Source of the DNA: an uncultured Acidimicrobiales bacterium
GTDB lineage: Bacteria; Actinomycetota; Acidimicrobiia; Acidimicrobiales; UBA10347
Length of the DNA: 64,000 bases
Direction: 5' to 3'
Assembly: GCA_937991435.1 (NCBI GenBank)
Contig: CALKPY010000007.1
Location: 1 to 64,000 of the forward strand
Shown here: one piece after another, positions 1-64,000 of the stretch
Layout of the letters: each line of letters begins with the position of its first letter
Position numbering within the stretch: the stretch's first letter is position 1
Notes under the pieces: model-generated
Seen by the model: the letters and a program-made list of their open reading frames with translations, nothing else
What the model was told of the DNA's origin: nothing
Database searches by the model: none
Made by a program: the position numbers and the translations under genes

Positions 1-175
1 AACGTCGACACCAGTGCCCCCGAAGACCCACCGGTGACCCAACTCGGCCGTCGCTCGAAGTTGTTCGGATGATCCGAGCTATGCAACGTGTGCTATGGTC
101 CACCCAGATCGAAAAAGCAAACGGCCCCGCCACCGTGGAAGGGGTGCGGGGCCATGACCGGAAGGTAGTTCCGAT

Positions 176-808
176 ATGCCCACCATAGACCAAACCGAAC
201 TCGCAGGCATCCTCGCCGCTCATCAGAAGTGGCGCAACGGTGAACCCGGAGGGGAGCGCGCCGACCTGCGCGACGCCGACCTGCGCGGCGCCAACCTGCG
301 CAGAGCCAACCTGCACGGCGTCGACCTGCACGGCGTCGACCTGTACGGCGCCGACCTGCGCAGAGCCAACCTGCGCGGCGCCAACCTGCGCGGCGCCAAC
401 CTGCGCAGAGCCAACCTGCACGACGCCGACCTGCACGGCGCCGACCTGCGCGACGCCGACCTGCACGGCGCCGACCTGCGCGACGCCGACCTGCGCGGCG
501 CCAACCTGTACCGCGCCGACCTGCGCAGAGCTACCCTGTACCGCGCCAAATTCGCAGGTTGTAACCTCGACAGTGTCAGCGGCATCGTCTGGGCGGCAGT
601 CGGGCCAACCCCCGAAGGCCGAACAGTAATTGCCGTATGGCACGGGCCAGAAGAAGGCATCATCGTGCATTGCGGATGCGGGCGCAACACGCCCGCTGAC
701 GCGCTCGCCGCTTGTGGCGACACATCGGACCCGAAACGGTGCCGAAAACTTGTCAAACGGGTCGTCAAAGACGTCACCGCTTGGGTTGACGGTTTGGAGA
801 CAGCATGA
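176..808 (+). CDS. Pentapeptide-repeat protein
   Basis: Tandem A(D/N)LxG-type pentapeptides (ADLRDADLRGANLRRANLHGVDL...) over about 100 residues. Confidence 0.9.
   Translation: MPTIDQTELAGILAAHQKWRNGEPGGERADLRDADLRGANLRRANLHGVDLHGVDLYGADLRRANLRGANLRGANLRRANLHDADLHGADLRDADLHGADLRDADLRGANLYRADLRRATLYRAKFAGCNLDSVSGIVWAAVGPTPEGRTVIAVWHGPEEGIIVHCGCGRNTPADALAACGDTSDPKRCRKLVKRVVKDVTAWVDGLETA
256..545 (+). repeat. 15-bp tandem DNA repeat (GACCTGCRCGGCGCC-type units) encoding the pentapeptides
   Basis: Near-identical 15-bp units visible directly; several adjacent copies are synonymous or identical. Confidence 0.85.
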
Positions 809-1205
809 CCGCCATCTTCAGCAACTTCGCCCTCCTGGTCGCGTTCCTGTGGGTCGTCGTCGACTTCTACGAACAAACGACCCGCAGGCAGATCGGAAGG
901 TTCAGAGAGGAAATGGGCCGATGGCAACGATAACCCGACCGAAGTACGTCGCCTACGTGTGGGACGAACCGACCTTGAAGATCTGGCACCGAGGCTTCTA
1001 CAGGTCTTGGCTACGAGCGAAGGTCGCGGCCTGGTGGCATAAGACGACCCGGGACGCGAACTCGGCGTCTCTCGTGTTCAAGACGTTCCACGACCGGCAT
1101 CTAGAGTTCGAGGCGTCCAAGCAGCTGCAATGGTAATTGATCGGCCATTTAGATGTTAACTGTTTCGCCAAACAATCCAGAAAGATGATCCATACGGCCT
1201 AATCC

Positions 1206-1352
1206 GTGGACTGCTCGACCAGACGCAGCCCGGTCCCTGCCAGCATCGGCTCCCTGCAATCCCTGCACTGCGGCGCAGGCGGGATCGTGACCCGAACCAT
1301 CCTGCAGTGCTCGCAATGCCACGAAGACCGCTCAGGCTCTGCTGTGCTCTGA
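1206..1352 (+). CDS. Small CxxC/Cys-rich protein (GTG start), not in ORF track
   Basis: Reads VDCSTRRSPVPASIGSLQSLHCGAGGIVTRTILQCSQCHEDRSGSAVL*; zinc-ribbon-like spacing. Confidence 0.45.
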   Translation: MDCSTRRSPVPASIGSLQSLHCGAGGIVTRTILQCSQCHEDRSGSAVL

Positions 1353-1536
1353 CTGTGTCGACTCATCCCCCCAAGATAGCATACTGTGATACTGTGACGC
1401 CATGGAACCCGTCAACGACGAATGATCACTCGCCCTCGTACAACGACTTCAGGTCCTCCTCGATCGGCTGTGCAGCCGACACCATCGGCCGGTTCATCAG
1501 CCGCAGGATTTCATTCTTCTGCTCGATCGAACCTAC

Positions 1537-1755
1537 TCATGAAGAGAACTTCAACTGGCCGATAGCCGTCCACGGAATGAACGCCGGGTCGCCCTGAAGA
1601 TCGGCCTCCCGGTACACGGCGACCCCATCCGAGTACACGGCCATCACGTAGACGCTGATCGCGGACGAATCGATTCGATGCAGTACAGCTCGCGGCATCC
1701 CGCCTTCAGCATCGACTCGGGCCTTGACGTCCTCCCACATTGTGTTCGGTGTCAC
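1537..1755 (-). CDS. Hypothetical protein
   Basis: Good codon bias, operon-like overlap with next minus-strand gene. Confidence 0.5.
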   Translation of the reverse strand: MTPNTMWEDVKARVDAEGGMPRAVLHRIDSSAISVYVMAVYSDGVAVYREADLQGDPAFIPWTAIGQLKFSS

Positions 1756-1955
1756 GGCTCCAGCCTCTCATGTGCGTACAGGTCGGCCTGTGCTATGTCT
1801 ACCAGCTGCTGAAGGCGGAAGATCTCATCGTCCGGCGCTCCCTGCTGAAGCGCTGCGTCGCAGGTAACCTCGGCGGCTCGCACGAGAGTACCGAGGCGGT
1901 GAAGCTTCTGCTCCCACTGACTGGCTGCATCTAGTTCTTGACTGGTGAAGCTCAT
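1752..1955 (-). CDS. Hypothetical protein
   Basis: Overlapping ATGA arrangement with neighbours. Confidence 0.5.
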   Translation of the reverse strand: MSFTSQELDAASQWEQKLHRLGTLVRAAEVTCDAALQQGAPDDEIFRLQQLVDIAQADLYAHERLEP

Positions 1956-2101
1956 GCGGGGCGGATTGTGGTGTCGATACCGGCCTTGCCGTGAAGCTCA
2001 CAGGCTCGGGCCTGCGCTGCTTCCACGGCCATTGGGCCTTCGGTGCGGGTGGTGTTGAAGACCCGGTCGGTGATGACTACGTTGTACTGTGTTGCGTTCA
2101 T
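1952..2101 (-). CDS. Small protein MNATQYNVVITDRVFNTTRTEGP... expressed from leaderless promoter
   Basis: ATG 6 nt after GATAAT-type -10 of the promoter family. Confidence 0.6.
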   Translation of the reverse strand: MNATQYNVVITDRVFNTTRTEGPMAVEAAQARACELHGKAGIDTTIRPA

Positions 2102-2136
2102 ATATGTATTATCGACGCTTTGCTGGGAACCTTGAG
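2099..2136 (-). promoter_or_regulatory. Promoter family copy: CTCAAG-N17-GATAAT-ATG
   Basis: cttgag 2131-2136, attatc 2108-2113 (reverse), 17-nt spacer. Confidence 0.8.
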
Positions 2137-2201
2137 TCAAACCGAAACAACAGGCCAAACGACCTACACCCGCATGCCAAACAGGATGCTAAGGTGGCCC
2201 C

Positions 2202-2441
2202 ATGAAACGACTACTCGGAATTGCCATCGTCCTGCTCGGCGCCGCGGCTGGCGTCTACATCGGCGGGTACCTCATGATCTTCGGTGGGGGAGTCCAGTTC
2301 GTGGACGCTCTCCAAGCGGACCCGGTCGATTCAAGCTCGGCCGTAATCGGAGCGATCCGGTTCGGGTTCGGCTGGATGGTCGGCTGGATCGTGTTCGGGG
2401 TGATCGGGTTCATTGGCGGTCTTCTCGCCCTCTGGGACTAA
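2202..2441 (+). CDS. Small membrane protein, two TM segments
   Basis: MKRLLGIAIVLLGAAAGVYIGGYLMIFGG...; TAAGGT-like -10 seven nt upstream of ATG. Confidence 0.6.
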   Translation: MKRLLGIAIVLLGAAAGVYIGGYLMIFGGGVQFVDALQADPVDSSSAVIGAIRFGFGWMVGWIVFGVIGFIGGLLALWD

Positions 2442-2530
2442 GTCATGCCGTTAGTCAGTGACGGCAAGCACGGATTCGACGCGGCCGGGCTGCACAACCC
2501 CGGCTGGGATTACGACAACCCCGGCTGAAG

Positions 2531-2884
2531 TTACCAGCGCCAATCGGCCCAAGCCTGCAGCGATGGAGAAGGAACGCCGCCGTCCTCACGGGCTACCATC
2601 AGATGCTCGGCGAGGTTGCCCTCGTCCGGTCCGATGGACTCCCATGTCTCGGCGGAGACTCGAACCTCTTGGCCCTCAGGGTCAACGAGCAGCCAGACCC
2701 GCTCGCAGTCATCGATGACGGTGTCGTCAGTGACATGCTCGGGTCCGTCGAACTGGCCGCCATCGAAGATGCCGGGCACGTCGCGTACGATCAGGCATCC
2801 GTAGGTGGCGTGCTCGATCGGGATGGCTTTGCCGATGTGGATCTTGTTGTTGCGCTTGTCTTGGAGTGCGATGTAGGTGTTCAT
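2531..2884 (-). CDS. Hypothetical protein
   Basis: 117-aa ORF directly downstream of 2893-3183 gene. Confidence 0.6.
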   Translation of the reverse strand: MNTYIALQDKRNNKIHIGKAIPIEHATYGCLIVRDVPGIFDGGQFDGPEHVTDDTVIDDCERVWLLVDPEGQEVRVSAETWESIGPDEGNLAEHLMVAREDGGVPSPSLQAWADWRW

Positions 2885-2892
2885 GGCGGGTC

Positions 2893-3183
2893 CTATCGGT
2901 TGTTGGCTTGTGCGGCTTTACCGGCGGCTACTGCGTTGCGGAGGTCGTCCACTGTTCCGCAGCGTGGGAGGTTGTGGCCTTCGATCAGGTTGAGGAGGGT
3001 CATTGCCTGGTCGTAGGCTCGGTACTTGGCGACTTTGCTTACGGGGGTTTTGCGTTTGCCTGCGTTCCAGTTGTCGACGCTGGTGATGAAGCTTTGGATG
3101 GCTTTGGTGTTGCGGGCTACTGTTTCGTTGATGAGGCCTTGGTGTCCGGTTTGGCTTGTGGTGATGGTAATGTTCGTGTTCAT
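2893..3183 (-). CDS. Hypothetical protein MNTNITITTSQTGHQGL...
   Basis: Start at promoter-family ATG rather than at ORF-track start. Confidence 0.65.
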   Translation of the reverse strand: MNTNITITTSQTGHQGLINETVARNTKAIQSFITSVDNWNAGKRKTPVSKVAKYRAYDQAMTLLNLIEGHNLPRCGTVDDLRNAVAAGKAAQANNR

Positions 3184-3218
3184 ATATATATTATCGACGG
3201 GTCTGGGTGACACTTGAG
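3181..3218 (-). promoter_or_regulatory. Promoter family copy
   Basis: cttgag 3213-3218, N17, attatc 3190-3195, cat at 3181-3183. Confidence 0.85.
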
Positions 3219-3237
3219 GAGTTTTCTCGAAAAAAGA

Positions 3238-3248
3238 TTTCTGAGAAA
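3238..3248. promoter_or_regulatory. TTTCTGAGAAA palindrome between divergent promoters
   Basis: Same palindrome recurs upstream of other family promoters. Confidence 0.55.
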
Positions 3249-3261
3249 TCTGCTCCAGTGG

Positions 3262-3301
3262 CTAAAGTCTCACCGAAACAGGACGATAATATATATATAT
3301 G
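3262..3301 (+). promoter_or_regulatory. Promoter family copy driving CCA-adding enzyme gene
   Basis: ctaaag 3262-3267, N17, gataat 3285-3290, ATG 3299. Confidence 0.85.
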
Positions 3302-4048
3302 AACGCATCGCAAGAAACCTTCAACCAAATAGCCGCAGCAGCAGCACACTTCACCGGCAACGGATGGACCGCACGAGTAGTCGGCGGAACCGTACGCGAC
3401 TGGGCCATGGGAGTCCCCTCCAACGACTTCGACTTCGTAGTCAAAGGCCCTGAGGGTTCAACCTTCGAAGACGCAGTTGCACACTTCTCCACCTTCGGAG
3501 AATGGGTCGCAACCGCCGAAACCACCTTCGCATTCAAAGTACGGGTCGAAGGATTCGAAGAAGACTGCGACTTCGTTTGGGCACGCAAAGAGCACGGCCC
3601 GTGGGACAAAGACGGCAAACCAGCCTTCTGCACCGAAGGGACCTTCGAGGACGACGAAGCACGCCGCGACTTCACATGGAACGCAATGTCGATAGACGCA
3701 GAAGGAACCTTCCGGGATCCCTTCAACGGAATGGCAGACATGGAGACCGGAACCATACGAGCATGCGGAAACGCATTTGACCGGTTCATGGAGTCCCCTG
3801 ACCGAGCAGGACGAGCAATGAAATTTGCTGCCCGGTTCGGATGGGCCGCCGACGAAGACATGGAAGCAGCTTTCGCTAACCCCGAGTTCTGGGAACGGTG
3901 CGCAGCATCGAACTCGGACACTCGCCAGAACGCATGGCGCGGAGCATTCGGGGAAGACGCACAGGCCGCAGCAATGTTCTTTGGGTCTTGGCCCAAAGGA
4001 ATGTGCGAGGCCTTCACGGCTGGCTGCACGATGAAATTCAAAGGCTAA
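3299..4048 (+). CDS. cca: tRNA nucleotidyltransferase (CCA-adding enzyme / polyA polymerase head domain)
   Basis: VVGGTVRDWAMGVPSNDFDFVVKG and ARRDFTWNAMSID...DPFNGMADM...SPDRAGRAMKFAARFGW motifs. Confidence 0.85.
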   Translation: MNASQETFNQIAAAAAHFTGNGWTARVVGGTVRDWAMGVPSNDFDFVVKGPEGSTFEDAVAHFSTFGEWVATAETTFAFKVRVEGFEEDCDFVWARKEHGPWDKDGKPAFCTEGTFEDDEARRDFTWNAMSIDAEGTFRDPFNGMADMETGTIRACGNAFDRFMESPDRAGRAMKFAARFGWAADEDMEAAFANPEFWERCAASNSDTRQNAWRGAFGEDAQAAAMFFGSWPKGMCEAFTAGCTMKFKG

Positions 4049-4226
4049 GGAGTTGGCCCGGTTGGTCGAGTGACCGGCCGGGCTGATACCTTCTCGCCGT
4101 GGACGATGAATTGTTGACGGCCTTGATCCGACTCGTGCTCTTCCTGTCCCTGTGTGGGCTTGTGGTCGCCGGGGTGGCGTTAGCGTTCTTCTTGCCGCTG
4201 GTGTAACCCTGCGCTAAAGTAGCGGG

Positions 4227-4679
4227 ATGATCGAAGATATCCCACTCCCCGGATTCGGGCACTGCGAGCTATGCGACAAGAAAGACGCCAAGATCGCCGA
4301 CCTCCGAACCAAACTAATCGAACACCAACGCGAGCTTGCACGCTGGAGAGGCGACTACGGCAGCCTCTACAACGGGGCGCCGCCACGCGTCCACGGATCG
4401 CCGACATCCGCAGCAGGTGCCGCCAAGATCGCCCCGAAGGCCGGACAGATCCGGCAACAGATCCTGCAGCATTTCCAGCAGGACAGCCACGGGCGCGGTC
4501 TCACCTGCGCCGAGGTAGAGCTTCTGTTCCCGGACCATTCGCATCAGTCGATCTCGGCGCGGATCAGGGAACTCGTACTCGAAGGCGATATCTACAACAC
4601 TGGAGAGACTCGGGTTAACCCGAAGTCTGGCGTGAAGGTGCGGGTCTACCGGGAAGTTAAGGAGACGGCTGATGTATAG
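4227..4679 (+). CDS. Winged-helix-like protein with N-terminal CxxC
   Basis: GLTCAEVELLFPDHSHQSISARIRELVLEGDIYNTGETR wHTH pattern. Confidence 0.6.
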   Translation: MIEDIPLPGFGHCELCDKKDAKIADLRTKLIEHQRELARWRGDYGSLYNGAPPRVHGSPTSAAGAAKIAPKAGQIRQQILQHFQQDSHGRGLTCAEVELLFPDHSHQSISARIRELVLEGDIYNTGETRVNPKSGVKVRVYREVKETADV

Positions 4680-4953
4680 CCCGAGCGAAGCTGTTTGGTT
4701 GAATCAGATCATGGAAATGGCTGAAGAGTTCGCTCGACGGCCGTCCATCGACGCCGAGCTGAGGTTGGCCGTTCCCGAGGGATGGTCGATCGAGCTGGAC
4801 GAGCATGGCCGACTGGCTGCGTGGCGTGCTGGCGTGCCGGTGCTCGTGTCGTTGACGACGTGGATGTCGTATCCGCCGATGCCGGAGATGTACGAGTGGT
4901 CGGTGTCGCAGTCTGACGGTGTCGCCGTTCTATCATTCACCCGCATCGTGTGA
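4672..4953 (+). CDS. Hypothetical protein
   Basis: Overlaps upstream gene stop. Confidence 0.6.
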   Translation: MYSPSEAVWLNQIMEMAEEFARRPSIDAELRLAVPEGWSIELDEHGRLAAWRAGVPVLVSLTTWMSYPPMPEMYEWSVSQSDGVAVLSFTRIV

Positions 4954-4965
4954 TACTGTCTTCGT

Positions 4966-5172
4966 ATGGCTAAACGAATCGAACTCCCAACCATCCCCGA
5001 CTACGACGAAGGCGCCATCTACACAGGACTACTCGGCGCAACCCTCACAGCACAAGCCCTCGTATGCATCGCCACCGACCTACGCCGGATCGCAAACGCA
5101 ATGGAACCCGCAACCCACAGGGCGCCCGAAGACGACCCCGCCCAATACGCCGAAGAACCGGCGCCTCTCTAG
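4966..5172 (+). CDS. Hypothetical protein
   Basis: TACTGT-like -10 six nt upstream of ATG. Confidence 0.5.
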   Translation: MAKRIELPTIPDYDEGAIYTGLLGATLTAQALVCIATDLRRIANAMEPATHRAPEDDPAQYAEEPAPL

Positions 5173-5549
5173 TGGACGCTCAAACCTACTACGACAAGAC
5201 CGTCGACCACCTACGACAACAAGGCGTCAGAGCCACCACAGGGACCACGTGCACGTTCAGCGACGCTTGCGGCCGTTCCTGCGCTATCGGCGCGCACATC
5301 CCGAAAGACCACCCAGCCAGCAAGATGCCCGGAGAAAGCTTCACTTGGCTTCGAGAAGAATACCCGGAGCTTGCAGGCATCGCCTGGCCCGACACGCCTC
5401 AAGGCGTTAGGCTCGCCAGCAGACTGCAAGCCCTCCATGACCGCTACATCAACTGGAACCATAAAGCAGGCCGGTTTGGGCTGGTCGGCGAAACGCACGC
5501 CCAAGAGATCGCAGAACTCTACGGTCTCGTCTACACGCCGCCGTCCTAA
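5172..5549 (+). CDS. Hypothetical phage protein (GTG start)
   Basis: VDAQTYYDKTVDHLRQQGVRATTGTTCTFSDACGRSCAIGAHIP... Confidence 0.6.
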   Translation: MDAQTYYDKTVDHLRQQGVRATTGTTCTFSDACGRSCAIGAHIPKDHPASKMPGESFTWLREEYPELAGIAWPDTPQGVRLASRLQALHDRYINWNHKAGRFGLVGETHAQEIAELYGLVYTPPS

Positions 5550-5552
5550 TAG

Positions 5553-5996
5553 TTATAGGAACCCGACCCAAACGTGCAGGACCACGAACCCGAGCACGAC
5601 ACAGCAGGCTGATCCGAGCAGGTCGACCCACAGGCGAGTGAAAGTCTCCTGAATTGCTGAGCCAGTCACAAGCACCGCCGTGAGCCAGAACGACATCGCG
5701 ACGCACGCCGCAACCGGTTCGACGATCGGGGCACTGCCCAACATGACGGTTGAGGCCGCCAGCTTGTTCAAGGTGCTGGTGACACCGAACATCACCACCA
5801 CTGGAAGAACATATGACAAGTAAGGCACCATTGCTCGTGGTTCCGAATGAACGGACCCATCCAGCCACCAGTCGTCGCCCTGCCTTTCAGAGTCACGATG
5901 CGAAGCGAACCCGACCGTCCAGACGCAGAACAGACAGAACGCGCCAACAAGGACGCCGATGACGGCTAAGAGACCGATAAATAGTTGTGCAAGCAT
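5553..5996 (-). CDS. Membrane protein, several TM helices
   Basis: MLAQLFIGLLAVIGVLVGAFCLFCVW... hydrophobic segments. Confidence 0.65.
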   Translation of the reverse strand: MLAQLFIGLLAVIGVLVGAFCLFCVWTVGFASHRDSERQGDDWWLDGSVHSEPRAMVPYLSYVLPVVVMFGVTSTLNKLAASTVMLGSAPIVEPVAACVAMSFWLTAVLVTGSAIQETFTRLWVDLLGSACCVVLGFVVLHVWVGFL

Positions 5997-6065
5997 GCCT
6001 TAGTCTTCGACCCGAACGGGTCAAACCTTTAGGGCCGATGCAGTGGTTTGGGCAGCCTTGACCAG

Positions 6066-6671
6066 TCAGTCGAGAAGATCGAGAAGAGGCGCAGCCCCGC
6101 CCTGCCAACTGAACCGCGCCCAGCCGGTATCGACAGACCGGTTGAAAGGCTGATCGTAAACAACAGGCCGCCATTCAGCGACCGCTGCTTCCTCTGGTTT
6201 GATAGCGTCATCAAGAAGGAGCTGCCCGCGGATCAGGGACTTGTTCGGCGTCGTGATCATTCGCTTCGACCAGCCTTCACCCATGTGAAGTTCAAGCCAT
6301 GCCGCTTTCTCGTCGCGGCATGTCGGGTTCGCTTCGAGCGGTTTCGTGCAGATCCACACGTCGGCGTGTTCGGCTAGTTCGTTCAATCCGTCGGCGGCGC
6401 CTTCGATTGGGGGGAGTGAGGCGAACCAGCCGGGCCGGTTCACGACTAGCTCGCGCATGACGGCGAAACCGAAGCCGGGGTCGATGAGGTGCTCGTTCAG
6501 GAATCGGTGTTCCTGATCGTCGAGTGATTGGATGTCCCACGGCCAGAACGTTTTGTTGGCGGCTGAGTTGTTCCAGATTCGGGTTGCTTCGTCCCAGTAG
6601 CGAAGATCAAAATCAGCAAGCACGCCATCCTGGTCAACTAGGACGGTGGGTCGAGTGGTGTCGTTGGTCAT
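6066..6671 (-). CDS. 5'(3')-deoxyribonucleotidase-like HAD protein
   Basis: TVLVDQDGVLADFD HAD motif I plus LLLDDAIKP late motif. Confidence 0.75.
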   Translation of the reverse strand: MTNDTTRPTVLVDQDGVLADFDLRYWDEATRIWNNSAANKTFWPWDIQSLDDQEHRFLNEHLIDPGFGFAVMRELVVNRPGWFASLPPIEGAADGLNELAEHADVWICTKPLEANPTCRDEKAAWLELHMGEGWSKRMITTPNKSLIRGQLLLDDAIKPEEAAVAEWRPVVYDQPFNRSVDTGWARFSWQGGAAPLLDLLD

Positions 6672-7076
6672 CCGTGCAACTTAGCAGTAGAGATCTCGTA
6701 TCGTCCAGCTAGGGACGGGTCGTACTGGAGGAGCGTTCCCCAGAATCGGAACAGGAGACTATCGGCGTCGCAGGATCCGTAGAGCGGGTCTTCGATGACC
6801 TGACCCATGAGTGCTTGTTGCCGGACGAATCGATCTGCTGATGCCGGTATCCAGACGGGTTCTTCGTTTGGTTGGCCCATCAGGATTTGGAGTTCAGTGT
6901 TTTCTGCGAGATCGATGCCGATCCAGATGAGGCGTTCGATCAGGTCGACTCGCATGCACGGGTCTTCGACTCTGGCAATGACGTCGTCGAGTTCGGCTCG
7001 GGCATCGGCGAGGGTGCGGCGTGTTTCTTCCATGTCGCCGATGCTAGTTTGAGAATGATCCGAATGGCCCATTGGG

Positions 7077-7109
7077 AAACGACCCAAACCAGACGATAAT
7101 ATATATATG
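7077..7109 (+). promoter_or_regulatory. Promoter family copy (variant -35)
   Basis: gataat 7095-7100, ATG 7107. Confidence 0.75.
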
Positions 7110-7310
7110 AGCAACGCAACCGCATTCGAAAACAAGTGCATCGCCTGGGATAAAGCCAAGCATGAACTCGCCGTACCCGTCACCGCAATCGAGCAGCAGA
7201 TCTTCGCCGCCGAAACGCAAGGCGCACCCGCCGAGGTAATCGCCAAGCTTGAGGCCGACCTCAAGGTCGCCGAGGCAACTCTCGAAGCCCACCTCGCTTC
7301 GGCGCCATGA
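7107..7310 (+). CDS. Small helical protein
   Basis: Leaderless start at promoter-family ATG. Confidence 0.65.
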   Translation: MSNATAFENKCIAWDKAKHELAVPVTAIEQQIFAAETQGAPAEVIAKLEADLKVAEATLEAHLASAP

Positions 7311-7573
7311 GCAGCCCACTCGAAGAGCGTGTCAAGCTCGCAGCGACCGAAGGACGCATCAAGCGCCTGCACGTCGACCAGCAGCTGATCCGCAAACGAG
7401 ACCCGAACCCCCTCACCGTCCAGACCTCAGCAGGTTCGATCAAGTGCGCCGAGGCTCATATCGATGGCCCGTCGAAACTCGTGTACGGCGACAAGCCGCT
7501 ATCGTGTGGCGCTCGGGTTTGGATCGAAACTACCTCAACGGTCACCTTGCCCGGCCTGTCGGATCTTACCTAG
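7307..7573 (+). CDS. Hypothetical protein
   Basis: ATGA overlap with upstream gene. Confidence 0.6.
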   Translation: MSSPLEERVKLAATEGRIKRLHVDQQLIRKRDPNPLTVQTSAGSIKCAEAHIDGPSKLVYGDKPLSCGARVWIETTSTVTLPGLSDLT

Positions 7574-7924
7574 CAGCATCCATCGCAGCAGTGGGTTCCG
7601 TTGTCGCAGCCGGTTGTTCGTTGGATGTGGCGGATGGTGTCCGGGTCGGGGTGTCCTACGCCGTGCTCGCAGAGGCGTTCGAAGATGCCGCGGTCTGGTC
7701 GCCAATGTAGGGGCCAGCTTGTCATGTGATGGTCGCTGGGTGCGTGGATGGGGCATGCGCCTTCGCACCCGTCTTCTGCGTGGTGGGTGAGCACGAGGCC
7801 GGTCTTGGGCCACCATGAGCGTTCCATGCCTTCGGGTGGCGGGCCGATCTGATCGTTGGGTGTGTGGGCTTCGAGGCCGCCGTGGTTGGGCGGTTGTGGT
7901 CGCATGCTCGTCAGATTAGGTTCT

Positions 7925-8299
7925 CTACGTTGACAAGTACAAATCAGCGTCGTCCCGAGGAGCAAGCGCAGCATCCGCAACATCATCATCGGTAACGGTC
8001 TCGACTTTCTTCGGCGGGCCGTACACGCCGTAAGACGACCCAGTCCGCTTAAACTTGGCGTGATGCATCCGGCAGTAGCCGGACACCTTCGCGTACTGGC
8101 CGCGCTCGCAGCCGGGATGCTGGCAGACAAGGCCTTCGGCGAGAAGTCGCTCTTCCCTGGCAGCGGTCCCGAAGTGTTCGAAATGGTAAATGGACCAGCC
8201 CTGCCTGCACGCTTGTCCGCGGCATTCAAGGTTGGTGTAGCCGTTAGCGGTTCCGCAACGGGCGTCTTCTGAGCCTAGGAGGCATTGTTCGTCAGGCAT
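7925..8299 (-). CDS. Cys/His-rich protein, HNH or zinc-binding type
   Basis: VCQHPGCERGQYAKVSGYCRMHHAKFKRTGS. Confidence 0.6.
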   Translation of the reverse strand: MPDEQCLLGSEDARCGTANGYTNLECRGQACRQGWSIYHFEHFGTAAREERLLAEGLVCQHPGCERGQYAKVSGYCRMHHAKFKRTGSSYGVYGPPKKVETVTDDDVADAALAPRDDADLYLST

Positions 8300-9070
8300 G
8301 GTGCGGCAACCTTAGCGGACCGTGCTAGCATCAGCGAACATGGACACCAACCTTTCCGAAGCAGCCGCCATTCACCGGGCCGTCTGCGTCGAGGCCGTGA
8401 ACCAGCTGAAGGCCCGGAACCACTCGAATTACAGCACCCGATGCTCCGTCTGCCAGACAAGCTTAGAACACTCGCAACGAGCCTGGTTCATTTGCATGAA
8501 CCCACTAAGGGCACTCGATCAGCACCTCCTCCTTTCTGAGCCGGGCGAATGCGCAGCCTGCGACACCGCCCTCGCCGAGCGAGAGCTTCCCGATATGCCA
8601 TGGGATGCCGACCGATTTGGAGAGCTTCCCGTGTTGTCTGAAGACTCGATGATCGGATAGGCTGCCGGTCCATGGACCCCCGTTTCGATTACGATCGACA
8701 ATACCCACATAGGAAAGCCGGGTACGGCAAGATCGGCTACTTCGCTCCGATGAGCCTGTTGGCCGACAATGCCGGATATGTCATCTACAAAGCGACCGGC
8801 CGGGATCCTGAAGTAGTCCGTTCAGAACGCCGCCGCAAACGGAAAGAAGCGAGAGCTTCCCGTAAACGCAACCGCTAACGACTGACCCTCACTACCCGCT
8901 CCCGTCCTCTGCTACCCACTTGACCAGCCTTGCCTGCCCGAACACACCCCACTCCGTAAGACTATCCGCACCGTAACCATCCAATCCGATACGACTCGCC
9001 CACTCAACACGCCCCGAACCGACGCCGCCTGCCTACGCTGCCTCGCGCGTTGACATGATATAGTTCCAGT

Positions 9071-9589
9071 ATGCCAGCGATTGAAGCCGTCGAAGACCCC
9101 GAGATCTTCGACTCATCCGAAACAGACGAACGGCACGCAAACGCAGCCAAACTCAGGATCGCCGGTTTCACCGATCTCGAAATCGCTGAAAGGCTCGGCT
9201 ACGACGGCCGAGGAGCAGCAGCCTGGGCAGTGAAACAAGGCATGAAAGTCCTCGGCGCCGATCTCGGCGGAGCCGAACGGCAAGACCTAATCAATGTCGA
9301 AGCAGCACGCTACGAGGCGCTTATTCGCACCCGGTACCGGCGGGCCTTCGTCGAAGGCGACGATCAGGCCATGAAGCTAGTTCTATCGGCCATGGCAGAG
9401 AAACGGAAACTGCTCGGTTTGGACGCTCCGTCGCGCACAGCCGTTCTTACCGCCGGGCTTGAGTTGGACGCCAACTCGCCGCTCACGAACGCCGAGAATG
9501 TGCTCGACGAGTTGATGCCGTTGCCGGTAGCCGGTGAACTCGGGTCCGGGATCATCGACGTCGAATCTACTGAAGTTCAGCCAGTCTAG
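9071..9589 (+). CDS. Terminase-small-subunit-like / HTH phage protein
   Basis: AKLRIAGFTDLEIAERLGYDGRGAAAWAVKQGM HTH followed by AMAEKRKLLGLDAPSR. Confidence 0.5.
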   Translation: MPAIEAVEDPEIFDSSETDERHANAAKLRIAGFTDLEIAERLGYDGRGAAAWAVKQGMKVLGADLGGAERQDLINVEAARYEALIRTRYRRAFVEGDDQAMKLVLSAMAEKRKLLGLDAPSRTAVLTAGLELDANSPLTNAENVLDELMPLPVAGELGSGIIDVESTEVQPV

Positions 9590-9801
9590 CTTCGCACTCG
9601 CGCCGCTCAGTTCGGCTATGAACTCGGGTAGGCCTCAGGCACTCGTCGCATAGTCCGCCCGGTAGCTCTCCGAGCGGGTGCCGGTTCTGCGGGTAAAGGT
9701 GTGGTGCCGTGGGTGCAGTCATGCCAATAACACTACAGCACAAGCCCCGGATGTATGCGCTAACGCGCACTGTAGGTCGCGTTGTTACGTAGAAACGGAA
9801 G

Positions 9802-9827
9802 AAGCCCCGGCCTTTCGACTGGGGCTT
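9802..9827. terminator. Bidirectional hairpin AAGCCCC...GGGGCTT
   Basis: Between convergent genes ending at 9589 and 9847. Confidence 0.55.
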
Positions 9828-9846
9828 TCTCCTGATGACTGCTGCC

Positions 9847-10149
9847 TTATCGGCAGGCTTTGCGCATCTGGCGCTTTGCTTGGCGAAGCTTCGCCTTGTT
9901 CTTCTTGGTCTTCTTCTTACCTTGAAGCTTGGCGACCTTCTTGGTCTTCTTTGCACACTTGACGCTGATCTCGATGGCGTCGCCACCGTTGTCGATTTCG
10001 GTGATCTCGATGGCTTCTACGCCTTCGTCGATTTCGACTACTTCGATCAGCTCGGGGGTTGAAGCCTCTGCTGCCGGTGCGAGCGCTCCGAGGATTACTC
10101 CGAGTGCTACGAGTGTTGCGGTTACTGCTTTTGCGATCTTGTTGCTCAT
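9847..10149 (-). CDS. Secreted protein with acidic middle and very Lys-rich C-terminus
   Basis: Signal peptide MSNKIAKAVTATLVALGVILGALAPAAEA then EVVEIDEGVEAIEITEID... then KKTKKVAKLQGKKKTKKNKAKLRQAKRQMRKACR. Confidence 0.7.
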   Translation of the reverse strand: MSNKIAKAVTATLVALGVILGALAPAAEASTPELIEVVEIDEGVEAIEITEIDNGGDAIEISVKCAKKTKKVAKLQGKKKTKKNKAKLRQAKRQMRKACR

Positions 10150-10266
10150 TGTGGTGGTTCCTGTTCTTGGGGGGTTGTTGTTGCTTATGCTTATATCTAC
10201 GGCACGTTTTGCGAAAACCTTTAGGCCTAATTTCCTAATTCTTTTGGGCTGCGCTAACGTCCGGCT

Positions 10267-10740
10267 ATGGACCTAACACAAGATCTTCAGAACGTGCTCG
10301 GCGAGCACCTGCCACAGATGCAGGTCGACTACATCAAGAACCGACTCGAAGAGGCCGATCGTCTTGAACGGAAAGTCGAAAGCTTGCAGGCAGACGCCCG
10401 AGATTTGGCGGAGGAACTCTCCGAACACCGACAGCGAGACCAGCGCCAGCAGAACAAGATCGCCGAGCTTGAAACGATGGTCGACATGGATCTCGATTAC
10501 CGGGAAAGGTCTGTTCGGATCAGCCACGCTGAAGAGATCGTTCTGCTTCGCGAAGAGCACGCCATGAACCTCGGCGCCGAACTGAAAGACGTCGTGAGTC
10601 TTGTTTTCCAGAACAACAAGTACAAGCACCACCGGGCTGTGCCGATCGACGGCGGTGGGGTCGCGGTCGATCAGCACGGCTGCCCCCAGCACGGCATGCA
10701 AGGCCACGTTGAGATGGTCGATGAGGTTACCGAGGGGTGA
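10267..10740 (+). CDS. Coiled-coil protein
   Basis: Heptad-rich N-terminal half. Confidence 0.65.
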   Translation: MDLTQDLQNVLGEHLPQMQVDYIKNRLEEADRLERKVESLQADARDLAEELSEHRQRDQRQQNKIAELETMVDMDLDYRERSVRISHAEEIVLLREEHAMNLGAELKDVVSLVFQNNKYKHHRAVPIDGGGVAVDQHGCPQHGMQGHVEMVDEVTEG

Positions 10741-11007
10741 ACGATCTTGAAGACGTGCTCGACTGGCAGAACCAGTTCATCGGATCAGTAACAAACGATC
10801 AGCTCGATAACGCCGCCGTTCTCTTCATCCCGCCGATGGCCGACGAAGACGTGGACGGCTGGACGGCTTTGATGGAATGGCTTCGGCGCCGTTCCGAGAA
10901 GCGTGGCGTGTTGTTGCCTCTTGTTGTGGCTTCCGACGACCCGGACGATTTGTGGGCGTTACTGGATCAAGACGCTGCGGTTGAAGCAATGGCGTGCCGT
11001 GGTTGGG

Positions 11008-11397
11008 TCAGGTCGAGTAAACCCACAGCTGCTGACTGATCGCGTGAGGGTCGGTCCAGCATTCGCCGATTCCGTCGACGTGCACTAGGTCTCCAGCGGC
11101 CGCGGCCTGTTCTGCGGCGGCTTGCTTGCGGGCTTCCGTATCGATGGGTAGCCCGTCGTCGAGGTAGTCCGCTAACGTTGGGAGGTCTGCGTCCCAGTCG
11201 ACTGGTTCTAGTAGCCCGACGCCGTGCTCGTGAGCGATTTCTTCTGCCTCGTCGTACGAGTCGGCGCCGACAACGAGACGATACCCGAACTGTTCCCCGA
11301 ACGCGAACAGCTTGTCCTGTTCATGGCCGATGGCCGGTATCAGGTCTCCATCGATTCGGATCCGGGGTCCTTCCGGGATCTCTTTGTAGGCGGTCAT
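11008..11397 (-). CDS. Hypothetical protein
   Basis: 129-aa ORF overlapping next gene. Confidence 0.55.
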   Translation of the reverse strand: MTAYKEIPEGPRIRIDGDLIPAIGHEQDKLFAFGEQFGYRLVVGADSYDEAEEIAHEHGVGLLEPVDWDADLPTLADYLDDGLPIDTEARKQAAAEQAAAAGDLVHVDGIGECWTDPHAISQQLWVYST

Positions 11398-11834
11398 CGG
11401 ATGACCCGGAGGAAGTCGGTCTTAGGTCCGGCAATGTAGGCGTCGTCTCCGGTCCAGACTTTCTCGTCGTCGATGCGGACGGTGGCGGTCGCCCACACTT
11501 CGAAGGTGTCGCCGTCGATGCCGGAGGACATGACGATCTCGTCGCCGGTGTTGAGATCGTTTCGGGTGATCTCTTCGAGCTTGACGGTGTCGCCGTCGCT
11601 GTCGGACCAGTCGGCCATGACTGCGTCGATCATGATCGCCCCCAAGTAGGCTGCGACCGTGTCGACCGAGAAGTTGACTTCGTAGTCCATCTTCACGCAT
11701 ACGCTGTCGTCGCCGTATTTGATGGCTTCGTCGTATGCTTTTGCGAGGTCTTGCTTGTCGGGGAATCCGGGGCAGCCGCTGTCCCGGATATCCATTTCCA
11801 TCCGGTAGGCTGCTTCTTGTTTGGTTAGGGTCAT
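11394..11834 (-). CDS. Hypothetical protein
   Basis: 146-aa ORF with good codon bias. Confidence 0.6.
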   Translation of the reverse strand: MTLTKQEAAYRMEMDIRDSGCPGFPDKQDLAKAYDEAIKYGDDSVCVKMDYEVNFSVDTVAAYLGAIMIDAVMADWSDSDGDTVKLEEITRNDLNTGDEIVMSSGIDGDTFEVWATATVRIDDEKVWTGDDAYIAGPKTDFLRVIR

Positions 11835-11864
11835 ATCTATCTATCGGCCTTTCGTGCCGGTTCT

Positions 11865-12011
11865 TTAGGCTTGTGCCTGGGCTTCTTGTGCTTGGAGGCG
11901 GAGGCCCCGGTTGCGGAGGTTCTCAGCCTTGCGGATGAGGTCTGGCCGGTGGAGGTCGGCTGCCTCGCACATGAGGGCTTCTGCTTCTGCGATGATTTCC
12001 GTTGCGTTCAT
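11865..12011 (-). CDS. Small protein MNATEIIAEAEALMCEAADLHRP...
   Basis: Leaderless start at promoter-family ATG. Confidence 0.6.
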   Translation of the reverse strand: MNATEIIAEAEALMCEAADLHRPDLIRKAENLRNRGLRLQAQEAQAQA

Positions 12012-12046
12012 ATATATATTATCGACGTTTGTCGGGGAACCTTTAG
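12009..12046 (-). promoter_or_regulatory. Promoter family copy
   Basis: ctttag 12041-12046, N17, attatc 12018-12023. Confidence 0.85.
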
Positions 12047-12054
12047 CGAAACCC

Positions 12055-12516
12055 TCAGAAATTATTTGCAGCCCACACAGCCGGACGCCAGAACCCGCCA
12101 TCACAACGGAACACCACCGACGCCCAATCCAAGAACCGGGCACGATACGCGCCCGCCGCAGCAGGATGCTCAGACGCAGCAATAGCAGCCGCCAACACGT
12201 CACCCCCAACCACAGGAAGCGCACCATCATAAGGCGCGCCCCAAGACGCCGTGATAGCCCGACACGAAGCCTCCGGATCCTCAGACGCAACCAGACCCTC
12301 AGCGTCGATCGCAGCGTCCACCAGAAGGCGAGACAACTCGGGAACGATATCGTTCTCCCACTGCTCGACCAATGCCGCCTCGCGGTCAGCCGCCACCGGC
12401 GTATCAGCCAGCCAAGGATCGGGGGCAGGCGACAGAACCAGCGAACCCAGAAACAGGAACAGCGAACAAACCGCAAGAACCTGAACGAGACGCCAACCAA
12501 AATCAGCCGCGCTCAA
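12055..12516 (-). CDS. Membrane-anchored protein
   Basis: N-terminal TM LVQVLAVCSLFLFLGSLVLS. Confidence 0.55.
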   Translation of the reverse strand: MSAADFGWRLVQVLAVCSLFLFLGSLVLSPAPDPWLADTPVAADREAALVEQWENDIVPELSRLLVDAAIDAEGLVASEDPEASCRAITASWGAPYDGALPVVGGDVLAAAIAASEHPAAAGAYRARFLDWASVVFRCDGGFWRPAVWAANNF

Positions 12517-12764
12517 ACGCCGTAACCCCTTCAGCCATGGCCTTCGCCATCAGCTCAGCAGGATCAGCGACGGCCGAAACCGCAGATTGGGTAGCGAGCG
12601 TCGCATAGGCGTTCGCCAACCCAGCGCGGGCCGACATGACCGCCGACCTGAAATGAAGCGCGTCAGGACTTTCCGGGTTCTCTGCGATCGCCCTCTCTAG
12701 AACCTGAACGTCCGCAATGATCTTGTGCCCGAGATCGCGGACCATCTTCTCCATCGTCTCCCGG

Positions 12765-13478
12765 TCAGCCATGGAGGCCCGCCAACCGAATCTCGATCAG
12801 CATCTTGTTGATAGCGTCCCAGTCGGGTTCCGGCCGCAAATCAGATTCCATCGAATCGATCATCCTGATCCGGTCGGACATCCACATGACCACCTCGGCG
12901 TAATCTGCTTCTTCGAGTTCCCGGCAAACATTCACCTGCCAACCGGCAAGCTTTACTTCCAGTCGACCGGTCGCGAGCAGCTCCTCGCATTGCAGCATGA
13001 GCCGCACCATGTGCCGAACATACTTGCGGCCATCACCAAAGTTCTTGGTCGGCGGTTTCCCGTCCACTTCAAGGCGCTTAACCTGAGCGCGGCCGTAACC
13101 GACATACGCGTTCCGGCAAGCCTGCGACGTGATCGCGTCTCGATGCTGAAGAAGAACCCGGCCCTCCGGGGTCGTCTCGACATACAGTTCGTCCGGAAGC
13201 CATAGCAGTTCCACAATCGCCGGGTTGCCTTTCGCCATGAGCTTCACGGCCTTCGTGAGTTCATGCATCGAACAATCCGGGTCCTTCGTCACGACCGAAA
13301 GGCTCCGATCGTTCTCGGCGTTCGAACCGCCAACGCGAACCCAAGCCCGCTCGGGCGGGTAGGTGAACACGCCGACATAATCGGTATCAGATTCGGGTGT
13401 AGCGAGGCCGTAGGCCTGCGACCCGACGATCCCTTTGAGGATCGTGGTCTTGTCGTTCAGGTGTTCGATATCAATCAT
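12765..13478 (-). CDS. Nucleotidyltransferase (pol-beta superfamily)
   Basis: LKGIVGSQAYGLATPESDTDYVGVF = GSxxxG...SDxDxxG motif; start at MIDIEHL. Confidence 0.75.
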   Translation of the reverse strand: MIDIEHLNDKTTILKGIVGSQAYGLATPESDTDYVGVFTYPPERAWVRVGGSNAENDRSLSVVTKDPDCSMHELTKAVKLMAKGNPAIVELLWLPDELYVETTPEGRVLLQHRDAITSQACRNAYVGYGRAQVKRLEVDGKPPTKNFGDGRKYVRHMVRLMLQCEELLATGRLEVKLAGWQVNVCRELEEADYAEVVMWMSDRIRMIDSMESDLRPEPDWDAINKMLIEIRLAGLHG

Positions 13479-13675
13479 TCGGTTCCCATTCTCCGATGGA
13501 TGCCTCAACGGCAGCAGGTGGCGGTTCTGGCAAGACAATGTCGACGGTCGCCGATACTGCCGGTGGGCGGGGCAAGGTCAAGTTCAGTTCGACGCAGATC
13601 TCTCCGCCCCCGAGCGTGGATGGCTTCTTCTTCACGACTCTCATCCCTCCGGAGGAGGTGACGACCAGGAAGGCT

Positions 13676-13945
13676 TTAATTCGGCGTGGCGTCGACGGCA
13701 TGAACGACACTATAGCACTCGTCGGGGTGGCGGGCCAGAGCGAGCCGATCAGCCTGCGTCAACGAGACACCCGCAACCAGACGGGTCCGGGCCATGCGAG
13801 CTAAACCCATCCACGCAAGCTCCGCCCATTCGGCATCAACTTTCTTCAGGGCACGCCAACCGGCATCATCCCAACACGTCGGCTCAGTCAACCGAGACAG
13901 GCGCAGATACTCGGGATCGTCTCGATCCTTCTTCTTGCGACCCAT
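13676..13945 (-). CDS. Hypothetical protein (internal start MGRKKKDRDD)
   Basis: Codon bias; start choice uncertain. Confidence 0.5.
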   Translation of the reverse strand: MGRKKKDRDDPEYLRLSRLTEPTCWDDAGWRALKKVDAEWAELAWMGLARMARTRLVAGVSLTQADRLALARHPDECYSVVHAVDATPN

Positions 13946-14212
13946 ACGTCCACGGTACCAAAACGTCAGACAGGGAACCAAGACCGAAGCCCGGTTCCCT
14001 AATCTGATGAACCCTGCGTTTACGGAACCACCCTGAAGGCGCAGGAACCCTTGATCTTCTACTTCCCGGTTAGCGCCTCATCGAGCGCAAGACTGTTGCG
14101 ACGCTGCGACGCTGCGGCTTCTTTCAGCGCGTCGCGTCTCAGCTGCGCGGCCCGGAGGTTCGAAAGCTCTTTGGCGTCTTCGACCGAAAGGTCTTCGAAG
14201 GACATGGTGATA

Positions 14213-14608
14213 CTACCGGCCACAGAAACCACACTCGTCGTCGTCGTCGTCGTCGTCGTCCATGAACCAGCCTTGATTCGGGTCCGACTCGGGTTCTTCG
14301 TCGATCCACTCCCAAGGAGTGTCGGCGTCGCCGTGAATCAGGTTCGGCCAAACCGCGACAGCGGTTGGCTTATTCATGTCGATTCCGAGCATACGGTTCT
14401 CGTCGTCGCCCATCGCCGGGTCAGCAATTCCGTTCATCTCAGCGGCCAGAGCGTAGAAGTCCTTGCCTCCGAAGACTCCGTAGCCTTCGTAGTCGGTTTC
14501 GCACCAGCGGTTTCCTTTGTTGTCGATCATCACGACAGGACGCTTGTGTCCATCGTCAGAGCAGATCTGCTCGTCGTCGTTCTGAGCGAACCAGCTAAAC
14601 ATACCCAT
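14213..14608 (-). CDS. MGMFSW-family phage protein with C-terminal poly-Asp tract
   Basis: MGMFSWFAQNDDEQI...VVMIDNKGNRWCETDYEGYGVFGGKDFYALAAEMNG; recalled as a widespread phage protein. Confidence 0.65.
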   Translation of the reverse strand: MGMFSWFAQNDDEQICSDDGHKRPVVMIDNKGNRWCETDYEGYGVFGGKDFYALAAEMNGIADPAMGDDENRMLGIDMNKPTAVAVWPNLIHGDADTPWEWIDEEPESDPNQGWFMDDDDDDDDECGFCGR

Positions 14609-14621
14609 AGTTCTCGTTCTC

Positions 14622-15362
14622 CTAATGGTGTTGGGTGACTGTATTCGTGGGCTGCCGGGCTTGATCCCGGCGTGGCGGCCTGATTACCGATGCCCGTAAA
14701 ACGTGCTGAAAGATTCCGGCGGCTACCAACGGCCGGAATCTCTCAGGGTCTTTATCCTCCCCGTCGCCGGTGAGTCGAAGCGGTCTCGCTTGGTTCCTTC
14801 GTTGTACCTCTCCCAGCGCCTGCTGCGGCGCTGGTGTCAATGGCAGGCCGTCAGGCCCGAGAGTCGTGTACCGCCCTCCCCGAAGGGCTGGCGACGTGTG
14901 CGCTCTCTCCCCGCCTCTGCGGGTTTGTCTGGAGTGCAGGAAACTTGAGATCAAAGCTTCAGACACGCCGTACTGCTTAGCGAGATCTTTTTGAAGGATC
15001 CCCCCTTTAGCGTGCTTGACTCGAATTTCTTTCCGATCTGATTCCGTCAGTTTCGACGGGAACGGGTTAGCCACGACCACTCGGCCACGCTTCGCCTTAT
15101 CCCTCATGTTGTCGGCGTGAGTGCCGATTCGAAGGTGTTGCGGGTTGTAGCAGGTTGGTGTGTCGCACGAGTGCAGAATGTGGCGGCCTGACGGGATTGG
15201 ACCCTTAGCAAGTTCGTATGCTCGACGGTGGACTTTGAGCTTCCTGTTTTGGAAGGTTAGTTGTCCGTATCCGTCTGCGGTTGAACTGTAAGGCCAAATC
15301 CAGCAGTCGCTTGTCTGCCTCCGTGTTGACAACTCGGTGACTAGAAATTCGTGTGCTTTCAT
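14622..15362 (-). CDS. HNH homing-endonuclease-like protein; 3' third may be readthrough of structured RNA
   Basis: CWIWPYSSTADGYGQL...HRRAYELAKGPIPSGRHILHSCDTPTCYNPQHLRIGTHADNM HNH motif, C-terminal HTH DLAKQYGVSEALISS; SD AAGGAGGAAG. Confidence 0.75.
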   Translation of the reverse strand: MKAHEFLVTELSTRRQTSDCWIWPYSSTADGYGQLTFQNRKLKVHRRAYELAKGPIPSGRHILHSCDTPTCYNPQHLRIGTHADNMRDKAKRGRVVVANPFPSKLTESDRKEIRVKHAKGGILQKDLAKQYGVSEALISSFLHSRQTRRGGERAHTSPALRGGRYTTLGPDGLPLTPAPQQALGEVQRRNQARPLRLTGDGEDKDPERFRPLVAAGIFQHVLRASVIRPPRRDQARQPTNTVTQHH

Positions 15363-15548
15363 CTTCCTCCTTGTACCAGATGAAGCAGCCCGAAGGCGCT
15401 TGGATTACGTGAATGCTCAGCGTGTGAAGCTGTAGGGCTTAACCCTGCATCCGTCTTTCGATTCTATCGCTTCCTGCGAGACTCCCGGGCTAGATCCTTA
15501 CGGTTCCGGTGAGAGCGTCTTACTCGTCTCTATGGCTGCTATGTGCTT
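14690..15548 (-). ncRNA. Candidate structured RNA 'E', apparently interrupted by HNH gene
   Basis: Promoter-family start without ATG; 5' block GCACATAGC and CCGG-AACCGTAAGGATCTAGC-CCGG hairpin shared with region 24767-25490; further hairpins downstream of HNH. Confidence 0.55.
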
Positions 15549-15556
15549 GTATATAT

Positions 15557-15585
15557 ATTATCGGAGTTTAGGGGTGAACCTTTAG
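15557..15585 (-). promoter_or_regulatory. Promoter family copy, no adjacent ATG
   Basis: ctttag 15580-15585, N17, attatc 15557-15562. Confidence 0.85.
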
Positions 15586-15645
15586 CCAAACAAGCAAGAT
15601 GATCCGAATGGCCTACGACAGCCACCGTCCAGTAAAGTGCCGACC

Positions 15646-15984
15646 ATGACCAATGATTTCAAGTTCTTAGCTTCGCCGCAACACGGACACATCCGAGTCG
15701 AGATCTACGGCAACACATTCGACTTCGCTCGGACCGAAGCCCAAGAATTCGCCGCGAAGCTAGTCCAAGCAGCTCGACGGGAACTCACTCATGAAGCGAA
15801 GTACCGCGAGGTGCTCAAGGCGTTCACCGATCTCGGGCTGGGCGTCTCCTACGCCGAAGCGATGCCTCAAAGCCTCGTCGCCGACATTCTCGAAGACTAC
15901 TTCGAGTCCCAGCTCCAGGCGCCGAAGTCGGACTCGCTCGACCAGCTTCCCCAGTCCGCGACCGATCTTCTCGCCCGAGGCTAA
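15646..15984 (+). CDS. Hypothetical protein
   Basis: MTNDFKFLASPQHGHIRVEIYG...; TAAAGT -10 seven nt upstream of ATG. Confidence 0.65.
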   Translation: MTNDFKFLASPQHGHIRVEIYGNTFDFARTEAQEFAAKLVQAARRELTHEAKYREVLKAFTDLGLGVSYAEAMPQSLVADILEDYFESQLQAPKSDSLDQLPQSATDLLARG

Positions 15985-15993
15985 AACGACGAA

Positions 15994-16058
15994 AGCCCCA
16001 ACCCGGTTGGTTTCACGATGCCCTTGGATATTCGGGCTGTGGTACTGGGGTTGGGGCT
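15994..16058. terminator. Long hairpin AGCCCCAACCC...GGGGTTGGGGCT serving both strands
   Basis: Inverted repeat directly after CDS stop and at the distal end of ncRNA 'A'. Confidence 0.65.
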
Positions 16059-16915
16059 GAATCCGTCGGTCGCTACTCGCTCAGCGTTTACTCCGTCACC
16101 TTTCGGTTCTGGTCTGTCACTGAGGCCCTAGGCCTTTCATGCTGCAGCTCTTCCTCCGACTTTCACGGCGTGCACGTTCGATCCTCTCGACTGCGGTATC
16201 TATCCGAGTGAATCGCGGGCTACGTGGTTTGCAGCATTCAGGAACTTTCTTCCGGCGCTCGCTACACCTTGCTCCTCGCCTCACAGCCGCTGTGGTCCGT
16301 GCTCCGGCTCAACCCTCTAGGGGCTGATCGCTGTGATGTTTCTCAATCAAGATGAGCGCTTGATTCCGACCGAGGCATCATGACTCGATCCGGCTCATCT
16401 CCGCTATGACGGGCGGCAGCATTCCGGTGACTTGGAGGTGTAGCCACCTGCTAAGCGGTGGCCTTCCCTTCGTTCCTGTGTCTCTTCCAATGTTTTCACT
16501 CCCCTTGGATATTCGGGCAGTGGGTCGTATCTCTGTTTCACTCCGCTCGATTGCGGGTTGTGGGTAGGGGCTGCCTACCGAGACTGTTGGAGACTTGGTT
16601 ACCAGTAGCCGAGAGAGGTGCATTGTGGCCTCGATCGTGTCGGGCAGCGTGGCTCTCTCTACTGGTCAAGTTGGCCCCCGGCAGTTTCGGCATCCGGTAC
16701 CCTTCACGTGATAGACAACTTGGTTTTTCCCAGCAGTCAGGGGGGCGTTAGGGGAACCGGTGCTTAACCCTCGAATCGGGTGGTCATAAGGCCTGTAGTG
16801 CGCCCGTTCAGTTCCGCGGCATGTCTGCTGCTGGTGATCTTTATGTTGTGCTAGCCCTTTGCGGTGCTTGCCGGTATTTCTCCGGCAGTGGCCCTGATGA
16901 CTAAGCTATGTGGTT
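15994..16915 (-). ncRNA. Candidate large structured RNA 'A' (about 0.9 kb)
   Basis: Family promoter without ATG, no plausible CDS, many hairpins, internal repeat CCCTTGGATATTCGGGC, terminal hairpin. Confidence 0.6.
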
Positions 16916-16923
16916 ATATATAT

Positions 16924-16952
16924 ATTATCGCCCGTTTGGAGCGGTAACACAA
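16924..16952 (-). promoter_or_regulatory. Promoter family copy (TTGTGT-N17-GATAAT)
   Basis: attatc 16924-16929, acacaa 16947-16952. Confidence 0.75.
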
Positions 16953-17239
16953 TGGGTAATTTGGCCCATTTCGTAGAAGCCCGGAGTTTCGCTCTCCGCC
17001 ATCGTGAGGCTCTAGCCTCGGCTCCCGGCGCCAACCTCATCGTCTCAGATAAGGTTGACTTCCACAGGTTGTTCTCCTCTTCGAACGACGGGTCTAGGCG
17101 ACCAGTTAGCGTCCCGAGTGTCGCGCTCGGCTTGCCTGTGGCGTTCGTTCCGAACCGCAGCGCAATGATCGACAGATCCGCAGGTACCGCCTGCCTTTCC
17201 TCGTACACCATCTCTTGCTGTGATTCGTCAGATCTGATC

Positions 17240-17608
17240 CCCGCCCACCCAACCCCCGGGGGTTGTGCTTGGTGGCGGCGCTGATTGTCACGCCCGCTGG
17301 TTTGCGGTATGTGTGGTGCGAGTGAGTCACGCCCAAGCCGAAGCTTGTCTCTCCCAACCTCGCAGTCCCTCAGCCCGAGGGCTAAGAATCAGATCCTGTC
17401 GAACTCGCAAGCTCTCGCACCATCCCAGCCTGTGAGAGTGGCTCCCGTTCTCTTTCCCCCTACCTGTTACAGTGGCTCCGGAACTGTGGCTGCGCCGGTC
17501 CGGGTGGATTGAGTGGGTTTCGCTTGCGAAACTTTCTATGTTGTGTCTTCCGATTTGCGGTCCTTCTGTGAGTGGGCCTGAGCGGAAGCTCTATGTCCTT
17601 CTTGGTTA
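17240..17608 (-). ncRNA. Candidate structured RNA 'D'; 3' end uncertain, may extend to about 16960
   Basis: Family promoter without ATG; tandem CCTGTKASAGTGGCTCC repeats; 5' block similar to 'A'. Confidence 0.45.
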
Positions 17609-17615
17609 TGTATTT

Positions 17616-17644
17616 ATTATCGCCCGGAATGGTCAAAGAGTAAA
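17616..17644 (-). promoter_or_regulatory. Promoter family copy (TTTACT-N17-GATAAT)
   Basis: attatc 17616-17621. Confidence 0.7.
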
Positions 17645-17657
17645 TAGGCCATTCGAA

Positions 17658-17906
17658 TCATTCCAACGCCAACGACCAACCGGCCGGGATCGGATCACCA
17701 TCAGCATCCACCCACTCCACCAAACCCGAAGAGAAAAGCATCGAGTAAGCCACGAACGAATTCCCCGACGCGTCGACCGCGGCATACGCAGCGATCTGCA
17801 CATCCAACAGAGTAGCCGCAGGACCCGACGGCTCCGGATACAACTCGTCCAACGCACGCAGCAGCGCCGACTGATCGCCAACCCTCACCGGGCACCCGCA
17901 CCCCAC
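17658..17906 (-). CDS. Hypothetical protein
   Basis: 82-aa ORF downstream of 17885-18217. Confidence 0.5.
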   Translation of the reverse strand: MGCGCPVRVGDQSALLRALDELYPEPSGPAATLLDVQIAAYAAVDASGNSFVAYSMLFSSGLVEWVDADGDPIPAGWSLALE

Positions 17907-18217
17907 ACGCCCTCAATATTCGCCCGATCAGACATCTCCCGATACTGACGCAACATTGACGCCGACTGCTCCCGCACCTTCTCCAACCGGATCGGAGGAC
18001 GGTCATCCCACAGAAACTGGGCCTCCTCCGCCAAGCCCCGCACCACCTGCTCATCCCAGTCCGAACCGGCGGCCTCAATCAGCGACACCAACTTATTCAA
18101 CAACTCGCCCTCAACCACGTGAGGACTCTTCACTAACGACACAACAGAATCAGCCATGCCGCACCCTACCCCAAAACCAGAAAGAGGACCGGGGTCGGCG
18201 ACCGGCCCTCTTTCCAT
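17885..18217 (-). CDS. Hypothetical protein
   Basis: 110-aa ORF; start choice uncertain. Confidence 0.5.
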   Translation of the reverse strand: MERGPVADPGPLSGFGVGCGMADSVVSLVKSPHVVEGELLNKLVSLIEAAGSDWDEQVVRGLAEEAQFLWDDRPPIRLEKVREQSASMLRQYREMSDRANIEGVWGAGAR

Positions 18218-18266
18218 TGTGGTGTTAAGTCAATGCGGAGAACGAATCCCATCGACCAACCACGTT

Positions 18267-19043
18267 CTAGCCCATCGGAGCGACGGGATCAAATCGAGTA
18301 ACAACAAATCGGCCGTAACCCTGCGACCTCTTCGCACCCAAACCGTTCATCTCGGCACCAACCCAAAGGTGCTGCCAGAAATTACGAGCACGCTCATCAG
18401 GCTTCTTCGAGAAGTCGTAATCCGTAGCAAGCCGGAACCTCAAACGACACACGGGTACAACCTCAGTCAACGAAATCCCCGTACCCCGGAACGTCGAAAT
18501 GAACGACTGGTTCACCACAACATCATCCGGGGCCAGAACAGACTCGCCCTCATCCATCCCCGCTTCCAACGGGCGCAGCAGCGGCACCCGGACATCCAAG
18601 CAGAAGACGTGCTCGGCGATGAAACCCTTCGAGCCTTTCGCAGCCTTCCCCCACCGTTCCTTCGGCCAGGCGATGTTCGCGTTCTCTTTGATCATCGATT
18701 TGATCTGACGACCTTCGATATACAAGCCCCGCTTGTCCCGCTTGAACCCCGTCAACGCTCGACGTTCGGCCACAGTCGCTGTGGCCTCCTCCACCGTTTG
18801 CCCGGTCTCCGCCATCGTCTCCGCGACTGCATCCCGGATCAAGTCATCAGTATCGGCCAGCTTCGTGCGCAGCCAACCCTCCGTCACGTTCGCGTCCACG
18901 GGGACGCCGCCAGCGAGCGACGACACGTGAAGCTCAACATCCCACTGATGCTTGTACCGCTCGGCGCCCGCAGCAGCGAACACCGACCTTACCTGATCGT
19001 CCAATGGTGTCGGCTGCGAAATTCTCGCATCGGTCAACGTCAT
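18267..19043 (-). CDS. Possible RAMP-fold-like protein
   Basis: MTLTDARISQPTPLDD...LYIEGRQIKSMIKENANIAW...; C-terminal GLGAKRSQGYGRFVV Gly-rich loop; SD CAGGAGAATGAG. Confidence 0.5.
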   Translation of the reverse strand: MTLTDARISQPTPLDDQVRSVFAAAGAERYKHQWDVELHVSSLAGGVPVDANVTEGWLRTKLADTDDLIRDAVAETMAETGQTVEEATATVAERRALTGFKRDKRGLYIEGRQIKSMIKENANIAWPKERWGKAAKGSKGFIAEHVFCLDVRVPLLRPLEAGMDEGESVLAPDDVVVNQSFISTFRGTGISLTEVVPVCRLRFRLATDYDFSKKPDERARNFWQHLWVGAEMNGLGAKRSQGYGRFVVTRFDPVAPMG

Positions 19044-19047
19044 AATC

Positions 19048-19623
19048 TCATTCTCCTGTGGTGTTGGTTTCGGAATCGTCCAGCAGATCCACGGACGGAT
19101 CGATAGACGCCAGCATCCGCAGATACTCTTCAGCGCCGTACGTTTCACCGACTGTCGAATCGCCGACCTTGGCCGCCACCTTACGATGGAACGAAGCAAG
19201 AAGCATCATCCTGTTGCCCTGATTCTCGTACCGTTCCGCGATCCGTGAATGATCTGACCCCGTCATGTCGCCAGCCCGAACAAAGGTCGGGCCTTCTGGG
19301 CGGTCGACCTTATGCCACAACCCGAACGCTTCGGACTTCAGTTGAGCCAGCATGATCTCCGAGGGGCCGTCACTGCCAAGAGCTTCAGCGAACGCCGCAG
19401 CCGCCTTACGGCGCACGGTCCGATGTCTCGCCCGAGAGGCAGCAGATACCCGCTGCCGGATAATGGCTTCCCGGTTCTCCCAAAGCCAATGACGAATCCC
19501 ATCGGCACCCATCTTTGCGCACACGTGGTTGATGACGTTCTGGTGCGACACGTCGAGCTTCGGGTTAGCTTCGACAAGACTGAAGTAATGGTCGATCCAT
19601 TTGTCGAGAATAGTTTTGTGCAT
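19048..19623 (-). CDS. Hypothetical phage protein
   Basis: 191 aa, operon with neighbours. Confidence 0.6.
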   Translation of the reverse strand: MHKTILDKWIDHYFSLVEANPKLDVSHQNVINHVCAKMGADGIRHWLWENREAIIRQRVSAASRARHRTVRRKAAAAFAEALGSDGPSEIMLAQLKSEAFGLWHKVDRPEGPTFVRAGDMTGSDHSRIAERYENQGNRMMLLASFHRKVAAKVGDSTVGETYGAEEYLRMLASIDPSVDLLDDSETNTTGE

Positions 19624-19670
19624 GCCCCGAAACCTAGCCGACCCGTCCAGCTAGCGGCAAGATCCCGGAC

Positions 19671-19709
19671 GCGAAAGAGGGAGCCGACCGAAGCCGACTC
19701 CCTCTTCGC
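19671..19709 (-). terminator. Hairpin GAGGGAGTCGGCTTCGGTCGGCTCCCTCTTTCGC
   Basis: Near-perfect inverted repeat after gene 19724-20968. Confidence 0.65.
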
Positions 19710-19723
19710 ACCCCTCCCGCGGG

Positions 19724-20968
19724 TTAGGCGACCGCAGCGACCGGCTCTGAGACCTGCGGAGCGAGACGCATCGCCATGACGGCCTGAGCTTCAAGGTGAG
19801 CGGCCCGATCCGGGTTCGCTACACGCTGCGATACCGAAGTCATGGCCTGCAGTACGCCACCGGCACGATCAGACTGACCAGACTTGATGAAGTCTTCGAT
19901 GATCATGCTCTGCTCGGTCTCCTGAATGCCGACCTTCTTGGCGAGCTGCTCGATCAGGTGAACCTTGTTCGAGATAACAGACTTTGCCGAGTCGGTGGTG
20001 AGCTGGCCGATCATGCCCTCAACGAACATCGGGTCGATGAAGCTGGCGATCGCTGAAGAGGTGATCTCGGTGTAAAGGTCACGCTCGATTTCAGCGACTC
20101 GGGACGACATGAGGATGCCTTCGCCGACTGCTGCGCCGAGGTGCTTCTTCGACACGATCATGTCTGCAGCGTCACGGTAAGCATCCATGGTGATGCCGTT
20201 GTCGCAAATGAGGACCTTGAGTTCTGGGCGGAGGTTGTAGCCGCCTTCGCCGACCTCAGAGTTCGACGCGACGAACCCAGCCGATACGACGGGCAGTTCG
20301 TCGCCGGTCACGCCGTGGCGGCCGTTGACTGGATAGGGCGACACGTAGTCCTTCAGGAAGTCGGGAGCTTCGAAGTCGGCGCCGGGCACCGTGAACGAGA
20401 GCCGCATCCGAGAGTCGGAGATGTCGGCCCGGTTCAATTCGACTTCGTGACCGGAACGCTGAACGCCTTCGAGCACGCTCGTAAGCATGTCGAGGTTATC
20501 CATGCGGCGGTACTGGTTCGACAGGAACGCACGGAGGACTGCCTGTCCGTCGTCGACGATCTCGCCTGCTGCGCCTCGGGAGACGAATGCTCGAAGCATG
20601 TAGAGCTTCTCGGGGCGTGCCTGCAGGAAGCCGTTGACCGTCGAGTCGAACATTTCGGTGGCGTGCTGGTCGGCCAGTCCGTGAAGGTCCTTCAGGTATT
20701 TGCTGCCGGGCTTGATGGCTGCTTTGCCGGTTCCGATTTGAAGGCGCTGGGCCATGCCGCCCAGGGCGGTTCCGTTCGGGTTGAGGGTGAGACGATCGAA
20801 GCGGACTTCGCCGAATCCGTCAGCAAGGATGATCTTGCCGCCTTCTGCTCGGAGGTTCTTAGCCTGAACGACTTCGTCGAACTTCAGTTCAGCTTGCGCT
20901 TGAAGTCGTTCGAGTGCGTCGGTCAGGTTTGATGTCCGGACTGGGTTGATGATGGTTGAGGTGTTCAT
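19724..20968 (-). CDS. DUF932-like phage/plasmid protein
   Basis: 414 aa; overall pattern resembles DUF932/TIGR03299-type proteins. Confidence 0.5.
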   Translation of the reverse strand: MNTSTIINPVRTSNLTDALERLQAQAELKFDEVVQAKNLRAEGGKIILADGFGEVRFDRLTLNPNGTALGGMAQRLQIGTGKAAIKPGSKYLKDLHGLADQHATEMFDSTVNGFLQARPEKLYMLRAFVSRGAAGEIVDDGQAVLRAFLSNQYRRMDNLDMLTSVLEGVQRSGHEVELNRADISDSRMRLSFTVPGADFEAPDFLKDYVSPYPVNGRHGVTGDELPVVSAGFVASNSEVGEGGYNLRPELKVLICDNGITMDAYRDAADMIVSKKHLGAAVGEGILMSSRVAEIERDLYTEITSSAIASFIDPMFVEGMIGQLTTDSAKSVISNKVHLIEQLAKKVGIQETEQSMIIEDFIKSGQSDRAGGVLQAMTSVSQRVANPDRAAHLEAQAVMAMRLAPQVSEPVAAVA

Positions 20969-21019
20969 TGGTTTGGTTTCCTTGTTACTTGTTGGTTGGT
21001 TGTTGTTGTGGGGATCTGG

Positions 21020-21301
21020 TTATGCCGCTGCGCCGAGTCGAGCGGACTCGTGAGCGTCATCGTTGAGGACTGCTTCGACGACGCAGTGGTTGTGCCACCG
21101 GTCAACGATTACGGCCTTGGTGTTGTTGGAGAAGGTTCCTCGGGTCGCTCCGGCTTGGCGGGCGAGAAGGTCCCAGGCGAGGTCATCCCAGTTGGCAAGC
21201 ATGTCGGCGGAGAAGCCGTCGGTGTTGCCAAGGCTGCGGAGGACTTTGACTGCCTTGTCTGCGAGTGCTGAGCGGTTCCGGATTTGCTGAATGGATTCCA
21301 T
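21020..21301 (-). CDS. Hypothetical protein
   Basis: MESIQQIRNRSALADKAVKVLRSLGNTDG... Confidence 0.6.
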   Translation of the reverse strand: MESIQQIRNRSALADKAVKVLRSLGNTDGFSADMLANWDDLAWDLLARQAGATRGTFSNNTKAVIVDRWHNHCVVEAVLNDDAHESARLGAAA

Positions 21302-21361
21302 TTTGTGTGTTGCTCCTGTTGTCTGTGTTGCTATTGTTAGCAGGTTGAATTGTTGTTGTCC

Positions 21362-21421
21362 ATATAAGTATCGGAATCCTCTCAGGCTTCTTTAGTGGTT
21401 TGTCAGAATTCTTTCTGAGAA
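21362..21421 (-). promoter_or_regulatory. Promoter family variant CTAAAG-N17-GATACT with upstream TTTCTCAGAAA palindrome
   Basis: Reverse-strand reading of 21362-21421. Confidence 0.6.
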
Positions 21422-21519
21422 ATTTGGGGCAGCCCTTGCTACGGCTCACTGCCTCTGCTAATCTGAAGGGACCCCACCGCACGCAACACCCAGTCGCAAA
21501 ACAACACAGGGAGAAACAC

Positions 21520-22191
21520 ATGACTCAACCTCAACTCGGGTTCACCGGCGAGCAGTACAGGAACTGGCTCGACAGGATCGATCAACAGCCTTTCAAGAAC
21601 TCCGAATGGATTCGGTTAGCGCAGCTTTGGAAGCCGTGGCCTTCCCAGTTCGTAGAGACGAAACCAAAGAGCGGCAACAGTCCCGCCAACGAGTACGTGT
21701 CGCATATCCTGATCACGCAGAAAGTCCTGCAAGTTTTCGGCTTCTACGATCAAGAAGTCATCGAAGTCTTGAAGGGGCCAGTCAACGGGGTCCCGGCGCG
21801 AGGCCAGAAGAAAGCCAAGCCACCTCTCCCGATGGCCGTGACCGGCGTGGTCCTTCGAGTGAAGATTGGATTCGAACCCGGCCGAGGCTGGTCGATTGAC
21901 GAAGCCGGTGCTTGCGAGCATCCGCACAACGATCAGTACTCGATGGGCGAGCAGCTCAAGAAAGCGATCTCGGACGCCCATAAGCGGGCGCTCATGCGAG
22001 TCGGCGCTGCCACAGAAATGTGGTGCAAGAAGAACTCTCACTACCTGCTTCCCGGATTCATTCCGGACTATGCGCTCATGGTGCGGGCAGGTGAAGGAGC
22101 AGTGGCCGCCGAAGTGGCGGCGCTAAAGGAAGCGGCCGATCAGGTCGTAGAAGACAATGCCAACGCAATCAACAACTCAGAGGAGCAATAG
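21520..22191 (+). CDS. Rad52-like single-strand annealing protein
   Basis: QLKKAISDAHKRALMRVGAATEMWCK motif; adjacent to SSB; SD AGGGAGAAACAC. Confidence 0.6.
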   Translation: MTQPQLGFTGEQYRNWLDRIDQQPFKNSEWIRLAQLWKPWPSQFVETKPKSGNSPANEYVSHILITQKVLQVFGFYDQEVIEVLKGPVNGVPARGQKKAKPPLPMAVTGVVLRVKIGFEPGRGWSIDEAGACEHPHNDQYSMGEQLKKAISDAHKRALMRVGAATEMWCKKNSHYLLPGFIPDYALMVRAGEGAVAAEVAALKEAADQVVEDNANAINNSEEQ

Positions 22192-22192
22192 C

Positions 22193-22702
22193 ATGGCAGC
22201 AGCAACAATCCAGTTCGAGGGCAACATCGGAGACATGGGCGAGCTTCGCCACACGACCACCGGCAAGCCAGTCCGGACTCTCAAGGTGGCAGTCAACGTC
22301 GCCCGTCGCGACGAAGACGCTGAGTCCGGTTGGGTCACCACGAACACCACCTGGTACGAGGTGACGTTCTGGGAAGAGATGGCCGAGATCGTTTCCGCTG
22401 GAGACTTCGCCAAGGGCGACAAGGTTTCGGTGGCCGGTACTCTCATCTTTGAGGGGCAGCGTGTATCGCCGAAGTCGGAAGCTCTGACGCAGGAGCAGTT
22501 CGACAACATGGCGTGGGAAGATCGACGTCAGCAACGCCTCGGCTCATTCTTGCCGGACGCCTTGAAGGTGACGGCCCGTTCGATTGGTCTCACCGAATCG
22601 AAGACGTCTCGTGAAGCGAAGCGAAGCGACGGCGGAGGCCGTAGCCGTGGCCGTGACAGTGGCGCTTCTGAGGAGAAGTACTCGAACGAGGAGCCTTTCT
22701 AA
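22193..22702 (+). CDS. ssb: Single-stranded DNA-binding protein
   Basis: OB-fold pattern FEGNIGDMGELRHTTTGKPVRTLKVAVN...TTWYEVTFWEEMAE; acidic EEPF tail. Confidence 0.85.
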   Translation: MAAATIQFEGNIGDMGELRHTTTGKPVRTLKVAVNVARRDEDAESGWVTTNTTWYEVTFWEEMAEIVSAGDFAKGDKVSVAGTLIFEGQRVSPKSEALTQEQFDNMAWEDRRQQRLGSFLPDALKVTARSIGLTESKTSREAKRSDGGGRSRGRDSGASEEKYSNEEPF

Positions 22703-22703
22703 G

Positions 22704-23087
22704 GTGAAGCGTAGCGGGCCGCCGAAACGGAAGACTCCGTTGAAGCGAGGGTCGGGTCCCAAGGCGGACCCGACCAAGGCCCGTGCGTGGCAGCAGCGGT
22801 CGAAGCCGCTGAATAAGGTGTCGGAGAAAACGAAAGCCCGTAACCAAGAACTCAAAAAGGCGACGGACAAATACCTGAAAGACAACCCTGAATGCGAGTT
22901 AAAGGCTTCCCCGAATTGCGCCGGGACGGCTGGTGAAGTCCACCATATCAAAGCGAGGTCTGTGCGCCCTGACCTTGTTTGCGAGCCTTCGAATTTTGCA
23001 GCTACTTGCAGACTCTGCCATGACGAAGTGGAAAACAACGCGGGTTGGTTTGACGGTAAACGAAAGAAACGCGCTTGGGAAGATTAG
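22704..23087 (+). CDS. HNH nuclease-like (NinG/recombination type) protein, GTG start
   Basis: EVHHIKARSVRPDLVCEPSNFAATCRLCHDEVEN. Confidence 0.65.
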   Translation: MKRSGPPKRKTPLKRGSGPKADPTKARAWQQRSKPLNKVSEKTKARNQELKKATDKYLKDNPECELKASPNCAGTAGEVHHIKARSVRPDLVCEPSNFAATCRLCHDEVENNAGWFDGKRKKRAWED

Positions 23088-23765
23088 ATGGCGGCGCCGA
23101 AGAAACACCAAGCGGACTGTTCCGTCGATGACTGCGTCAACAAAAGCGTGGCTCGCGGCTGGTGTACAACTCATTGGGCGAGATGGAAAAGAACTGGCTC
23201 GCCCACTGGACTTTTGAAAGAGCCGCATAACCGGACAAAGTGCAGTACAGAGTACTGCGAGAAAGCGCCCCGCAACAGATTGAATCCGATCTGCGATGCC
23301 TGCTACATGAAAGAATATCGGCACGGATCTGTATACGGCGGTAGAGATGCACCGCAATGGAAGCGCGGACCATACGCTGGCTGCTGGGAATGGACGGGCA
23401 CAATTGACAGTGGCGGGTATGGGATACTGAACGGTAAACGACTACATCGGCTTGTGTATGAAGCCATTATCGGCGACATTCCAGATGGTTTAGTGGTTCG
23501 CCATATGTGCCATAACAGGTCTTGTTACAATCCGAATCATCTCAAACCGGGCACGAGCTTTGAGAACGCTATGGACAAGCGGTTTGCGGGGAGAGACTTC
23601 CCGTACTGGACTTTAGACGTCAGGCCCGAGTGCGCCAGTTTGATGCTCAATGGGGGAATGAACATTCCAGAAATAGCCCAAGTCCTACAAGTCAGCGTCG
23701 CCGTCGTCATCCAATGGTTCGACAATATGACGAGTAAATATGCCCCGCCCCGACCGGACTACTAG
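23088..23765 (+). CDS. HNH homing endonuclease
   Basis: CWEWTGTIDSGGYGILNGKRLHRLVYEAIIGDIPDGLVVRHMCHNRSCYNPNHLKPGTSFENAMD. Confidence 0.85.
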   Translation: MAAPKKHQADCSVDDCVNKSVARGWCTTHWARWKRTGSPTGLLKEPHNRTKCSTEYCEKAPRNRLNPICDACYMKEYRHGSVYGGRDAPQWKRGPYAGCWEWTGTIDSGGYGILNGKRLHRLVYEAIIGDIPDGLVVRHMCHNRSCYNPNHLKPGTSFENAMDKRFAGRDFPYWTLDVRPECASLMLNGGMNIPEIAQVLQVSVAVVIQWFDNMTSKYAPPRPDY

Positions 23766-23783
23766 TTCGGCTGCCCGTCTATC

Positions 23784-24218
23784 TCAGGACAGGAGAGAGG
23801 CCGTGGAGGGAGTGACGCCATTCCATGCCCACGTGCCGACGGGGGACGCGTAGAGGGAGCCAACCACACCGCAGTCGACGATCAGGTCGAAGTGTTCACT
23901 GTCGTCTTCGTCGTCATCGATGGTTACTTCGACATCGCAGAGAGACGCACCCAGGGCGTGACCTTCGCTAATATGCAGGGCGTCTTCTTGAGCGGCCGAC
24001 AGATTGAGGTAGAGGCCTGTGGTGTCGAGCACCCATTGGTCTTCCGGGATCGCTGCGGAGGTTCCTTGGTGCCCGTTGCCTGTGAAGGATCCGTCGGCGG
24101 AGACAAACTCGGGAGAGTAGAGGAGCGGGGTCGGTTCTGTTCTTAGCTTCAGTCCGGTGGTGTTGACGCGTCGGCCGTCGACGGTTGGCACCATGTGGGG
24201 GATGATTGTCCAACGCAT
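23784..24218 (-). CDS. Hypothetical protein
   Basis: 144 aa, downstream of SET-like gene. Confidence 0.55.
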   Translation of the reverse strand: MRWTIIPHMVPTVDGRRVNTTGLKLRTEPTPLLYSPEFVSADGSFTGNGHQGTSAAIPEDQWVLDTTGLYLNLSAAQEDALHISEGHALGASLCDVEVTIDDDEDDSEHFDLIVDCGVVGSLYASPVGTWAWNGVTPSTASLLS

Positions 24219-24677
24219 TTAGGTCCATGGCCTTTCGCCCGGTTTGCCGTACTCGGTGAGAGTATAGGACAGGTCGAGTTCTTCTCCGGCGCCGATGTCT
24301 CGGGAGGCTACGAGCGTCATGAGCCAGATCTCGGAGCGCTCGTCCATTTGAATGCCATGGTCAACGTCCCCGACGTGTTCGCCTTGGAGGTGGCAGTTGG
24401 GGTCTTTGTCGTTGCAGTTGATCCAGAGGGAAAGCGGTTCTCGTTTGCGGGCTGTGCGGGTTTGGTTCAGGTGGTCGACGGTTTCCAGTCGGGCTGTTCC
24501 GAGGGTGTCGCCTTTGGCGCGGGGCAGGATTGTGAAGAGTCCGAGTTGTGGGATGAGACCTTTGTATTCGCAAGCGTCGCAGCCTTGGTGGCGTCCTTCG
24601 CATATGGGGCATAGCGAGGGGCGAGCGTGGCGTGTGGACCGGAGGGTGTAGCCGTCGGGTAGGGGTTGGAAGGACAT
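24219..24677 (-). CDS. SET-domain-like protein with Cys cluster
   Basis: DPNCHLQGEHVGDVDHG...EIWLMTLVASRDIGAGEELDLSYTLTEYGKPGERPW; upstream CPICEGRHQGCDACEYKG. Confidence 0.55.
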   Translation of the reverse strand: MSFQPLPDGYTLRSTRHARPSLCPICEGRHQGCDACEYKGLIPQLGLFTILPRAKGDTLGTARLETVDHLNQTRTARKREPLSLWINCNDKDPNCHLQGEHVGDVDHGIQMDERSEIWLMTLVASRDIGAGEELDLSYTLTEYGKPGERPWT

Positions 24678-24730
24678 GGCCTTGATCCTAGTCGTCCAGT
24701 GGCTTCTGGAGAAATGGGCCGAATTGCCTA

Positions 24731-24759
24731 TTGGGTTTTCTCCCAAACCGGGCGATAAT
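24731..24759 (+). promoter_or_regulatory. Promoter family copy, no adjacent ATG
   Basis: ttgggt 24731-24736, N17, gataat 24754-24759. Confidence 0.75.
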
Positions 24760-24766
24760 AAATACA

Positions 24767-25490
24767 TAAGCACATAGCACTCAGCGAGTGGGAGCAAGGC
24801 ACCCACCGCCCGGTACCGCAAGGATCTAGCCCGGGGGACACTCACCGAGAAGCGTAAGAGAAGGAAGCGAGAGCCACCGCCCAACACCATGGGATCACGG
24901 TCCACCCTCTTCCCCTCGCATAGGAATGAAGAAGCCACCAACCGGGTGCGAGTCCCGGACATTCACGAAGCGGTTAGGCCAGCACACAGTGCAGGCAACG
25001 GCAAAAGCCAGCTACAAGCTGCACCGGAAATAAGAGACCCGGTCGCCGAGATCAACTCACGGGAGAGCAACCCGCCGAGCTGATCGCCTAGAGCCAACCG
25101 TCTGATTTACGGGGCTGTGTGTCAGCATGCTCCCGCTGCGAGGAACCAGCCTCCATCGATCAGCAAGGATCGAGCAGCACGAACGTCAGAGGTGCTACTG
25201 CAAGTCAAACACACCCGGATGGGCAACCCGGAATAAACAAGGCCCAAGATCTTAAACGGGTGGATAGGCCACTCGGGCAGCTGCGTCGACGTGACGCAGG
25301 AAGCTGCCGGAATGATAATCAGGAAGCCGCACGGGGTTCGAGACCCCGCTCACTGGGGTACGGCCCGGGTGGTGCTGGCGCAAGGTTCCCTGAAATGTCC
25401 GGCACCGGTAACCCGTCGAACCAGTTCAAGTCTGGGGGTCACGAGCAACCGGCGCAGCTGCTAAAGAATTCGAACCACCCATCAAGCCAC
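24767..25490 (+). ncRNA. Candidate large structured RNA 'B' (about 0.72 kb), also the leader of 25502 CDS
   Basis: No plausible CDS; AAGCACATAGC 5' end; CCCGG-TACCGCAAGGATCTAGC-CCGGG hairpin; T-loop-like GGGGTTCGAGACCCC. Confidence 0.6.
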
Positions 25491-25501
25491 TAGGAGAAAC
25501 A

Positions 25502-25738
25502 ATGAAGTGCGAACTTTGCTACGAGGAGATAGGCGAAGACGAAGACTACCGAGACTGCGGCGAGTTCGCCTTCTGTCTTGCATGTTCTGAGTCGCATGAA
25601 GAAGAGCGTCGTGCCCGGGACGAAGCGTACCTTGCTTCCGACGAGTACCAAGCTCAGTGCCTGCGGGACGCTCGGGCAGATCAGGAAGACTGGGCTGCCG
25701 AGCTGGCCTTCGAGGCTCGTTTCGGCGCCGACTTCTAG
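25502..25738 (+). CDS. Small Cys/acidic protein
   Basis: MKCELCYEEIGEDEDYRDCGEFAFCLACSESHEEERR; SD TAGGAGAAACA. Confidence 0.75.
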   Translation: MKCELCYEEIGEDEDYRDCGEFAFCLACSESHEEERRARDEAYLASDEYQAQCLRDARADQEDWAAELAFEARFGADF

Positions 25739-25748
25739 GTCGAAAAGA

Positions 25749-25802
25749 TTTCTGAGAAATTTCTGAAGAAGTGCTAAAGGTTCCCTCTAAGCCGTCGATA
25801 AT
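25749..25802 (+). promoter_or_regulatory. Promoter family copy with upstream TTTCTGAGAAA palindrome, no adjacent ATG
   Basis: ctaaag 25774-25779, N17, gataat 25797-25802. Confidence 0.85.
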
Positions 25803-25810
25803 ATATATAT

Positions 25811-26322
25811 AAGCGTGAGGGAATCACGCAAACGCAACTTGAAAACAGAATAGGAAACACGCAGAGCGGACAAGCCGCCAAGCAGGGAAGCAAAGACCTG
25901 CACTGCACGGAAGGTAGTGCTACCTAAAACAAAGCACAAGCCGATGGTGCTCCACACACCCGAAGGAAAAGTGGACGGGATTGACCCACCCGAACAAGAA
26001 TGGGCTTACAGCCAGCAACCCGGCTTCGTAGGGAAAAGCTACAAGGCACGGTTCACCTACAAAGAACGAACCAAGGTTCCCGGAGACCTGCTCCGGGAGG
26101 CACCCCCACCTACAAAGAACGGGGAACAAAAATCCTCGGCAACGAGGTTCGGGATCGGGAGAACAACCCTGTGAACGCAAGTCGACCATGACTCAAACTG
26201 GCGACCGGATTACCCCCACCTAACGGGGAACGCCAGTGTCGAGCGGAAGTACAATGCGACATGACGGCGAGAGAAAGGGATTTCTCTCCACGGCCGGGCG
26301 GCCGTCAACTACGGCCCGGCCC
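25811..26322 (+). ncRNA. Candidate structured RNA 'C1'
   Basis: Dense local hairpins (GCGTGA-GGGAA-TCACGC, GCAGG...CCTGC, GGTAG-TG-CTACC, CCCGGAG-ACCTG-CTCCGGG); ends in GGCCGGGC...GCCCGGCC hairpin. Confidence 0.6.
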
Positions 26323-26379
26323 AAGAACTTCCAAGAGTACGCGGGTGCTCATCGACAAAAACCCCCGTTAGCGCCCACG

Positions 26380-27118
26380 CTCAGGGCAATGATAAAAATC
26401 GGCTGAAAGAGCTAGAGCGTCACCTGAAATGGTTCGCTCAGCCAGATACCCTCGGGAATCGGAAAGATCGCCCGAGTACTTACGGAGAACACGGAACAGA
26501 TTCCACCCCTCACGGTAAGCATCCAGAGAAAGCCAGCCGATCGATTGCGGACTGGTAAGAGCTGGGGCAAACAAACAATCGAGCGGATCTCCACACAGGA
26601 GTGCGAGTCGAGCAAGACGACAAGATCCACGAACCGCGCAGCAATGTTGCGGAAGGCCGCCCGGTCGAGATGGGGCGGGGTACAAATCGACATCGGCTCC
26701 GACCTTCAGGTCGTAGCTCGGGAACCGCACCCGGCGAAAAATTGGGACGCTGTAGTCGTCGAGGTTCAACTACAAGGTCTGACCAGACATCCCTTACCAA
26801 AAAGACATCTGGCATACTGGCACAATCAGCCGGGGGCAGCTCCCGGGACTCGTGAAAGCGGTCAACGAATAGCAGCACCTGATTGGGGTACACACGAAGC
26901 CGAGAGATTACGGCGCCGGGTCTAGAACCGGCGCGGTAATCGAGTCGGCGTGGACGGGTAGCGTCGTCCACGAGCGTTCGGCCATGTATGGCCTTCCCGG
27001 GGTAAGTACCGGGGAACGCTTAGTAGCTGAACACCAACGGCCGGTGAAGAGGCTGGACGGTCGGAGATGAAGCAATCTCCCCGTTGGCCGGGCGGCCGGA
27101 AGAAACGGCCCGGCCACT
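26380..27118 (+). ncRNA. Candidate structured RNA 'C2', possible paralogue or 3' continuation of C1
   Basis: Same GGCCGGGCGGCCG-N-CGGCCCGGCC terminal hairpin preceded by GGAGATGAAGCAATCTCC; no plausible CDS. Confidence 0.5.
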
Positions 27119-27123
27119 TTTCC
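27086..27123 (+). terminator. Rho-independent-like terminator GGCCGGGC...GCCCGGCC-ACTTTTCC
   Basis: Inverted repeat followed by T run. Confidence 0.65.
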
Positions 27124-27154
27124 ACTCTCCCCAACTGCGTGCTAATGTTCGATC

Positions 27155-27496
27155 ATGGGAGAAAACGTAGAATTCACACAGGTCGAGCTAGAGAACGCCA
27201 TGTACCGCGCAGTACAGATGGGCGAAGACATCGTTCTCGCCATCCGTGAACGCGGCGAAGCATTTGAGAGAGCAGAGGCCCGGTACCGGACCGCCAAAGC
27301 AGAAGCGATGCTCCGGCAACGCGAGGGAACCGTCGCCCAACAAGAAGCGAGAGCGATCGTCGATACTGAAGACCTGTTGTTCGACCGAGGGATCGCCCGA
27401 GCATTGCTCGAATCAGCGAAAGAAGCAGGGCGAGCGAACCGCGAAGGGCAGGCGACACTCAGGTCGCTTAACGCGAATCTCCGGGATCAGGTATAG
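27155..27496 (+). CDS. Helical hypothetical protein
   Basis: TAATGT -10 six nt upstream of ATG; good codon bias. Confidence 0.65.
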   Translation: MGENVEFTQVELENAMYRAVQMGEDIVLAIRERGEAFERAEARYRTAKAEAMLRQREGTVAQQEARAIVDTEDLLFDRGIARALLESAKEAGRANREGQATLRSLNANLRDQV

Positions 27497-27897
27497 CTCA
27501 CCACCATTCGGTTACGCTGGACGGGTGATTACATTTAGCCCGAGATCGGGGGTGAGTATCATGGGTCAACGTTCAGTTGAGGTCGAGTACGATTCCTTCG
27601 GTCGGCCGAGGAAGCGATGAGGGGGCAAGGGTCGACGTCCACCTTCGCAGCAGCAGTATCAAGCGAAACGGAACGCTAACCGTAGCGCCGCTCAACAGCG
27701 TCGCCACAACCAGCGGAAGACCCCGAGTCCGACCCAGTCCGGGTCGGCGAAGCCCCAGCAGCGCCTGTTCTTCTACATCGAGAAAGATGGTGTAGAACTC
27801 GAAGAGCGCTATACGTCCGTGCATCGAGCGCGACAAGCTAACCGAAATATCGGTGGCAAGGTCTCGTCTCGGCGTGAGGATCCATAATTGTCTGAGA

Positions 27898-27931
27898 GTT
27901 TCAGGGGATTCCTTCGGGGGTCCCCTGAAAC
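27898..27931 (+). terminator. Terminator GTTTCAGGGGA...TCCCCTGAAAC
   Basis: Perfect 11-bp stem followed by CGTTTT. Confidence 0.75.
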
Positions 27932-27977
27932 CGTTTTGGGTATTGATCGACTTTAGCGCAGCCTGTAATCTGGGGTA

Positions 27978-28505
27978 ATGACCCAAGAACTCGTACCCGA
28001 AGACGTCACCCAAGCGCTAGCCATCGACGACTCGAACCTGTTCACCGAGATCCGTCGAGGCCTAGCCACCATCGACACACTCCGAGAGAACACCGACGAC
28101 CCGATCCACCTAAGCCAAACCATGGCACTACTGGACGGACTGAACCGAGACCTAGCCACGCTCCGCAAATCTGTCAACCGGGATCTCGCAGCTCGAATGA
28201 CCGAACGGAAGCTCGAAGTGCCCGGCGTCGGGGTTGTTGAACGGTTCGCCGGATCCGAATGGTCACAGAAAGACTGGGACCGGGAAGCGATCGGCGACGC
28301 TCTTGTCGGCAAGGTTCTCGCCAGTCACGAGGAAGGTGGACTGGTCGACTTCGGCATCGAGGTATTCAAAGCGACCTTAGGTCTCGTGTCTTCACCGACC
28401 TTCAAATCGACGGTACTCTCTGAGCTGTTTGACGATCTAGGCGATGTCGGCGAACGGAAAGACAAACCGGCGACGGTGAAGGTACCGCGCCTGAAGGGAA
28501 CATGA
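27978..28505 (+). CDS. Hypothetical protein, helical
   Basis: TAATCT -10 six nt upstream of ATG. Confidence 0.65.
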   Translation: MTQELVPEDVTQALAIDDSNLFTEIRRGLATIDTLRENTDDPIHLSQTMALLDGLNRDLATLRKSVNRDLAARMTERKLEVPGVGVVERFAGSEWSQKDWDREAIGDALVGKVLASHEEGGLVDFGIEVFKATLGLVSSPTFKSTVLSELFDDLGDVGERKDKPATVKVPRLKGT

Positions 28506-28801
28506 TGGAAGCTTTTGAGACGCCACAGGAAGAGTGGATCGAGATCCACGAGTATAAGCCCGGCCAGTTCACGTGGAAATACAGGCTGAACGGCCGACTG
28601 GTTTGGCTCAGTGATGACGGTGAACTTGAAAGCGACGACGGAACGGTCAAAACCTACGGGTCCTTCGCAGAGGCTACTGAAGCAGCGCGCACGGTAATCC
28701 AGCGAAGGAAGTGGCGCCCCAGCGACCACATTGTTAAGCTCAACATTCGCACCTGCGACACCGGATTGGTCAGTCTTGAACCCATCACCACTATTTCCTG
28801 A
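28502..28801 (+). CDS. Hypothetical protein
   Basis: ATGATGG overlap with upstream gene. Confidence 0.55.
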   Translation: MMEAFETPQEEWIEIHEYKPGQFTWKYRLNGRLVWLSDDGELESDDGTVKTYGSFAEATEAARTVIQRRKWRPSDHIVKLNIRTCDTGLVSLEPITTIS

Positions 28802-29058
28802 GATCATTATCGATGACTGGGTGTCCGGTGAACGGCACTCTCTGACACGCCTCGTCATCGAAGCGCTACGCCGCAACGGTCACAGCGAACTCGTACCGGC
28901 TTACCGGAAGCAAGCCTTGACGGTTGAGGCAGGCAACGGGGAAGGCCGAGTCCAATCAAGTTGGGAAGACTGCCTGAGCGCTACGCAGATCTGGGTGTCG
29001 CTCGGGAACCCCTACGGCGTGGACGCAGCGGACGAATCGATGGTGTAGTGTCTCGTGC

Positions 29059-29361
29059 ATGAAGCACGACACACTCTTCCTAGGTCGAAAAGGATGGATC
29101 CCAGACGAGCGACTCGAACCGGGTGACATCGTTGTCGGCCCGGACGGCGAGCCGCATAAGGTCGCTCAGATCGGCCCGCCCGGTTTGAAATCTGCGCCGG
29201 ATTGTTTCGGGGTAGCGTTCATGGAGTCCGGGGACGATTGGGCTATCGAGCTGAAGCACGGTCAACGCTGCCACGTGTACCTATCTCCTTCGCATTTGGC
29301 TGAGCATTCGTCAACCGCTAACCGTCTGCGCGACGAGAAGGGCATCGCCCGTCCACGATGA
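29059..29361 (+). CDS. Hypothetical protein
   Basis: TAGTGT -10 seven nt upstream of ATG. Confidence 0.6.
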   Translation: MKHDTLFLGRKGWIPDERLEPGDIVVGPDGEPHKVAQIGPPGLKSAPDCFGVAFMESGDDWAIELKHGQRCHVYLSPSHLAEHSSTANRLRDEKGIARPR

Positions 29362-29478
29362 CTACCCCAACGAAGCATCGAGTCCTACCCAGTCAGATCG
29401 TTGGCGAGCTAGACGGTGAACTCATTTTCACGAAGTGGTTCATGGTTCCGGTCGAGCAGGTCGAGATCTTGGACCCGA

Positions 29479-29826
29479 ATGACTGAGGCCGAGTTCCAGA
29501 AGCAGGTCATCGATACGGCTATGTGGATGGGCTGGAAGGTCATGCACATATCGGACTCGCGCAAGATGGTGCGGCGAGGTGGTTCTTATAAGGCGGTGGC
29601 GGATCCGTTGACGTCGGGCTGGCCGGACTTGTTCCTTGTGAAGGGGTCCGAGGTTCGGGTCTTCGAGCTGAAATCGGCGAAGGGCCGGTTGACGGACTCG
29701 CAGAAGGATTGGCTTGAAACTCTTTCGGCGGCGGGGCTTCCTTGCTTTGTGCTTCGTCCACACCATCTACTCACGTTGCCCGAATACCTAAACTCCGGGC
29801 CGGTTCCTACCGATGGAAGAGTATGA
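29479..29826 (+). CDS. VRR-NUC domain nuclease
   Basis: MTEAEFQKQVIDTAMWMGWKVMHI...GWPDLFLVKGSEVRVFELKSAKGRLTDSQKDWLETLSAAG. Confidence 0.8.
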   Translation: MTEAEFQKQVIDTAMWMGWKVMHISDSRKMVRRGGSYKAVADPLTSGWPDLFLVKGSEVRVFELKSAKGRLTDSQKDWLETLSAAGLPCFVLRPHHLLTLPEYLNSGPVPTDGRV

Positions 29827-30326
29827 CGCGCACCGTTACCGAAGCGATCAGAGACTACGCCATTAAGGCGCACGGAGATCAGCTGTACGGCGACCGCCCC
29901 TACTCGGTTCACTTGGACGCTGTGGCCGAACTGGTCCCAGACGTCTACAAGCAGACGGCGTACCAGCACGACCTGTTAGAAGACACCAGCGAAGGGCTGC
30001 ATCCTGCGACAACGAAGTCAGGGCGCCGCGCTTGTGGCGCTCTCTGCCACATGCATGGGATGCCTCGTGAGGAGTACATTCGGGGCATCATTTTGTATGG
30101 CGGTATCGAAGCGATCGTCGTGAAGTTGGCGGACTCGTTGAGTAACCTGCTGGAGTGCCTGATGGATCAGGTGACCGAAGCGTCTGTGGTCGAGCGTCGG
30201 ATCCGGAAGTATGTTGCGAACCTGCGTCAGTTGATGGCCGGGCTTGATGTGGCTGTGGATGATGACGTTAGTGTCGGCGAGCTGATCGACAGGGTCTCTG
30301 AACATTTGGAGACTTTGCGTTCCTGA
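29823..30326 (+). CDS. RelA/SpoT-type HD hydrolase (small alarmone hydrolase / MESH1-like)
   Basis: YSVHLDAVAELV...TAYQHDLLEDT...IVVKLADSLSNLL. Confidence 0.7.
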   Translation: MTRTVTEAIRDYAIKAHGDQLYGDRPYSVHLDAVAELVPDVYKQTAYQHDLLEDTSEGLHPATTKSGRRACGALCHMHGMPREEYIRGIILYGGIEAIVVKLADSLSNLLECLMDQVTEASVVERRIRKYVANLRQLMAGLDVAVDDDVSVGELIDRVSEHLETLRS

Positions 30327-30363
30327 GTCGACAGTTTGCTCGGCAAGCTGATAGACAAGCTGC

Positions 30364-30792
30364 ATGAAATCAGGCAGCATCGAGATCCCCAACGACTGGT
30401 TCACGGCCGGGCCGCAAGTGTCCGCCGAAGCCAGAACCTTACACCTTGCGCTACTATGCGAATCGAATAGTGAAGGGACCGACGGATCCATCGACTACCG
30501 CCGGATCCGGATCGCGGCACTCCAAGTAAACATCACAGTCGAGCTAGCCGAACTGTTACAGGAATTGATCGACGCGAAAGTCTGGTCGGCTGTCGTCAGC
30601 GAGGGCGTTCTATCTTCTGTCATCCTGAACGGCTGGGAGAATCATATGAAATCGGCGGCAGATATGAAGGCCCTTTCTCGGAAACGCCGGAAAGCTGGAC
30701 GAGCTGGGGCGCGAGCACGGGGCGACGTTGCTCCGAAACCGCAACTATCCCGAGAAGAGATCAACGCCATGGTGAATGGCGGCATCGAATGA
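30364..30792 (+). CDS. Replication-associated wHTH-like protein
   Basis: Module position before 30789 gene; wHTH-like pattern. Confidence 0.45.
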   Translation: MKSGSIEIPNDWFTAGPQVSAEARTLHLALLCESNSEGTDGSIDYRRIRIAALQVNITVELAELLQELIDAKVWSAVVSEGVLSSVILNGWENHMKSAADMKALSRKRRKAGRAGARARGDVAPKPQLSREEINAMVNGGIE

Positions 30793-31475
30793 GCATCGAA
30801 CCGCAAGACGAACTCCGGATCCAACTATCCGTGAACTACTTCGTGAACCCGAAAGTCATCGGCCTGTCCGGGCAGGCGCAACTCGCCGACATCAAGGCGA
30901 TGTGCTTCCTCAAGCGGGCAGGCATCGACGACGGGGTCGTCACCCCCGAGATGTGGCTGATGATGAACGGCGACGACATGTCGCTGATCGATGAGCTGGT
31001 CGAAGTAGCACGCTGGGAAGTTGTGGCCCCGAAAGGCTGGCGAGTGCGAGGCTGGGAAGACTGGTTTAAGCTCGACACGAAACCGGCGAAGCGGCGCAAA
31101 TCGACAGGGCAGCTGCGTCTTGCTACCGCCGAAGAACTCCTACCCGAACCGAAGAAATGGACGACCGTAGATGTAGAAGCTGTGTTCGATTGCTGGGTCG
31201 AGACTCTCCCTGCTGGCGCCACCCGAAAACTGTCATCGCAGCGCCGTAGAAAGATCGAAGCTCGACTCAACGAGGGCTACTCGATTGAGGAGCTATGCAA
31301 GGCCGTGAAGGGCTGGCAGAACGACCCGTGGCCGGATCGGCGTATCCACAACGACGTGGTACAACTTCTACGGTCGGGTGACTCCACTGAAAGAATGATC
31401 GGCTTCTTCGACCATCCACCACGATCCGGTGACGCTGCGGCATCATTCAATGCTATCGATGAGGTTCTTGGCTGA
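30789..31475 (+). CDS. Phage replication initiator-like protein
   Basis: ARLNEGYSIEELCKAVKGWQNDPWPDRRIHNDVVQLLRSGDSTERMI pattern. Confidence 0.55.
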   Translation: MSIEPQDELRIQLSVNYFVNPKVIGLSGQAQLADIKAMCFLKRAGIDDGVVTPEMWLMMNGDDMSLIDELVEVARWEVVAPKGWRVRGWEDWFKLDTKPAKRRKSTGQLRLATAEELLPEPKKWTTVDVEAVFDCWVETLPAGATRKLSSQRRRKIEARLNEGYSIEELCKAVKGWQNDPWPDRRIHNDVVQLLRSGDSTERMIGFFDHPPRSGDAAASFNAIDEVLG

Positions 31476-31477
31476 GA

Positions 31478-31690
31478 GTGTTACATATGGTTGATCAGGC
31501 CCCGGCGACGTACTCCGAAGATCGGCTTCACAGCTGGCTGAAGATCATGTATCAGAAGTCTCGTGAAGACGGCAACCACCGTTGGTTGACCTACAACAAG
31601 CCCAAGGACGAGTACGCCCTGTGGATCGAGAAGCCCGACAAGGGCCGCGTTATCGTGGCGACGACTATGGTTCCGAGGCATAAGGTCTGA
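31478..31690 (+). CDS. Hypothetical protein
   Basis: 70 aa between replication genes. Confidence 0.5.
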   Translation: MLHMVDQAPATYSEDRLHSWLKIMYQKSREDGNHRWLTYNKPKDEYALWIEKPDKGRVIVATTMVPRHKV

Positions 31691-31702
31691 TAGGTTGCAG
31701 GG

Positions 31703-32032
31703 ATGGAGAAGCGGGAATGCTCGAACATCCTGAAGACGTTAGCTGCGGCGTACCCGACGAAAACCATTTCGAAAGAAACCGCTGCGATCTGGGCTGCGTG
31801 CATCGCTGACAAGGACTACAAGCTGGCATCCGAGACGACTGTTCATATCGTTAAGACGTCCGAATTCTTTCCGTCACCTGCGCGCTGGCTGGCCGCGTAC
31901 CATGCCCGGCAGCGTGGCGCCGAGTCGCTGTTAGCGTTACCCTCAGGTCCAGTGGACGCGTTACCGCGTGATGATCTAGCGAGGAGGGTTCGTGAACTCA
32001 AGAAGCGACGCTCTACTGAACCAGATCGATGA
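31703..32032 (+). CDS. Hypothetical replication-module protein
   Basis: MEKRECSNILKTLAAAYPTKTISKETAAIWAACIADKDYKLA resembles helicase-loader/organizer N-termini. Confidence 0.45.
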   Translation: MEKRECSNILKTLAAAYPTKTISKETAAIWAACIADKDYKLASETTVHIVKTSEFFPSPARWLAAYHARQRGAESLLALPSGPVDALPRDDLARRVRELKKRRSTEPDR

Positions 32033-32606
32033 AGCGCTAACGCCCCAGCCGGATCCGTTCTGCGGAGAAGACGCCGTCGATCAGTTAGCCCCGGAGAATT
32101 GGCCGTTCGATCTGGCGCAGTGCATCCGGTGCGAAAGTATCGAAGAATTTTTGCATCCAGTCGTGGGTGCCTGCAAATCGTGTTTCAAGCAGCTCGTTGA
32201 AGAAGAGGACGACGACCGCCCACCTCCCCCGCAGGCGACCCTGTTTCCCGACGTCAACGAGATCCCGGAGACCCGCCCTGCCCCGCTTCCTCCAGCAGCG
32301 AGGCTTAGCAGTCCGAACCCGTTCGACGTTGACAGCATCTCCTCACAGCCGCAGCCTCTGGCCGGATTCCCAACAGGAGCAACCGTCGTCATCGATTTCG
32401 ACTTGAAGCGTATGACGAGCCACGAAGGGCAAGTCCGAACCTTCCAGTCGTCGGTAGTGCGCAGGGATGGCCCTAACCAGGTGACAGTACTACTTCAGGA
32501 TGGCTCCCAAGAACTTCAGGTTCGGATCGGGTCATCGCCGAGACTCTCCCTGCTGGTAGCGCACCAGCATATTTCGGGCACTGTCATCGCAGCGACGCGG
32601 CTATGA
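31992..32606 (+). CDS. Zn-binding-like protein of replication module
   Basis: FDLAQCIRCESIEEFLHPVVGACKSCFKQL two CxxC. Confidence 0.5.
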   Translation: MNSRSDALLNQIDEALTPQPDPFCGEDAVDQLAPENWPFDLAQCIRCESIEEFLHPVVGACKSCFKQLVEEEDDDRPPPPQATLFPDVNEIPETRPAPLPPAARLSSPNPFDVDSISSQPQPLAGFPTGATVVIDFDLKRMTSHEGQVRTFQSSVVRRDGPNQVTVLLQDGSQELQVRIGSSPRLSLLVAHQHISGTVIAATRL

Positions 32607-32881
32607 AAGAAGAAAGCGTAGAAGCGCGGCGGGCACGAGAGACCCGCAACTCGCGGGTCCGCGAAAAAACCTGCTACGGCAAGACACCGTACTTCACGCA
32701 GCGAGACGCCCGGCACGGACTGAAACGCCTTAAAGGCTCCAGTGGATATGTCGAATCGGAGCAAGGCGTTCCTATGTCGCCTTACCGCTGCCCGTTCTGT
32801 TCGAGTTGGCATATCGGTCACATCCCATCCATGCGCGCATTAGAAGACCTGGCGGCGACAATCCGAGATTTGCCCGTGTAA
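32603..32881 (+). CDS. Zn-finger-like small protein
   Basis: YRCPFCSSWHIGH (CxxC...HxxH). Confidence 0.65.
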   Translation: MKEESVEARRARETRNSRVREKTCYGKTPYFTQRDARHGLKRLKGSSGYVESEQGVPMSPYRCPFCSSWHIGHIPSMRALEDLAATIRDLPV

Positions 32882-32962
32882 AAATTTCTCTCAAGTTTTT
32901 GCTGAAGGCTGCCGATACGTGTTGTAGAGCAAACAACCAAGCCTTCAGGAGGCAGCAACACA

Positions 32963-33880
32963 ATGAAGAGAATCACCACAATACTTACACTGGCGCTCGC
33001 AGCCCTCACCGGTTTCGCCGCACCAGCCGCAGCTCAAGACGAGCAGCCAACCTACATCGTTACTGAGGAAGCTTCGGACTGCGCCACTTCTGGCGGAACT
33101 CCTGAGCTGATCAACGACAACGGTTCCCACCCAATCACCTTCGACAAGCAGGTCCCTGCCGGGCCTCTGTCTGTATCAATCTTCACTGCCGATACTACCC
33201 GAGAGCAGCTCGACGCTGACACTCTCGCATGGCAGTCCGATGGCGGCGCAGGCGTGCAGACTTCCGAGATCGTCGGCGTGAACCTGGGCGGCGGGTTCGT
33301 CGTTTCGAACGACTTGCCCTCCCCTCCGGCTAACGTGTCTGGCTTCCAGTCGACGGGCAGCACCGTAGCGTCGCAGGCTTTCACCACGGGATCGGTTCAG
33401 CATCTTCACGCCAACAACTACGACTCGGTTCGAGTCGAGTCGGTCACGGTCTGCTGGACCTACGATGTCGAAGTTCCGGTGCCTTGCCCCGAGGTCGACG
33501 AGACCACGGACCCGGCCAGCGTTCCTGAAGGATGCCCGCTTCCTCCAGCCCCAACGACGACGACCGTCACCCCGACTACCGAGCCGATCAAGTCGGGCAC
33601 CATCCCTCCCGTCACGCCGAGCACCGAGCCGCCAGTAGCTACCACGGCAGCCCCACCGACGACCGCAGCGCCGACCACCACGGCAGCCCCGACCACCACG
33701 GCAGCGCCGCAGCCGACACCCGAGTGCCCCGCCGGTCAGTACTTCGAAGGCGGCGAATGCCGAGTCCGTCTCGCCCACACCGGCGCCGGTACCACGATCG
33801 CAGTAGCTGTAGCTGCTGCCCTGATCCTCTTCGGTGGATTGTTCCTCGCTGCAAAGCGTGAGCAAGAGCGTATGCTCTAA
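32963..33880 (+). CDS. Secreted, Thr/Pro-rich protein with C-terminal LAHTG sortase-like signal
   Basis: Signal peptide; TTTAAPTTTAAP stalk; LAHTG-AGTTIAVAVAAALILFGGLFLA-AKREQER. Confidence 0.8.
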   Translation: MKRITTILTLALAALTGFAAPAAAQDEQPTYIVTEEASDCATSGGTPELINDNGSHPITFDKQVPAGPLSVSIFTADTTREQLDADTLAWQSDGGAGVQTSEIVGVNLGGGFVVSNDLPSPPANVSGFQSTGSTVASQAFTTGSVQHLHANNYDSVRVESVTVCWTYDVEVPVPCPEVDETTDPASVPEGCPLPPAPTTTTVTPTTEPIKSGTIPPVTPSTEPPVATTAAPPTTAAPTTTAAPTTTAAPQPTPECPAGQYFEGGECRVRLAHTGAGTTIAVAVAAALILFGGLFLAAKREQERML

Positions 33881-33892
33881 CCGCCGACGAGA

Positions 33893-33930
33893 AAGGCCCG
33901 ACGCTCACCGGGGGGTAAGCGTCGGGCCTT
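33893..33930. terminator. Bidirectional terminator AAGGCCCGACGCT...AGCGTCGGGCCTT
   Basis: Perfect inverted repeat between convergent genes. Confidence 0.85.
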
Positions 33931-33944
33931 CGCCATTTTTGCCG

Positions 33945-34664
33945 TTATGGGATTCCGTGGATCTGGGCGCAGGTCCAGATCAGCGGCGATGATGGGGTGC
34001 GTCGACCCCACTTCTGGCCGTTGTCATCGAAGATGATTCTGGCTGCTTGCGTGTTCTTCAATGGGTCGAACATGTCGTCCCAAGTGAAGCCTGCTTTTAC
34101 TAGCGGCAGGTTAGCAATGTTCGATCCTCTCGGCCTCTGCCAGCGTCCATCGAAATGTCCGGGATGGACCTGGAATAGGCCGCGTTCGTTGTGGCTTGCC
34201 CCGATGGCTTTCGGATCGAAGCGGGACTCACAGTTCACGATTACTAGAGCGTTGGCGTAGTCGTTGGGGAAGATGTCGGCGATGATGTCTTTGATTTCGT
34301 CGCCGGTGGACGGTCGCGCCGGGCAGGGGTTGGCTTCGAGTTCGAGCCAGTCCGTTGACCATCCGAGGCTCTCGTATTTGGTGCCGGGGTTGTCTCGGCA
34401 GATGAACGAGGTGACGAAGTGTTCGGCGTCTTGTTCGGTGATGCGGATCCGGCGGCGGGTTCCTTCGCCAGCCCGGTCGATGATCCGCTCGATCTTTTCG
34501 TCTTTGCGGTTTTTCCCTTTGTCGTTCGGGACGACCCGGCATTGGTGTTCGCTGTTGTTGCTGCGGGTGAGGTCGCAGAAGTCGTTCAGCGCCTGCGCGT
34601 AGTTGCATCCGGTGGCTGTTAAGGCGAAGGCGAGGAGGGCTGCTAGTAGTTTGAGGTGTCTCAT
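33945..34664 (-). CDS. Lipoprotein with lysozyme/SLT-like domain
   Basis: Lipobox LTATGC; IVNCESRFDPKAIGASHNERGLFQVHPGHFDGRW. Confidence 0.75.
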   Translation of the reverse strand: MRHLKLLAALLAFALTATGCNYAQALNDFCDLTRSNNSEHQCRVVPNDKGKNRKDEKIERIIDRAGEGTRRRIRITEQDAEHFVTSFICRDNPGTKYESLGWSTDWLELEANPCPARPSTGDEIKDIIADIFPNDYANALVIVNCESRFDPKAIGASHNERGLFQVHPGHFDGRWQRPRGSNIANLPLVKAGFTWDDMFDPLKNTQAARIIFDDNGQKWGRRTPSSPLIWTCAQIHGIP

Positions 34665-34815
34665 GTGGGGAGTCTCGCGGGTGGGTTGTTGTCGTGTCCA
34701 ATCGAGTCGTCCAGTCGAAGGACTGTTGCCACTCTAAGTGACTTGCGTTCGTGCTAGTGTCGTGGTAACAATGGGGAGCTGACGCCACACGACCACGGAA
34801 CGTGAGGAAATAAAA

Positions 34816-35748
34816 ATGGCTCAGCACCCGACACAAGGCAAATACGCGCCACCCGAATACCGAACCCCAGCCAACGAAGAACCGCAATGGCAGAAGCGGG
34901 CTTTCACCGATCGGATGTTCACCAGCCCCTTCATGCGACGCCTCATCGCCCGCTGCGCGATCATCGGCGTCATGGCCCTGTCGTTCTTCGGGGTCGTGAA
35001 ATGGCTCGGCGGCATGGCACCCAACATCTCAATGCCCGACATCTCGCTTCCCGAGGAAGTAGTCGAAGTTCAACAGCGCCCGATCGTCATCGAGGAACTC
35101 ATCACCAAAGCCGAGTTCTGCGGCGCCGAAGTAACCGCCGTCCTCAAGCAGTCAGTATCCACCGAATCCGGATGGATCCCCACAGTAATCAAAGGCTCCA
35201 AACTCGAAGGTGTCGTATACGGGCAGGCACAAGCCTGTCTCGACACCGCCGGTACCATCGCCGAACAAGGAGCATGGCTCCCCGACGAAGACGTCACCAT
35301 CTCCCTACCAAACGCCGATGTGACTTCCGTGTCGATCATCTGGCCGGAGACAGACCCGGCGAACTGCTCGGCCGGGATCGTGGAACGGTTCGGGTCGTTC
35401 TTCGGAGACGGCGACGCCTGCGACAGTATCCGGCAAGACTACAACGTCGAAGCTCATGAAGCGCTGATCGAAGCGACCGCCCGATCCCAAGCGCTCGACA
35501 AGGCGACCGCCGAGTACGGAATCTTCCTTCGCAAAACGGCACGCGCTTTCGGTCACACCGGAGACATGACGTTCACTCAAGGCGGGCAACCATTCTCGGT
35601 TGACGATGTCTCGCTGGACGAACAGGTCCGGGTGCTTACCCCGCCGACCCGCAAGGAACAGACTGACAACGGAGACGGCGGATGCGATATGCACGACGAC
35701 GGATTCCAAGGCCCATGCATTCCGCAGGATTACGAGGATCCGGCATGA
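34816..35748 (+). CDS. Membrane-anchored extracellular protein, DUF4230-like
   Basis: Single TM CAIIGVMALSFFGVVKWLGGM then EEVVEVQQRPIVIEELITKAEFCGAEVT. Confidence 0.55.
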   Translation: MAQHPTQGKYAPPEYRTPANEEPQWQKRAFTDRMFTSPFMRRLIARCAIIGVMALSFFGVVKWLGGMAPNISMPDISLPEEVVEVQQRPIVIEELITKAEFCGAEVTAVLKQSVSTESGWIPTVIKGSKLEGVVYGQAQACLDTAGTIAEQGAWLPDEDVTISLPNADVTSVSIIWPETDPANCSAGIVERFGSFFGDGDACDSIRQDYNVEAHEALIEATARSQALDKATAEYGIFLRKTARAFGHTGDMTFTQGGQPFSVDDVSLDEQVRVLTPPTRKEQTDNGDGGCDMHDDGFQGPCIPQDYEDPA

Positions 35749-35828
35749 TCCGGCGTCTAAAGGTGCTCCGCACGGCGTGGCGCCTATCCCGAGAAGCTGC
35801 ACAACGTAGACAGGAGAGTGCTTAAAGC

Positions 35829-36227
35829 ATGTTCAGTTGGCTGACGCTCCGAAACAAGGCCAAGGAAACCGAATACCGGGAATGGCAGCAGCATCTCACC
35901 GAGGCAGATGAACGAACCGCTGCCCTTCGCCAAGCGACCGCTAGGTGGGCTGCCGACGCACCGGCCCGGCAATCCGCACAGGAAGCGAAGCGGATCGAAA
36001 TCGAACGCTACCGGCGGGAGGCTCTGCGACTCCATAACGTCGAGCTGAAAATCAAGCGAGGCGACGTGAAGATGGGATTCTTCACCTGCCCCGTGAACTG
36101 CGGCCACAACACGTGGGCGCTCGTGGAGACCACCCCAATGTGCACAGGACCGGACCCGGACGACCACGTGCCAGTTGAGATGGTGCCGGTCGAGAAGCCA
36201 GCGAACCTTGGCGTAGAAGACGAGTGA
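35829..36227 (+). CDS. Hypothetical protein
   Basis: 132 aa. Confidence 0.6.
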   Translation: MFSWLTLRNKAKETEYREWQQHLTEADERTAALRQATARWAADAPARQSAQEAKRIEIERYRREALRLHNVELKIKRGDVKMGFFTCPVNCGHNTWALVETTPMCTGPDPDDHVPVEMVPVEKPANLGVEDE

Positions 36228-36349
36228 GACAGGCAGAAGCTAAGCGGCTGATCGCCGCCTTACACGAAGAAGAACGAAAGATCTGGGAAGAAGTCGAGCG
36301 TATCGACTGGACCGGGATCGAACACTACCTACGAAAGGAACCATCATGA
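36224..36349 (+). CDS. Small protein (GTG start) with ATGA overlap to next gene
   Basis: VRQAEAKRLIAALHEEERKIWEEVERIDWTGIEHYLRKEPS*. Confidence 0.5.
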   Translation: MRQAEAKRLIAALHEEERKIWEEVERIDWTGIEHYLRKEPS

Positions 36350-37788
36350 AACGCTACCTGGTGCCAATCTTGCTAACGGTTGCGTACGTAACCGTTACCA
36401 TCCTCGCCCAACCAGCAGACGCACAGGAGCAACCGATCCCCGTCTACGACACGGCGTGGCAGCTCCCAACCGCCGCGCCGATGCACGAGGTCGACGAATA
36501 CTTCGCTCACCTCTCTGAAGCAGGCTTCACCGGGGCATGGATCTCCGTGCTCGACCTGATGGAAAACAACTACAACGTGGACGGGAACCAGATCTCCGGG
36601 TGGGAAGGCTCGAACTTCTGGATCTCAGACGCCCATAAGGACCGGCTGCAGAACATCGCTCAGCTCGCCCGACACCATGGCATCAAGATTGGGGTCGTTC
36701 CAGCGTGGGGACTCTCAGCCCTCCACGCGAACACGTACAAAGGCTGCGACAACGCAGGCCTGCATCAAGGGCCGCTCAACTACGAAACAGCCCGAGGGTA
36801 CGGCTGGAACGTCGGAGACGCACTCAAGGACTACACCGACGTCATCGGCCTATGGATCGCCGGGGGCGACAACTTCTGCGCCCGAGGCGACGCATACATC
36901 TGGCAAATGATGATCGAAGGAGTGGAAGACGGAGCGAACACGGCCGACATCCCCGTCGGGTTTCACACACCCGCGCTCCCGAACCGGCAACTCGACTTCG
37001 CCGACGAGTACTGGGTCGACCTGATGCTCCCCCAGACAGGGCATTGCGCGTCCCCGGAGAAGGCTGCGGCCGAGCTGGCCGCAGTGAAAGCCGCCACCGG
37101 AAAGCCCGTGTGGGCCGGAGAGTTGCGGTATCTGGCTATCGAGCCGGAATGGAACTGCGAGCTACATGGTCCTGGTCGTCCAGTGACTCCCGACGATGTA
37201 GCCGCCGACGCGTGGGCGGCTGTGGGTGCCGGTGTCGATGGCCTTTCGTACGGCGTGAACGGTCGATGGCAGTGGGGAGACCCGATTCACGGATCTATCG
37301 GCGGTGATCAGCTCGCCCGGGTAGGCGATTGGTCCGAAGCCGCAGTGATCGAGGCAGCTGGGGGACGATTTGAGCAGCCCGAACCTGTCGCTCCAAACGA
37401 TTTGACTGCCGAGGAACTCGAAGAGCAGGTCTCCGCTGCCCCAAATACGCTACCGACAAGCCCCGCCGAAGCCGAGGCTGCAGGAGCTTTACCGAGACCT
37501 GACAACCCGGCAGACGAACTGGCCGACCGAACACTGACCGAAGAACCGATCCCGGCGGCTTCGACGACAGTCAAGCCTGAGGCCGTGGCCGAACCTGAAG
37601 CCGTGGCTGCGGACACGGTGACACCGATCCGGGAGAAGCAGAACAACCTACTCCTCGGGATCGGGATCGTAGTCATCTTGATCTTCATCACGATCAGCGT
37701 CCGTCAAATGATCACGGATTGGCGGCGAACAAGCCGAAAGATCGAACACCCGAACCATCAATTCCACAAGGAGCTATCAGAATGGTAA
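36346..37788 (+). CDS. Secreted, membrane-anchored glycoside-hydrolase-like protein (DUF4038/apiosidase-like)
   Basis: Signal peptide; EVDEYFAHLSEAGFTGAWISVLDLM...IAQLARHHGIKIGVVPAWG...DVIGLWIAGGDN; C-terminal TM. Confidence 0.55.
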   Translation: MKRYLVPILLTVAYVTVTILAQPADAQEQPIPVYDTAWQLPTAAPMHEVDEYFAHLSEAGFTGAWISVLDLMENNYNVDGNQISGWEGSNFWISDAHKDRLQNIAQLARHHGIKIGVVPAWGLSALHANTYKGCDNAGLHQGPLNYETARGYGWNVGDALKDYTDVIGLWIAGGDNFCARGDAYIWQMMIEGVEDGANTADIPVGFHTPALPNRQLDFADEYWVDLMLPQTGHCASPEKAAAELAAVKAATGKPVWAGELRYLAIEPEWNCELHGPGRPVTPDDVAADAWAAVGAGVDGLSYGVNGRWQWGDPIHGSIGGDQLARVGDWSEAAVIEAAGGRFEQPEPVAPNDLTAEELEEQVSAAPNTLPTSPAEAEAAGALPRPDNPADELADRTLTEEPIPAASTTVKPEAVAEPEAVAADTVTPIREKQNNLLLGIGIVVILIFITISVRQMITDWRRTSRKIEHPNHQFHKELSEW

Positions 37789-38600
37789 CCAAACGAGCTG
37801 GCCTCATGGCCGGTCTTCTCATCATCGCTTTACTCGCGATCCCTCAACTCGGAAACGCCGGGCCGACCGCGACCCCATGCCAATGGGAAGTCGAAGCCGG
37901 AGAGACACTGGCCGGTATCGGTGATCAGCTCGGCGTCGACTGGCGCGATCTCCACGAAGAGAATTTGAACGTTATCGGCTCTAACGCCGACTTGATTCTT
38001 GTTGGCGACATGATCGATTCGTGTGTCGACGATGACCCGCAGATCGAGGCGACCGTTCGGGACGTGATCGCTACGAGTCCTTTTGTCGCCGATATCGGTC
38101 CGATCCCTCCTCCCTATCCGACGATGGAAAAGATCCCGTCCACACTGTCAGCGTACAAGCAGGATCCCGAACTTGAAGCTAGCGTGCGAGGCTACCTTCA
38201 GTGGTACGCCGAGACCGAGTACGGGTGGACCGGGGATCAATGGGCTTGCCTTGACGGCCTGTATCAGCGCGAATCTTCCTGGTATCCGAAGGCCGACAAC
38301 CCGAACTCTTCGGCCGCTACTTTGTGGCAGGTCGTGAAGTCGACGGCCCGGCATATGGGGATCCCGAATCATCCGGACATCAACGGCGTGTGGCCGGAGA
38401 TCCCAGAGCAAGCCAAGTTCGGTCTACTTTATATCGATCTGTCGTACGGGGATCCGTGCTCTGCGCTAACGTTCTGGCTCGCCCGGGTTCCTATCAACGG
38501 CGTCGACTATGGAAATTGGTACCTGAGTCAGGAGCCGATCGACTTCACTCCAGCTCCCGAGGTCGAAGAGTCCGGACTGATCGGCGGGACGGTGCGGTGA
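37782..38600 (+). CDS. LysM plus lysozyme-like (SLT-type) cell-wall protein
   Basis: WEVEAGETLAGIGDQLGVDWRDLHEENLNVI LysM; WACLDGLYQRESSWYPKADNPNSSAATLWQV. Confidence 0.75.
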   Translation: MVTKRAGLMAGLLIIALLAIPQLGNAGPTATPCQWEVEAGETLAGIGDQLGVDWRDLHEENLNVIGSNADLILVGDMIDSCVDDDPQIEATVRDVIATSPFVADIGPIPPPYPTMEKIPSTLSAYKQDPELEASVRGYLQWYAETEYGWTGDQWACLDGLYQRESSWYPKADNPNSSAATLWQVVKSTARHMGIPNHPDINGVWPEIPEQAKFGLLYIDLSYGDPCSALTFWLARVPINGVDYGNWYLSQEPIDFTPAPEVEESGLIGGTVR

Positions 38601-38631
38601 ATCTGCTGTACTCCGAAGAGAAAGGTACTAG

Positions 38632-38904
38632 ATGAGTCAGGTTCATTTGCGAGTCGCCGAGAAGCTCTCGAATCAGATCACCACGTTCGAGCTGGCAGGC
38701 GGGACGCTTGTGTTGTCGCCCGCCGGTGCTTCGGTGATCGTCCGGTTCGCCGGGGATTACCGACTCAATCCGGGGCAGGTATCGGACCTGATTCTTGCGG
38801 TTGACGCTGCGATCCGGCTTGACTTTGAGCGTGCTGTCGAGCTGCTACCTGAGCGGATCGACGCGGTGATCATCGACAACGTTGCCGTAATCGGGACGAA
38901 GTGA
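38632..38904 (+). CDS. Hypothetical protein
   Basis: 90 aa downstream of LysM gene. Confidence 0.6.
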   Translation: MSQVHLRVAEKLSNQITTFELAGGTLVLSPAGASVIVRFAGDYRLNPGQVSDLILAVDAAIRLDFERAVELLPERIDAVIIDNVAVIGTK

Positions 38905-38931
38905 TCGTTGCAATTGCAGCGGTCTGAATAG

Positions 38932-38995
38932 TTTCTCAGAAATTCTTTGCGGGTTTGCTAAAGGATACCTCAAACACGCCGATTATATATATATG
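38932..38995 (+). promoter_or_regulatory. Promoter family copy with upstream TTTCTCAGAAA palindrome
   Basis: ctaaag 38958-38963, N17, gattat 38981-38986, ATG 38993. Confidence 0.85.
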
Positions 38996-39241
38996 AGCAC
39001 AACGCATACAGACCGCAAAGACATCATCGCAATCATCGAAGACGCCCCAATCGGCGCCAAGATCGAAGCCACCATCAGCCGCCGCAAAGGCAAGAAGGCC
39101 AACGGCGCATGGCAGACCACCACCTTCCACGGCTGGATCAACGAGACCACCACACCCGGTCGCATCGAGATCACCATGTGGAACGGTGCTCGCCAGACGA
39201 TCACCACCATGACCGCAACCAAGTCGATCAAGATCGGCTAG
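38993..39241 (+). CDS. Small basic protein
   Basis: MSTTHTDRKDIIAIIEDAPIGAKIEATISRRKGKKANGAW...; leaderless start. Confidence 0.7.
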   Translation: MSTTHTDRKDIIAIIEDAPIGAKIEATISRRKGKKANGAWQTTTFHGWINETTTPGRIEITMWNGARQTITTMTATKSIKIG

Positions 39242-39311
39242 AGGAAACACCAACGGAGAAATGCGAGACGTCAAGATCCGCCGGGTCACACCGGCACAGG
39301 TCGAAGCCTAC

Positions 39312-39977
39312 CTAGAGAGCGTCGCCGCCGAGAACGCCAAGGACGCCGGTTAGGAACTCGGCGCGGGCATGACCCTCCGGTACCTTCGACAGTCCAATGG
39401 TACGATCAGCGAACCGCTGGTCGTATCTCACCGCATAGCCGCCTCGGGCAATCTGGAACGGCCGCAAGTTCCTGGTCTTGAACGCTGTTCGGCTCCGCAG
39501 GTTGTTCTGCCCAGAGAACCATTCAGGCGTAACGAAATCGGAGACATAGAAATCGCCGCTCCGGTACGAGGCCCGTTGCACGGGGTCGCATACTTCCATA
39601 GCGTAGAGAAGGTTGTCGTCCCAGTTGATACACAGGCGGGCTACCGAGTCGTTTGCTGCGGCTTCGAGTACTTCGTGGGAAAGAACGATCGATGGGCGCA
39701 GGCCCGATGTTGTCGAGATTTCGGAGCGGATGACGCCGTTCGTGATGGTGTGCCATCCCGCTGCGGTTGGTGGGCCTTCGGTGAGTTCATCGACGATGTC
39801 GAAGACCCAGTCGAACCGGTCTGGTTGTTCGTCGTATTCGACGTGGATGTCTCTTCCCCAGATTGGGGCGAAGTCGTAACGGACTTGCGCCGACACGGAG
39901 GCGCACATGCGTGCTACTTCGAGGTCGGTCATTCGGGTTGAGCGGTTGCGTACGGCTACATCCATGATTGGTTTCAT
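39312..39977 (-). CDS. Phage protein with HEVLE metallopeptidase-like motif
   Basis: PSIVLSHEVLEAAAND. Confidence 0.6.
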   Translation of the reverse strand: MKPIMDVAVRNRSTRMTDLEVARMCASVSAQVRYDFAPIWGRDIHVEYDEQPDRFDWVFDIVDELTEGPPTAAGWHTITNGVIRSEISTTSGLRPSIVLSHEVLEAAANDSVARLCINWDDNLLYAMEVCDPVQRASYRSGDFYVSDFVTPEWFSGQNNLRSRTAFKTRNLRPFQIARGGYAVRYDQRFADRTIGLSKVPEGHARAEFLTGVLGVLGGDAL

Positions 39978-40072
39978 GTATCAAATCTAGGCGGCGGGGT
40001 TCAGTTTGTCGAGCTGCCTGTCGATTATGTTTGGGTGTCGGGTTATTCCGACTTTAGCTAGAGGAGAAAGAA

Positions 40073-40249
40073 ATGTCGGAAAATCTCAGCACGTTCGAGT
40101 TCGAGGTTTACTTCCCCCAGCAAGACGAGCCGCTGGTCGTCGAGCAGTACGGCCCTGATGCCGTGCTGGCTGAAGTGTACTTGCGTGGTCATCTCGCTGA
40201 TTGGGGTTCGCTGGACGGTTGCCGGATTGTTCTAGTCGGCGAAACCTAA
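40073..40249 (+). CDS. Small protein MSENLSTFEFEVYFPQQDEP...
   Basis: SD AGAGGAGAAAGAA; not in ORF track. Confidence 0.6.
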   Translation: MSENLSTFEFEVYFPQQDEPLVVEQYGPDAVLAEVYLRGHLADWGSLDGCRIVLVGET

Positions 40250-40259
40250 GTGTGATACT

Positions 40260-41237
40260 GTGGCCGATATGAAGTTGAAAGAACTAGGCATCATCACCGT
40301 GATCGCCATACTCTGCGGTTCCATCCTCCTATGGATAGAACCCGACCCGAAACCCACAGCAGCCGTCGTCAAAGAGATCGACGTAACCCAACCCACAACC
40401 ACCGTCGCCAAAGTCCACGTCGACAACGAACCCGCCGTAGGGCTAACCGCAGACATTAACCGCGAAGACGGAACCTGGTACCCCTACGGCGCGGCCCTCA
40501 TCCTCCTAAACACAGGAGACACCGAAGAGTTCCGCCAAGTGCTGGGCGACGTGGCCGCCGTATGCATGGCTTGGTCGAACGGAGATATCGGCTGGGAAGG
40601 CGAAGACCACACCGGCCGGAAACGGTACGGCCTCTGCGGGACCACGACACCCGCAACCAAAAACAACCCACGCCGGTCCGCCGAAGAAATGCGAGCCATG
40701 GTCGACAGGAACCTTGGCAACGGCATACAAGCCCTATCCGGCGACGACCGTTGGATCGACGGCAGCTACCGAGAGCACCTGCCCGCCGTACATGAAGCGA
40801 TCGGCCCGATCCTGCAGGAAGAGTACGTGTTCGTTGCCCGGATCCCCGTGCACCGAGACATCGCCGAACCGCTCGCCGAGTTGCTTGCTCACGCCAAGAA
40901 AGACGGGTTCGAGCTGACTGGATGGGGTTGGCGATCCCCAGAGAAACAGATCGAGCTGCGGTTCGCCAACTGCTCGGAGATCCGGAACGACAAGGCATCC
41001 CAGAACCACGAAGAAGGATCACTGCTGTTCACACTGCCACCGAGTAAATGCGAAACCCCTACCGCTGTGCCGGGCACTTCACGGCACGAGTCCGGTAAGG
41101 CTATCGACTTCAACAAGGGGGGCCGAGGGTTAAGGCCCTACGATGCCGAGTTCGCTTGGCTGAAGGAACACGCCGCCGACTACGGCTTCTTCAACCTGCC
41201 CTCGGAAGCTTGGCACTGGTCTGTCGATGGCAAGTAG
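40260..41237 (+). CDS. Membrane-anchored M15/VanY-like D-Ala-D-Ala carboxypeptidase
   Basis: ELTGWGWRSPEKQIELR...PGTSRHESGKAIDF...AWLKEHAADYGFFN...EAWHWS. Confidence 0.85.
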   Translation: MADMKLKELGIITVIAILCGSILLWIEPDPKPTAAVVKEIDVTQPTTTVAKVHVDNEPAVGLTADINREDGTWYPYGAALILLNTGDTEEFRQVLGDVAAVCMAWSNGDIGWEGEDHTGRKRYGLCGTTTPATKNNPRRSAEEMRAMVDRNLGNGIQALSGDDRWIDGSYREHLPAVHEAIGPILQEEYVFVARIPVHRDIAEPLAELLAHAKKDGFELTGWGWRSPEKQIELRFANCSEIRNDKASQNHEEGSLLFTLPPSKCETPTAVPGTSRHESGKAIDFNKGGRGLRPYDAEFAWLKEHAADYGFFNLPSEAWHWSVDGK

Positions 41238-41436
41238 CGGCCGCGAAGCGAGGCAGTTTTTCAAGCAGTGCGAGAACCTCGGCGTGATCGTCGAGCTTCG
41301 AAACAACGGGCACATGAAACTGATCTGCCCCAACGGGTACGTGTACTGGGCGGGCCATTCAGTCTCGGATCATCGAGCGCTCAAGAACATTAAAGCAAGA
41401 CTGCGCAGGGATGGTGGGATACAATTCCCGAAGTAG
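41227..41436 (+). CDS. Small HicA-like or hypothetical protein
   Basis: ARQFFKQCENLGVIVELRNNGHMKLICPNGYVYW. Confidence 0.5.
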   Translation: MASSGREARQFFKQCENLGVIVELRNNGHMKLICPNGYVYWAGHSVSDHRALKNIKARLRRDGGIQFPK

Positions 41437-41450
41437 GTATCGTGGTAGGC

Positions 41451-41588
41451 ATGGAACTTTCACAAGCACAACGCCTGTCCGGTCAATGGTTTTTCAAGAA
41501 GCCCGAGGAACGCCCTGAGCCTGTCGGCGATGGCTGGTCGCAGCAGGAACGCCTGTCCGGTCATGCGCAGCACCGGCTCTCGGCTTAG
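41451..41588 (+). CDS. Small protein (45 aa)
   Basis: MELSQAQRLSGQWFFKKPEERPEPVGDGWSQQERLSGHAQHRLSA*. Confidence 0.4.
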   Translation: MELSQAQRLSGQWFFKKPEERPEPVGDGWSQQERLSGHAQHRLSA

Positions 41589-42172
41589 GCGCCGACGTGC
41601 TGCGGTCGGCTGTAGTCCCGGATCCCGACCGAGAAAAACTTTTCGTCGCCCGGTTTCATCAGGTCTAGCCTGCGGTCGCGAGGCGTCGGCTCCGGATCGG
41701 CATCACTGACACTAACCCGGGGACGGTCGTCGTAGTGCTTGTTCACCAGCGGTACGAGCTTATCTCCGGACAGGTCGATGTCGAATCCGGCTTCGATGAG
41801 GAGCTGGGCTTGCAGTTGCCCGGCGGTTGTGGCCCGGAACACGAGTACCGTGCTCGGCTCTTCGCTTTCAGCGATGGCGTCGAGCACTGCCCAACCTGCT
41901 GCGAGTCGTTCTTCGGATACCTCCACAAGGCCGCGCTTGAGTAGGGCGCGAGTGGTTCCGTCGCATTCGTAGGCGAGTTCTTCTGGCGTTGTCGGCCCAA
42001 AGGCGGGCCATAGGTCGTGTGGCATGTACCAGTCGTAGCGGGTCGACAGGTCGTGCGCTGTGAGGATGGCGTTCTCTCGGGCTGCGTACCATGCGAGTTT
42101 CATGATCATGGGCTGGGAGAGCGTCATGTGGAAGCTGGCGCTACGCGTGTAGCTCTGGAAGTTTTCGTTCAT
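41585..42172 (-). CDS. Hypothetical protein
   Basis: 195 aa. Confidence 0.6.
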   Translation of the reverse strand: MNENFQSYTRSASFHMTLSQPMIMKLAWYAARENAILTAHDLSTRYDWYMPHDLWPAFGPTTPEELAYECDGTTRALLKRGLVEVSEERLAAGWAVLDAIAESEEPSTVLVFRATTAGQLQAQLLIEAGFDIDLSGDKLVPLVNKHYDDRPRVSVSDADPEPTPRDRRLDLMKPGDEKFFSVGIRDYSRPQHVGA

Positions 42173-42197
42173 GCCCCCAATTTAGTTACCCGGAATG

Positions 42198-42235
42198 CTA
42201 AAGTCTAACCCAAACACGCCGATAATATATATATG
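42198..42235 (+). promoter_or_regulatory. Promoter family copy
   Basis: ctaaag 42198-42203, N17, gataat 42221-42226, ATG 42233. Confidence 0.85.
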
Positions 42236-42403
42236 AACGCATCGCAGATCCGCAGCCAACTCCGAGGCCAAATCATGGACGCCCGCATCGCAGGCGACAC
42301 CGAAGCACAGGAAGCCGCACAAGCCGAGCTTGACGCAATGGGACCCGAAGAGCCAACCATGCGGGCACGAGACCTCGCAGCGGCACGCAGGCGCCGCTGG
42401 TAG
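42233..42403 (+). CDS. Small protein MNASQIRSQLRGQIMDARIAGDTEAQEAAQAELD...
   Basis: Leaderless start; 56 aa, not in ORF track. Confidence 0.65.
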   Translation: MNASQIRSQLRGQIMDARIAGDTEAQEAAQAELDAMGPEEPTMRARDLAAARRRRW

Positions 42404-42406
42404 CCG

Positions 42407-43729
42407 CTAGGAGCAACGCCCGACCCGATGACGGGCAGGGCACAACTCCCGGTGCTCCGCCTCCGGAATAGCACGAAGACGGCTGTACGGCCCGAAGTGA
42501 GGCTGCAGCCGAGTCAACGCCGGATCTGAGTCCGACGTCCCGAGCAGGCCATGGCCGCAATGAGCGCCCGACACGTTCGAGCAGTTCGCAACCCAACGCT
42601 CCAGGGTGTCCCGATCCCAACCGCCGAACCAGTCGGCATGCAACGTCGTGCCGCCCGGGAGGCGAGACCCATCTTGCTGCTCATCCGACGACAGCCACCA
42701 CGTGGACGTATCGACTCCTTCCGGGACGTCCCAGTAAATGTGGAACTCGATCGATGGAAGAACCACGGGGTGCGAGGCCGGACAGTTCGTGGACTGGAAC
42801 GCATCGACCGGGTACGACATGTGCGCCGACTTCGGCAGCCACATGTCGTTCCCGTTCCAGCAGAACGGGAATCGGATCTTCGCTCTCACCGAGTTGAGGT
42901 TCGGTCCCCAGGCTTGGCCGTGTTGGCAGGTAGGGATCGAGGCCGACCCGAAGTGTTCGCCGCCTTGCCCGGAGCCGCGGTCGTCGTAGTCGCAGGACCA
43001 GTCGATGGGCGACAGGGGAGACGTCGAGTCTTGCGGCGTCTGGGCGGTCGCGTCACCGGCGATAATCTTCAGTCCTTCAGGGTAGGGTTCGATGTGGGCG
43101 TAGTCGCCGTCGTGATCGAGCGTCTTGTAGTAGATGCTGATCCACGAGGGAACAAGCACGTCGCCTTGCTGGTTCAGCAGGGCTGGCGTCCAGTACGCTG
43201 ACCGGTTTAGTTGGCCGCCGTTGCATGTTCCTTCGCCGGTGGTCATGAGGGTTTGGTAGTCGGTGTGGGCGTCGGCTTCGGTGTTCCCGAAGTACATGTG
43301 TAGGTGCGTAGCCCCGGCCTGTCCGGGGGCTACGATCGGGTCGTCGTAGGAGAGGTGCGAGTAATCGCATTCGGTGCGGAAGAGGCGATCGGGGCCGGTG
43401 AGGTTGTCGTTGATGAAGTATGCGTCTCTTGGCCCGTAGAAAGCTTCACGGTTCAATGGCGTTGTCTCCGACGGTTCGGGCGGAGTGGTGGTGGTAGTCG
43501 TTGTCGTGGTTGACGTCGATAGTGTTGGCGGCACGAGCTTCGCCGGTGCCGGAGATCGGGTATCGACTCTGGGGAAGACGTGTTGTGGTGCGGCGCCGTA
43601 GGCGGTTGGCTGTTCGTTGTTGGTCGCTGGCAGGCTTAGGGTTGCGGTAAAGATCGCGACAGTGAAGAGGATCGCGAGGCTGATCTGGGTTCGGGTGTGT
43701 TTGTGTCCGAGGATTTCTAGGTCTCTCAT
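42407..43729 (-). CDS. Secreted DUF1996-like protein
   Basis: Signal/TM, Thr-rich stalk, FRTECDYSHLSYDDPIVAPGQAGATHLHMYFGNTEADAHTDYQTLM...NRSAYWTPALL. Confidence 0.75.
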   Translation of the reverse strand: MRDLEILGHKHTRTQISLAILFTVAIFTATLSLPATNNEQPTAYGAAPQHVFPRVDTRSPAPAKLVPPTLSTSTTTTTTTTTPPEPSETTPLNREAFYGPRDAYFINDNLTGPDRLFRTECDYSHLSYDDPIVAPGQAGATHLHMYFGNTEADAHTDYQTLMTTGEGTCNGGQLNRSAYWTPALLNQQGDVLVPSWISIYYKTLDHDGDYAHIEPYPEGLKIIAGDATAQTPQDSTSPLSPIDWSCDYDDRGSGQGGEHFGSASIPTCQHGQAWGPNLNSVRAKIRFPFCWNGNDMWLPKSAHMSYPVDAFQSTNCPASHPVVLPSIEFHIYWDVPEGVDTSTWWLSSDEQQDGSRLPGGTTLHADWFGGWDRDTLERWVANCSNVSGAHCGHGLLGTSDSDPALTRLQPHFGPYSRLRAIPEAEHRELCPARHRVGRCS

Positions 43730-43847
43730 AACCTAGAAATAGTACCACAGTCTTTAAGGGCGACCTGAAGGTCACGACCCGTAGCGTTTTCGACTGTCAC
43801 ACAGATCGGTTCGTCGTCGTCCGGCATGGTCGCCTATAGTAGCCGCC

Positions 43848-44459
43848 ATGCGAGTAGCGGACCGGCAGCCGGTAGCCGACGAGATCGAGTCCCTGTACCC
43901 AGATCATCAGCTGCCGTCGATGTCGACGGCGAACATGACCACCATCGATGTTGTCGTCTACGACAATATCGGGCAAGGTCACGACAGAGCAATTACCTTC
44001 AGTAACCACCACTACAACGCAGACCTGAGCCTACTGATCCCATCGCACATGACCTTTGGTGACATCGGGAAAGCAACAACAATTCCGCCGCCTTCACCAT
44101 GGCAGACCGGTCATGTGGGAGAGGTGAAGGATATGGCACTTCACAAGCCGGACTATACGGTCTTTGGGCAGATCGCCGCAGCCGCCGACTTGTTTCGCTC
44201 TGAGCAGTTCGGCGTGCCGTTCGTGACCGGCTTGTCGCCGCATATGGCGCATAGCCTTCGAGCTGAAGTGTCAGAGCAGTTCGCCGAGGCGGGCGTCCGG
44301 CTGGACGGGTTCTTCAAATCGCTCGGTGGATATATCAATTGGCCGGGCTTCAGTCATGATGTGACTTTTCGTTCGGATGACGGCCGGATGGTATGGCGGG
44401 TCGATCTGGGGTATTCCCAAACGGCAGCGTCACTCGCAGCCCTGTGGCCGAACTACTAG
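43848..44459 (+). CDS. Hypothetical protein
   Basis: TATAGT -10 seven nt upstream of ATG; 203 aa. Confidence 0.65.
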   Translation: MRVADRQPVADEIESLYPDHQLPSMSTANMTTIDVVVYDNIGQGHDRAITFSNHHYNADLSLLIPSHMTFGDIGKATTIPPPSPWQTGHVGEVKDMALHKPDYTVFGQIAAAADLFRSEQFGVPFVTGLSPHMAHSLRAEVSEQFAEAGVRLDGFFKSLGGYINWPGFSHDVTFRSDDGRMVWRVDLGYSQTAASLAALWPNY

Positions 44460-44511
44460 CCACAGGGTTCGTCGACCGAGCAGCAGAAAGCCCCCTCTTT
44501 CCCCGGGCTAG

Positions 44512-44874
44512 CTACCCGACCCGGTCGATGGTTTTACCATCAGGGCCGAGTAGATACCCGGTCCCGCGCGGAATAATGAAGTGAGTCAAGCCTGTGATCA
44601 CCTGATCTGGGGTGATCCTCCACGCTTCAACCACGCACGCTTGAGCGAGTGGCGACTCCCAAACTGCAGGTTCGTCGTTCAGTGCCGCTACATGCCACTT
44701 ACCGGTAGGTTCCGGCACGTGGTGCGGTTTCTGAGCAAGCGCTTGGTCGATAGCGTCGCCTAGCTCTTTGTCGGGCTTGTAATCGAAGTACCAGGGTACT
44801 GAGATGTCTTGGATTCCGGTGTACCAGGAATCGCGTAGGTGCCGGTCGTCGGCTGCCACTTTGAGTGTGAACAT
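44512..44874 (-). CDS. Hypothetical protein
   Basis: 120 aa. Confidence 0.6.
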   Translation of the reverse strand: MFTLKVAADDRHLRDSWYTGIQDISVPWYFDYKPDKELGDAIDQALAQKPHHVPEPTGKWHVAALNDEPAVWESPLAQACVVEAWRITPDQVITGLTHFIIPRGTGYLLGPDGKTIDRVG

Positions 44875-44946
44875 GTCTTTCTATCTTTCTGTCTGGGTAT
44901 TACTTGGCATCTCTGCCGCCAAGTAGCCTAGCAGGAGAAAGAATGG

Positions 44947-45018
44947 TAGACCAGCAGGGTATCGATCCCTGAGCAAGCACGGGTCAAAGCCGTGAGCACC
45001 ACCTAGGCGTACTGGTCA
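44947..45018 (-). tRNA. tRNA-Gln(TTG), CCA encoded
   Basis: CACGG-CTTTGAC-CCGTG anticodon arm, CAGGG-ATCGATA-CCCTG T-arm, acceptor TGACCAG/CTGGTCT. Confidence 0.75.
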
Positions 45019-45022
45019 TCAG

Positions 45023-45097
45023 CTCTGTCTCTTGGACTCGAACCAAGCTCATTTCGCATTAACAGTGCGACGTCGTCTCCCGGACGACTCAGACAGA
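45023..45097 (-). tRNA. tRNA-Asn(GTT), no encoded CCA
   Basis: TCGCA-CTGTTAA-TGCGA anticodon arm, CTTGG-TTCGAGT-CCAAG T-arm, acceptor TCTGTCT/AGACAGA. Confidence 0.85.
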
Positions 45098-45109
45098 ATG
45101 TGTACTTCG

Positions 45110-45182
45110 TGCCCTTGTCAGGACTCAAACCTGAAACAGCCGGTTCGTAGCCGGATATGATTTTCAATTTCACCACAAGGGC
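45110..45182 (-). tRNA. tRNA-Arg(ACG), no encoded CCA
   Basis: CCGG-CTACGAA-CCGG, CAGG-TTTGAGT-CCTG, acceptor GCCCTTG/CAAGGGC. Confidence 0.8.
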
Positions 45183-45186
45183 GTGG

Positions 45187-45260
45187 TGCGCTCGGTAGGA
45201 CTCGAACCCACAATGAAGCCCGGGTAGAAGCCGGGTCGGAGATCCAGTCTCCACGAGCGC
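45187..45260 (-). tRNA. tRNA-Arg(TCT), CCA encoded
   Basis: CCCGG-CTTCTAC-CCGGG, acceptor GCGCTCG/CGAGCGC. Confidence 0.85.
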
Positions 45261-45264
45261 TTGG

Positions 45265-45331
45265 CAGGATGACTAGGACTTGAACCTAGCTAATCGGGTT
45301 TGGAATCCGATGCTCTCCCTGAGACCATCCC
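45265..45331 (-). tRNA. tRNA-Gly(TCC), CCA encoded, short
   Basis: ATCGG-ATTCCAA-ACCCGAT anticodon arm, CTAGG-TTCAAGT-CCTAG T-arm, acceptor GGGATGG/TCATCCT. Confidence 0.7.
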
Positions 45332-45338
45332 ATGTTGT

Positions 45339-46067
45339 CTAGACGTAATTCATATTATTTCTTCCGCAGTAGGTATCGGTAGCCCAGTGACATTCAGGAC
45401 AAAGGAGTCGCAGGTTCTCAACTCGATGGTCCGCATGGTTCCCATTGATGTGATCGAGCTGGACGCCGGGCGCTCCGTCGACTGGGTGGAATTTCTGCCA
45501 GCCGCATTCGCACCTGTTGTCCCCGAGATCCTTGAACGCTCGGACGGCCCACCTGTGCAGAGTTCCATTCGTTGAAGTTACTCCTGCTGCGTCACCACTA
45601 AACCACTTCTCTAATGCTGCATCCTTTCTCTTCTGCTCTTTGTCTCGTCTACGTTCCCGGCGGCACGGGTCGCACAGGCCTTGGACTGCGCTCCCTTTAC
45701 CTTCGCCGCACTTCGTGCAGTAGCTTCGTATTCGTTTCTTGTTTCTGGACTGACCGACGTTGTTAAAGCTTGCCGAACAGCTTCTAGAACAGAAGCCTCC
45801 TGCGTTCTTGGTCGACGTGCCGCACACCTTGCAATCCGCACTGACTCGGACAGTCTTCGATTTTCCGAAACACTTCCGGCCGCAGAATCTTTGGCCTTTA
45901 GATTGCTGCCGTGCGGTTAGCAGGTTCCCGCATTCTTCACATGGCTTGTGCGGCTTTGCCGCGGCTGTGCGGATCCGCCGTTGCTGAAAGCATTCCCTTG
46001 AGCAGAACTTCCGATCAGCGTGTTCTGCGTCGAAAAAGTCTTCGCAGTTGATGCATTGAAGTTCCAT
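45339..46067 (-). CDS. HNH endonuclease with multiple Cys2 zinc-finger repeats, inside tRNA cluster
   Basis: Repeated CxxC...FCxxxC; VQLDHINGNHADHRVENLRLLCPECHWATDTY. Confidence 0.85.
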   Translation of the reverse strand: MELQCINCEDFFDAEHADRKFCSRECFQQRRIRTAAAKPHKPCEECGNLLTARQQSKGQRFCGRKCFGKSKTVRVSADCKVCGTSTKNAGGFCSRSCSASFNNVGQSRNKKRIRSYCTKCGEGKGSAVQGLCDPCRRERRRDKEQKRKDAALEKWFSGDAAGVTSTNGTLHRWAVRAFKDLGDNRCECGWQKFHPVDGAPGVQLDHINGNHADHRVENLRLLCPECHWATDTYCGRNNMNYV

Positions 46068-46105
46068 ATGATGCCACTTTAGCGCCTACCGAAACTTCGT
46101 CTAAG

Positions 46106-46180
46106 TCGGGATGGTGGGATCTGCCCCCACACGACATCCGGTTCCCAAAACCGGTGACCTCCTGCATGGTCCTCATCCCG
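46106..46180 (-). tRNA. tRNA-Pro(TGG), no encoded CCA
   Basis: CCGGT-TTTGGGA-ACCGG anticodon arm, acceptor CGGGATG/CATCCCG. Confidence 0.8.
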
Positions 46181-46466
46181 TTGGTAAAGGGTGAGTTCGG
46201 TCCCGACTCAAATAGTTGCTGGCCCGAGGGGGCTAGCTATTGAGCGGACCGCGTGAAGGGCACGGCTGAGCACTGCAACGCCATCGACGCGACGAAGGTT
46301 GTCGTCGCCTGTCGAGTCTGCGGAGTGCGGAGGTGGCCATGGATGTCTACGGTACACGTACCTGACCACGGGCGCAAACGGATTAATCGAAGAGGATCCT
46401 GAGGATCAAAGTGCCGACCCAAACGAGGGCCGCTACGCCGAGGATGATGTCAGCGATCCAGTGCAC

Positions 46467-46634
46467 TTAGGCTTCCTCGTTCGGGTTCCAGATACCGGCG
46501 TCGAGGTCGAAGGAGGTTCCTTCGAAGTCGTTCCAAACGGTGCCTTCGTCATCGGCGAGTGCTACGTCGGCGCCAGTGTCGGCGTCAAGTACTGCGAGGA
46601 TTGCGGTGTCGAGGTTGGTGTGCGTTGCGTTCAT
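46467..46634 (-). CDS. Small acidic protein MNATHTNLDTAILAVLDADTGADVALADDEG...
   Basis: Leaderless start at promoter-family ATG. Confidence 0.65.
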   Translation of the reverse strand: MNATHTNLDTAILAVLDADTGADVALADDEGTVWNDFEGTSFDLDAGIWNPNEEA

Positions 46635-46669
46635 ATATATATTATCGACAGGATTCGCCGAAACTTGAG
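46632..46669 (-). promoter_or_regulatory. Promoter family copy
   Basis: cttgag 46664-46669, N17, attatc 46641-46646. Confidence 0.85.
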
Positions 46670-46707
46670 GCCCAACACAAACAAATTTCCGGAATGATCC
46701 GAACGGC

Positions 46708-47010
46708 CTACCCATAAGTAAACCGCTGCCGCATCTGCAGCTGGATCGCAGCGAACAACCCCATGGCATCCCGGCACATCAGTAGGTGCTCATCGCCCGC
46801 CACAGTCAGAAGCACCGACTCGGCGCCAATATTCAGCTTCAGTGAAGTGATCGCCCGGACCGGCACGGTCACCACGACCGACGACTTGAGTGCGATGTCG
46901 ACAGAAAATCGATCCACAGAGAGAGACCCATTCGCGAGTTCGAACTCGCGCGGTGCGAGCGACGCCCGCAAGGCCGCCATCTCTCCGCTCATGTCTTCAC
47001 TTTTAGGCAT
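46708..47010 (-). CDS. Hypothetical protein (internal start MPKSEDMSGEM)
   Basis: Codon bias; start uncertain. Confidence 0.5.
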   Translation of the reverse strand: MPKSEDMSGEMAALRASLAPREFELANGSLSVDRFSVDIALKSSVVVTVPVRAITSLKLNIGAESVLLTVAGDEHLLMCRDAMGLFAAIQLQMRQRFTYG

Positions 47011-47555
47011 CAGTCTGTCTCTCCTCGAAGCATCGCCGCTGGAGTCGCCGCCAGAATCCGAAGATCCGTCCACAAAGACACCGACTCGATGTAGCCGAGA
47101 TCGTACTCGACGCCGTCACGGATCTCACCATTGCGGGCCGGAGTGATCTGCCATGCCCCGGTCATGCCGGGCTGCACCCAGTTGCGGGGGTGGGAAATCA
47201 GGCCGTGATCTTCGGCTTTCTCCCACACCTCGGGCCGTGGCCCGACCAGCGACATATCGCCGAGGATGACGTTCCAAAGCTGCGTGAACTCATCGATGCT
47301 CATCTTGCGAAGCAGGCGGGTGACTGGTACCGTCTCGCCGTGCTCGTTCATCGTGCGAACTTTGAAGATGGTGAAAGCTTCGCCGAACTCGCCGACTCTG
47401 GTTTGCAGGTACATGACGGGACGGCCGAGTGTCACGAGTACAGCGATGGTAGCGAAGATGAGGACTGGCAGGGTGAGTGCCGCCAGTGGGATCGCTATGG
47501 TTAGGTCGAGTAGCCGTTTCCCGATTCGTTTGTAGAAGGTTGCGTTTACGTTCAT
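47010..47555 (-). CDS. Polyprenyl glycosylphosphotransferase (bacterial sugar transferase)
   Basis: KRLLDLTIAIPLAALTLPVLI...FTIFKVRTM...LLRKMSIDEFTQLWNVILGDMSLVGPRPE...PGMTGAWQI...DLGYIESVSLWTDLRIL. Confidence 0.93.
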   Translation of the reverse strand: MNVNATFYKRIGKRLLDLTIAIPLAALTLPVLIFATIAVLVTLGRPVMYLQTRVGEFGEAFTIFKVRTMNEHGETVPVTRLLRKMSIDEFTQLWNVILGDMSLVGPRPEVWEKAEDHGLISHPRNWVQPGMTGAWQITPARNGEIRDGVEYDLGYIESVSLWTDLRILAATPAAMLRGETD

Positions 47556-47611
47556 GTAGTCCTATCGGCACATACCACCCGATACTTTACTACAAATTCT
47601 GGGAATAGAAT

Positions 47612-47650
47612 CTAAAGTCCAGCCAAAGGGGCACCGATACAACAACCATG
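47612..47650 (+). promoter_or_regulatory. Variant of promoter family, leaderless
   Basis: ctaaag 47612-47617, N18, gataca, ATG 47648. Confidence 0.55.
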
Positions 47651-48244
47651 AGCGCAGACCAAAAACAATTCTTCGGCAGAGGAGAGGGCGGCGACGTCGA
47701 CCTAACCAAAGAAGACATACTCGAACACGAACAGCGCCGCAAAGAAGCCAAACGGGCCGATCAGATCTCGACCCTCAAGCACTACTCGACATGGGCCGCC
47801 GCCATGGTCGGCATCACACTACTACTCGGACTGCTCGGGTTCGGCTGCGTCGCGTTCATTAAAGCAGTGCAAGGCCCCACCAACCCCGACCACGTTCTCG
47901 TCGTGTCCAAAGGGACCAGACCCGAAGCACGCTACAAGCGGAACTGCACAACCAGCGTCCGCATCAACTTCGAAGGCAAACTGGAGACCTACCAGAACTG
48001 CCGGTCCGTGTTCTCCCACTACGAAGACGTGTCATCGTACGTGTGGGCAGGCTGCACCACCGACGCCGGAGGAGCGAAAGTGCCCCTCACTCGATCAGGC
48101 GACTACAAAATTTCGCAACTGATCAGCGAAGGCAAAACCAGCGACGGCGAATTCCGCTGCTCGGGGCGCGTTATCGTCGCCGAAAAAGACCTGCCCGACA
48201 TCGAGAAGATGACGTGGCGGACGTTCAAGAAACCGGAGAGCTAG
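47648..48244 (+). CDS. Single-pass membrane protein
   Basis: TM AAMVGITLLLGLLGFGCVAFI. Confidence 0.65.
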   Translation: MSADQKQFFGRGEGGDVDLTKEDILEHEQRRKEAKRADQISTLKHYSTWAAAMVGITLLLGLLGFGCVAFIKAVQGPTNPDHVLVVSKGTRPEARYKRNCTTSVRINFEGKLETYQNCRSVFSHYEDVSSYVWAGCTTDAGGAKVPLTRSGDYKISQLISEGKTSDGEFRCSGRVIVAEKDLPDIEKMTWRTFKKPES

Positions 48245-48534
48245 TCTTTCTTCGGGCGCTTTGGCGGAGCTTTAGGCTTCGCCGCAGTTTCCGTTTCTTC
48301 TGCCGGATCCGTTTGCTCATCAGGCGCATCGCCTGTTGGATCCGGTGGGGGAGGCGGATCGTTCTTTACTCGACCCGACGACTTCTTCGGCGGAGCTTCA
48401 ACCCACTCGGACCATCCGGCTTCGACACCGTCGTTCGCGATTCTCATGTCGTCTGGGTTCGATTCATCGACATCGACGATCGAGTTGTACTGGGTCCATC
48501 CGTTGAACCCGGCAAGGATTCGCATCTTAGGCAT
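48241..48534 (-). CDS. Hypothetical Pro/Lys-rich protein
   Basis: 97 aa, in lysis/tail operon. Confidence 0.55.
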   Translation of the reverse strand: MPKMRILAGFNGWTQYNSIVDVDESNPDDMRIANDGVEAGWSEWVEAPPKKSSGRVKNDPPPPPDPTGDAPDEQTDPAEETETAAKPKAPPKRPKKD

Positions 48535-48537
48535 GAT

Positions 48538-48747
48538 CTATTCTCCGTAATCGTCGCCGAACCGGCGAGCGTTCCAATCGTTGTAATCCTCGCGACCGGC
48601 GTCGCCACCCACCAGCAGGAGAAGGAAAGCGTTAACGGCGGCCAACTGAACGGCCGTCCAGCTTAGGACTTCGAACACGTGAAGCAGATCAACGAAGGCC
48701 ATGGCGATCGTGGTGAGCCATCTCGCTTTGAGGCCTAGCTTGTTCAT
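48538..48747 (-). CDS. Small membrane protein, holin candidate
   Basis: 69 aa with TM, between tail/lysis genes. Confidence 0.5.
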   Translation of the reverse strand: MNKLGLKARWLTTIAMAFVDLLHVFEVLSWTAVQLAAVNAFLLLLVGGDAGREDYNDWNARRFGDDYGE

Positions 48748-49031
48748 GGCGTGTCGGGATCCGGTTTCTTCACTGGTTCAATATCGAGTCCGAGGTGGGC
48801 GCCAATAGCAGCGACGTTCGACTCGGTTCGTTCCAACTTATCACGGAGAGTGTAGCCGCCGTTGTATGACCAGTTATCGGCGACGTCGAGCAGGCGCGGG
48901 ATCGCTTCGTCGGTCCGGTTCACGAACCTTGCAAGCTTCCGCAAAAACATGCCGATCTTGTAGACGCAGCCAGCGATAGTAACGACGGCCGCGAGGACGG
49001 CCGCCAATCGGATGATCTCTTCGGCAGACAA
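48744..49031 (-). CDS. Small membrane protein, holin-associated candidate
   Basis: N-terminal TM AVLAAVVTIAGCVYKIGMFL then coiled coil. Confidence 0.5.
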   Translation of the reverse strand: MSAEEIIRLAAVLAAVVTIAGCVYKIGMFLRKLARFVNRTDEAIPRLLDVADNWSYNGGYTLRDKLERTESNVAAIGAHLGLDIEPVKKPDPDTP

Positions 49032-49032
49032 C

Positions 49033-49272
49033 TTAGGCGAACGCTTTCGGGAGTTTTTTCAGAGGGGTTTCGACGGTCCGCGAGTGCACATTGAAGTACT
49101 TCCGTCGCCAATTCATCGGCGTGTTCATGGGAACACCACGGGATTCCAGATACTCGACCGCTGCGAGGACGTCAGCGAGGGTCGCCCCATCGAGATCTAC
49201 TCGCCAGTAAGTGGTCGTCTCGATGCCAGTGTCGGTGACCCGCTCAGAGCTTTTAGCGCTAATCTTACTCAC
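49033..49272 (-). CDS. Hypothetical protein
   Basis: 79 aa. Confidence 0.5.
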   Translation of the reverse strand: MSKISAKSSERVTDTGIETTTYWRVDLDGATLADVLAAVEYLESRGVPMNTPMNWRRKYFNVHSRTVETPLKKLPKAFA

Positions 49273-49278
49273 AGTGAA

Positions 49279-50010
49279 CTAACCCTTGGGCCGACGTGGT
49301 TTCCCCAGGGAGTCTAGTAGATCCCATGTCGCCGGGCCGACAATCCCGTCAGGAGTCAGACCCCAGATGGATTGCAGGTCCATGACTTTTCGTTGAGAGC
49401 GCTTGCCGAAAACGCCGTCGGCACGAAGGAAAAGAATTTGAGATTGAAGCCACTTCACATGGTCGACACTGTTTCTGCGGTTTGTGACAGACAGTCGCTT
49501 CTTGAGAAGCGGACGTCCCGGAGGGCGGCGAGGCCAAGGACGGACCCCATCCTCGGGCACTTTCCGTGATGGAAAGATCGACGACGAATTCCGATGCTGG
49601 AAATGCCATGCCTCGCCTGGGACTGTCGCTCGCAGTCCGTACTCGCTAGCGACCGAGGTCAGCTCCTCCCAGCTGATCTTCCACTGGAGCAGCAAGTTTT
49701 TCTTTCGGCGGAGATCAACCGCGTAGCAGAACCCATCAGGTTGCTGCATGTGCCATGAACCGCGCCACTTGCCTCCCCCAAAGATGCGGTCGGGGTTGGC
49801 GGCCAGATTGAAGCCGGGTAGCCGCCGAACCCAGCCGTCGTACAATTGCCGTTGCCGAGCGGTGGATCGGCAACCGGAAAGGATCGCGGCCTTGCCGGTA
49901 ATTCTCGGGTCTTCGAAGAAGCAATGCAGACGATCCTCAAAGACAGGCTCGAAGCCTGAGACGTTTACCTTGCTACTTGTTACCGGTAGCGGCATTAGAC
50001 CCACCAGCAA
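49279..50010 (-). CDS. Endolysin: M15 peptidase plus peptidoglycan-binding domain
   Basis: SGCRSTARQRQLYDGW...GSWHMQQPDGFCYAVDL...GEAWHFQ; DHVKWLQSQI...DGVFGKRSQRKVMDLQSIWGLTPDGIVGPATW. Confidence 0.85.
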   Translation of the reverse strand: MLVGLMPLPVTSSKVNVSGFEPVFEDRLHCFFEDPRITGKAAILSGCRSTARQRQLYDGWVRRLPGFNLAANPDRIFGGGKWRGSWHMQQPDGFCYAVDLRRKKNLLLQWKISWEELTSVASEYGLRATVPGEAWHFQHRNSSSIFPSRKVPEDGVRPWPRRPPGRPLLKKRLSVTNRRNSVDHVKWLQSQILFLRADGVFGKRSQRKVMDLQSIWGLTPDGIVGPATWDLLDSLGKPRRPKG

Positions 50011-50338
50011 TCATGGCGGCAACCTCATCCGAGATGCCGAGCTTCTTCAGCTCACCCGTGATCGCTTCCTGTTTCGCCTTCTTGCGTTCAGCCTGCCCAG
50101 CGACGAACGCTTCGAAGCTGGCCTGCGCTTCATCCGATGCTTTCAGGTCGGCCGCTACCTGCGCACGGTAATCCGACTCGCCAGCGAGGAGAGCGTTAGT
50201 GGGTTTCGGCTGGTTAGTGAGCACGCCAATCAGAACGCCTTCTTCCATCTGCGGGATAGTCACCTCCCGCTGCACGCGTCCATCTGCGGAGAACCAGTAC
50301 CGGATCTTTGTGTTCGGCGGGAATTGTTCTTCGAGCAT
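49973..50338 (-). CDS. Hypothetical virion-module protein
   Basis: 121 aa. Confidence 0.55.
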   Translation of the reverse strand: MLEEQFPPNTKIRYWFSADGRVQREVTIPQMEEGVLIGVLTNQPKPTNALLAGESDYRAQVAADLKASDEAQASFEAFVAGQAERKKAKQEAITGELKKLGISDEVAAMIAGGSNAATGNK

Positions 50339-50348
50339 CGGGTTTCTC

Positions 50349-51038
50349 CTACAGGAACGATGAGGTCTGCGCCCAAATCGACGTGTTCACGCCGCCGAGC
50401 TGCGCTGTTGCTTGCGGGCTTCCTGAGACCACGTTGTACCAGAGAGTAGCTTGCACGCAGAGGATATCGCTGTTCTTCAAAGCCCCACCGACATCGCAGG
50501 CGATGAACGTGGACGGCGGGAACGTGATGCACTGGTCGTCGGCGCCCGACTTGAACTCGACATAGGGGCGACCTGAAAGCGACGCTCCTGCCGGTGTGGT
50601 GATCAGGTAATCGAAGCCGACCTGGATATGGTCGCCGTCATCTGCTGCGATCGAGATGGGTCCCATCGAGTACTGGATCATGTGGTGAACGGGAAGACAG
50701 GATGGGTTCTGGAAGCAAGACTGAACGGTGTTGCCGGTGTTGCCTGAGCCTGAAGCGGGGATAGGGATGAAGGCTCCGTTGACCCCGCCGCCGTTCTGGC
50801 CGATGCACCATGTCCGGTCGGGGGGGAAAGCCCAGAGTCCTTCCGGTCCGCACTGTAGGCCAGATCGAGGGTTGCCGCCTGCGCAGTCGAATTCGAGTGC
50901 GAGTGCTTCGGTGAGGGTGAGGCCGTTGTATCGCGTCTGTGGTCTATCGAGGATCAGTTCAACGTTGAGGCCGTCGTTGTCGGCGAAGAGCTGAATGCAG
51001 TCTGAGTCGGGTGGCGCTAGGCATGGGACTTCAGCCAT
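50349..51038 (-). CDS. Minor tail protein-like
   Basis: Position in tail module; Cys-rich. Confidence 0.5.
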   Translation of the reverse strand: MAEVPCLAPPDSDCIQLFADNDGLNVELILDRPQTRYNGLTLTEALALEFDCAGGNPRSGLQCGPEGLWAFPPDRTWCIGQNGGGVNGAFIPIPASGSGNTGNTVQSCFQNPSCLPVHHMIQYSMGPISIAADDGDHIQVGFDYLITTPAGASLSGRPYVEFKSGADDQCITFPPSTFIACDVGGALKNSDILCVQATLWYNVVSGSPQATAQLGGVNTSIWAQTSSFL

Positions 51039-51084
51039 AAAACTGTGGCTCCGTTTCTAAGAATCGAAGCATAGTCTACTGGGC

Positions 51085-51276
51085 TTATTCTTCAGGTGTA
51101 GCGATACGCGTAACCGAACCCGACGGCACATGCCTCACAACCAGAGACCCATCCCGCTCCGTGAATTTCCACGAAGACGACGGCAACTGCCCAACCTGCT
51201 TCCGCAAAGCACGCATCTCGCGTTCAATCCGTTCGATCCGCTCAGCGAAACTCCGGTCAGTAGTTCGATCAGGCAT
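51085..51276 (-). CDS. Small coiled-coil tail-module protein
   Basis: 63 aa, ERIERIEREMRALRKQV. Confidence 0.5.
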   Translation of the reverse strand: MPDRTTDRSFAERIERIEREMRALRKQVGQLPSSSWKFTERDGSLVVRHVPSGSVTRIATPEE

Positions 51277-51280
51277 AAAC

Positions 51281-52537
51281 CTACCTTAGCGAAGAAGCGC
51301 CAAGCGGCTGCAGCATAACCTGAACGTTCCCCGACGAATCGCCCTTCACCTCTTGAAGTCGATAGATGTCCGACAGTTCAAAGCACGTAGCTGTTGAGGA
51401 CAAGCTGATCAGCGTACCTGGGCGTAGCTCATCCCAAGTCACAGGAGCGCACGGCTTCAATTGCCCATCTAGTTCGAGGAACACCGGCCGTTTCAGCTCG
51501 GCAAGCCGAGCCTCAGCTTCGTCTTCTGCGTCGACCTGATTGATAATATTCTGCTCGTCGAACACCCTTTCTAGAAGACCGGCGAATTCCGTCCAGTCTT
51601 CGCAGCAGGCTTTCCCGCAGATCGGGACTTGGTCTTCGAAGTTGTCGGTCGTGATCGTGTTCCCGGGAACTTGGAAGACCTGCCCAGTGGACTGCTCTTC
51701 TTCTTCGACTACCGTTGCGTCCGGATCTTCTTCTTCGCCGTCCGCGGGAGGGCTGAACAAGGTGGCGCCGCCATTCGGGATCACAGTGAACCCGGTAGCT
51801 ACACCGTCATCCACGCCGAAAGTTCCTTCTTCCTGTGGGGTTCCGCCCTTCACATAAACGCATGTTGCCTGATCGTTGCCTCGGATCCGGACAGTCGGCG
51901 GAGTAATGAAGTCCGACCCGTTCAAAGCGATGATGCCTTTCTCGTGATCGTTCTCCGGGCAAGTGATAACCATCATCCGGCCATGCATGTACCAATCAAT
52001 CGATCCTGTCGCGAGTTCCCGGAGACAATCAGCGACCGTCGACTTATCCTCAGCAAGAACATTGCGAGTCATGCGGGTGCCGCAATCTTCCATCTCAAGG
52101 TAGATGCCCGCCGAGTTCTCTTTCTTCATGCCGATATCGAAATAGTCCTGCCAGATCTCAGTCACCGGCGCCTGCAAATGGTTCGAGTCGACATCGATAA
52201 TCCGCCGATCGAACAAAGCCGACCAGTCGGCCGCCTTGATCTCCAAATACTGCGGGCTATAAATCACCTCGGTGATCGGCCCAAGCCAGATCACTTCACA
52301 GTTCCACGAGATCGACATCTCAACTGCCCACGGCCAGATCTGCCCGAAGTCTTCGCAGCACAGCTCACCGTCCGACATGCCGCCGAGCAGGAACTTTGCG
52401 GATGCTTCCGACGTAGCGTCGAGCTTCCGGTTCCACGAAACGTCGCCGACAGGCGCGTCATACTGGCCGAGGACTTCCTTGCAGCCTCTCGTGTACAGGG
52501 TTACTTGAACATCTTCAGCAGCGCCGAGCGTAAACAT
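51281..52537 (-). CDS. Minor tail protein (Tal/baseplate-hub-like)
   Basis: GDVSWNRKLDATSEASAKFLLGG...VIWLGPITEVIYSPQYLEIKAADWSALFDRRII. Confidence 0.7.
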   Translation of the reverse strand: MFTLGAAEDVQVTLYTRGCKEVLGQYDAPVGDVSWNRKLDATSEASAKFLLGGMSDGELCCEDFGQIWPWAVEMSISWNCEVIWLGPITEVIYSPQYLEIKAADWSALFDRRIIDVDSNHLQAPVTEIWQDYFDIGMKKENSAGIYLEMEDCGTRMTRNVLAEDKSTVADCLRELATGSIDWYMHGRMMVITCPENDHEKGIIALNGSDFITPPTVRIRGNDQATCVYVKGGTPQEEGTFGVDDGVATGFTVIPNGGATLFSPPADGEEEDPDATVVEEEEQSTGQVFQVPGNTITTDNFEDQVPICGKACCEDWTEFAGLLERVFDEQNIINQVDAEDEAEARLAELKRPVFLELDGQLKPCAPVTWDELRPGTLISLSSTATCFELSDIYRLQEVKGDSSGNVQVMLQPLGASSLR

Positions 52538-54121
52538 CTAGCAGCTAACGTTGTGCTTGATCTGAGATCCGGCAGCGAACCTCAGCTGGTTAGGGGTGCT
52601 GTCGCAATCGGCGTAAGCGACGATGCAGATCCGGGAACAAGGCTTCAGATCGAACCACTTGAAAGGGGTTCCTTGGTCGCCCGACACATACCGCCCGCCA
52701 GGGCGGGGTTCAAGACCGAAGTAATCGAGCGAAATTCTCCGACAAGCCCCGTTGATTTCCAGCGTTGAGAGCGGAGGCACTTCGGTGATCTCGTAGGTCG
52801 CGACGCGGGAGCAGCATTCCCATGCTGTGGTGAGAGCCTGGTAGGTGTTGCCGTCGATATCGACGCCTTCTTCCGGGCAGCCCGGGCAATCAGGCGGCTC
52901 CCACGTGTCAGGCAGGTCTTCCCACCCGCCGTTGAGATCCCAGTTGAAGCCATCCCATTCGTAGATCGAGATCCGAATGTTCTTCGCCGGGAAATCTGAG
53001 GGGTTGATCAGCTTGAAGACGACCGCCTCTTCAGAGACCTTCGACTCGTTCACCATGGTGCAGCAGCGCCGACGTGTGCCCCAAGGTTCGCAGAAGCACC
53101 TGTCGCCCTGAGGGCGCGGTTCTGGCGGGTCGATGTAGCCGCAGTCCGGCAGATAGTTGGACAGGCACAGAGCAATCCGGGGGGAGTCCACCGGGAGCGG
53201 CCCTGGCGGGACGATCAGGTTAGCGAGCTGCGTTGACGTGAGCCGAGACAGGCGTGTCCGTTGACGCGAGCAGCAGAAGAACTCGATCGGATACACGGTC
53301 TGCCCAAACCGCAGTCCGTCGTCTCTACCCCAGCACCATGTTGGGGGTTCGTACATGAACGGCTGTTCCGAAGTCAGCTCGAACTCGACTCTGTACTGGG
53401 TGCAGCCGCACGACTGGCAGCAGCTGCCCCGTTTCTGAATGACTTTGATCCCTTGGGTCTGCCCAACTGAACACATCGTCCGGGCGACGCCACGCCACTT
53501 AGCTCCGCCTTGGATCGCGATCTCGTCGCCGACCTTGTACGCTGCCGTCGGGTCGCCGTTCGCTGCTGCGAGAGCGACCAGTTCCGCTTCGTCGACGCTC
53601 GAACAGAAATCCGGATCGTTATCGATGCAGTACGCGGCCATGGTCAGATCGCCGAGGCCGCACACATCCAACGCCCCAAGGTTGCAAACCTTTCCGGACA
53701 CGACAGAGTCGAGCCAGTCGAGACCAAACTCCACGCCAGCGCAGGTGCGGCCGTAAAGCCAGCCGGTGAACTTGAGGCGGCGCGGCCCGTAGCGGACCGG
53801 CCCGAGCGAACCGCCTTGCCCAACGTTCTGAGCGATAGCCCGATCGGAGAACGTCGAATTGAACCCGGTTACCTTCTCAAGGTAGAACCCGGCGAACTCG
53901 TCGGAGAGCGGATCGTTCGGGCACCACCATGGCGCCGAGTCTGTAACCGGGTGCTCATAAGGCCCCTGGTATTCTTCAGGACCGAGCAGGTCTGTGTGTT
54001 GGCACGCGCAGTCCGGGAAGACCTGCATGGAAGACGGGCCGTAGCCGTTCCGCAGATACGACATGACGCGTTTGTTATTGGCGAGTTCGACGCCGTTATA
54101 GATGGCCCATGAGTGTAGCAT
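52538..54121 (-). CDS. Distal-tail/minor tail protein, Cys-rich
   Basis: Directly downstream of TMP; GVELANNKRVMSYLRNGYGP. Confidence 0.65.
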   Translation of the reverse strand: MLHSWAIYNGVELANNKRVMSYLRNGYGPSSMQVFPDCACQHTDLLGPEEYQGPYEHPVTDSAPWWCPNDPLSDEFAGFYLEKVTGFNSTFSDRAIAQNVGQGGSLGPVRYGPRRLKFTGWLYGRTCAGVEFGLDWLDSVVSGKVCNLGALDVCGLGDLTMAAYCIDNDPDFCSSVDEAELVALAAANGDPTAAYKVGDEIAIQGGAKWRGVARTMCSVGQTQGIKVIQKRGSCCQSCGCTQYRVEFELTSEQPFMYEPPTWCWGRDDGLRFGQTVYPIEFFCCSRQRTRLSRLTSTQLANLIVPPGPLPVDSPRIALCLSNYLPDCGYIDPPEPRPQGDRCFCEPWGTRRRCCTMVNESKVSEEAVVFKLINPSDFPAKNIRISIYEWDGFNWDLNGGWEDLPDTWEPPDCPGCPEEGVDIDGNTYQALTTAWECCSRVATYEITEVPPLSTLEINGACRRISLDYFGLEPRPGGRYVSGDQGTPFKWFDLKPCSRICIVAYADCDSTPNQLRFAAGSQIKHNVSC

Positions 54122-57100
54122 TATCGAATCCCTGCCAGCTGTTCTTCTTCTCGGCGAGCGGCTTGGAACATGGCCTCTGAGAGGTCAACGCCATTGAAGT
54201 TAAATGTCGATCCGCCAATTGAGGCAGCCTGCCCGCCTGTGCCGCGAGGCGCTTGGTCAAGAGCGAACCCGGTGCCGAACGGCTGCGCTTTAGTGAGCAG
54301 CTCCCGCATCCGGGCTTTGTCAGAAAGAGGCAAGATAAGCTCAGGTCCGGCTTCGCCGACCATACCAATTGTGGGGCTTGTCACGAGGCCGCCCTTAGCG
54401 AACCCGGGAATACCGCCAAGTAGCCCGCCGATCGACCCGATATCGAAGTTCGAGACAGCGTTCTTGAAGTCGGTGAACTTGCCGATAACAGACTCAATCG
54501 GCCCGAGAATACTGTTGACGAAACCGATGACACGGTCGACAGCGTTACTGATAGCGTCCGAGATGCCATCCCAAATTTCGGTGGCTTTGTCCTTGAGTTT
54601 GTTGAAAATTTCGATGGCTTTCGTTTTGGCCGACCTGAAGATTTCGAGCGCTTTGTTCTTGGCCTGTCGGGCAGGAGTGATGATCGAGGTCTTGATGCCG
54701 TTCCAGATGACCATCGCCACAGCCTTCAAGCTCCTGAAGATCGCGAGCGCGATGATCTTCAGGCCGCGGAACGTCGTGACGACGACGTGCTTGATGAGGT
54801 TCACAATGAGTGTGACACCAGTCCAGAACGAAGTCCAGATAAGGATCGCGCCAGCCTTGAGAATGTTGAAAATAGCCAGCGCAGCCACTACCAGAAAATT
54901 GAACGCAGCGACTACAGCGTTCTTGATCCACATGGCAGCGCCGACCACAGTAGCCACGATGAAGTTCCATACAACTTTGATGAAGTTCCACGTCGCCATG
55001 AGCGCAGCACCGATACCGTTCCAGATAGCCCAGAAGACCGCAACCACAGTGTTCTTGAATCCGACGATGTAGCCCCACAAGGTCACAAAGAACTGGCCTA
55101 CAGCTTTGATGAAGTTCCAGATGTGAACGGCCATCGACGCGACCCAGACACCGAACGACACCGCAAGCCCGGCAATCCACAGCCCAAACGATTTGATGGC
55201 ATCCCAGATACCGAAGATGATGTTCCGGAAAGTCTCGGACCGGGTCCACAGCAGATAGATCGCTGCGCCCAGCGCGACGATCGCAGTGATGAGCACAAGA
55301 ATCGGCGAAGCCAAGAACAAAGCCCAGAGAGTTCCAATGAGACTGAAGAGACTGGAGAACACGCCAATGATGGAACCGATCACTGCCCATAGACCGGAGA
55401 AGAACCCGATCACAGAACCGACGATCGGAGCGATGTATAGGAATGCTGTTCCAAGTAGCGAGAGCGCACCCCAGACCGCGGCGAACACGCCGACGATCTT
55501 GAGAAGCGTCTTACCGAACCCGGATTGGAAGAACCCGACAATCATCTGGACGGTGCGGCCTACAAATTTGCCGACAGCGGCGAGCTTTGGGCCGAGCCAC
55601 TTCGCGAAGTCCTGAACGGCCGGGATCGCTTCGCCTTGCACCCATCCGGCGAACTCTGAGATCCAGGTGCCGACTTGACGGCCTGCTTTTACTAGCTTAG
55701 GGATCCACTCTACAGCGAAACGAGTGAAGGCAGGGATGGCTACGTTCGTGATCCAGTTAGTGAAAACGATTGCTTTAGCAACAAGTTGGGTTCCGAAACC
55801 TTCACCGAACTCTTCACCTCCACCAAGAGCAGCCTTGAGGGCCAGCTTGATTCGGGTTACCGAGTGGCCGATCATTGCCGTGAGCGACATCCACGCGTCG
55901 ATGACTCCGGCCCGCAAGAAAGCGTTGGCGCCAATGAGTTTCGTGAACCAAGCGATAAGCCCGCCGATCACGGCGCCGACCAACACGATTGGGTTCATGA
56001 GCTTACCGAAGATCATGATGAGAGGCCCAACCGCAGCAGCGAGCATCAAGGCCGCGGCGATCGATTTGAAGATGGCCGGGTTCATGTTCGCCAGCGAAGC
56101 GAAAACTTTCGTGAACGAAGTAGCTACCTTCGCGACAATATCAATCAGTCCCGACTCTGCGACAGCGAGAAGAAACCCTTCCCAAGCCGACTTGAGTTTC
56201 AGGATCGCTCCTTCAAGGCCCGACATTCGGGTCTCCGCCATATCCTTCGCGGCACCTTCGGCTTGATCGATCGCTTCAGCGAACTCGAACGCGTCCTGAG
56301 AGCCTCGTTCAAGAATAGCGAGCATGGCGGGGCCACCACGCTTACCGAAGATCTGCATGATGTCGGAGGCGTCCGCTGTTGAGTTGCCAAACTGGGCGAC
56401 GATCTTATCGAAGTCAAGCAGCTGCCCAGCAGAGTCGATAGTCGAGATCCCCAGCTCAGCCATCTTCGCCGCAGCAGGCCCAGTCGCGTTAGCCAAATCA
56501 GCGTAGATGCGGGCCATCGAGGTACCCGCCCGTCCACCCTGGATACCAGCATCCGACAGAATACCGATATGTGCGGCCGCCTCCGCGGAAGAAACACCGA
56601 GACCATTAGCAACGGGCGCCGCGAACGACATGGCGTCGATAAGCTGCTGCACCGAAGTGTTAGAGTTCGCAGCGGTAAAGGCCAGCTCGTCGTTAATCTT
56701 GTTGATTTCTGATGCCTCTTTGCCGAAGCCTTGGAGGACGTTCGACGCTCCATCGGCCGCTGCAGCCAACGAAAGGCCGCCAGCCGCAGCAAGGTCGAGA
56801 ATACCGGGGGTAGCTTCGAGGATCTGGTTGGCGTCAAAGCCAGCCATACCAAGGAACTCCATAGCTCCAGCTGCTTCACCGGCAGAGAACTGTGTCGACG
56901 ATCCCAGCTCTTTAGCCTTGTCGCGCAGCGAAAGAAGAGTGTCGCCGGTAGCTCCAGTGACTGCTTCAACGCCGAGCATGCCATTCTCAAAGTCCCGGAA
57001 CGTGTTGACGGCAGCGACTCCGATACCGATGACCGGAGCGGTGACCCCGAGAGTCATAGCCTTGCCGAGCTTGGTGGCTGCGCCTGCTACGCTACCTGCT

Positions 57101-57189
57101 GCGCCGTTCACTCCGGCAGCTGTGGCCGCTGCGAAGCCGGTGGTGTCTGGGATTACTTTGACGAAAGCTGTACCGATGACGGACGGCAT
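54121..57189 (-). CDS. Tape measure protein
   Basis: 1022 aa, TMP N-terminal pattern FRDFENGMLGVEAVTGAT...LRDKAKELGSSTQFSAGEAAGAMEFLGMAGFD, hydrophobic repeats. Confidence 0.93.
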   Translation of the reverse strand: MPSVIGTAFVKVIPDTTGFAAATAAGVNGAAGSVAGAATKLGKAMTLGVTAPVIGIGVAAVNTFRDFENGMLGVEAVTGATGDTLLSLRDKAKELGSSTQFSAGEAAGAMEFLGMAGFDANQILEATPGILDLAAAGGLSLAAAADGASNVLQGFGKEASEINKINDELAFTAANSNTSVQQLIDAMSFAAPVANGLGVSSAEAAAHIGILSDAGIQGGRAGTSMARIYADLANATGPAAAKMAELGISTIDSAGQLLDFDKIVAQFGNSTADASDIMQIFGKRGGPAMLAILERGSQDAFEFAEAIDQAEGAAKDMAETRMSGLEGAILKLKSAWEGFLLAVAESGLIDIVAKVATSFTKVFASLANMNPAIFKSIAAALMLAAAVGPLIMIFGKLMNPIVLVGAVIGGLIAWFTKLIGANAFLRAGVIDAWMSLTAMIGHSVTRIKLALKAALGGGEEFGEGFGTQLVAKAIVFTNWITNVAIPAFTRFAVEWIPKLVKAGRQVGTWISEFAGWVQGEAIPAVQDFAKWLGPKLAAVGKFVGRTVQMIVGFFQSGFGKTLLKIVGVFAAVWGALSLLGTAFLYIAPIVGSVIGFFSGLWAVIGSIIGVFSSLFSLIGTLWALFLASPILVLITAIVALGAAIYLLWTRSETFRNIIFGIWDAIKSFGLWIAGLAVSFGVWVASMAVHIWNFIKAVGQFFVTLWGYIVGFKNTVVAVFWAIWNGIGAALMATWNFIKVVWNFIVATVVGAAMWIKNAVVAAFNFLVVAALAIFNILKAGAILIWTSFWTGVTLIVNLIKHVVVTTFRGLKIIALAIFRSLKAVAMVIWNGIKTSIITPARQAKNKALEIFRSAKTKAIEIFNKLKDKATEIWDGISDAISNAVDRVIGFVNSILGPIESVIGKFTDFKNAVSNFDIGSIGGLLGGIPGFAKGGLVTSPTIGMVGEAGPELILPLSDKARMRELLTKAQPFGTGFALDQAPRGTGGQAASIGGSTFNFNGVDLSEAMFQAARREEEQLAGIR

Positions 57190-57237
57190 TGGCAGGCTTC
57201 CTTTCGGCGATAGCTAGCCTAGACTTCTCGGGTCATT

Positions 57238-57905
57238 CTATGCGAGCTGTGCGTTCTTTAGGTTGATCGTCTCGCTGTCATCGTCGTAGAACCAATCAGG
57301 CACATCGCCGACTTCAAGATCATCTCCGAAGTCTTCGAGCCTCCACCCGTTGATGTTGTCGACGTCAGCAGCGATCTGAGCATCGAACTTCTTGCGCTCT
57401 TTCTCGTCCATGTTCTTCACGAACACGGCATAGACGTAACAGAGGAAGTCGGCTACGAGAAGGCCCCGAATGCCGGAGGGCGAACCGGCTGCGATGATGT
57501 CTCCGTGAAGTTGGTCGGCGAAGGCGATTCCGAGTTGGAGGAGTCGGAAGGTTCGTCCAAAGGGGCGCCCGAGTAGACCTCCATGGCCCACTCAAGCAGG
57601 GCATTCAGCTGCTGCATCGTGACGATCACATCGGTCTTCCCGGCGATCACTGCATCGAACTGTTCGCGCTGTTCCGGCACGACAACAGTACGCATGTAGT
57701 CCTTCATCGCAGTGATCTGTACTTCCCCGAATTCTTTCTCGCCGGAAGCGAGGGTCTCTTCGGTCATACCAGACATAGCGACAGTCACGTCCATCATGAC
57801 CATGGCCGACATCTCAGGCACACACTTGTAGGTGACGCCGCCGAGTAGAAACTCTGCTTCGATGCCTTCGCCGCGGATGGCATCGAGATTGATTTGCTTT
57901 GGCAT
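57238..57905 (-). CDS. Tail assembly chaperone gpG-gpT-like fusion via -1 frameshift
   Basis: Frame change at slippery CCCTTTG (57558-57564, minus strand). Confidence 0.75.
57453..57905 (-). CDS. Tail assembly chaperone (gpG-like, unshifted product)
   Basis: 150 aa immediately upstream of TMP. Confidence 0.8.
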   Translation of the reverse strand: MPKQINLDAIRGEGIEAEFLLGGVTYKCVPEMSAMVMMDVTVAMSGMTEETLASGEKEFGEVQITAMKDYMRTVVVPEQREQFDAVIAGKTDVIVTMQQLNALLEWAMEVYSGAPLDEPSDSSNSESPSPTNFTETSSQPVRPPAFGAFS

Positions 57906-57920
57906 TTTCGTGGTGTCCTT

Positions 57921-58307
57921 CTAGTCGAAAACTTCGCGGATCGCGTCAGAAAGGAAATCATTCTTTTTCGATCCGGGGTGGCTCACCTTACTCCGGAATA
58001 CGGGACCTCCACCGGATCCCGGAAATTTCAGAGTCTTCGATCCCGGCCCGATCGGATGGGCGTCCGTTCCGTGGATCACATACTTGGCGTAATTAATCTT
58101 CGCTTCGAGCGAAATGGTTCCCGGCTTGGGCGAATTAATCAGCCGCCCTTCGATGGACGCGGCAAGCTTGCCGGTGTCGCGAGGAGCGCGCGATTTAGCG
58201 ATCTGCTGCGCCCGGTTCGCTTTAGCGGCCATACCGGGGCTGATCGCGCCGCCGAGCTGCGCCTGCAAGTTTGGGGCAGGCGTGAAATGAATTGTACGTA
58301 CAAGCAT
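57921..58307 (-). CDS. HK97 gp10-like head-tail/tail completion protein
   Basis: IAKSRAPRDTGKLAASIEGRLI...INYAKYVIHGT. Confidence 0.8.
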   Translation of the reverse strand: MLVRTIHFTPAPNLQAQLGGAISPGMAAKANRAQQIAKSRAPRDTGKLAASIEGRLINSPKPGTISLEAKINYAKYVIHGTDAHPIGPGSKTLKFPGSGGGPVFRSKVSHPGSKKNDFLSDAIREVFD

Positions 58308-58849
58308 TACTCGTAACATCCTCTGTCGAATTCGACCTTGATATCCCAACGCCAACCAGCGCACCCACCATCAGGCGGGTACGGCCGCATGAGGCCCGGG
58401 ACGATAGCGTTGCAAACACCATGAGCTTCTTCGAGATACTCGAAATGATCGAGAAGGCAGCAGGTCATCACCCGAGCATCCTCGTACATGAGAGTCGCCG
58501 CCTCGGCGGATTCCTTCATCGACGGGAACGGGGTCGTCGGATGGGCTTTAGCCATAGGCCAGCAAGGCCGAAGAAGATGAATGGCCCAGTCGACCCCCAT
58601 CCCGATGTCTTCGCATGATTCGATCTCGTTGAGAACCTCAGGAAACTTTCCGATCGCGTACGGGAACAAGCCCTCAATCGAGACTGCGAGGAAGTCGCAG
58701 CAGTCCGCAGGAGGGGTCGTGTGGTACGGGAACACCGAGTCGGGCGCGCCGAGTCTCGTGTTGTTCTCAAGGCAATCGCAGATCGCTTTGAGGACGCCCG
58801 CAGCGAAGTCTTCGAATGCTCTTTCGTCGCCGATAGTTTGAGTAGCCAT
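58307..58849 (-). CDS. Tail terminator/connector-like protein
   Basis: Position and size in connector module. Confidence 0.55.
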   Translation of the reverse strand: MATQTIGDERAFEDFAAGVLKAICDCLENNTRLGAPDSVFPYHTTPPADCCDFLAVSIEGLFPYAIGKFPEVLNEIESCEDIGMGVDWAIHLLRPCWPMAKAHPTTPFPSMKESAEAATLMYEDARVMTCCLLDHFEYLEEAHGVCNAIVPGLMRPYPPDGGCAGWRWDIKVEFDRGCYE

Positions 58850-61800
58850 CAGCAGATTCTATGGAGGGTCTGGTTGCGGGGGCGTGGATACTGATCAGCT
58901 CGGTGGACGGTGACCCGTTGCGTGAGTCCCATGGGGTTGACTTTCTTCACCCACATGTCGACCTCGTACAGCCCGGTGCCGCCAGCTTGGACAGATGCCC
59001 ACGCTTGCCGCATGTCAAGTTCGACGCCTTCTCGCTGCAGCTCGGTGACACCGAACGGGATGGTGCAAGAACCTGATTCGCCGCACAGGCCCATGGCGAT
59101 AGCGCAAGCCAGCTTCTGGATCGGGACACCTCCGCCGGGGGGAAGGCATCCGCGTAGGTACTCGATCTCCCATGCCGGGCAAGGCAACGAAGCCCAGCGC
59201 TTCAGTTCTGCTTCTTGGGCAGCAAGCTCGCTGGCAGTTTTCTCGTCGGGCACGGTGTCGCGAATCACGCGGGTGACGTACACCGGTTCGTAGATCTCAG
59301 GTTCCTCGCGGGCGACCACATCGAACTGGCGGCCGCAAGCGTCACCAGCAAGCAGGTACTCGGCGACCCAGTCGTCGCAAACTACAGGCTTGTCATCTTC
59401 CGGGCTAAGGAACTGGTTGACCCAAGACGGGAACGTGTCGCACGGTTCGGGCATCGGCCGAGTATTGGTGTCGTAGCCGAAGTATTCTTTCAGCCAATCC
59501 GGCCACGAGTGTTTTGCTTCCGGCTTCTTCGGGACGTCCTTGATCACGGTGATACCGGTCGACGGTTGCGGATAGCCGAAGTAGTCGTACATCCATGGTT
59601 CCCATGTGTCGCACGGCTCCGGCCGCGTAGCGCAGGCCCCACCGGGGAATCGGGTTCCACGGGTGGTGAGTTCTTCGCAGGTCGCTTCGCACACGAACGT
59701 TACGGTGCAGGTAGGCGGCCATTCACAATCAGGATCCTGCGGGTCCGGGGCACACGCCGAGTGGCCTGACTGGCAGCAGTTGATATGGTACGGCCCCGGG
59801 TTATCCCTGTTGCAGCATTCGTTGCCAAGCTGCGAGCAGCAATGCCTGTGGGTCTTCTGAGAGATGTATCGGCGCCGTTTCCCGTTGACTGTGCGGACGA
59901 TGGCTACGCAGCCCTCGGGGATGTCGCATGGATCCTCTGGTTCCGGGTCCGGCAGTGGGCAGTCGCACACATACACTGCGCCTGTCACGGGGTCGCATTC
60001 GAGGCCGTTCTCGTCGGTGCAAACCGGGCACTCCCCATAGTTGACGCATTCGCCGGTCATGTCGACCCAGTCCTGCGCCCAGCTCGGGAGGTTATGCGAG
60101 CTAGCGAAGGTAGGTAGAACGATGTTCGGTCCAGAATTGTTATCTACTTGGATACCAGCTTCTTCGAGATACTCGGACGCCCATCCCTCAAGGCACGGTT
60201 CCGTAGCCGGATCAGCGATCTCTAGAAGCCCGAATCCTTGATCCTCAGCGGAGGACAGAACAGCCGGTCGCGGCGGGCAGATCGGGTTCGTGGCGATAGT
60301 GCAGCCGCAGCCGCCATGCTGGCAGTGGTTCGCCGGGCGCGGCTGGTGCGCTTCGTCTGCCGAGCGGCAGCAATCGTTCGGGGAATCGCGGAAGCAGCAA
60401 TGCTTCGGCTTCGAGGAGAGGCCCCGGCATGGCGCCGGGCGGTGATGGTGGTTGCAGACGAGTACGGTCGCTCCGGCCTCGTTGCATTCGGCGTCTGCGC
60501 ATTCCTGGCAGTAGCCGATGACTAGCCGCTTGCAGCCCCGGTTCGTGTTGAGGTAGTCGTCAACCCATCCCCACAGGCCGTTGTTGCCTGAAGCGTAGGT
60601 CGGGAGCGTGATCCGCGATGTCGTTGAGACGGGGTCGAGTTTGATCCGGTTGTCTTGCAGGTACTCGGCGGCCCATCCGGTTACCTCTTTGGGTTCGGCT
60701 GCCGGGTCATCGATCTGAAGCAGCGGCGTGTTGTCGTCGCCGTACGGTGTGTACTTGATGCCGGTTCCGTCGTCGCAGGAGAACTGGAGACGGGACCGGC
60801 CGCCACAATGGGAGTGAGCGCGGCAAGAGCAGCGTCCCTCTTGGCAGTGGTTTGATGGCTTTGGTCCCGCCGTCCAGCACCCTTGTCGGTGGCAGCAGTG
60901 ATTAGCGTTCGAGGTGGTGCCCTTGCATGGTTTCACCTTCGCTGGTTCACATTCGTGGGGGCAGCAGATGTAGGAGGCTCCGGCGCCATTGCAGTCGTCG
61001 CCGTCGTCGTCGAGACATTCGGGGCAGTGCCCGAAGGTGACGTCTTTGTAGCCGTTGCGGTTGGCCCAGTCTTGCACCCACCAGTCGAGCCGCGGTCCGC
61101 CGATGTTTTGGCGTCGAGCGAACGTTGGGAGGGTTACTAGATTTGGTGTGCCTCCCAATTCTGGGGTGATCCCTCGGGCTTCGAGGATCTCGGCGGCCCA
61201 ATCTGGGGTGGGCTTGGAGTGCGGGTCGGGGATTTGGAGGAGTTCGCCGTCGCAGGAATCTGCTGCGTAGGCGACTTCGGTGTGGCGTTTGACGACGTGT
61301 TTGGAGCAGCCGCAGCTTGTCTGACAGTGGTTGGCCGGGAATGGCCCGTTGCATCCTTCTCGGGAGCAGCAGTGATTATTGTTGCCGGGGGCGCCTGCGC
61401 AGGGTGTGAAGCATGTGTCGTCGCAGGAGCAGACGAAGGTCGCTCCGCTCGGCGCGCAGCGTCTCCCGTACTTATCGCAGCATTTCGTGCACTTTCCGTA
61501 CTTCACTTTGAGGTTGTTAGCGTCGAGCCAATCCTGCACCCACGGCCGAATAACCTCAGCCTCATCGAGCAACTCAGGATGAGCCGCAATATAATCTGCC
61601 GCCCACTGCGAGCACAGTCCCACAGACAGAGCCTCAGGGGCTACGTGGTCGTCCGGCGTGTACCCGATGACCTTCAGGAACGGTTCGACCCACTCGGGGC
61701 AATCAGGGGCAAGACGGCGCGTCTGCGTCTCACCCGTACGACAGGAGAGCCTCTCTGCCTTCGGAGGCTTCGGCGCATGGATCACCCGTCGAGTAACGAT

Positions 61801-62517
61801 CAGTTCCCGAGCATCACGGGCCAGATCATTTCCTTGCGGCCAGCCCAAGCCGTCGACCCGAACCAGATAGTTCCGGTCATTCGACACCCGGAAAGAATCA
61901 AGAGGAAGCGCGATGCCATCCACGTAAATGCCGCACACGCCAGCGATCGGACCCGGAAGCCGAAGCTTCGGGTAATCGCAGCACGAGCAACCCACGTCGC
62001 AAGCCTCGTTGCAGCCCGGCCGGAACAGCTCTTTACGGATGCCGCGGAACTGTCGACCGGTAGCCATGTACAGCAGGTCCGAAGCGTACTGGATCGCACG
62101 CTCAGCCTGCTCCCACGTAATATCAGTCGAACAACATTCGAACAGCTCGTCCGGTGTCATCCAAGGCTCAGTGACAGCATCATGAAAGATCGTCTTGCAC
62201 TTCGGCGCCGGGCAACACTTACCGCCCACGGCTGGGTTGTAAGTGTCCAAAATGTACGGATGACCGTACTCATCGAGGATGTTATCCGCCACCTCAGCGA
62301 AGTCATCTTCCTCTTCGACCGTCTGAGCGTAACCGTCCAGCCAATCTGACGCCCAGCCTTTGCAGGCGCGAATATTTAGAACCGAGTCGCGGCCGACCGG
62401 TTCTTCAGGCTCCTCGCAAACCTCATCAGGATCAGGGTCCCGCTGAAGCGCAGCGATCTTTACTTCCCTTTGAGCGCGAGTTGGCCCCGTCCCGGAATCA
62501 ATGAACCGGTATCCCAT
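58849..62517 (-). CDS. Giant head-tail connector with internal Cys-rich repeat modules (1222 aa)
   Basis: N-terminal adaptor half PDELFECCSTDITWEQAERAIQYASDLLYMATGRQFRGI and C-terminal half GVELDMRQAWASVQAGGTGLYEVDMWVKKVNPMGL flank a long repetitive region. Confidence 0.8.
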   Translation of the reverse strand: MGYRFIDSGTGPTRAQREVKIAALQRDPDPDEVCEEPEEPVGRDSVLNIRACKGWASDWLDGYAQTVEEEDDFAEVADNILDEYGHPYILDTYNPAVGGKCCPAPKCKTIFHDAVTEPWMTPDELFECCSTDITWEQAERAIQYASDLLYMATGRQFRGIRKELFRPGCNEACDVGCSCCDYPKLRLPGPIAGVCGIYVDGIALPLDSFRVSNDRNYLVRVDGLGWPQGNDLARDARELIVTRRVIHAPKPPKAERLSCRTGETQTRRLAPDCPEWVEPFLKVIGYTPDDHVAPEALSVGLCSQWAADYIAAHPELLDEAEVIRPWVQDWLDANNLKVKYGKCTKCCDKYGRRCAPSGATFVCSCDDTCFTPCAGAPGNNNHCCSREGCNGPFPANHCQTSCGCSKHVVKRHTEVAYAADSCDGELLQIPDPHSKPTPDWAAEILEARGITPELGGTPNLVTLPTFARRQNIGGPRLDWWVQDWANRNGYKDVTFGHCPECLDDDGDDCNGAGASYICCPHECEPAKVKPCKGTTSNANHCCHRQGCWTAGPKPSNHCQEGRCSCRAHSHCGGRSRLQFSCDDGTGIKYTPYGDDNTPLLQIDDPAAEPKEVTGWAAEYLQDNRIKLDPVSTTSRITLPTYASGNNGLWGWVDDYLNTNRGCKRLVIGYCQECADAECNEAGATVLVCNHHHRPAPCRGLSSKPKHCCFRDSPNDCCRSADEAHQPRPANHCQHGGCGCTIATNPICPPRPAVLSSAEDQGFGLLEIADPATEPCLEGWASEYLEEAGIQVDNNSGPNIVLPTFASSHNLPSWAQDWVDMTGECVNYGECPVCTDENGLECDPVTGAVYVCDCPLPDPEPEDPCDIPEGCVAIVRTVNGKRRRYISQKTHRHCCSQLGNECCNRDNPGPYHINCCQSGHSACAPDPQDPDCEWPPTCTVTFVCEATCEELTTRGTRFPGGACATRPEPCDTWEPWMYDYFGYPQPSTGITVIKDVPKKPEAKHSWPDWLKEYFGYDTNTRPMPEPCDTFPSWVNQFLSPEDDKPVVCDDWVAEYLLAGDACGRQFDVVAREEPEIYEPVYVTRVIRDTVPDEKTASELAAQEAELKRWASLPCPAWEIEYLRGCLPPGGGVPIQKLACAIAMGLCGESGSCTIPFGVTELQREGVELDMRQAWASVQAGGTGLYEVDMWVKKVNPMGLTQRVTVHRADQYPRPRNQTLHRIC

Positions 62518-62533
62518 GTGGCCCTCCAGCTAG

Positions 62534-63220
62534 CTATACAGGGTCGTAATCGCAGTCGATTGAGTCAGGCAGAGTGTTGGTGCAAATTCCGCCGACAGGT
62601 CCGCCGTTCTGAACGACAGCTTGGTCATCTGGGAGAATCCATTCTCCCGGAACCGAAGGCGTCCAGTTCGGGTTGGACTCGGCGTAGCCTTCGAGTTCAA
62701 GCTCGACAGCGTTGTCGTTAGCGAACCCGATGTCGCCGGAGAGAACCCAGTTGATCGACTTGGGGATCAACCACTGGAACCACGGCCATGCTTCATCAGT
62801 CGCGCATTTGCCCTTCTCGGCGTTCTTCGCCCAGATCTCGACCTGGCGGGAACCGTCGCAGTCGACATCGTTGACGTCCGGCATCATGAAGCCTCGGGGA
62901 ACAGTTCCATCGAGGAACATCTGCGAGTTGAGGAGCAGGCCGATCATGGGGACAGGGATGCCGCAGAGCATGAGGGTCAGTTCGAAGCCCTTGATTCGGG
63001 AGCAGTCGATGTCGTGGATGCAGATATCGCCGCAGCCGTCCTTGACCAGAATCTCTTCGCCGTCTTCCGTGTCGGGCGACATGGTCAATGAAACGAACCC
63101 TTTGGTGGTGATTCGCGAGTTCGGGTTTTGCGAGTGAACGAGAGCAGCGCCGCATTCGTCGTTTCGGGTGACGCGGATCCGGCAAGCCTTGATGCTCTTC
63201 GGGCAACAGAATGTACCCAT
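62534..63220 (-). CDS. Major tail protein
   Basis: MGTFCCPKSIKACRIRVTRNDECGAAL...TTKGFVSLTMSPDTEDGEEILVKDGCGDICI. Confidence 0.75.
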   Translation of the reverse strand: MGTFCCPKSIKACRIRVTRNDECGAALVHSQNPNSRITTKGFVSLTMSPDTEDGEEILVKDGCGDICIHDIDCSRIKGFELTLMLCGIPVPMIGLLLNSQMFLDGTVPRGFMMPDVNDVDCDGSRQVEIWAKNAEKGKCATDEAWPWFQWLIPKSINWVLSGDIGFANDNAVELELEGYAESNPNWTPSVPGEWILPDDQAVVQNGGPVGGICTNTLPDSIDCDYDPV

Positions 63221-63356
63221 AGGGTCATACCTCTTCAGAGTTGGAGTGAGTCTGAAGGGCCGACAGAATCGCCGGTGGTGTGCCCTGTTCTTTGATCTGA
63301 CTCTACCCGATCCCACGGTTTGTGGTGCGGATGGCAAACCGGCTAAGATGCAGGAC

Positions 63357-63641
63357 ATGTCTGCCACGCCACCGATGTGCAAGAAAGCGATCGTTGAGAC
63401 CGCCCGTAGTTACGGGGGAGCGCCTTTCAACGAAGCGCATCTGTGGGAATACATGGGCCAGTATGAAGTGGAGTTGACTCGTGAGGGTCTCCTCGCCATG
63501 TCGACCACGTTGAAGGCGGCGTTGAGTGATGGGTTCATTGTGCCGACTGGGAAGACGTCAGAGTCTTCGATCCCGGGGGATCCCCGTCGCTCGCTTGTCG
63601 AGTACAAGCTTGGGCCGGAGGGTGGCGATCCAACAGATTAG
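63357..63641 (+). CDS. Hypothetical protein
   Basis: TAAGAT -10 seven nt upstream of ATG at 63357. Confidence 0.55.
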   Translation: MSATPPMCKKAIVETARSYGGAPFNEAHLWEYMGQYEVELTREGLLAMSTTLKAALSDGFIVPTGKTSESSIPGDPRRSLVEYKLGPEGGDPTD

Positions 63642-63655
63642 GGCCGTTCGACCTA

Positions 63656-63693
63656 TTTAGTATCTGCCCAAACCGGGCGATAATATATATATG
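63656..63693 (+). promoter_or_regulatory. Promoter family copy
   Basis: gataat 63679-63684, ATG 63691. Confidence 0.8.
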
Positions 63694-63945
63694 AACGCAA
63701 CGGAAACCATCACCAACATCGAAGTCTGCTTCGACATCGACAACCAAGACTGCGACGCAGGCGACTTCTACTCAGTCATCACCGTAGAGATCTCCACCAA
63801 TCGTCGTGACCTGAGCATGCCGCTCGAAGAAGCCGAAGGCTACTGGGATTTCCCAACCGGCGCCTACGGATCGCCAACCGAGCCGGACATCGTCGGCAAC
63901 GACATCACCGGCTGGTTCGCTGCAGACTCCGAGTGGGTGTCATGA
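63691..63945 (+). CDS. Small acidic protein
   Basis: MNATETITNIEVCFDIDNQDCDAGDFYSV...; leaderless start. Confidence 0.65.
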   Translation: MNATETITNIEVCFDIDNQDCDAGDFYSVITVEISTNRRDLSMPLEEAEGYWDFPTGAYGSPTEPDIVGNDITGWFAADSEWVS

Positions 63946-64000
63946 ACAAGTTCGAAATCGAAGTAGCGACCAACATCCTGATCAGCGAGGGATGGCACAT

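Follow-up and report, generated by a model that had tools for sequence, protein, structure and literature searches.

A phage head-tail adaptor carrying a large insertion of Cys-rich modules in an Acidimicrobiales contig, and its possible role as a neck collar

Head-tail adaptors are usually small, constrained rings. The 1222-aa adaptor described here is encoded in a 64,000-nt window (positions 1 to 64,000 of contig CALKPY010000007.1, from an uncultured Acidimicrobiales bacterium), and it raises the question of how such a protein accommodates an insertion of ~865 residues between its two halves, and of what the four related Cys- and Trp-rich modules within that insertion might do at the neck of the virion.

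An enlarged adaptor in a normal neck operon

The adaptor frame is intact, starts with an ATG immediately preceded by a Shine-Dalgarno-like GGAGGG, and ends in a stop codon that overlaps the ATG of the following gene. It sits in a normal siphophage neck operon, in which the order major tail protein, adaptor, phrog_810 protein, gp10-like protein, chaperone and tape measure protein matches that of Gordonia phage CloverMinnie. A PHROG tape-measure match is also present in the window at 40260-41237 (E 5e-7). The features, all on the minus strand, are as follows.

62534-63220 (-): major tail protein, phrog_792, neighbour (family match)
58849-62517 (-): complete gene of the head-tail adaptor, with its stop codon and the ~865-aa insertion (ORF; phrog_783, E 7.5e-29)
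62188-62517 (-): N-terminal extension, aa 1-110; contains a single W-unit, GWASDWLDGY (alignment)
61768-62187 (-): adaptor N-half, aa ~111-250, helix and five-strand beta region ending in ...GWPQGNDLA (profile match; helix/strand order from the relative L026)
61288-61698 (-): module 1, aa 274-410, corresponding to the one module in L026 and L027 (alignment)
60817-61245 (-): module 2, aa 425-567 (alignment)
60295-60723 (-): module 3, aa 599-741 (alignment)
59743-60228 (-): module 4, aa 764-925 (alignment)
59338-59742 (-): fifth Cys/Trp stretch, degenerate, in the tail of the insertion, aa 926-1060, with W-units EPWMYDYFGY, PDWLKEYFGY, PSWVNQFL and DDWVAEYL (translation)
58852-59175 (-): adaptor C-half, aa 1115-1222, comprising the final strand, a helix, the plug hairpin and another helix (phrog_783 154-252; model of L026)
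58307-58849 (-): neck protein, phrog_810, neighbour (family match)
57921-58364 (-): HK97-gp10-like/tail completion (Neck1) protein, neighbour (family match)
54121-57189 (-): tape measure protein, cysteine-free (family match and Cys count)

Both halves flanking the insertion belong to one adaptor family, phrog_783, whose profile was matched over several stretches of the protein (residues ~111-250 and 1115-1213), with profile segments 86-150 and 154-252 matched separately by the two halves. This match and the synteny uphold the initial annotation in reading the flanks as one siphoviral adaptor; the N-terminal part was drawn too long there, at about 255 aa, since the N-half proper covers only the stretch given above. 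The extension preceding it is missing from ordinary adaptors, and L026 and L027 carry a different one. Members of phrog_783 such as CloverMinnie gp21, Rhodococcus phage ReqiPine5 gp22 and the adaptor of Pseudanabaena phage Pam4 are homologous in both halves and alike in neck synteny and loop flanks, but the relatives of this family are far shorter and without modules: all 79 environmental homologues in IMG/VR are of ordinary length (218-303 aa) and free of the insert.

The modules and their distribution

The four repeated Cys-rich modules proposed at the outset were recovered in every pairwise comparison (Smith-Waterman Z 12.1-28.7 against composition-preserving shuffles) and in a four-module alignment with 24 invariant columns, of which ten are Cys. 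Module 1 is divergent and departs from the proposed consensus in being without the LLQIxDP and LPTxA segments. The short W-units named alongside them are likewise far in excess of expectation, with 14 occurrences of W..(D/E)(W/Y)L, whereas 2000 shuffles gave 0.26 on average and never more than 3. Each module holds an invariant C-x2-C, after which come '..YVC' and a CC/CxC with a conserved His (HCC and NHCQ, in modules 1-3). An AF2 model of module 2 from a six-row alignment reached a pLDDT of 41 and placed a low-confidence beta-hairpin around the CxxC, and searches of Pfam, PHROGs and the PDB with the module returned no match, including none to a CBM or lectin family.

Because the modules share just 48-57% nucleotide identity with one another, a sequencing or assembly collapse and a recent tandem copy are both excluded. 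The broader concern that an assembly or frame artefact fused the adaptor with a foreign gene derives from the draft state of the assembly (164 contigs), but it is refuted for practical purposes, and its probability negligible, given an uninterrupted frame, codon-position GC that is similar in insert and flanks, the divergence of the modules, and the independent occurrence in another MAG of homologues that carry a single module at this very site.

Those homologues are the adaptors L026 and L027 of two phage contigs from Acidimicrobiales MAG-179 (JAHDEJ010000020.1 and JAHDEJ010000028.1; 542/544 aa). In all three proteins the insertion lies between '..WPxxxD' and '(T)W.v.Y..G', where ordinary adaptors have a loop of ~15 residues. 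L026 and L027 thus share with the 1222-aa adaptor its family, its insertion site and a homologous Cys/Trp module in the position of module 1, but they differ in having one module and a separate alpha/beta stretch, and in a Cys content of 3.1-3.9% as opposed to 7.4%. With a single homologous module in the same loop of these two relatives, the three proteins make up a small family in which the module count is one or four, and the module was probably amplified from one to four.

The module occurs in 2 of 397 sampled genomes of the order; in samples of genomes from the order, the class and the phylum, its profile was found only in G000 and, in the order sample, in G276. No further carriers were detected among viral contigs with profiles P0001, A3, A6 and A16, and a comparison with phage records in which E values as high as 10 were admitted gave chance-level matches only, such as one in Mycobacterium phage JAMaL that lies antisense to gene 60. 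L028, found by the major tail protein profile, was rejected because its adjoining genes are not a neck operon. Rarity, high variability between relatives and a duplication-type architecture would all suit a neutral or selfish expansion, in which a permissive surface loop accommodated repeated duplications that serve no dedicated function. We regard this as very improbable: the frame is intact over 865 aa, the ten Cys columns are invariant in 4/4 modules despite their nucleotide divergence, and, despite strong divergence of their adaptor cores, the phages have kept the module at one and the same site.

Position of the insertion on the adaptor fold

In the AF2 model of L026, for which a misaligned module-1 fragment among the ordinary adaptors was left out of the alignment, the core (pLDDT 80-93) runs helix, five strands, insert (178-434), strand, helix, hairpin and helix, an order identical to that of Milano gp14 and the one expected of a class 3/4 neck-1 adaptor, with its helical core and outer beta-sandwich. 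Neck adaptors of T5, Mycofy1, DT57C and GTA were the top matches of the core in the PDB fold search, at weak values below significance (E 0.045-0.7), and its best viral fold match was a Gordonia phage head-to-tail adaptor (probability 0.96). In Milano gp14, this position is held by the head-joining loop, whose Cys117 and Cys120 bond to the capsid protein (PMC10491603), and in phage 812 the adaptor beta-sandwich is found on the outside of the neck, in contact with the capsid (PMC12886913). Judged by the order of secondary-structure elements, the insert appears to occupy the place of the head-joining loop and not that of the stopper-plug hairpin, and topology matched to other phages would have it face outward from the ring. 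Because this order puts the insertion in a loop that faces outward in solved homologous folds, the crown or collar envisaged initially can reasonably be inferred. No evidence specific to the receptor or glycan binding suggested for it was found, the module having no match in Pfam, PHROGs or the PDB.

A candidate collar and its precedents

Under our own grouping of virion proteins by family matches and gene position, the likely exterior proteins contain 4.35% Cys and the interior proteins 0.76%, with enrichment reaching the major tail protein and the capsid pentamer and with no Cys among the 1022 residues of the tape measure protein. Two other phages of the MAG that holds this phage are split in the same way (adaptors with 7.5% and 6.7% Cys; 0% in the gp10-like proteins of both and in the C90 tape measure protein), and the Cys-rich exterior of three different phages of one MAG suggests an effect of host or habitat.

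We hypothesize, with a probability of about 0.5, that the modules form an outward-projecting collar, held mainly by disulphides, that armours and clamps the head-neck joint. The protein would be the dodecameric head-to-tail adaptor of a siphophage in which four Cys/Trp modules, amplified in tandem, have taken the place of the loop between the final two strands of the outer beta-sandwich; the core would keep docking portal to stopper. Pointing outward at the capsid-neck junction, the modules of twelve copies would make up a collar of ~48 Cys-rich domains, with an estimated extra mass of ~1 MDa (~95 kDa x 12), and the short amphipathic W-helices would pack them together or onto the neck or capsid. 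The main job would be to armour and clamp a pressurised joint, with loose contact with the cell surface as a possible secondary effect. The collar would probably be disulphide-stabilised, and Milano, with its disulphide-linked collar (PMC10491603), is a precedent for the stabilisation of a Cys-rich virion by disulphides. Counted against a collar are the low pLDDT of the module model, a CxxC and His pattern that also fits zinc, and a repetition that also suits adhesion.

If the Cys and His were zinc ligands, the modules would be zinc-ribbon-like assembly or interaction domains recruiting another virion or host protein, in keeping with the C-x2-C, '..YVC', CC/CxC and His pattern and the tentative hairpin around the CxxC. 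However, L026 and L027 are without a clear second Cys ligand pair beside the YVC, and Cys is enriched in many unrelated virion proteins but on the exterior only, a pattern that speaks for disulphides. Zinc binding is quite improbable.

Exposed Trp is common in carbohydrate binding, and this, the variation in module number between one (L026, L027) and four, and a site that is solvent-exposed by topology would accord with an adhesive crown of 12 x 4 copies, amplified for avidity in weak binding to host envelope or glycans. The neck passage structure proteins of lactococcal 936 phages, which carry carbohydrate-binding modules, offer a precedent (PMC6669499). We nevertheless consider adhesion unlikely: no carbohydrate-binding fold or family was detected in Pfam, PHROGs or the PDB, the Trp residues belong to amphipathic helices of the type W..(D/E)(W/Y)L, which resemble packing elements, and the major tail protein and the capsid pentamer share the Cys enrichment, which suggests a general armour role. 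Receptor binding was demoted from first-choice role because no sign of a binding fold was found.

This adaptor family tolerates, at one defined loop, an insert over three times as large as an ordinary adaptor, and its natural series of 0, 1 and 4 modules lends itself to testing the role of neck decorations. We tentatively propose that the collar may represent an undescribed type of neck appendage, in which the collar is part of the adaptor itself: an array of Cys modules, amplified within the head-joining loop, would form a crown of megadalton scale, probably linked by disulphides, at the portal vertex in Acidimicrobiales phages, with module number as an evolutionary variable.

In the literature examined, no precedent was found for a Cys-module family at this adaptor site, but the initial statement that there is no described equivalent was too strong. 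The 936-phage neck passage structure is likewise an exposed neck appendage with modular domains (PMC6669499); it differs in being encoded by a separate gene and in its BppU-like ring, trimeric fibres and CBMs, and no sequence relation to it was found. T4 gp13, a class 4 neck-1 protein, is an adaptor from whose beta-sandwich extra domains protrude, as here (PMC10491603), but these are two helical domains in a protein of ~310 aa in total, not described as Cys-rich modules. The Agrobacterium phage Milano, to which these findings connect through the question, raised for that phage, of what leads some phages to armour the virion with cysteines, also has a Cys-rich virion, and its gp14 shares the order helix, beta-sandwich, loop, strand, helix, loop and helix, with a loop at the same place bonding to the capsid; Milano is, however, a myophage, its head-joining loop has 16 residues, and its collar is a separate protein, gp13 (PMC10491603).

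Adaptor identity and gene neighbourhood

The contig bearing the window (C7; 115,733 bp, with the window covering bases 1-64000) belongs to a 3.7-Mb, 164-contig assembly, placed by its relatives in the order Acidimicrobiales, and carries on its minus strand a complete set of siphophage virion genes:

58849-62517, minus strand: adaptor, one ORF of 1222 aa
C7, minus strand: portal, by family match (phrog_776)
C7, minus strand: portal/maturation-type protein, 1454 aa
C7, minus strand: major head protein, by family match (phrog_777)
C7, minus strand: phrog_779 protein, occupying the pentamer-protein place of related phages
C7, minus strand: long fibre-like proteins, major tail protein, phrog_810, gp10-like protein, tail chaperone, tape measure, minor tail proteins and endolysin

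The window protein belongs to a known adaptor family: it matched phrog_783 (head-tail adaptor; E 7.5e-29) in separate stretches, and a genome profile search placed its halves on profile positions 86-150 and 154-252, confirming the initial annotation's proposal that the flanking parts are one adaptor. The N-terminal half proper spans aa ~111-250, aa 1-110 being an additional extension, and the neck gene order is that of Gordonia phage CloverMinnie.

Other features were observed on this contig and in relatives. tRNA genes for Gln, Asn and Arg (two for Arg) form a cluster of four at window 44944-45260, and two overlapping ORFs preceding the tape measure gene (57453-57905 and 57238-57591; window 57238-57905) resemble a frameshifted pair of tail assembly chaperone genes. 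In a minus-strand run of fibre-like genes (C7 64378-78931; L015/L119), several consecutive genes share 'TDGxxTGVxQSGxxDHxVDITLLS'-type repeats and short Cys-rich N-termini, which suggests duplicated tail or head fibres, and a 1652-aa protein with 4.6% Cys (C7 83830-88788; L126) is flanked by capsid and fibre genes. The junction between major tail protein and adaptor gains genes, since an annotated hydrolase or endolysin gene separates the two in some relatives (L009:2881-3819, L012:1213-2478). Two different phages of one MAG encode a ~680-aa protein (L022:1288-3336, L023:14466-16505) with a nearly identical C-terminal half despite neck proteins just ~44% identical, a sign of recent exchange.

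The insertion and its modules

Adaptors of 79 listed homologues from viral contigs, which lack the insert, measured 218-303 aa (median 250) versus 1222 aa, and those of two other, diverged phage contigs of the same assembly, C61 (254 aa) and C90 (328 aa), also lack it. Flanked by '..GWPxxxDL' and '(T)W.v.Y..G', the insert occupies a site where the ordinary loop has ~15 residues, and comprises a Cys/Trp tail and four modules of 13-16 Cys each:

aa 274-410: module 1
aa 425-567: module 2
aa 599-741: module 3
aa 764-925: module 4

Module pairs scored 12-29 standard deviations over shuffles in pairwise alignment, nucleotide identity between modules was just 48-57%, codon-position GC of the insert resembled the flanks, and 14 W..(D/E/N/Q)(W/Y/F)(L/..) units were observed versus 0.26 expected; chance and assembly artefact were thus ruled out as sources, and the earlier description of repeated Cys-rich modules stands.

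A four-module profile searched against 397 genomes of the order found one other carrier (G276, 'Acidimicrobiales bacterium isolate MAG-179'), in two phage contigs, with matches at E 1.4e-9 and 2.4e-7 (loci L026 and L027). Their adaptors (542/544 aa) hold one module each at the identical insertion site, and the adaptor genes likewise have the major tail protein gene on one side and phrog_810-type genes on the other. Further carriers were found neither in class and phylum genome samples nor among the matches listed in four viral-contig scans; three module-bearing proteins were found in all, and no Pfam family, PHROG or PDB sequence matched the module profiles. The single modules match module 1 by position and shared segments (HPEL.., ..CS.HvV), and 'LLxIxDP' and 'LPTxA', common to modules 2-4, are absent from both. 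The simplest history would start from a single ancestral module, later duplicated in the window phage's lineage. The single-module inserts contain a second separate stretch (aa ~345-414 in L026), predicted as strand-helix-strand-helix (pLDDT ~75), that is missing from the window protein.

Position of the insert and a putative collar

An AlphaFold2 model of L026 (35 alignment rows) had a confident core (pLDDT blocks 80-93) and a poorly predicted insert, in the order helix 92-107, strands 112-174, insert 178-434, strand 435-443, helix 447-464, short hairpin 475-487 and helix 508-517. The neck-1 adaptor gp14 of Agrobacterium myophage Milano runs helices 1-50, beta-sandwich 51-109, head-joining loop 110-125, strand(s) 126-140, helix 141-159, lumen loop 160-188 and helix 189-199 (PMC10491603). 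The order modelled for L026 places the insert at the head-joining loop; neither the lumen loop nor the plug hairpin of the stopper type described in Douge (PMC13033339) corresponds to its site. Five Milano head-joining loops are disulphide-bonded to capsid protein (PMC10491603), and the adaptor beta-sandwich of phage 812 lies on the outer neck surface, touching capsid (PMC12886913); by topological comparison with these phages, the insert would point outward. The top Foldseek PDB matches were neck adaptors of T5, Mycofy1, DT57C and GTA, each weak (E 0.045-0.7), and the best viral match was a Gordonia head-to-tail adaptor (prob 0.96).

Most likely, the modules form a disulphide-stabilised collar: twelve adaptors would surround the portal vertex with ~48 modules, W-helices would pack modules onto each other or onto the neck, and the collar would clamp the head-neck joint. 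The main rival is an adhesive crown, for which the 936-phage neck passage structure (PMC6669499) sets a precedent, but no binding fold was detected for the module.

Cysteine distribution and comparison with known systems

With C7 virion proteins grouped by us from family matches and gene position, Cys made up 4.35% of exterior-type versus 0.76% of interior-type proteins; the adaptor was richest (7.4%) and the 1022-aa tape measure had none. The same pattern holds for the C61 and C90 phages (adaptors 7.5% and 6.7%; 0% in both gp10-like proteins and the C90 tape measure); a Cys-rich exterior common to three phages of one MAG may point to an influence of host or habitat. The modules' Cys and His may instead bind zinc, given an invariant CxxC and a His conserved in three modules; however, Cys is enriched solely in exterior proteins, which are unrelated to one another, and this speaks for post-lysis disulphides rather than metal sites.

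Milano offers a precedent for such disulphides: reduction destabilised its virion. Adaptors of the G276 phages and three cultured phages contain 2.2-4.0% Cys, versus 7.4% here. The initial annotation's statement that no equivalent has been described holds for the module family, its size and its place on the adaptor, of which we found no description in the literature consulted or in Pfam, PHROGs or PDB, but not for the addition of domains to the adaptor beta-sandwich, which has a precedent in T4 gp13.
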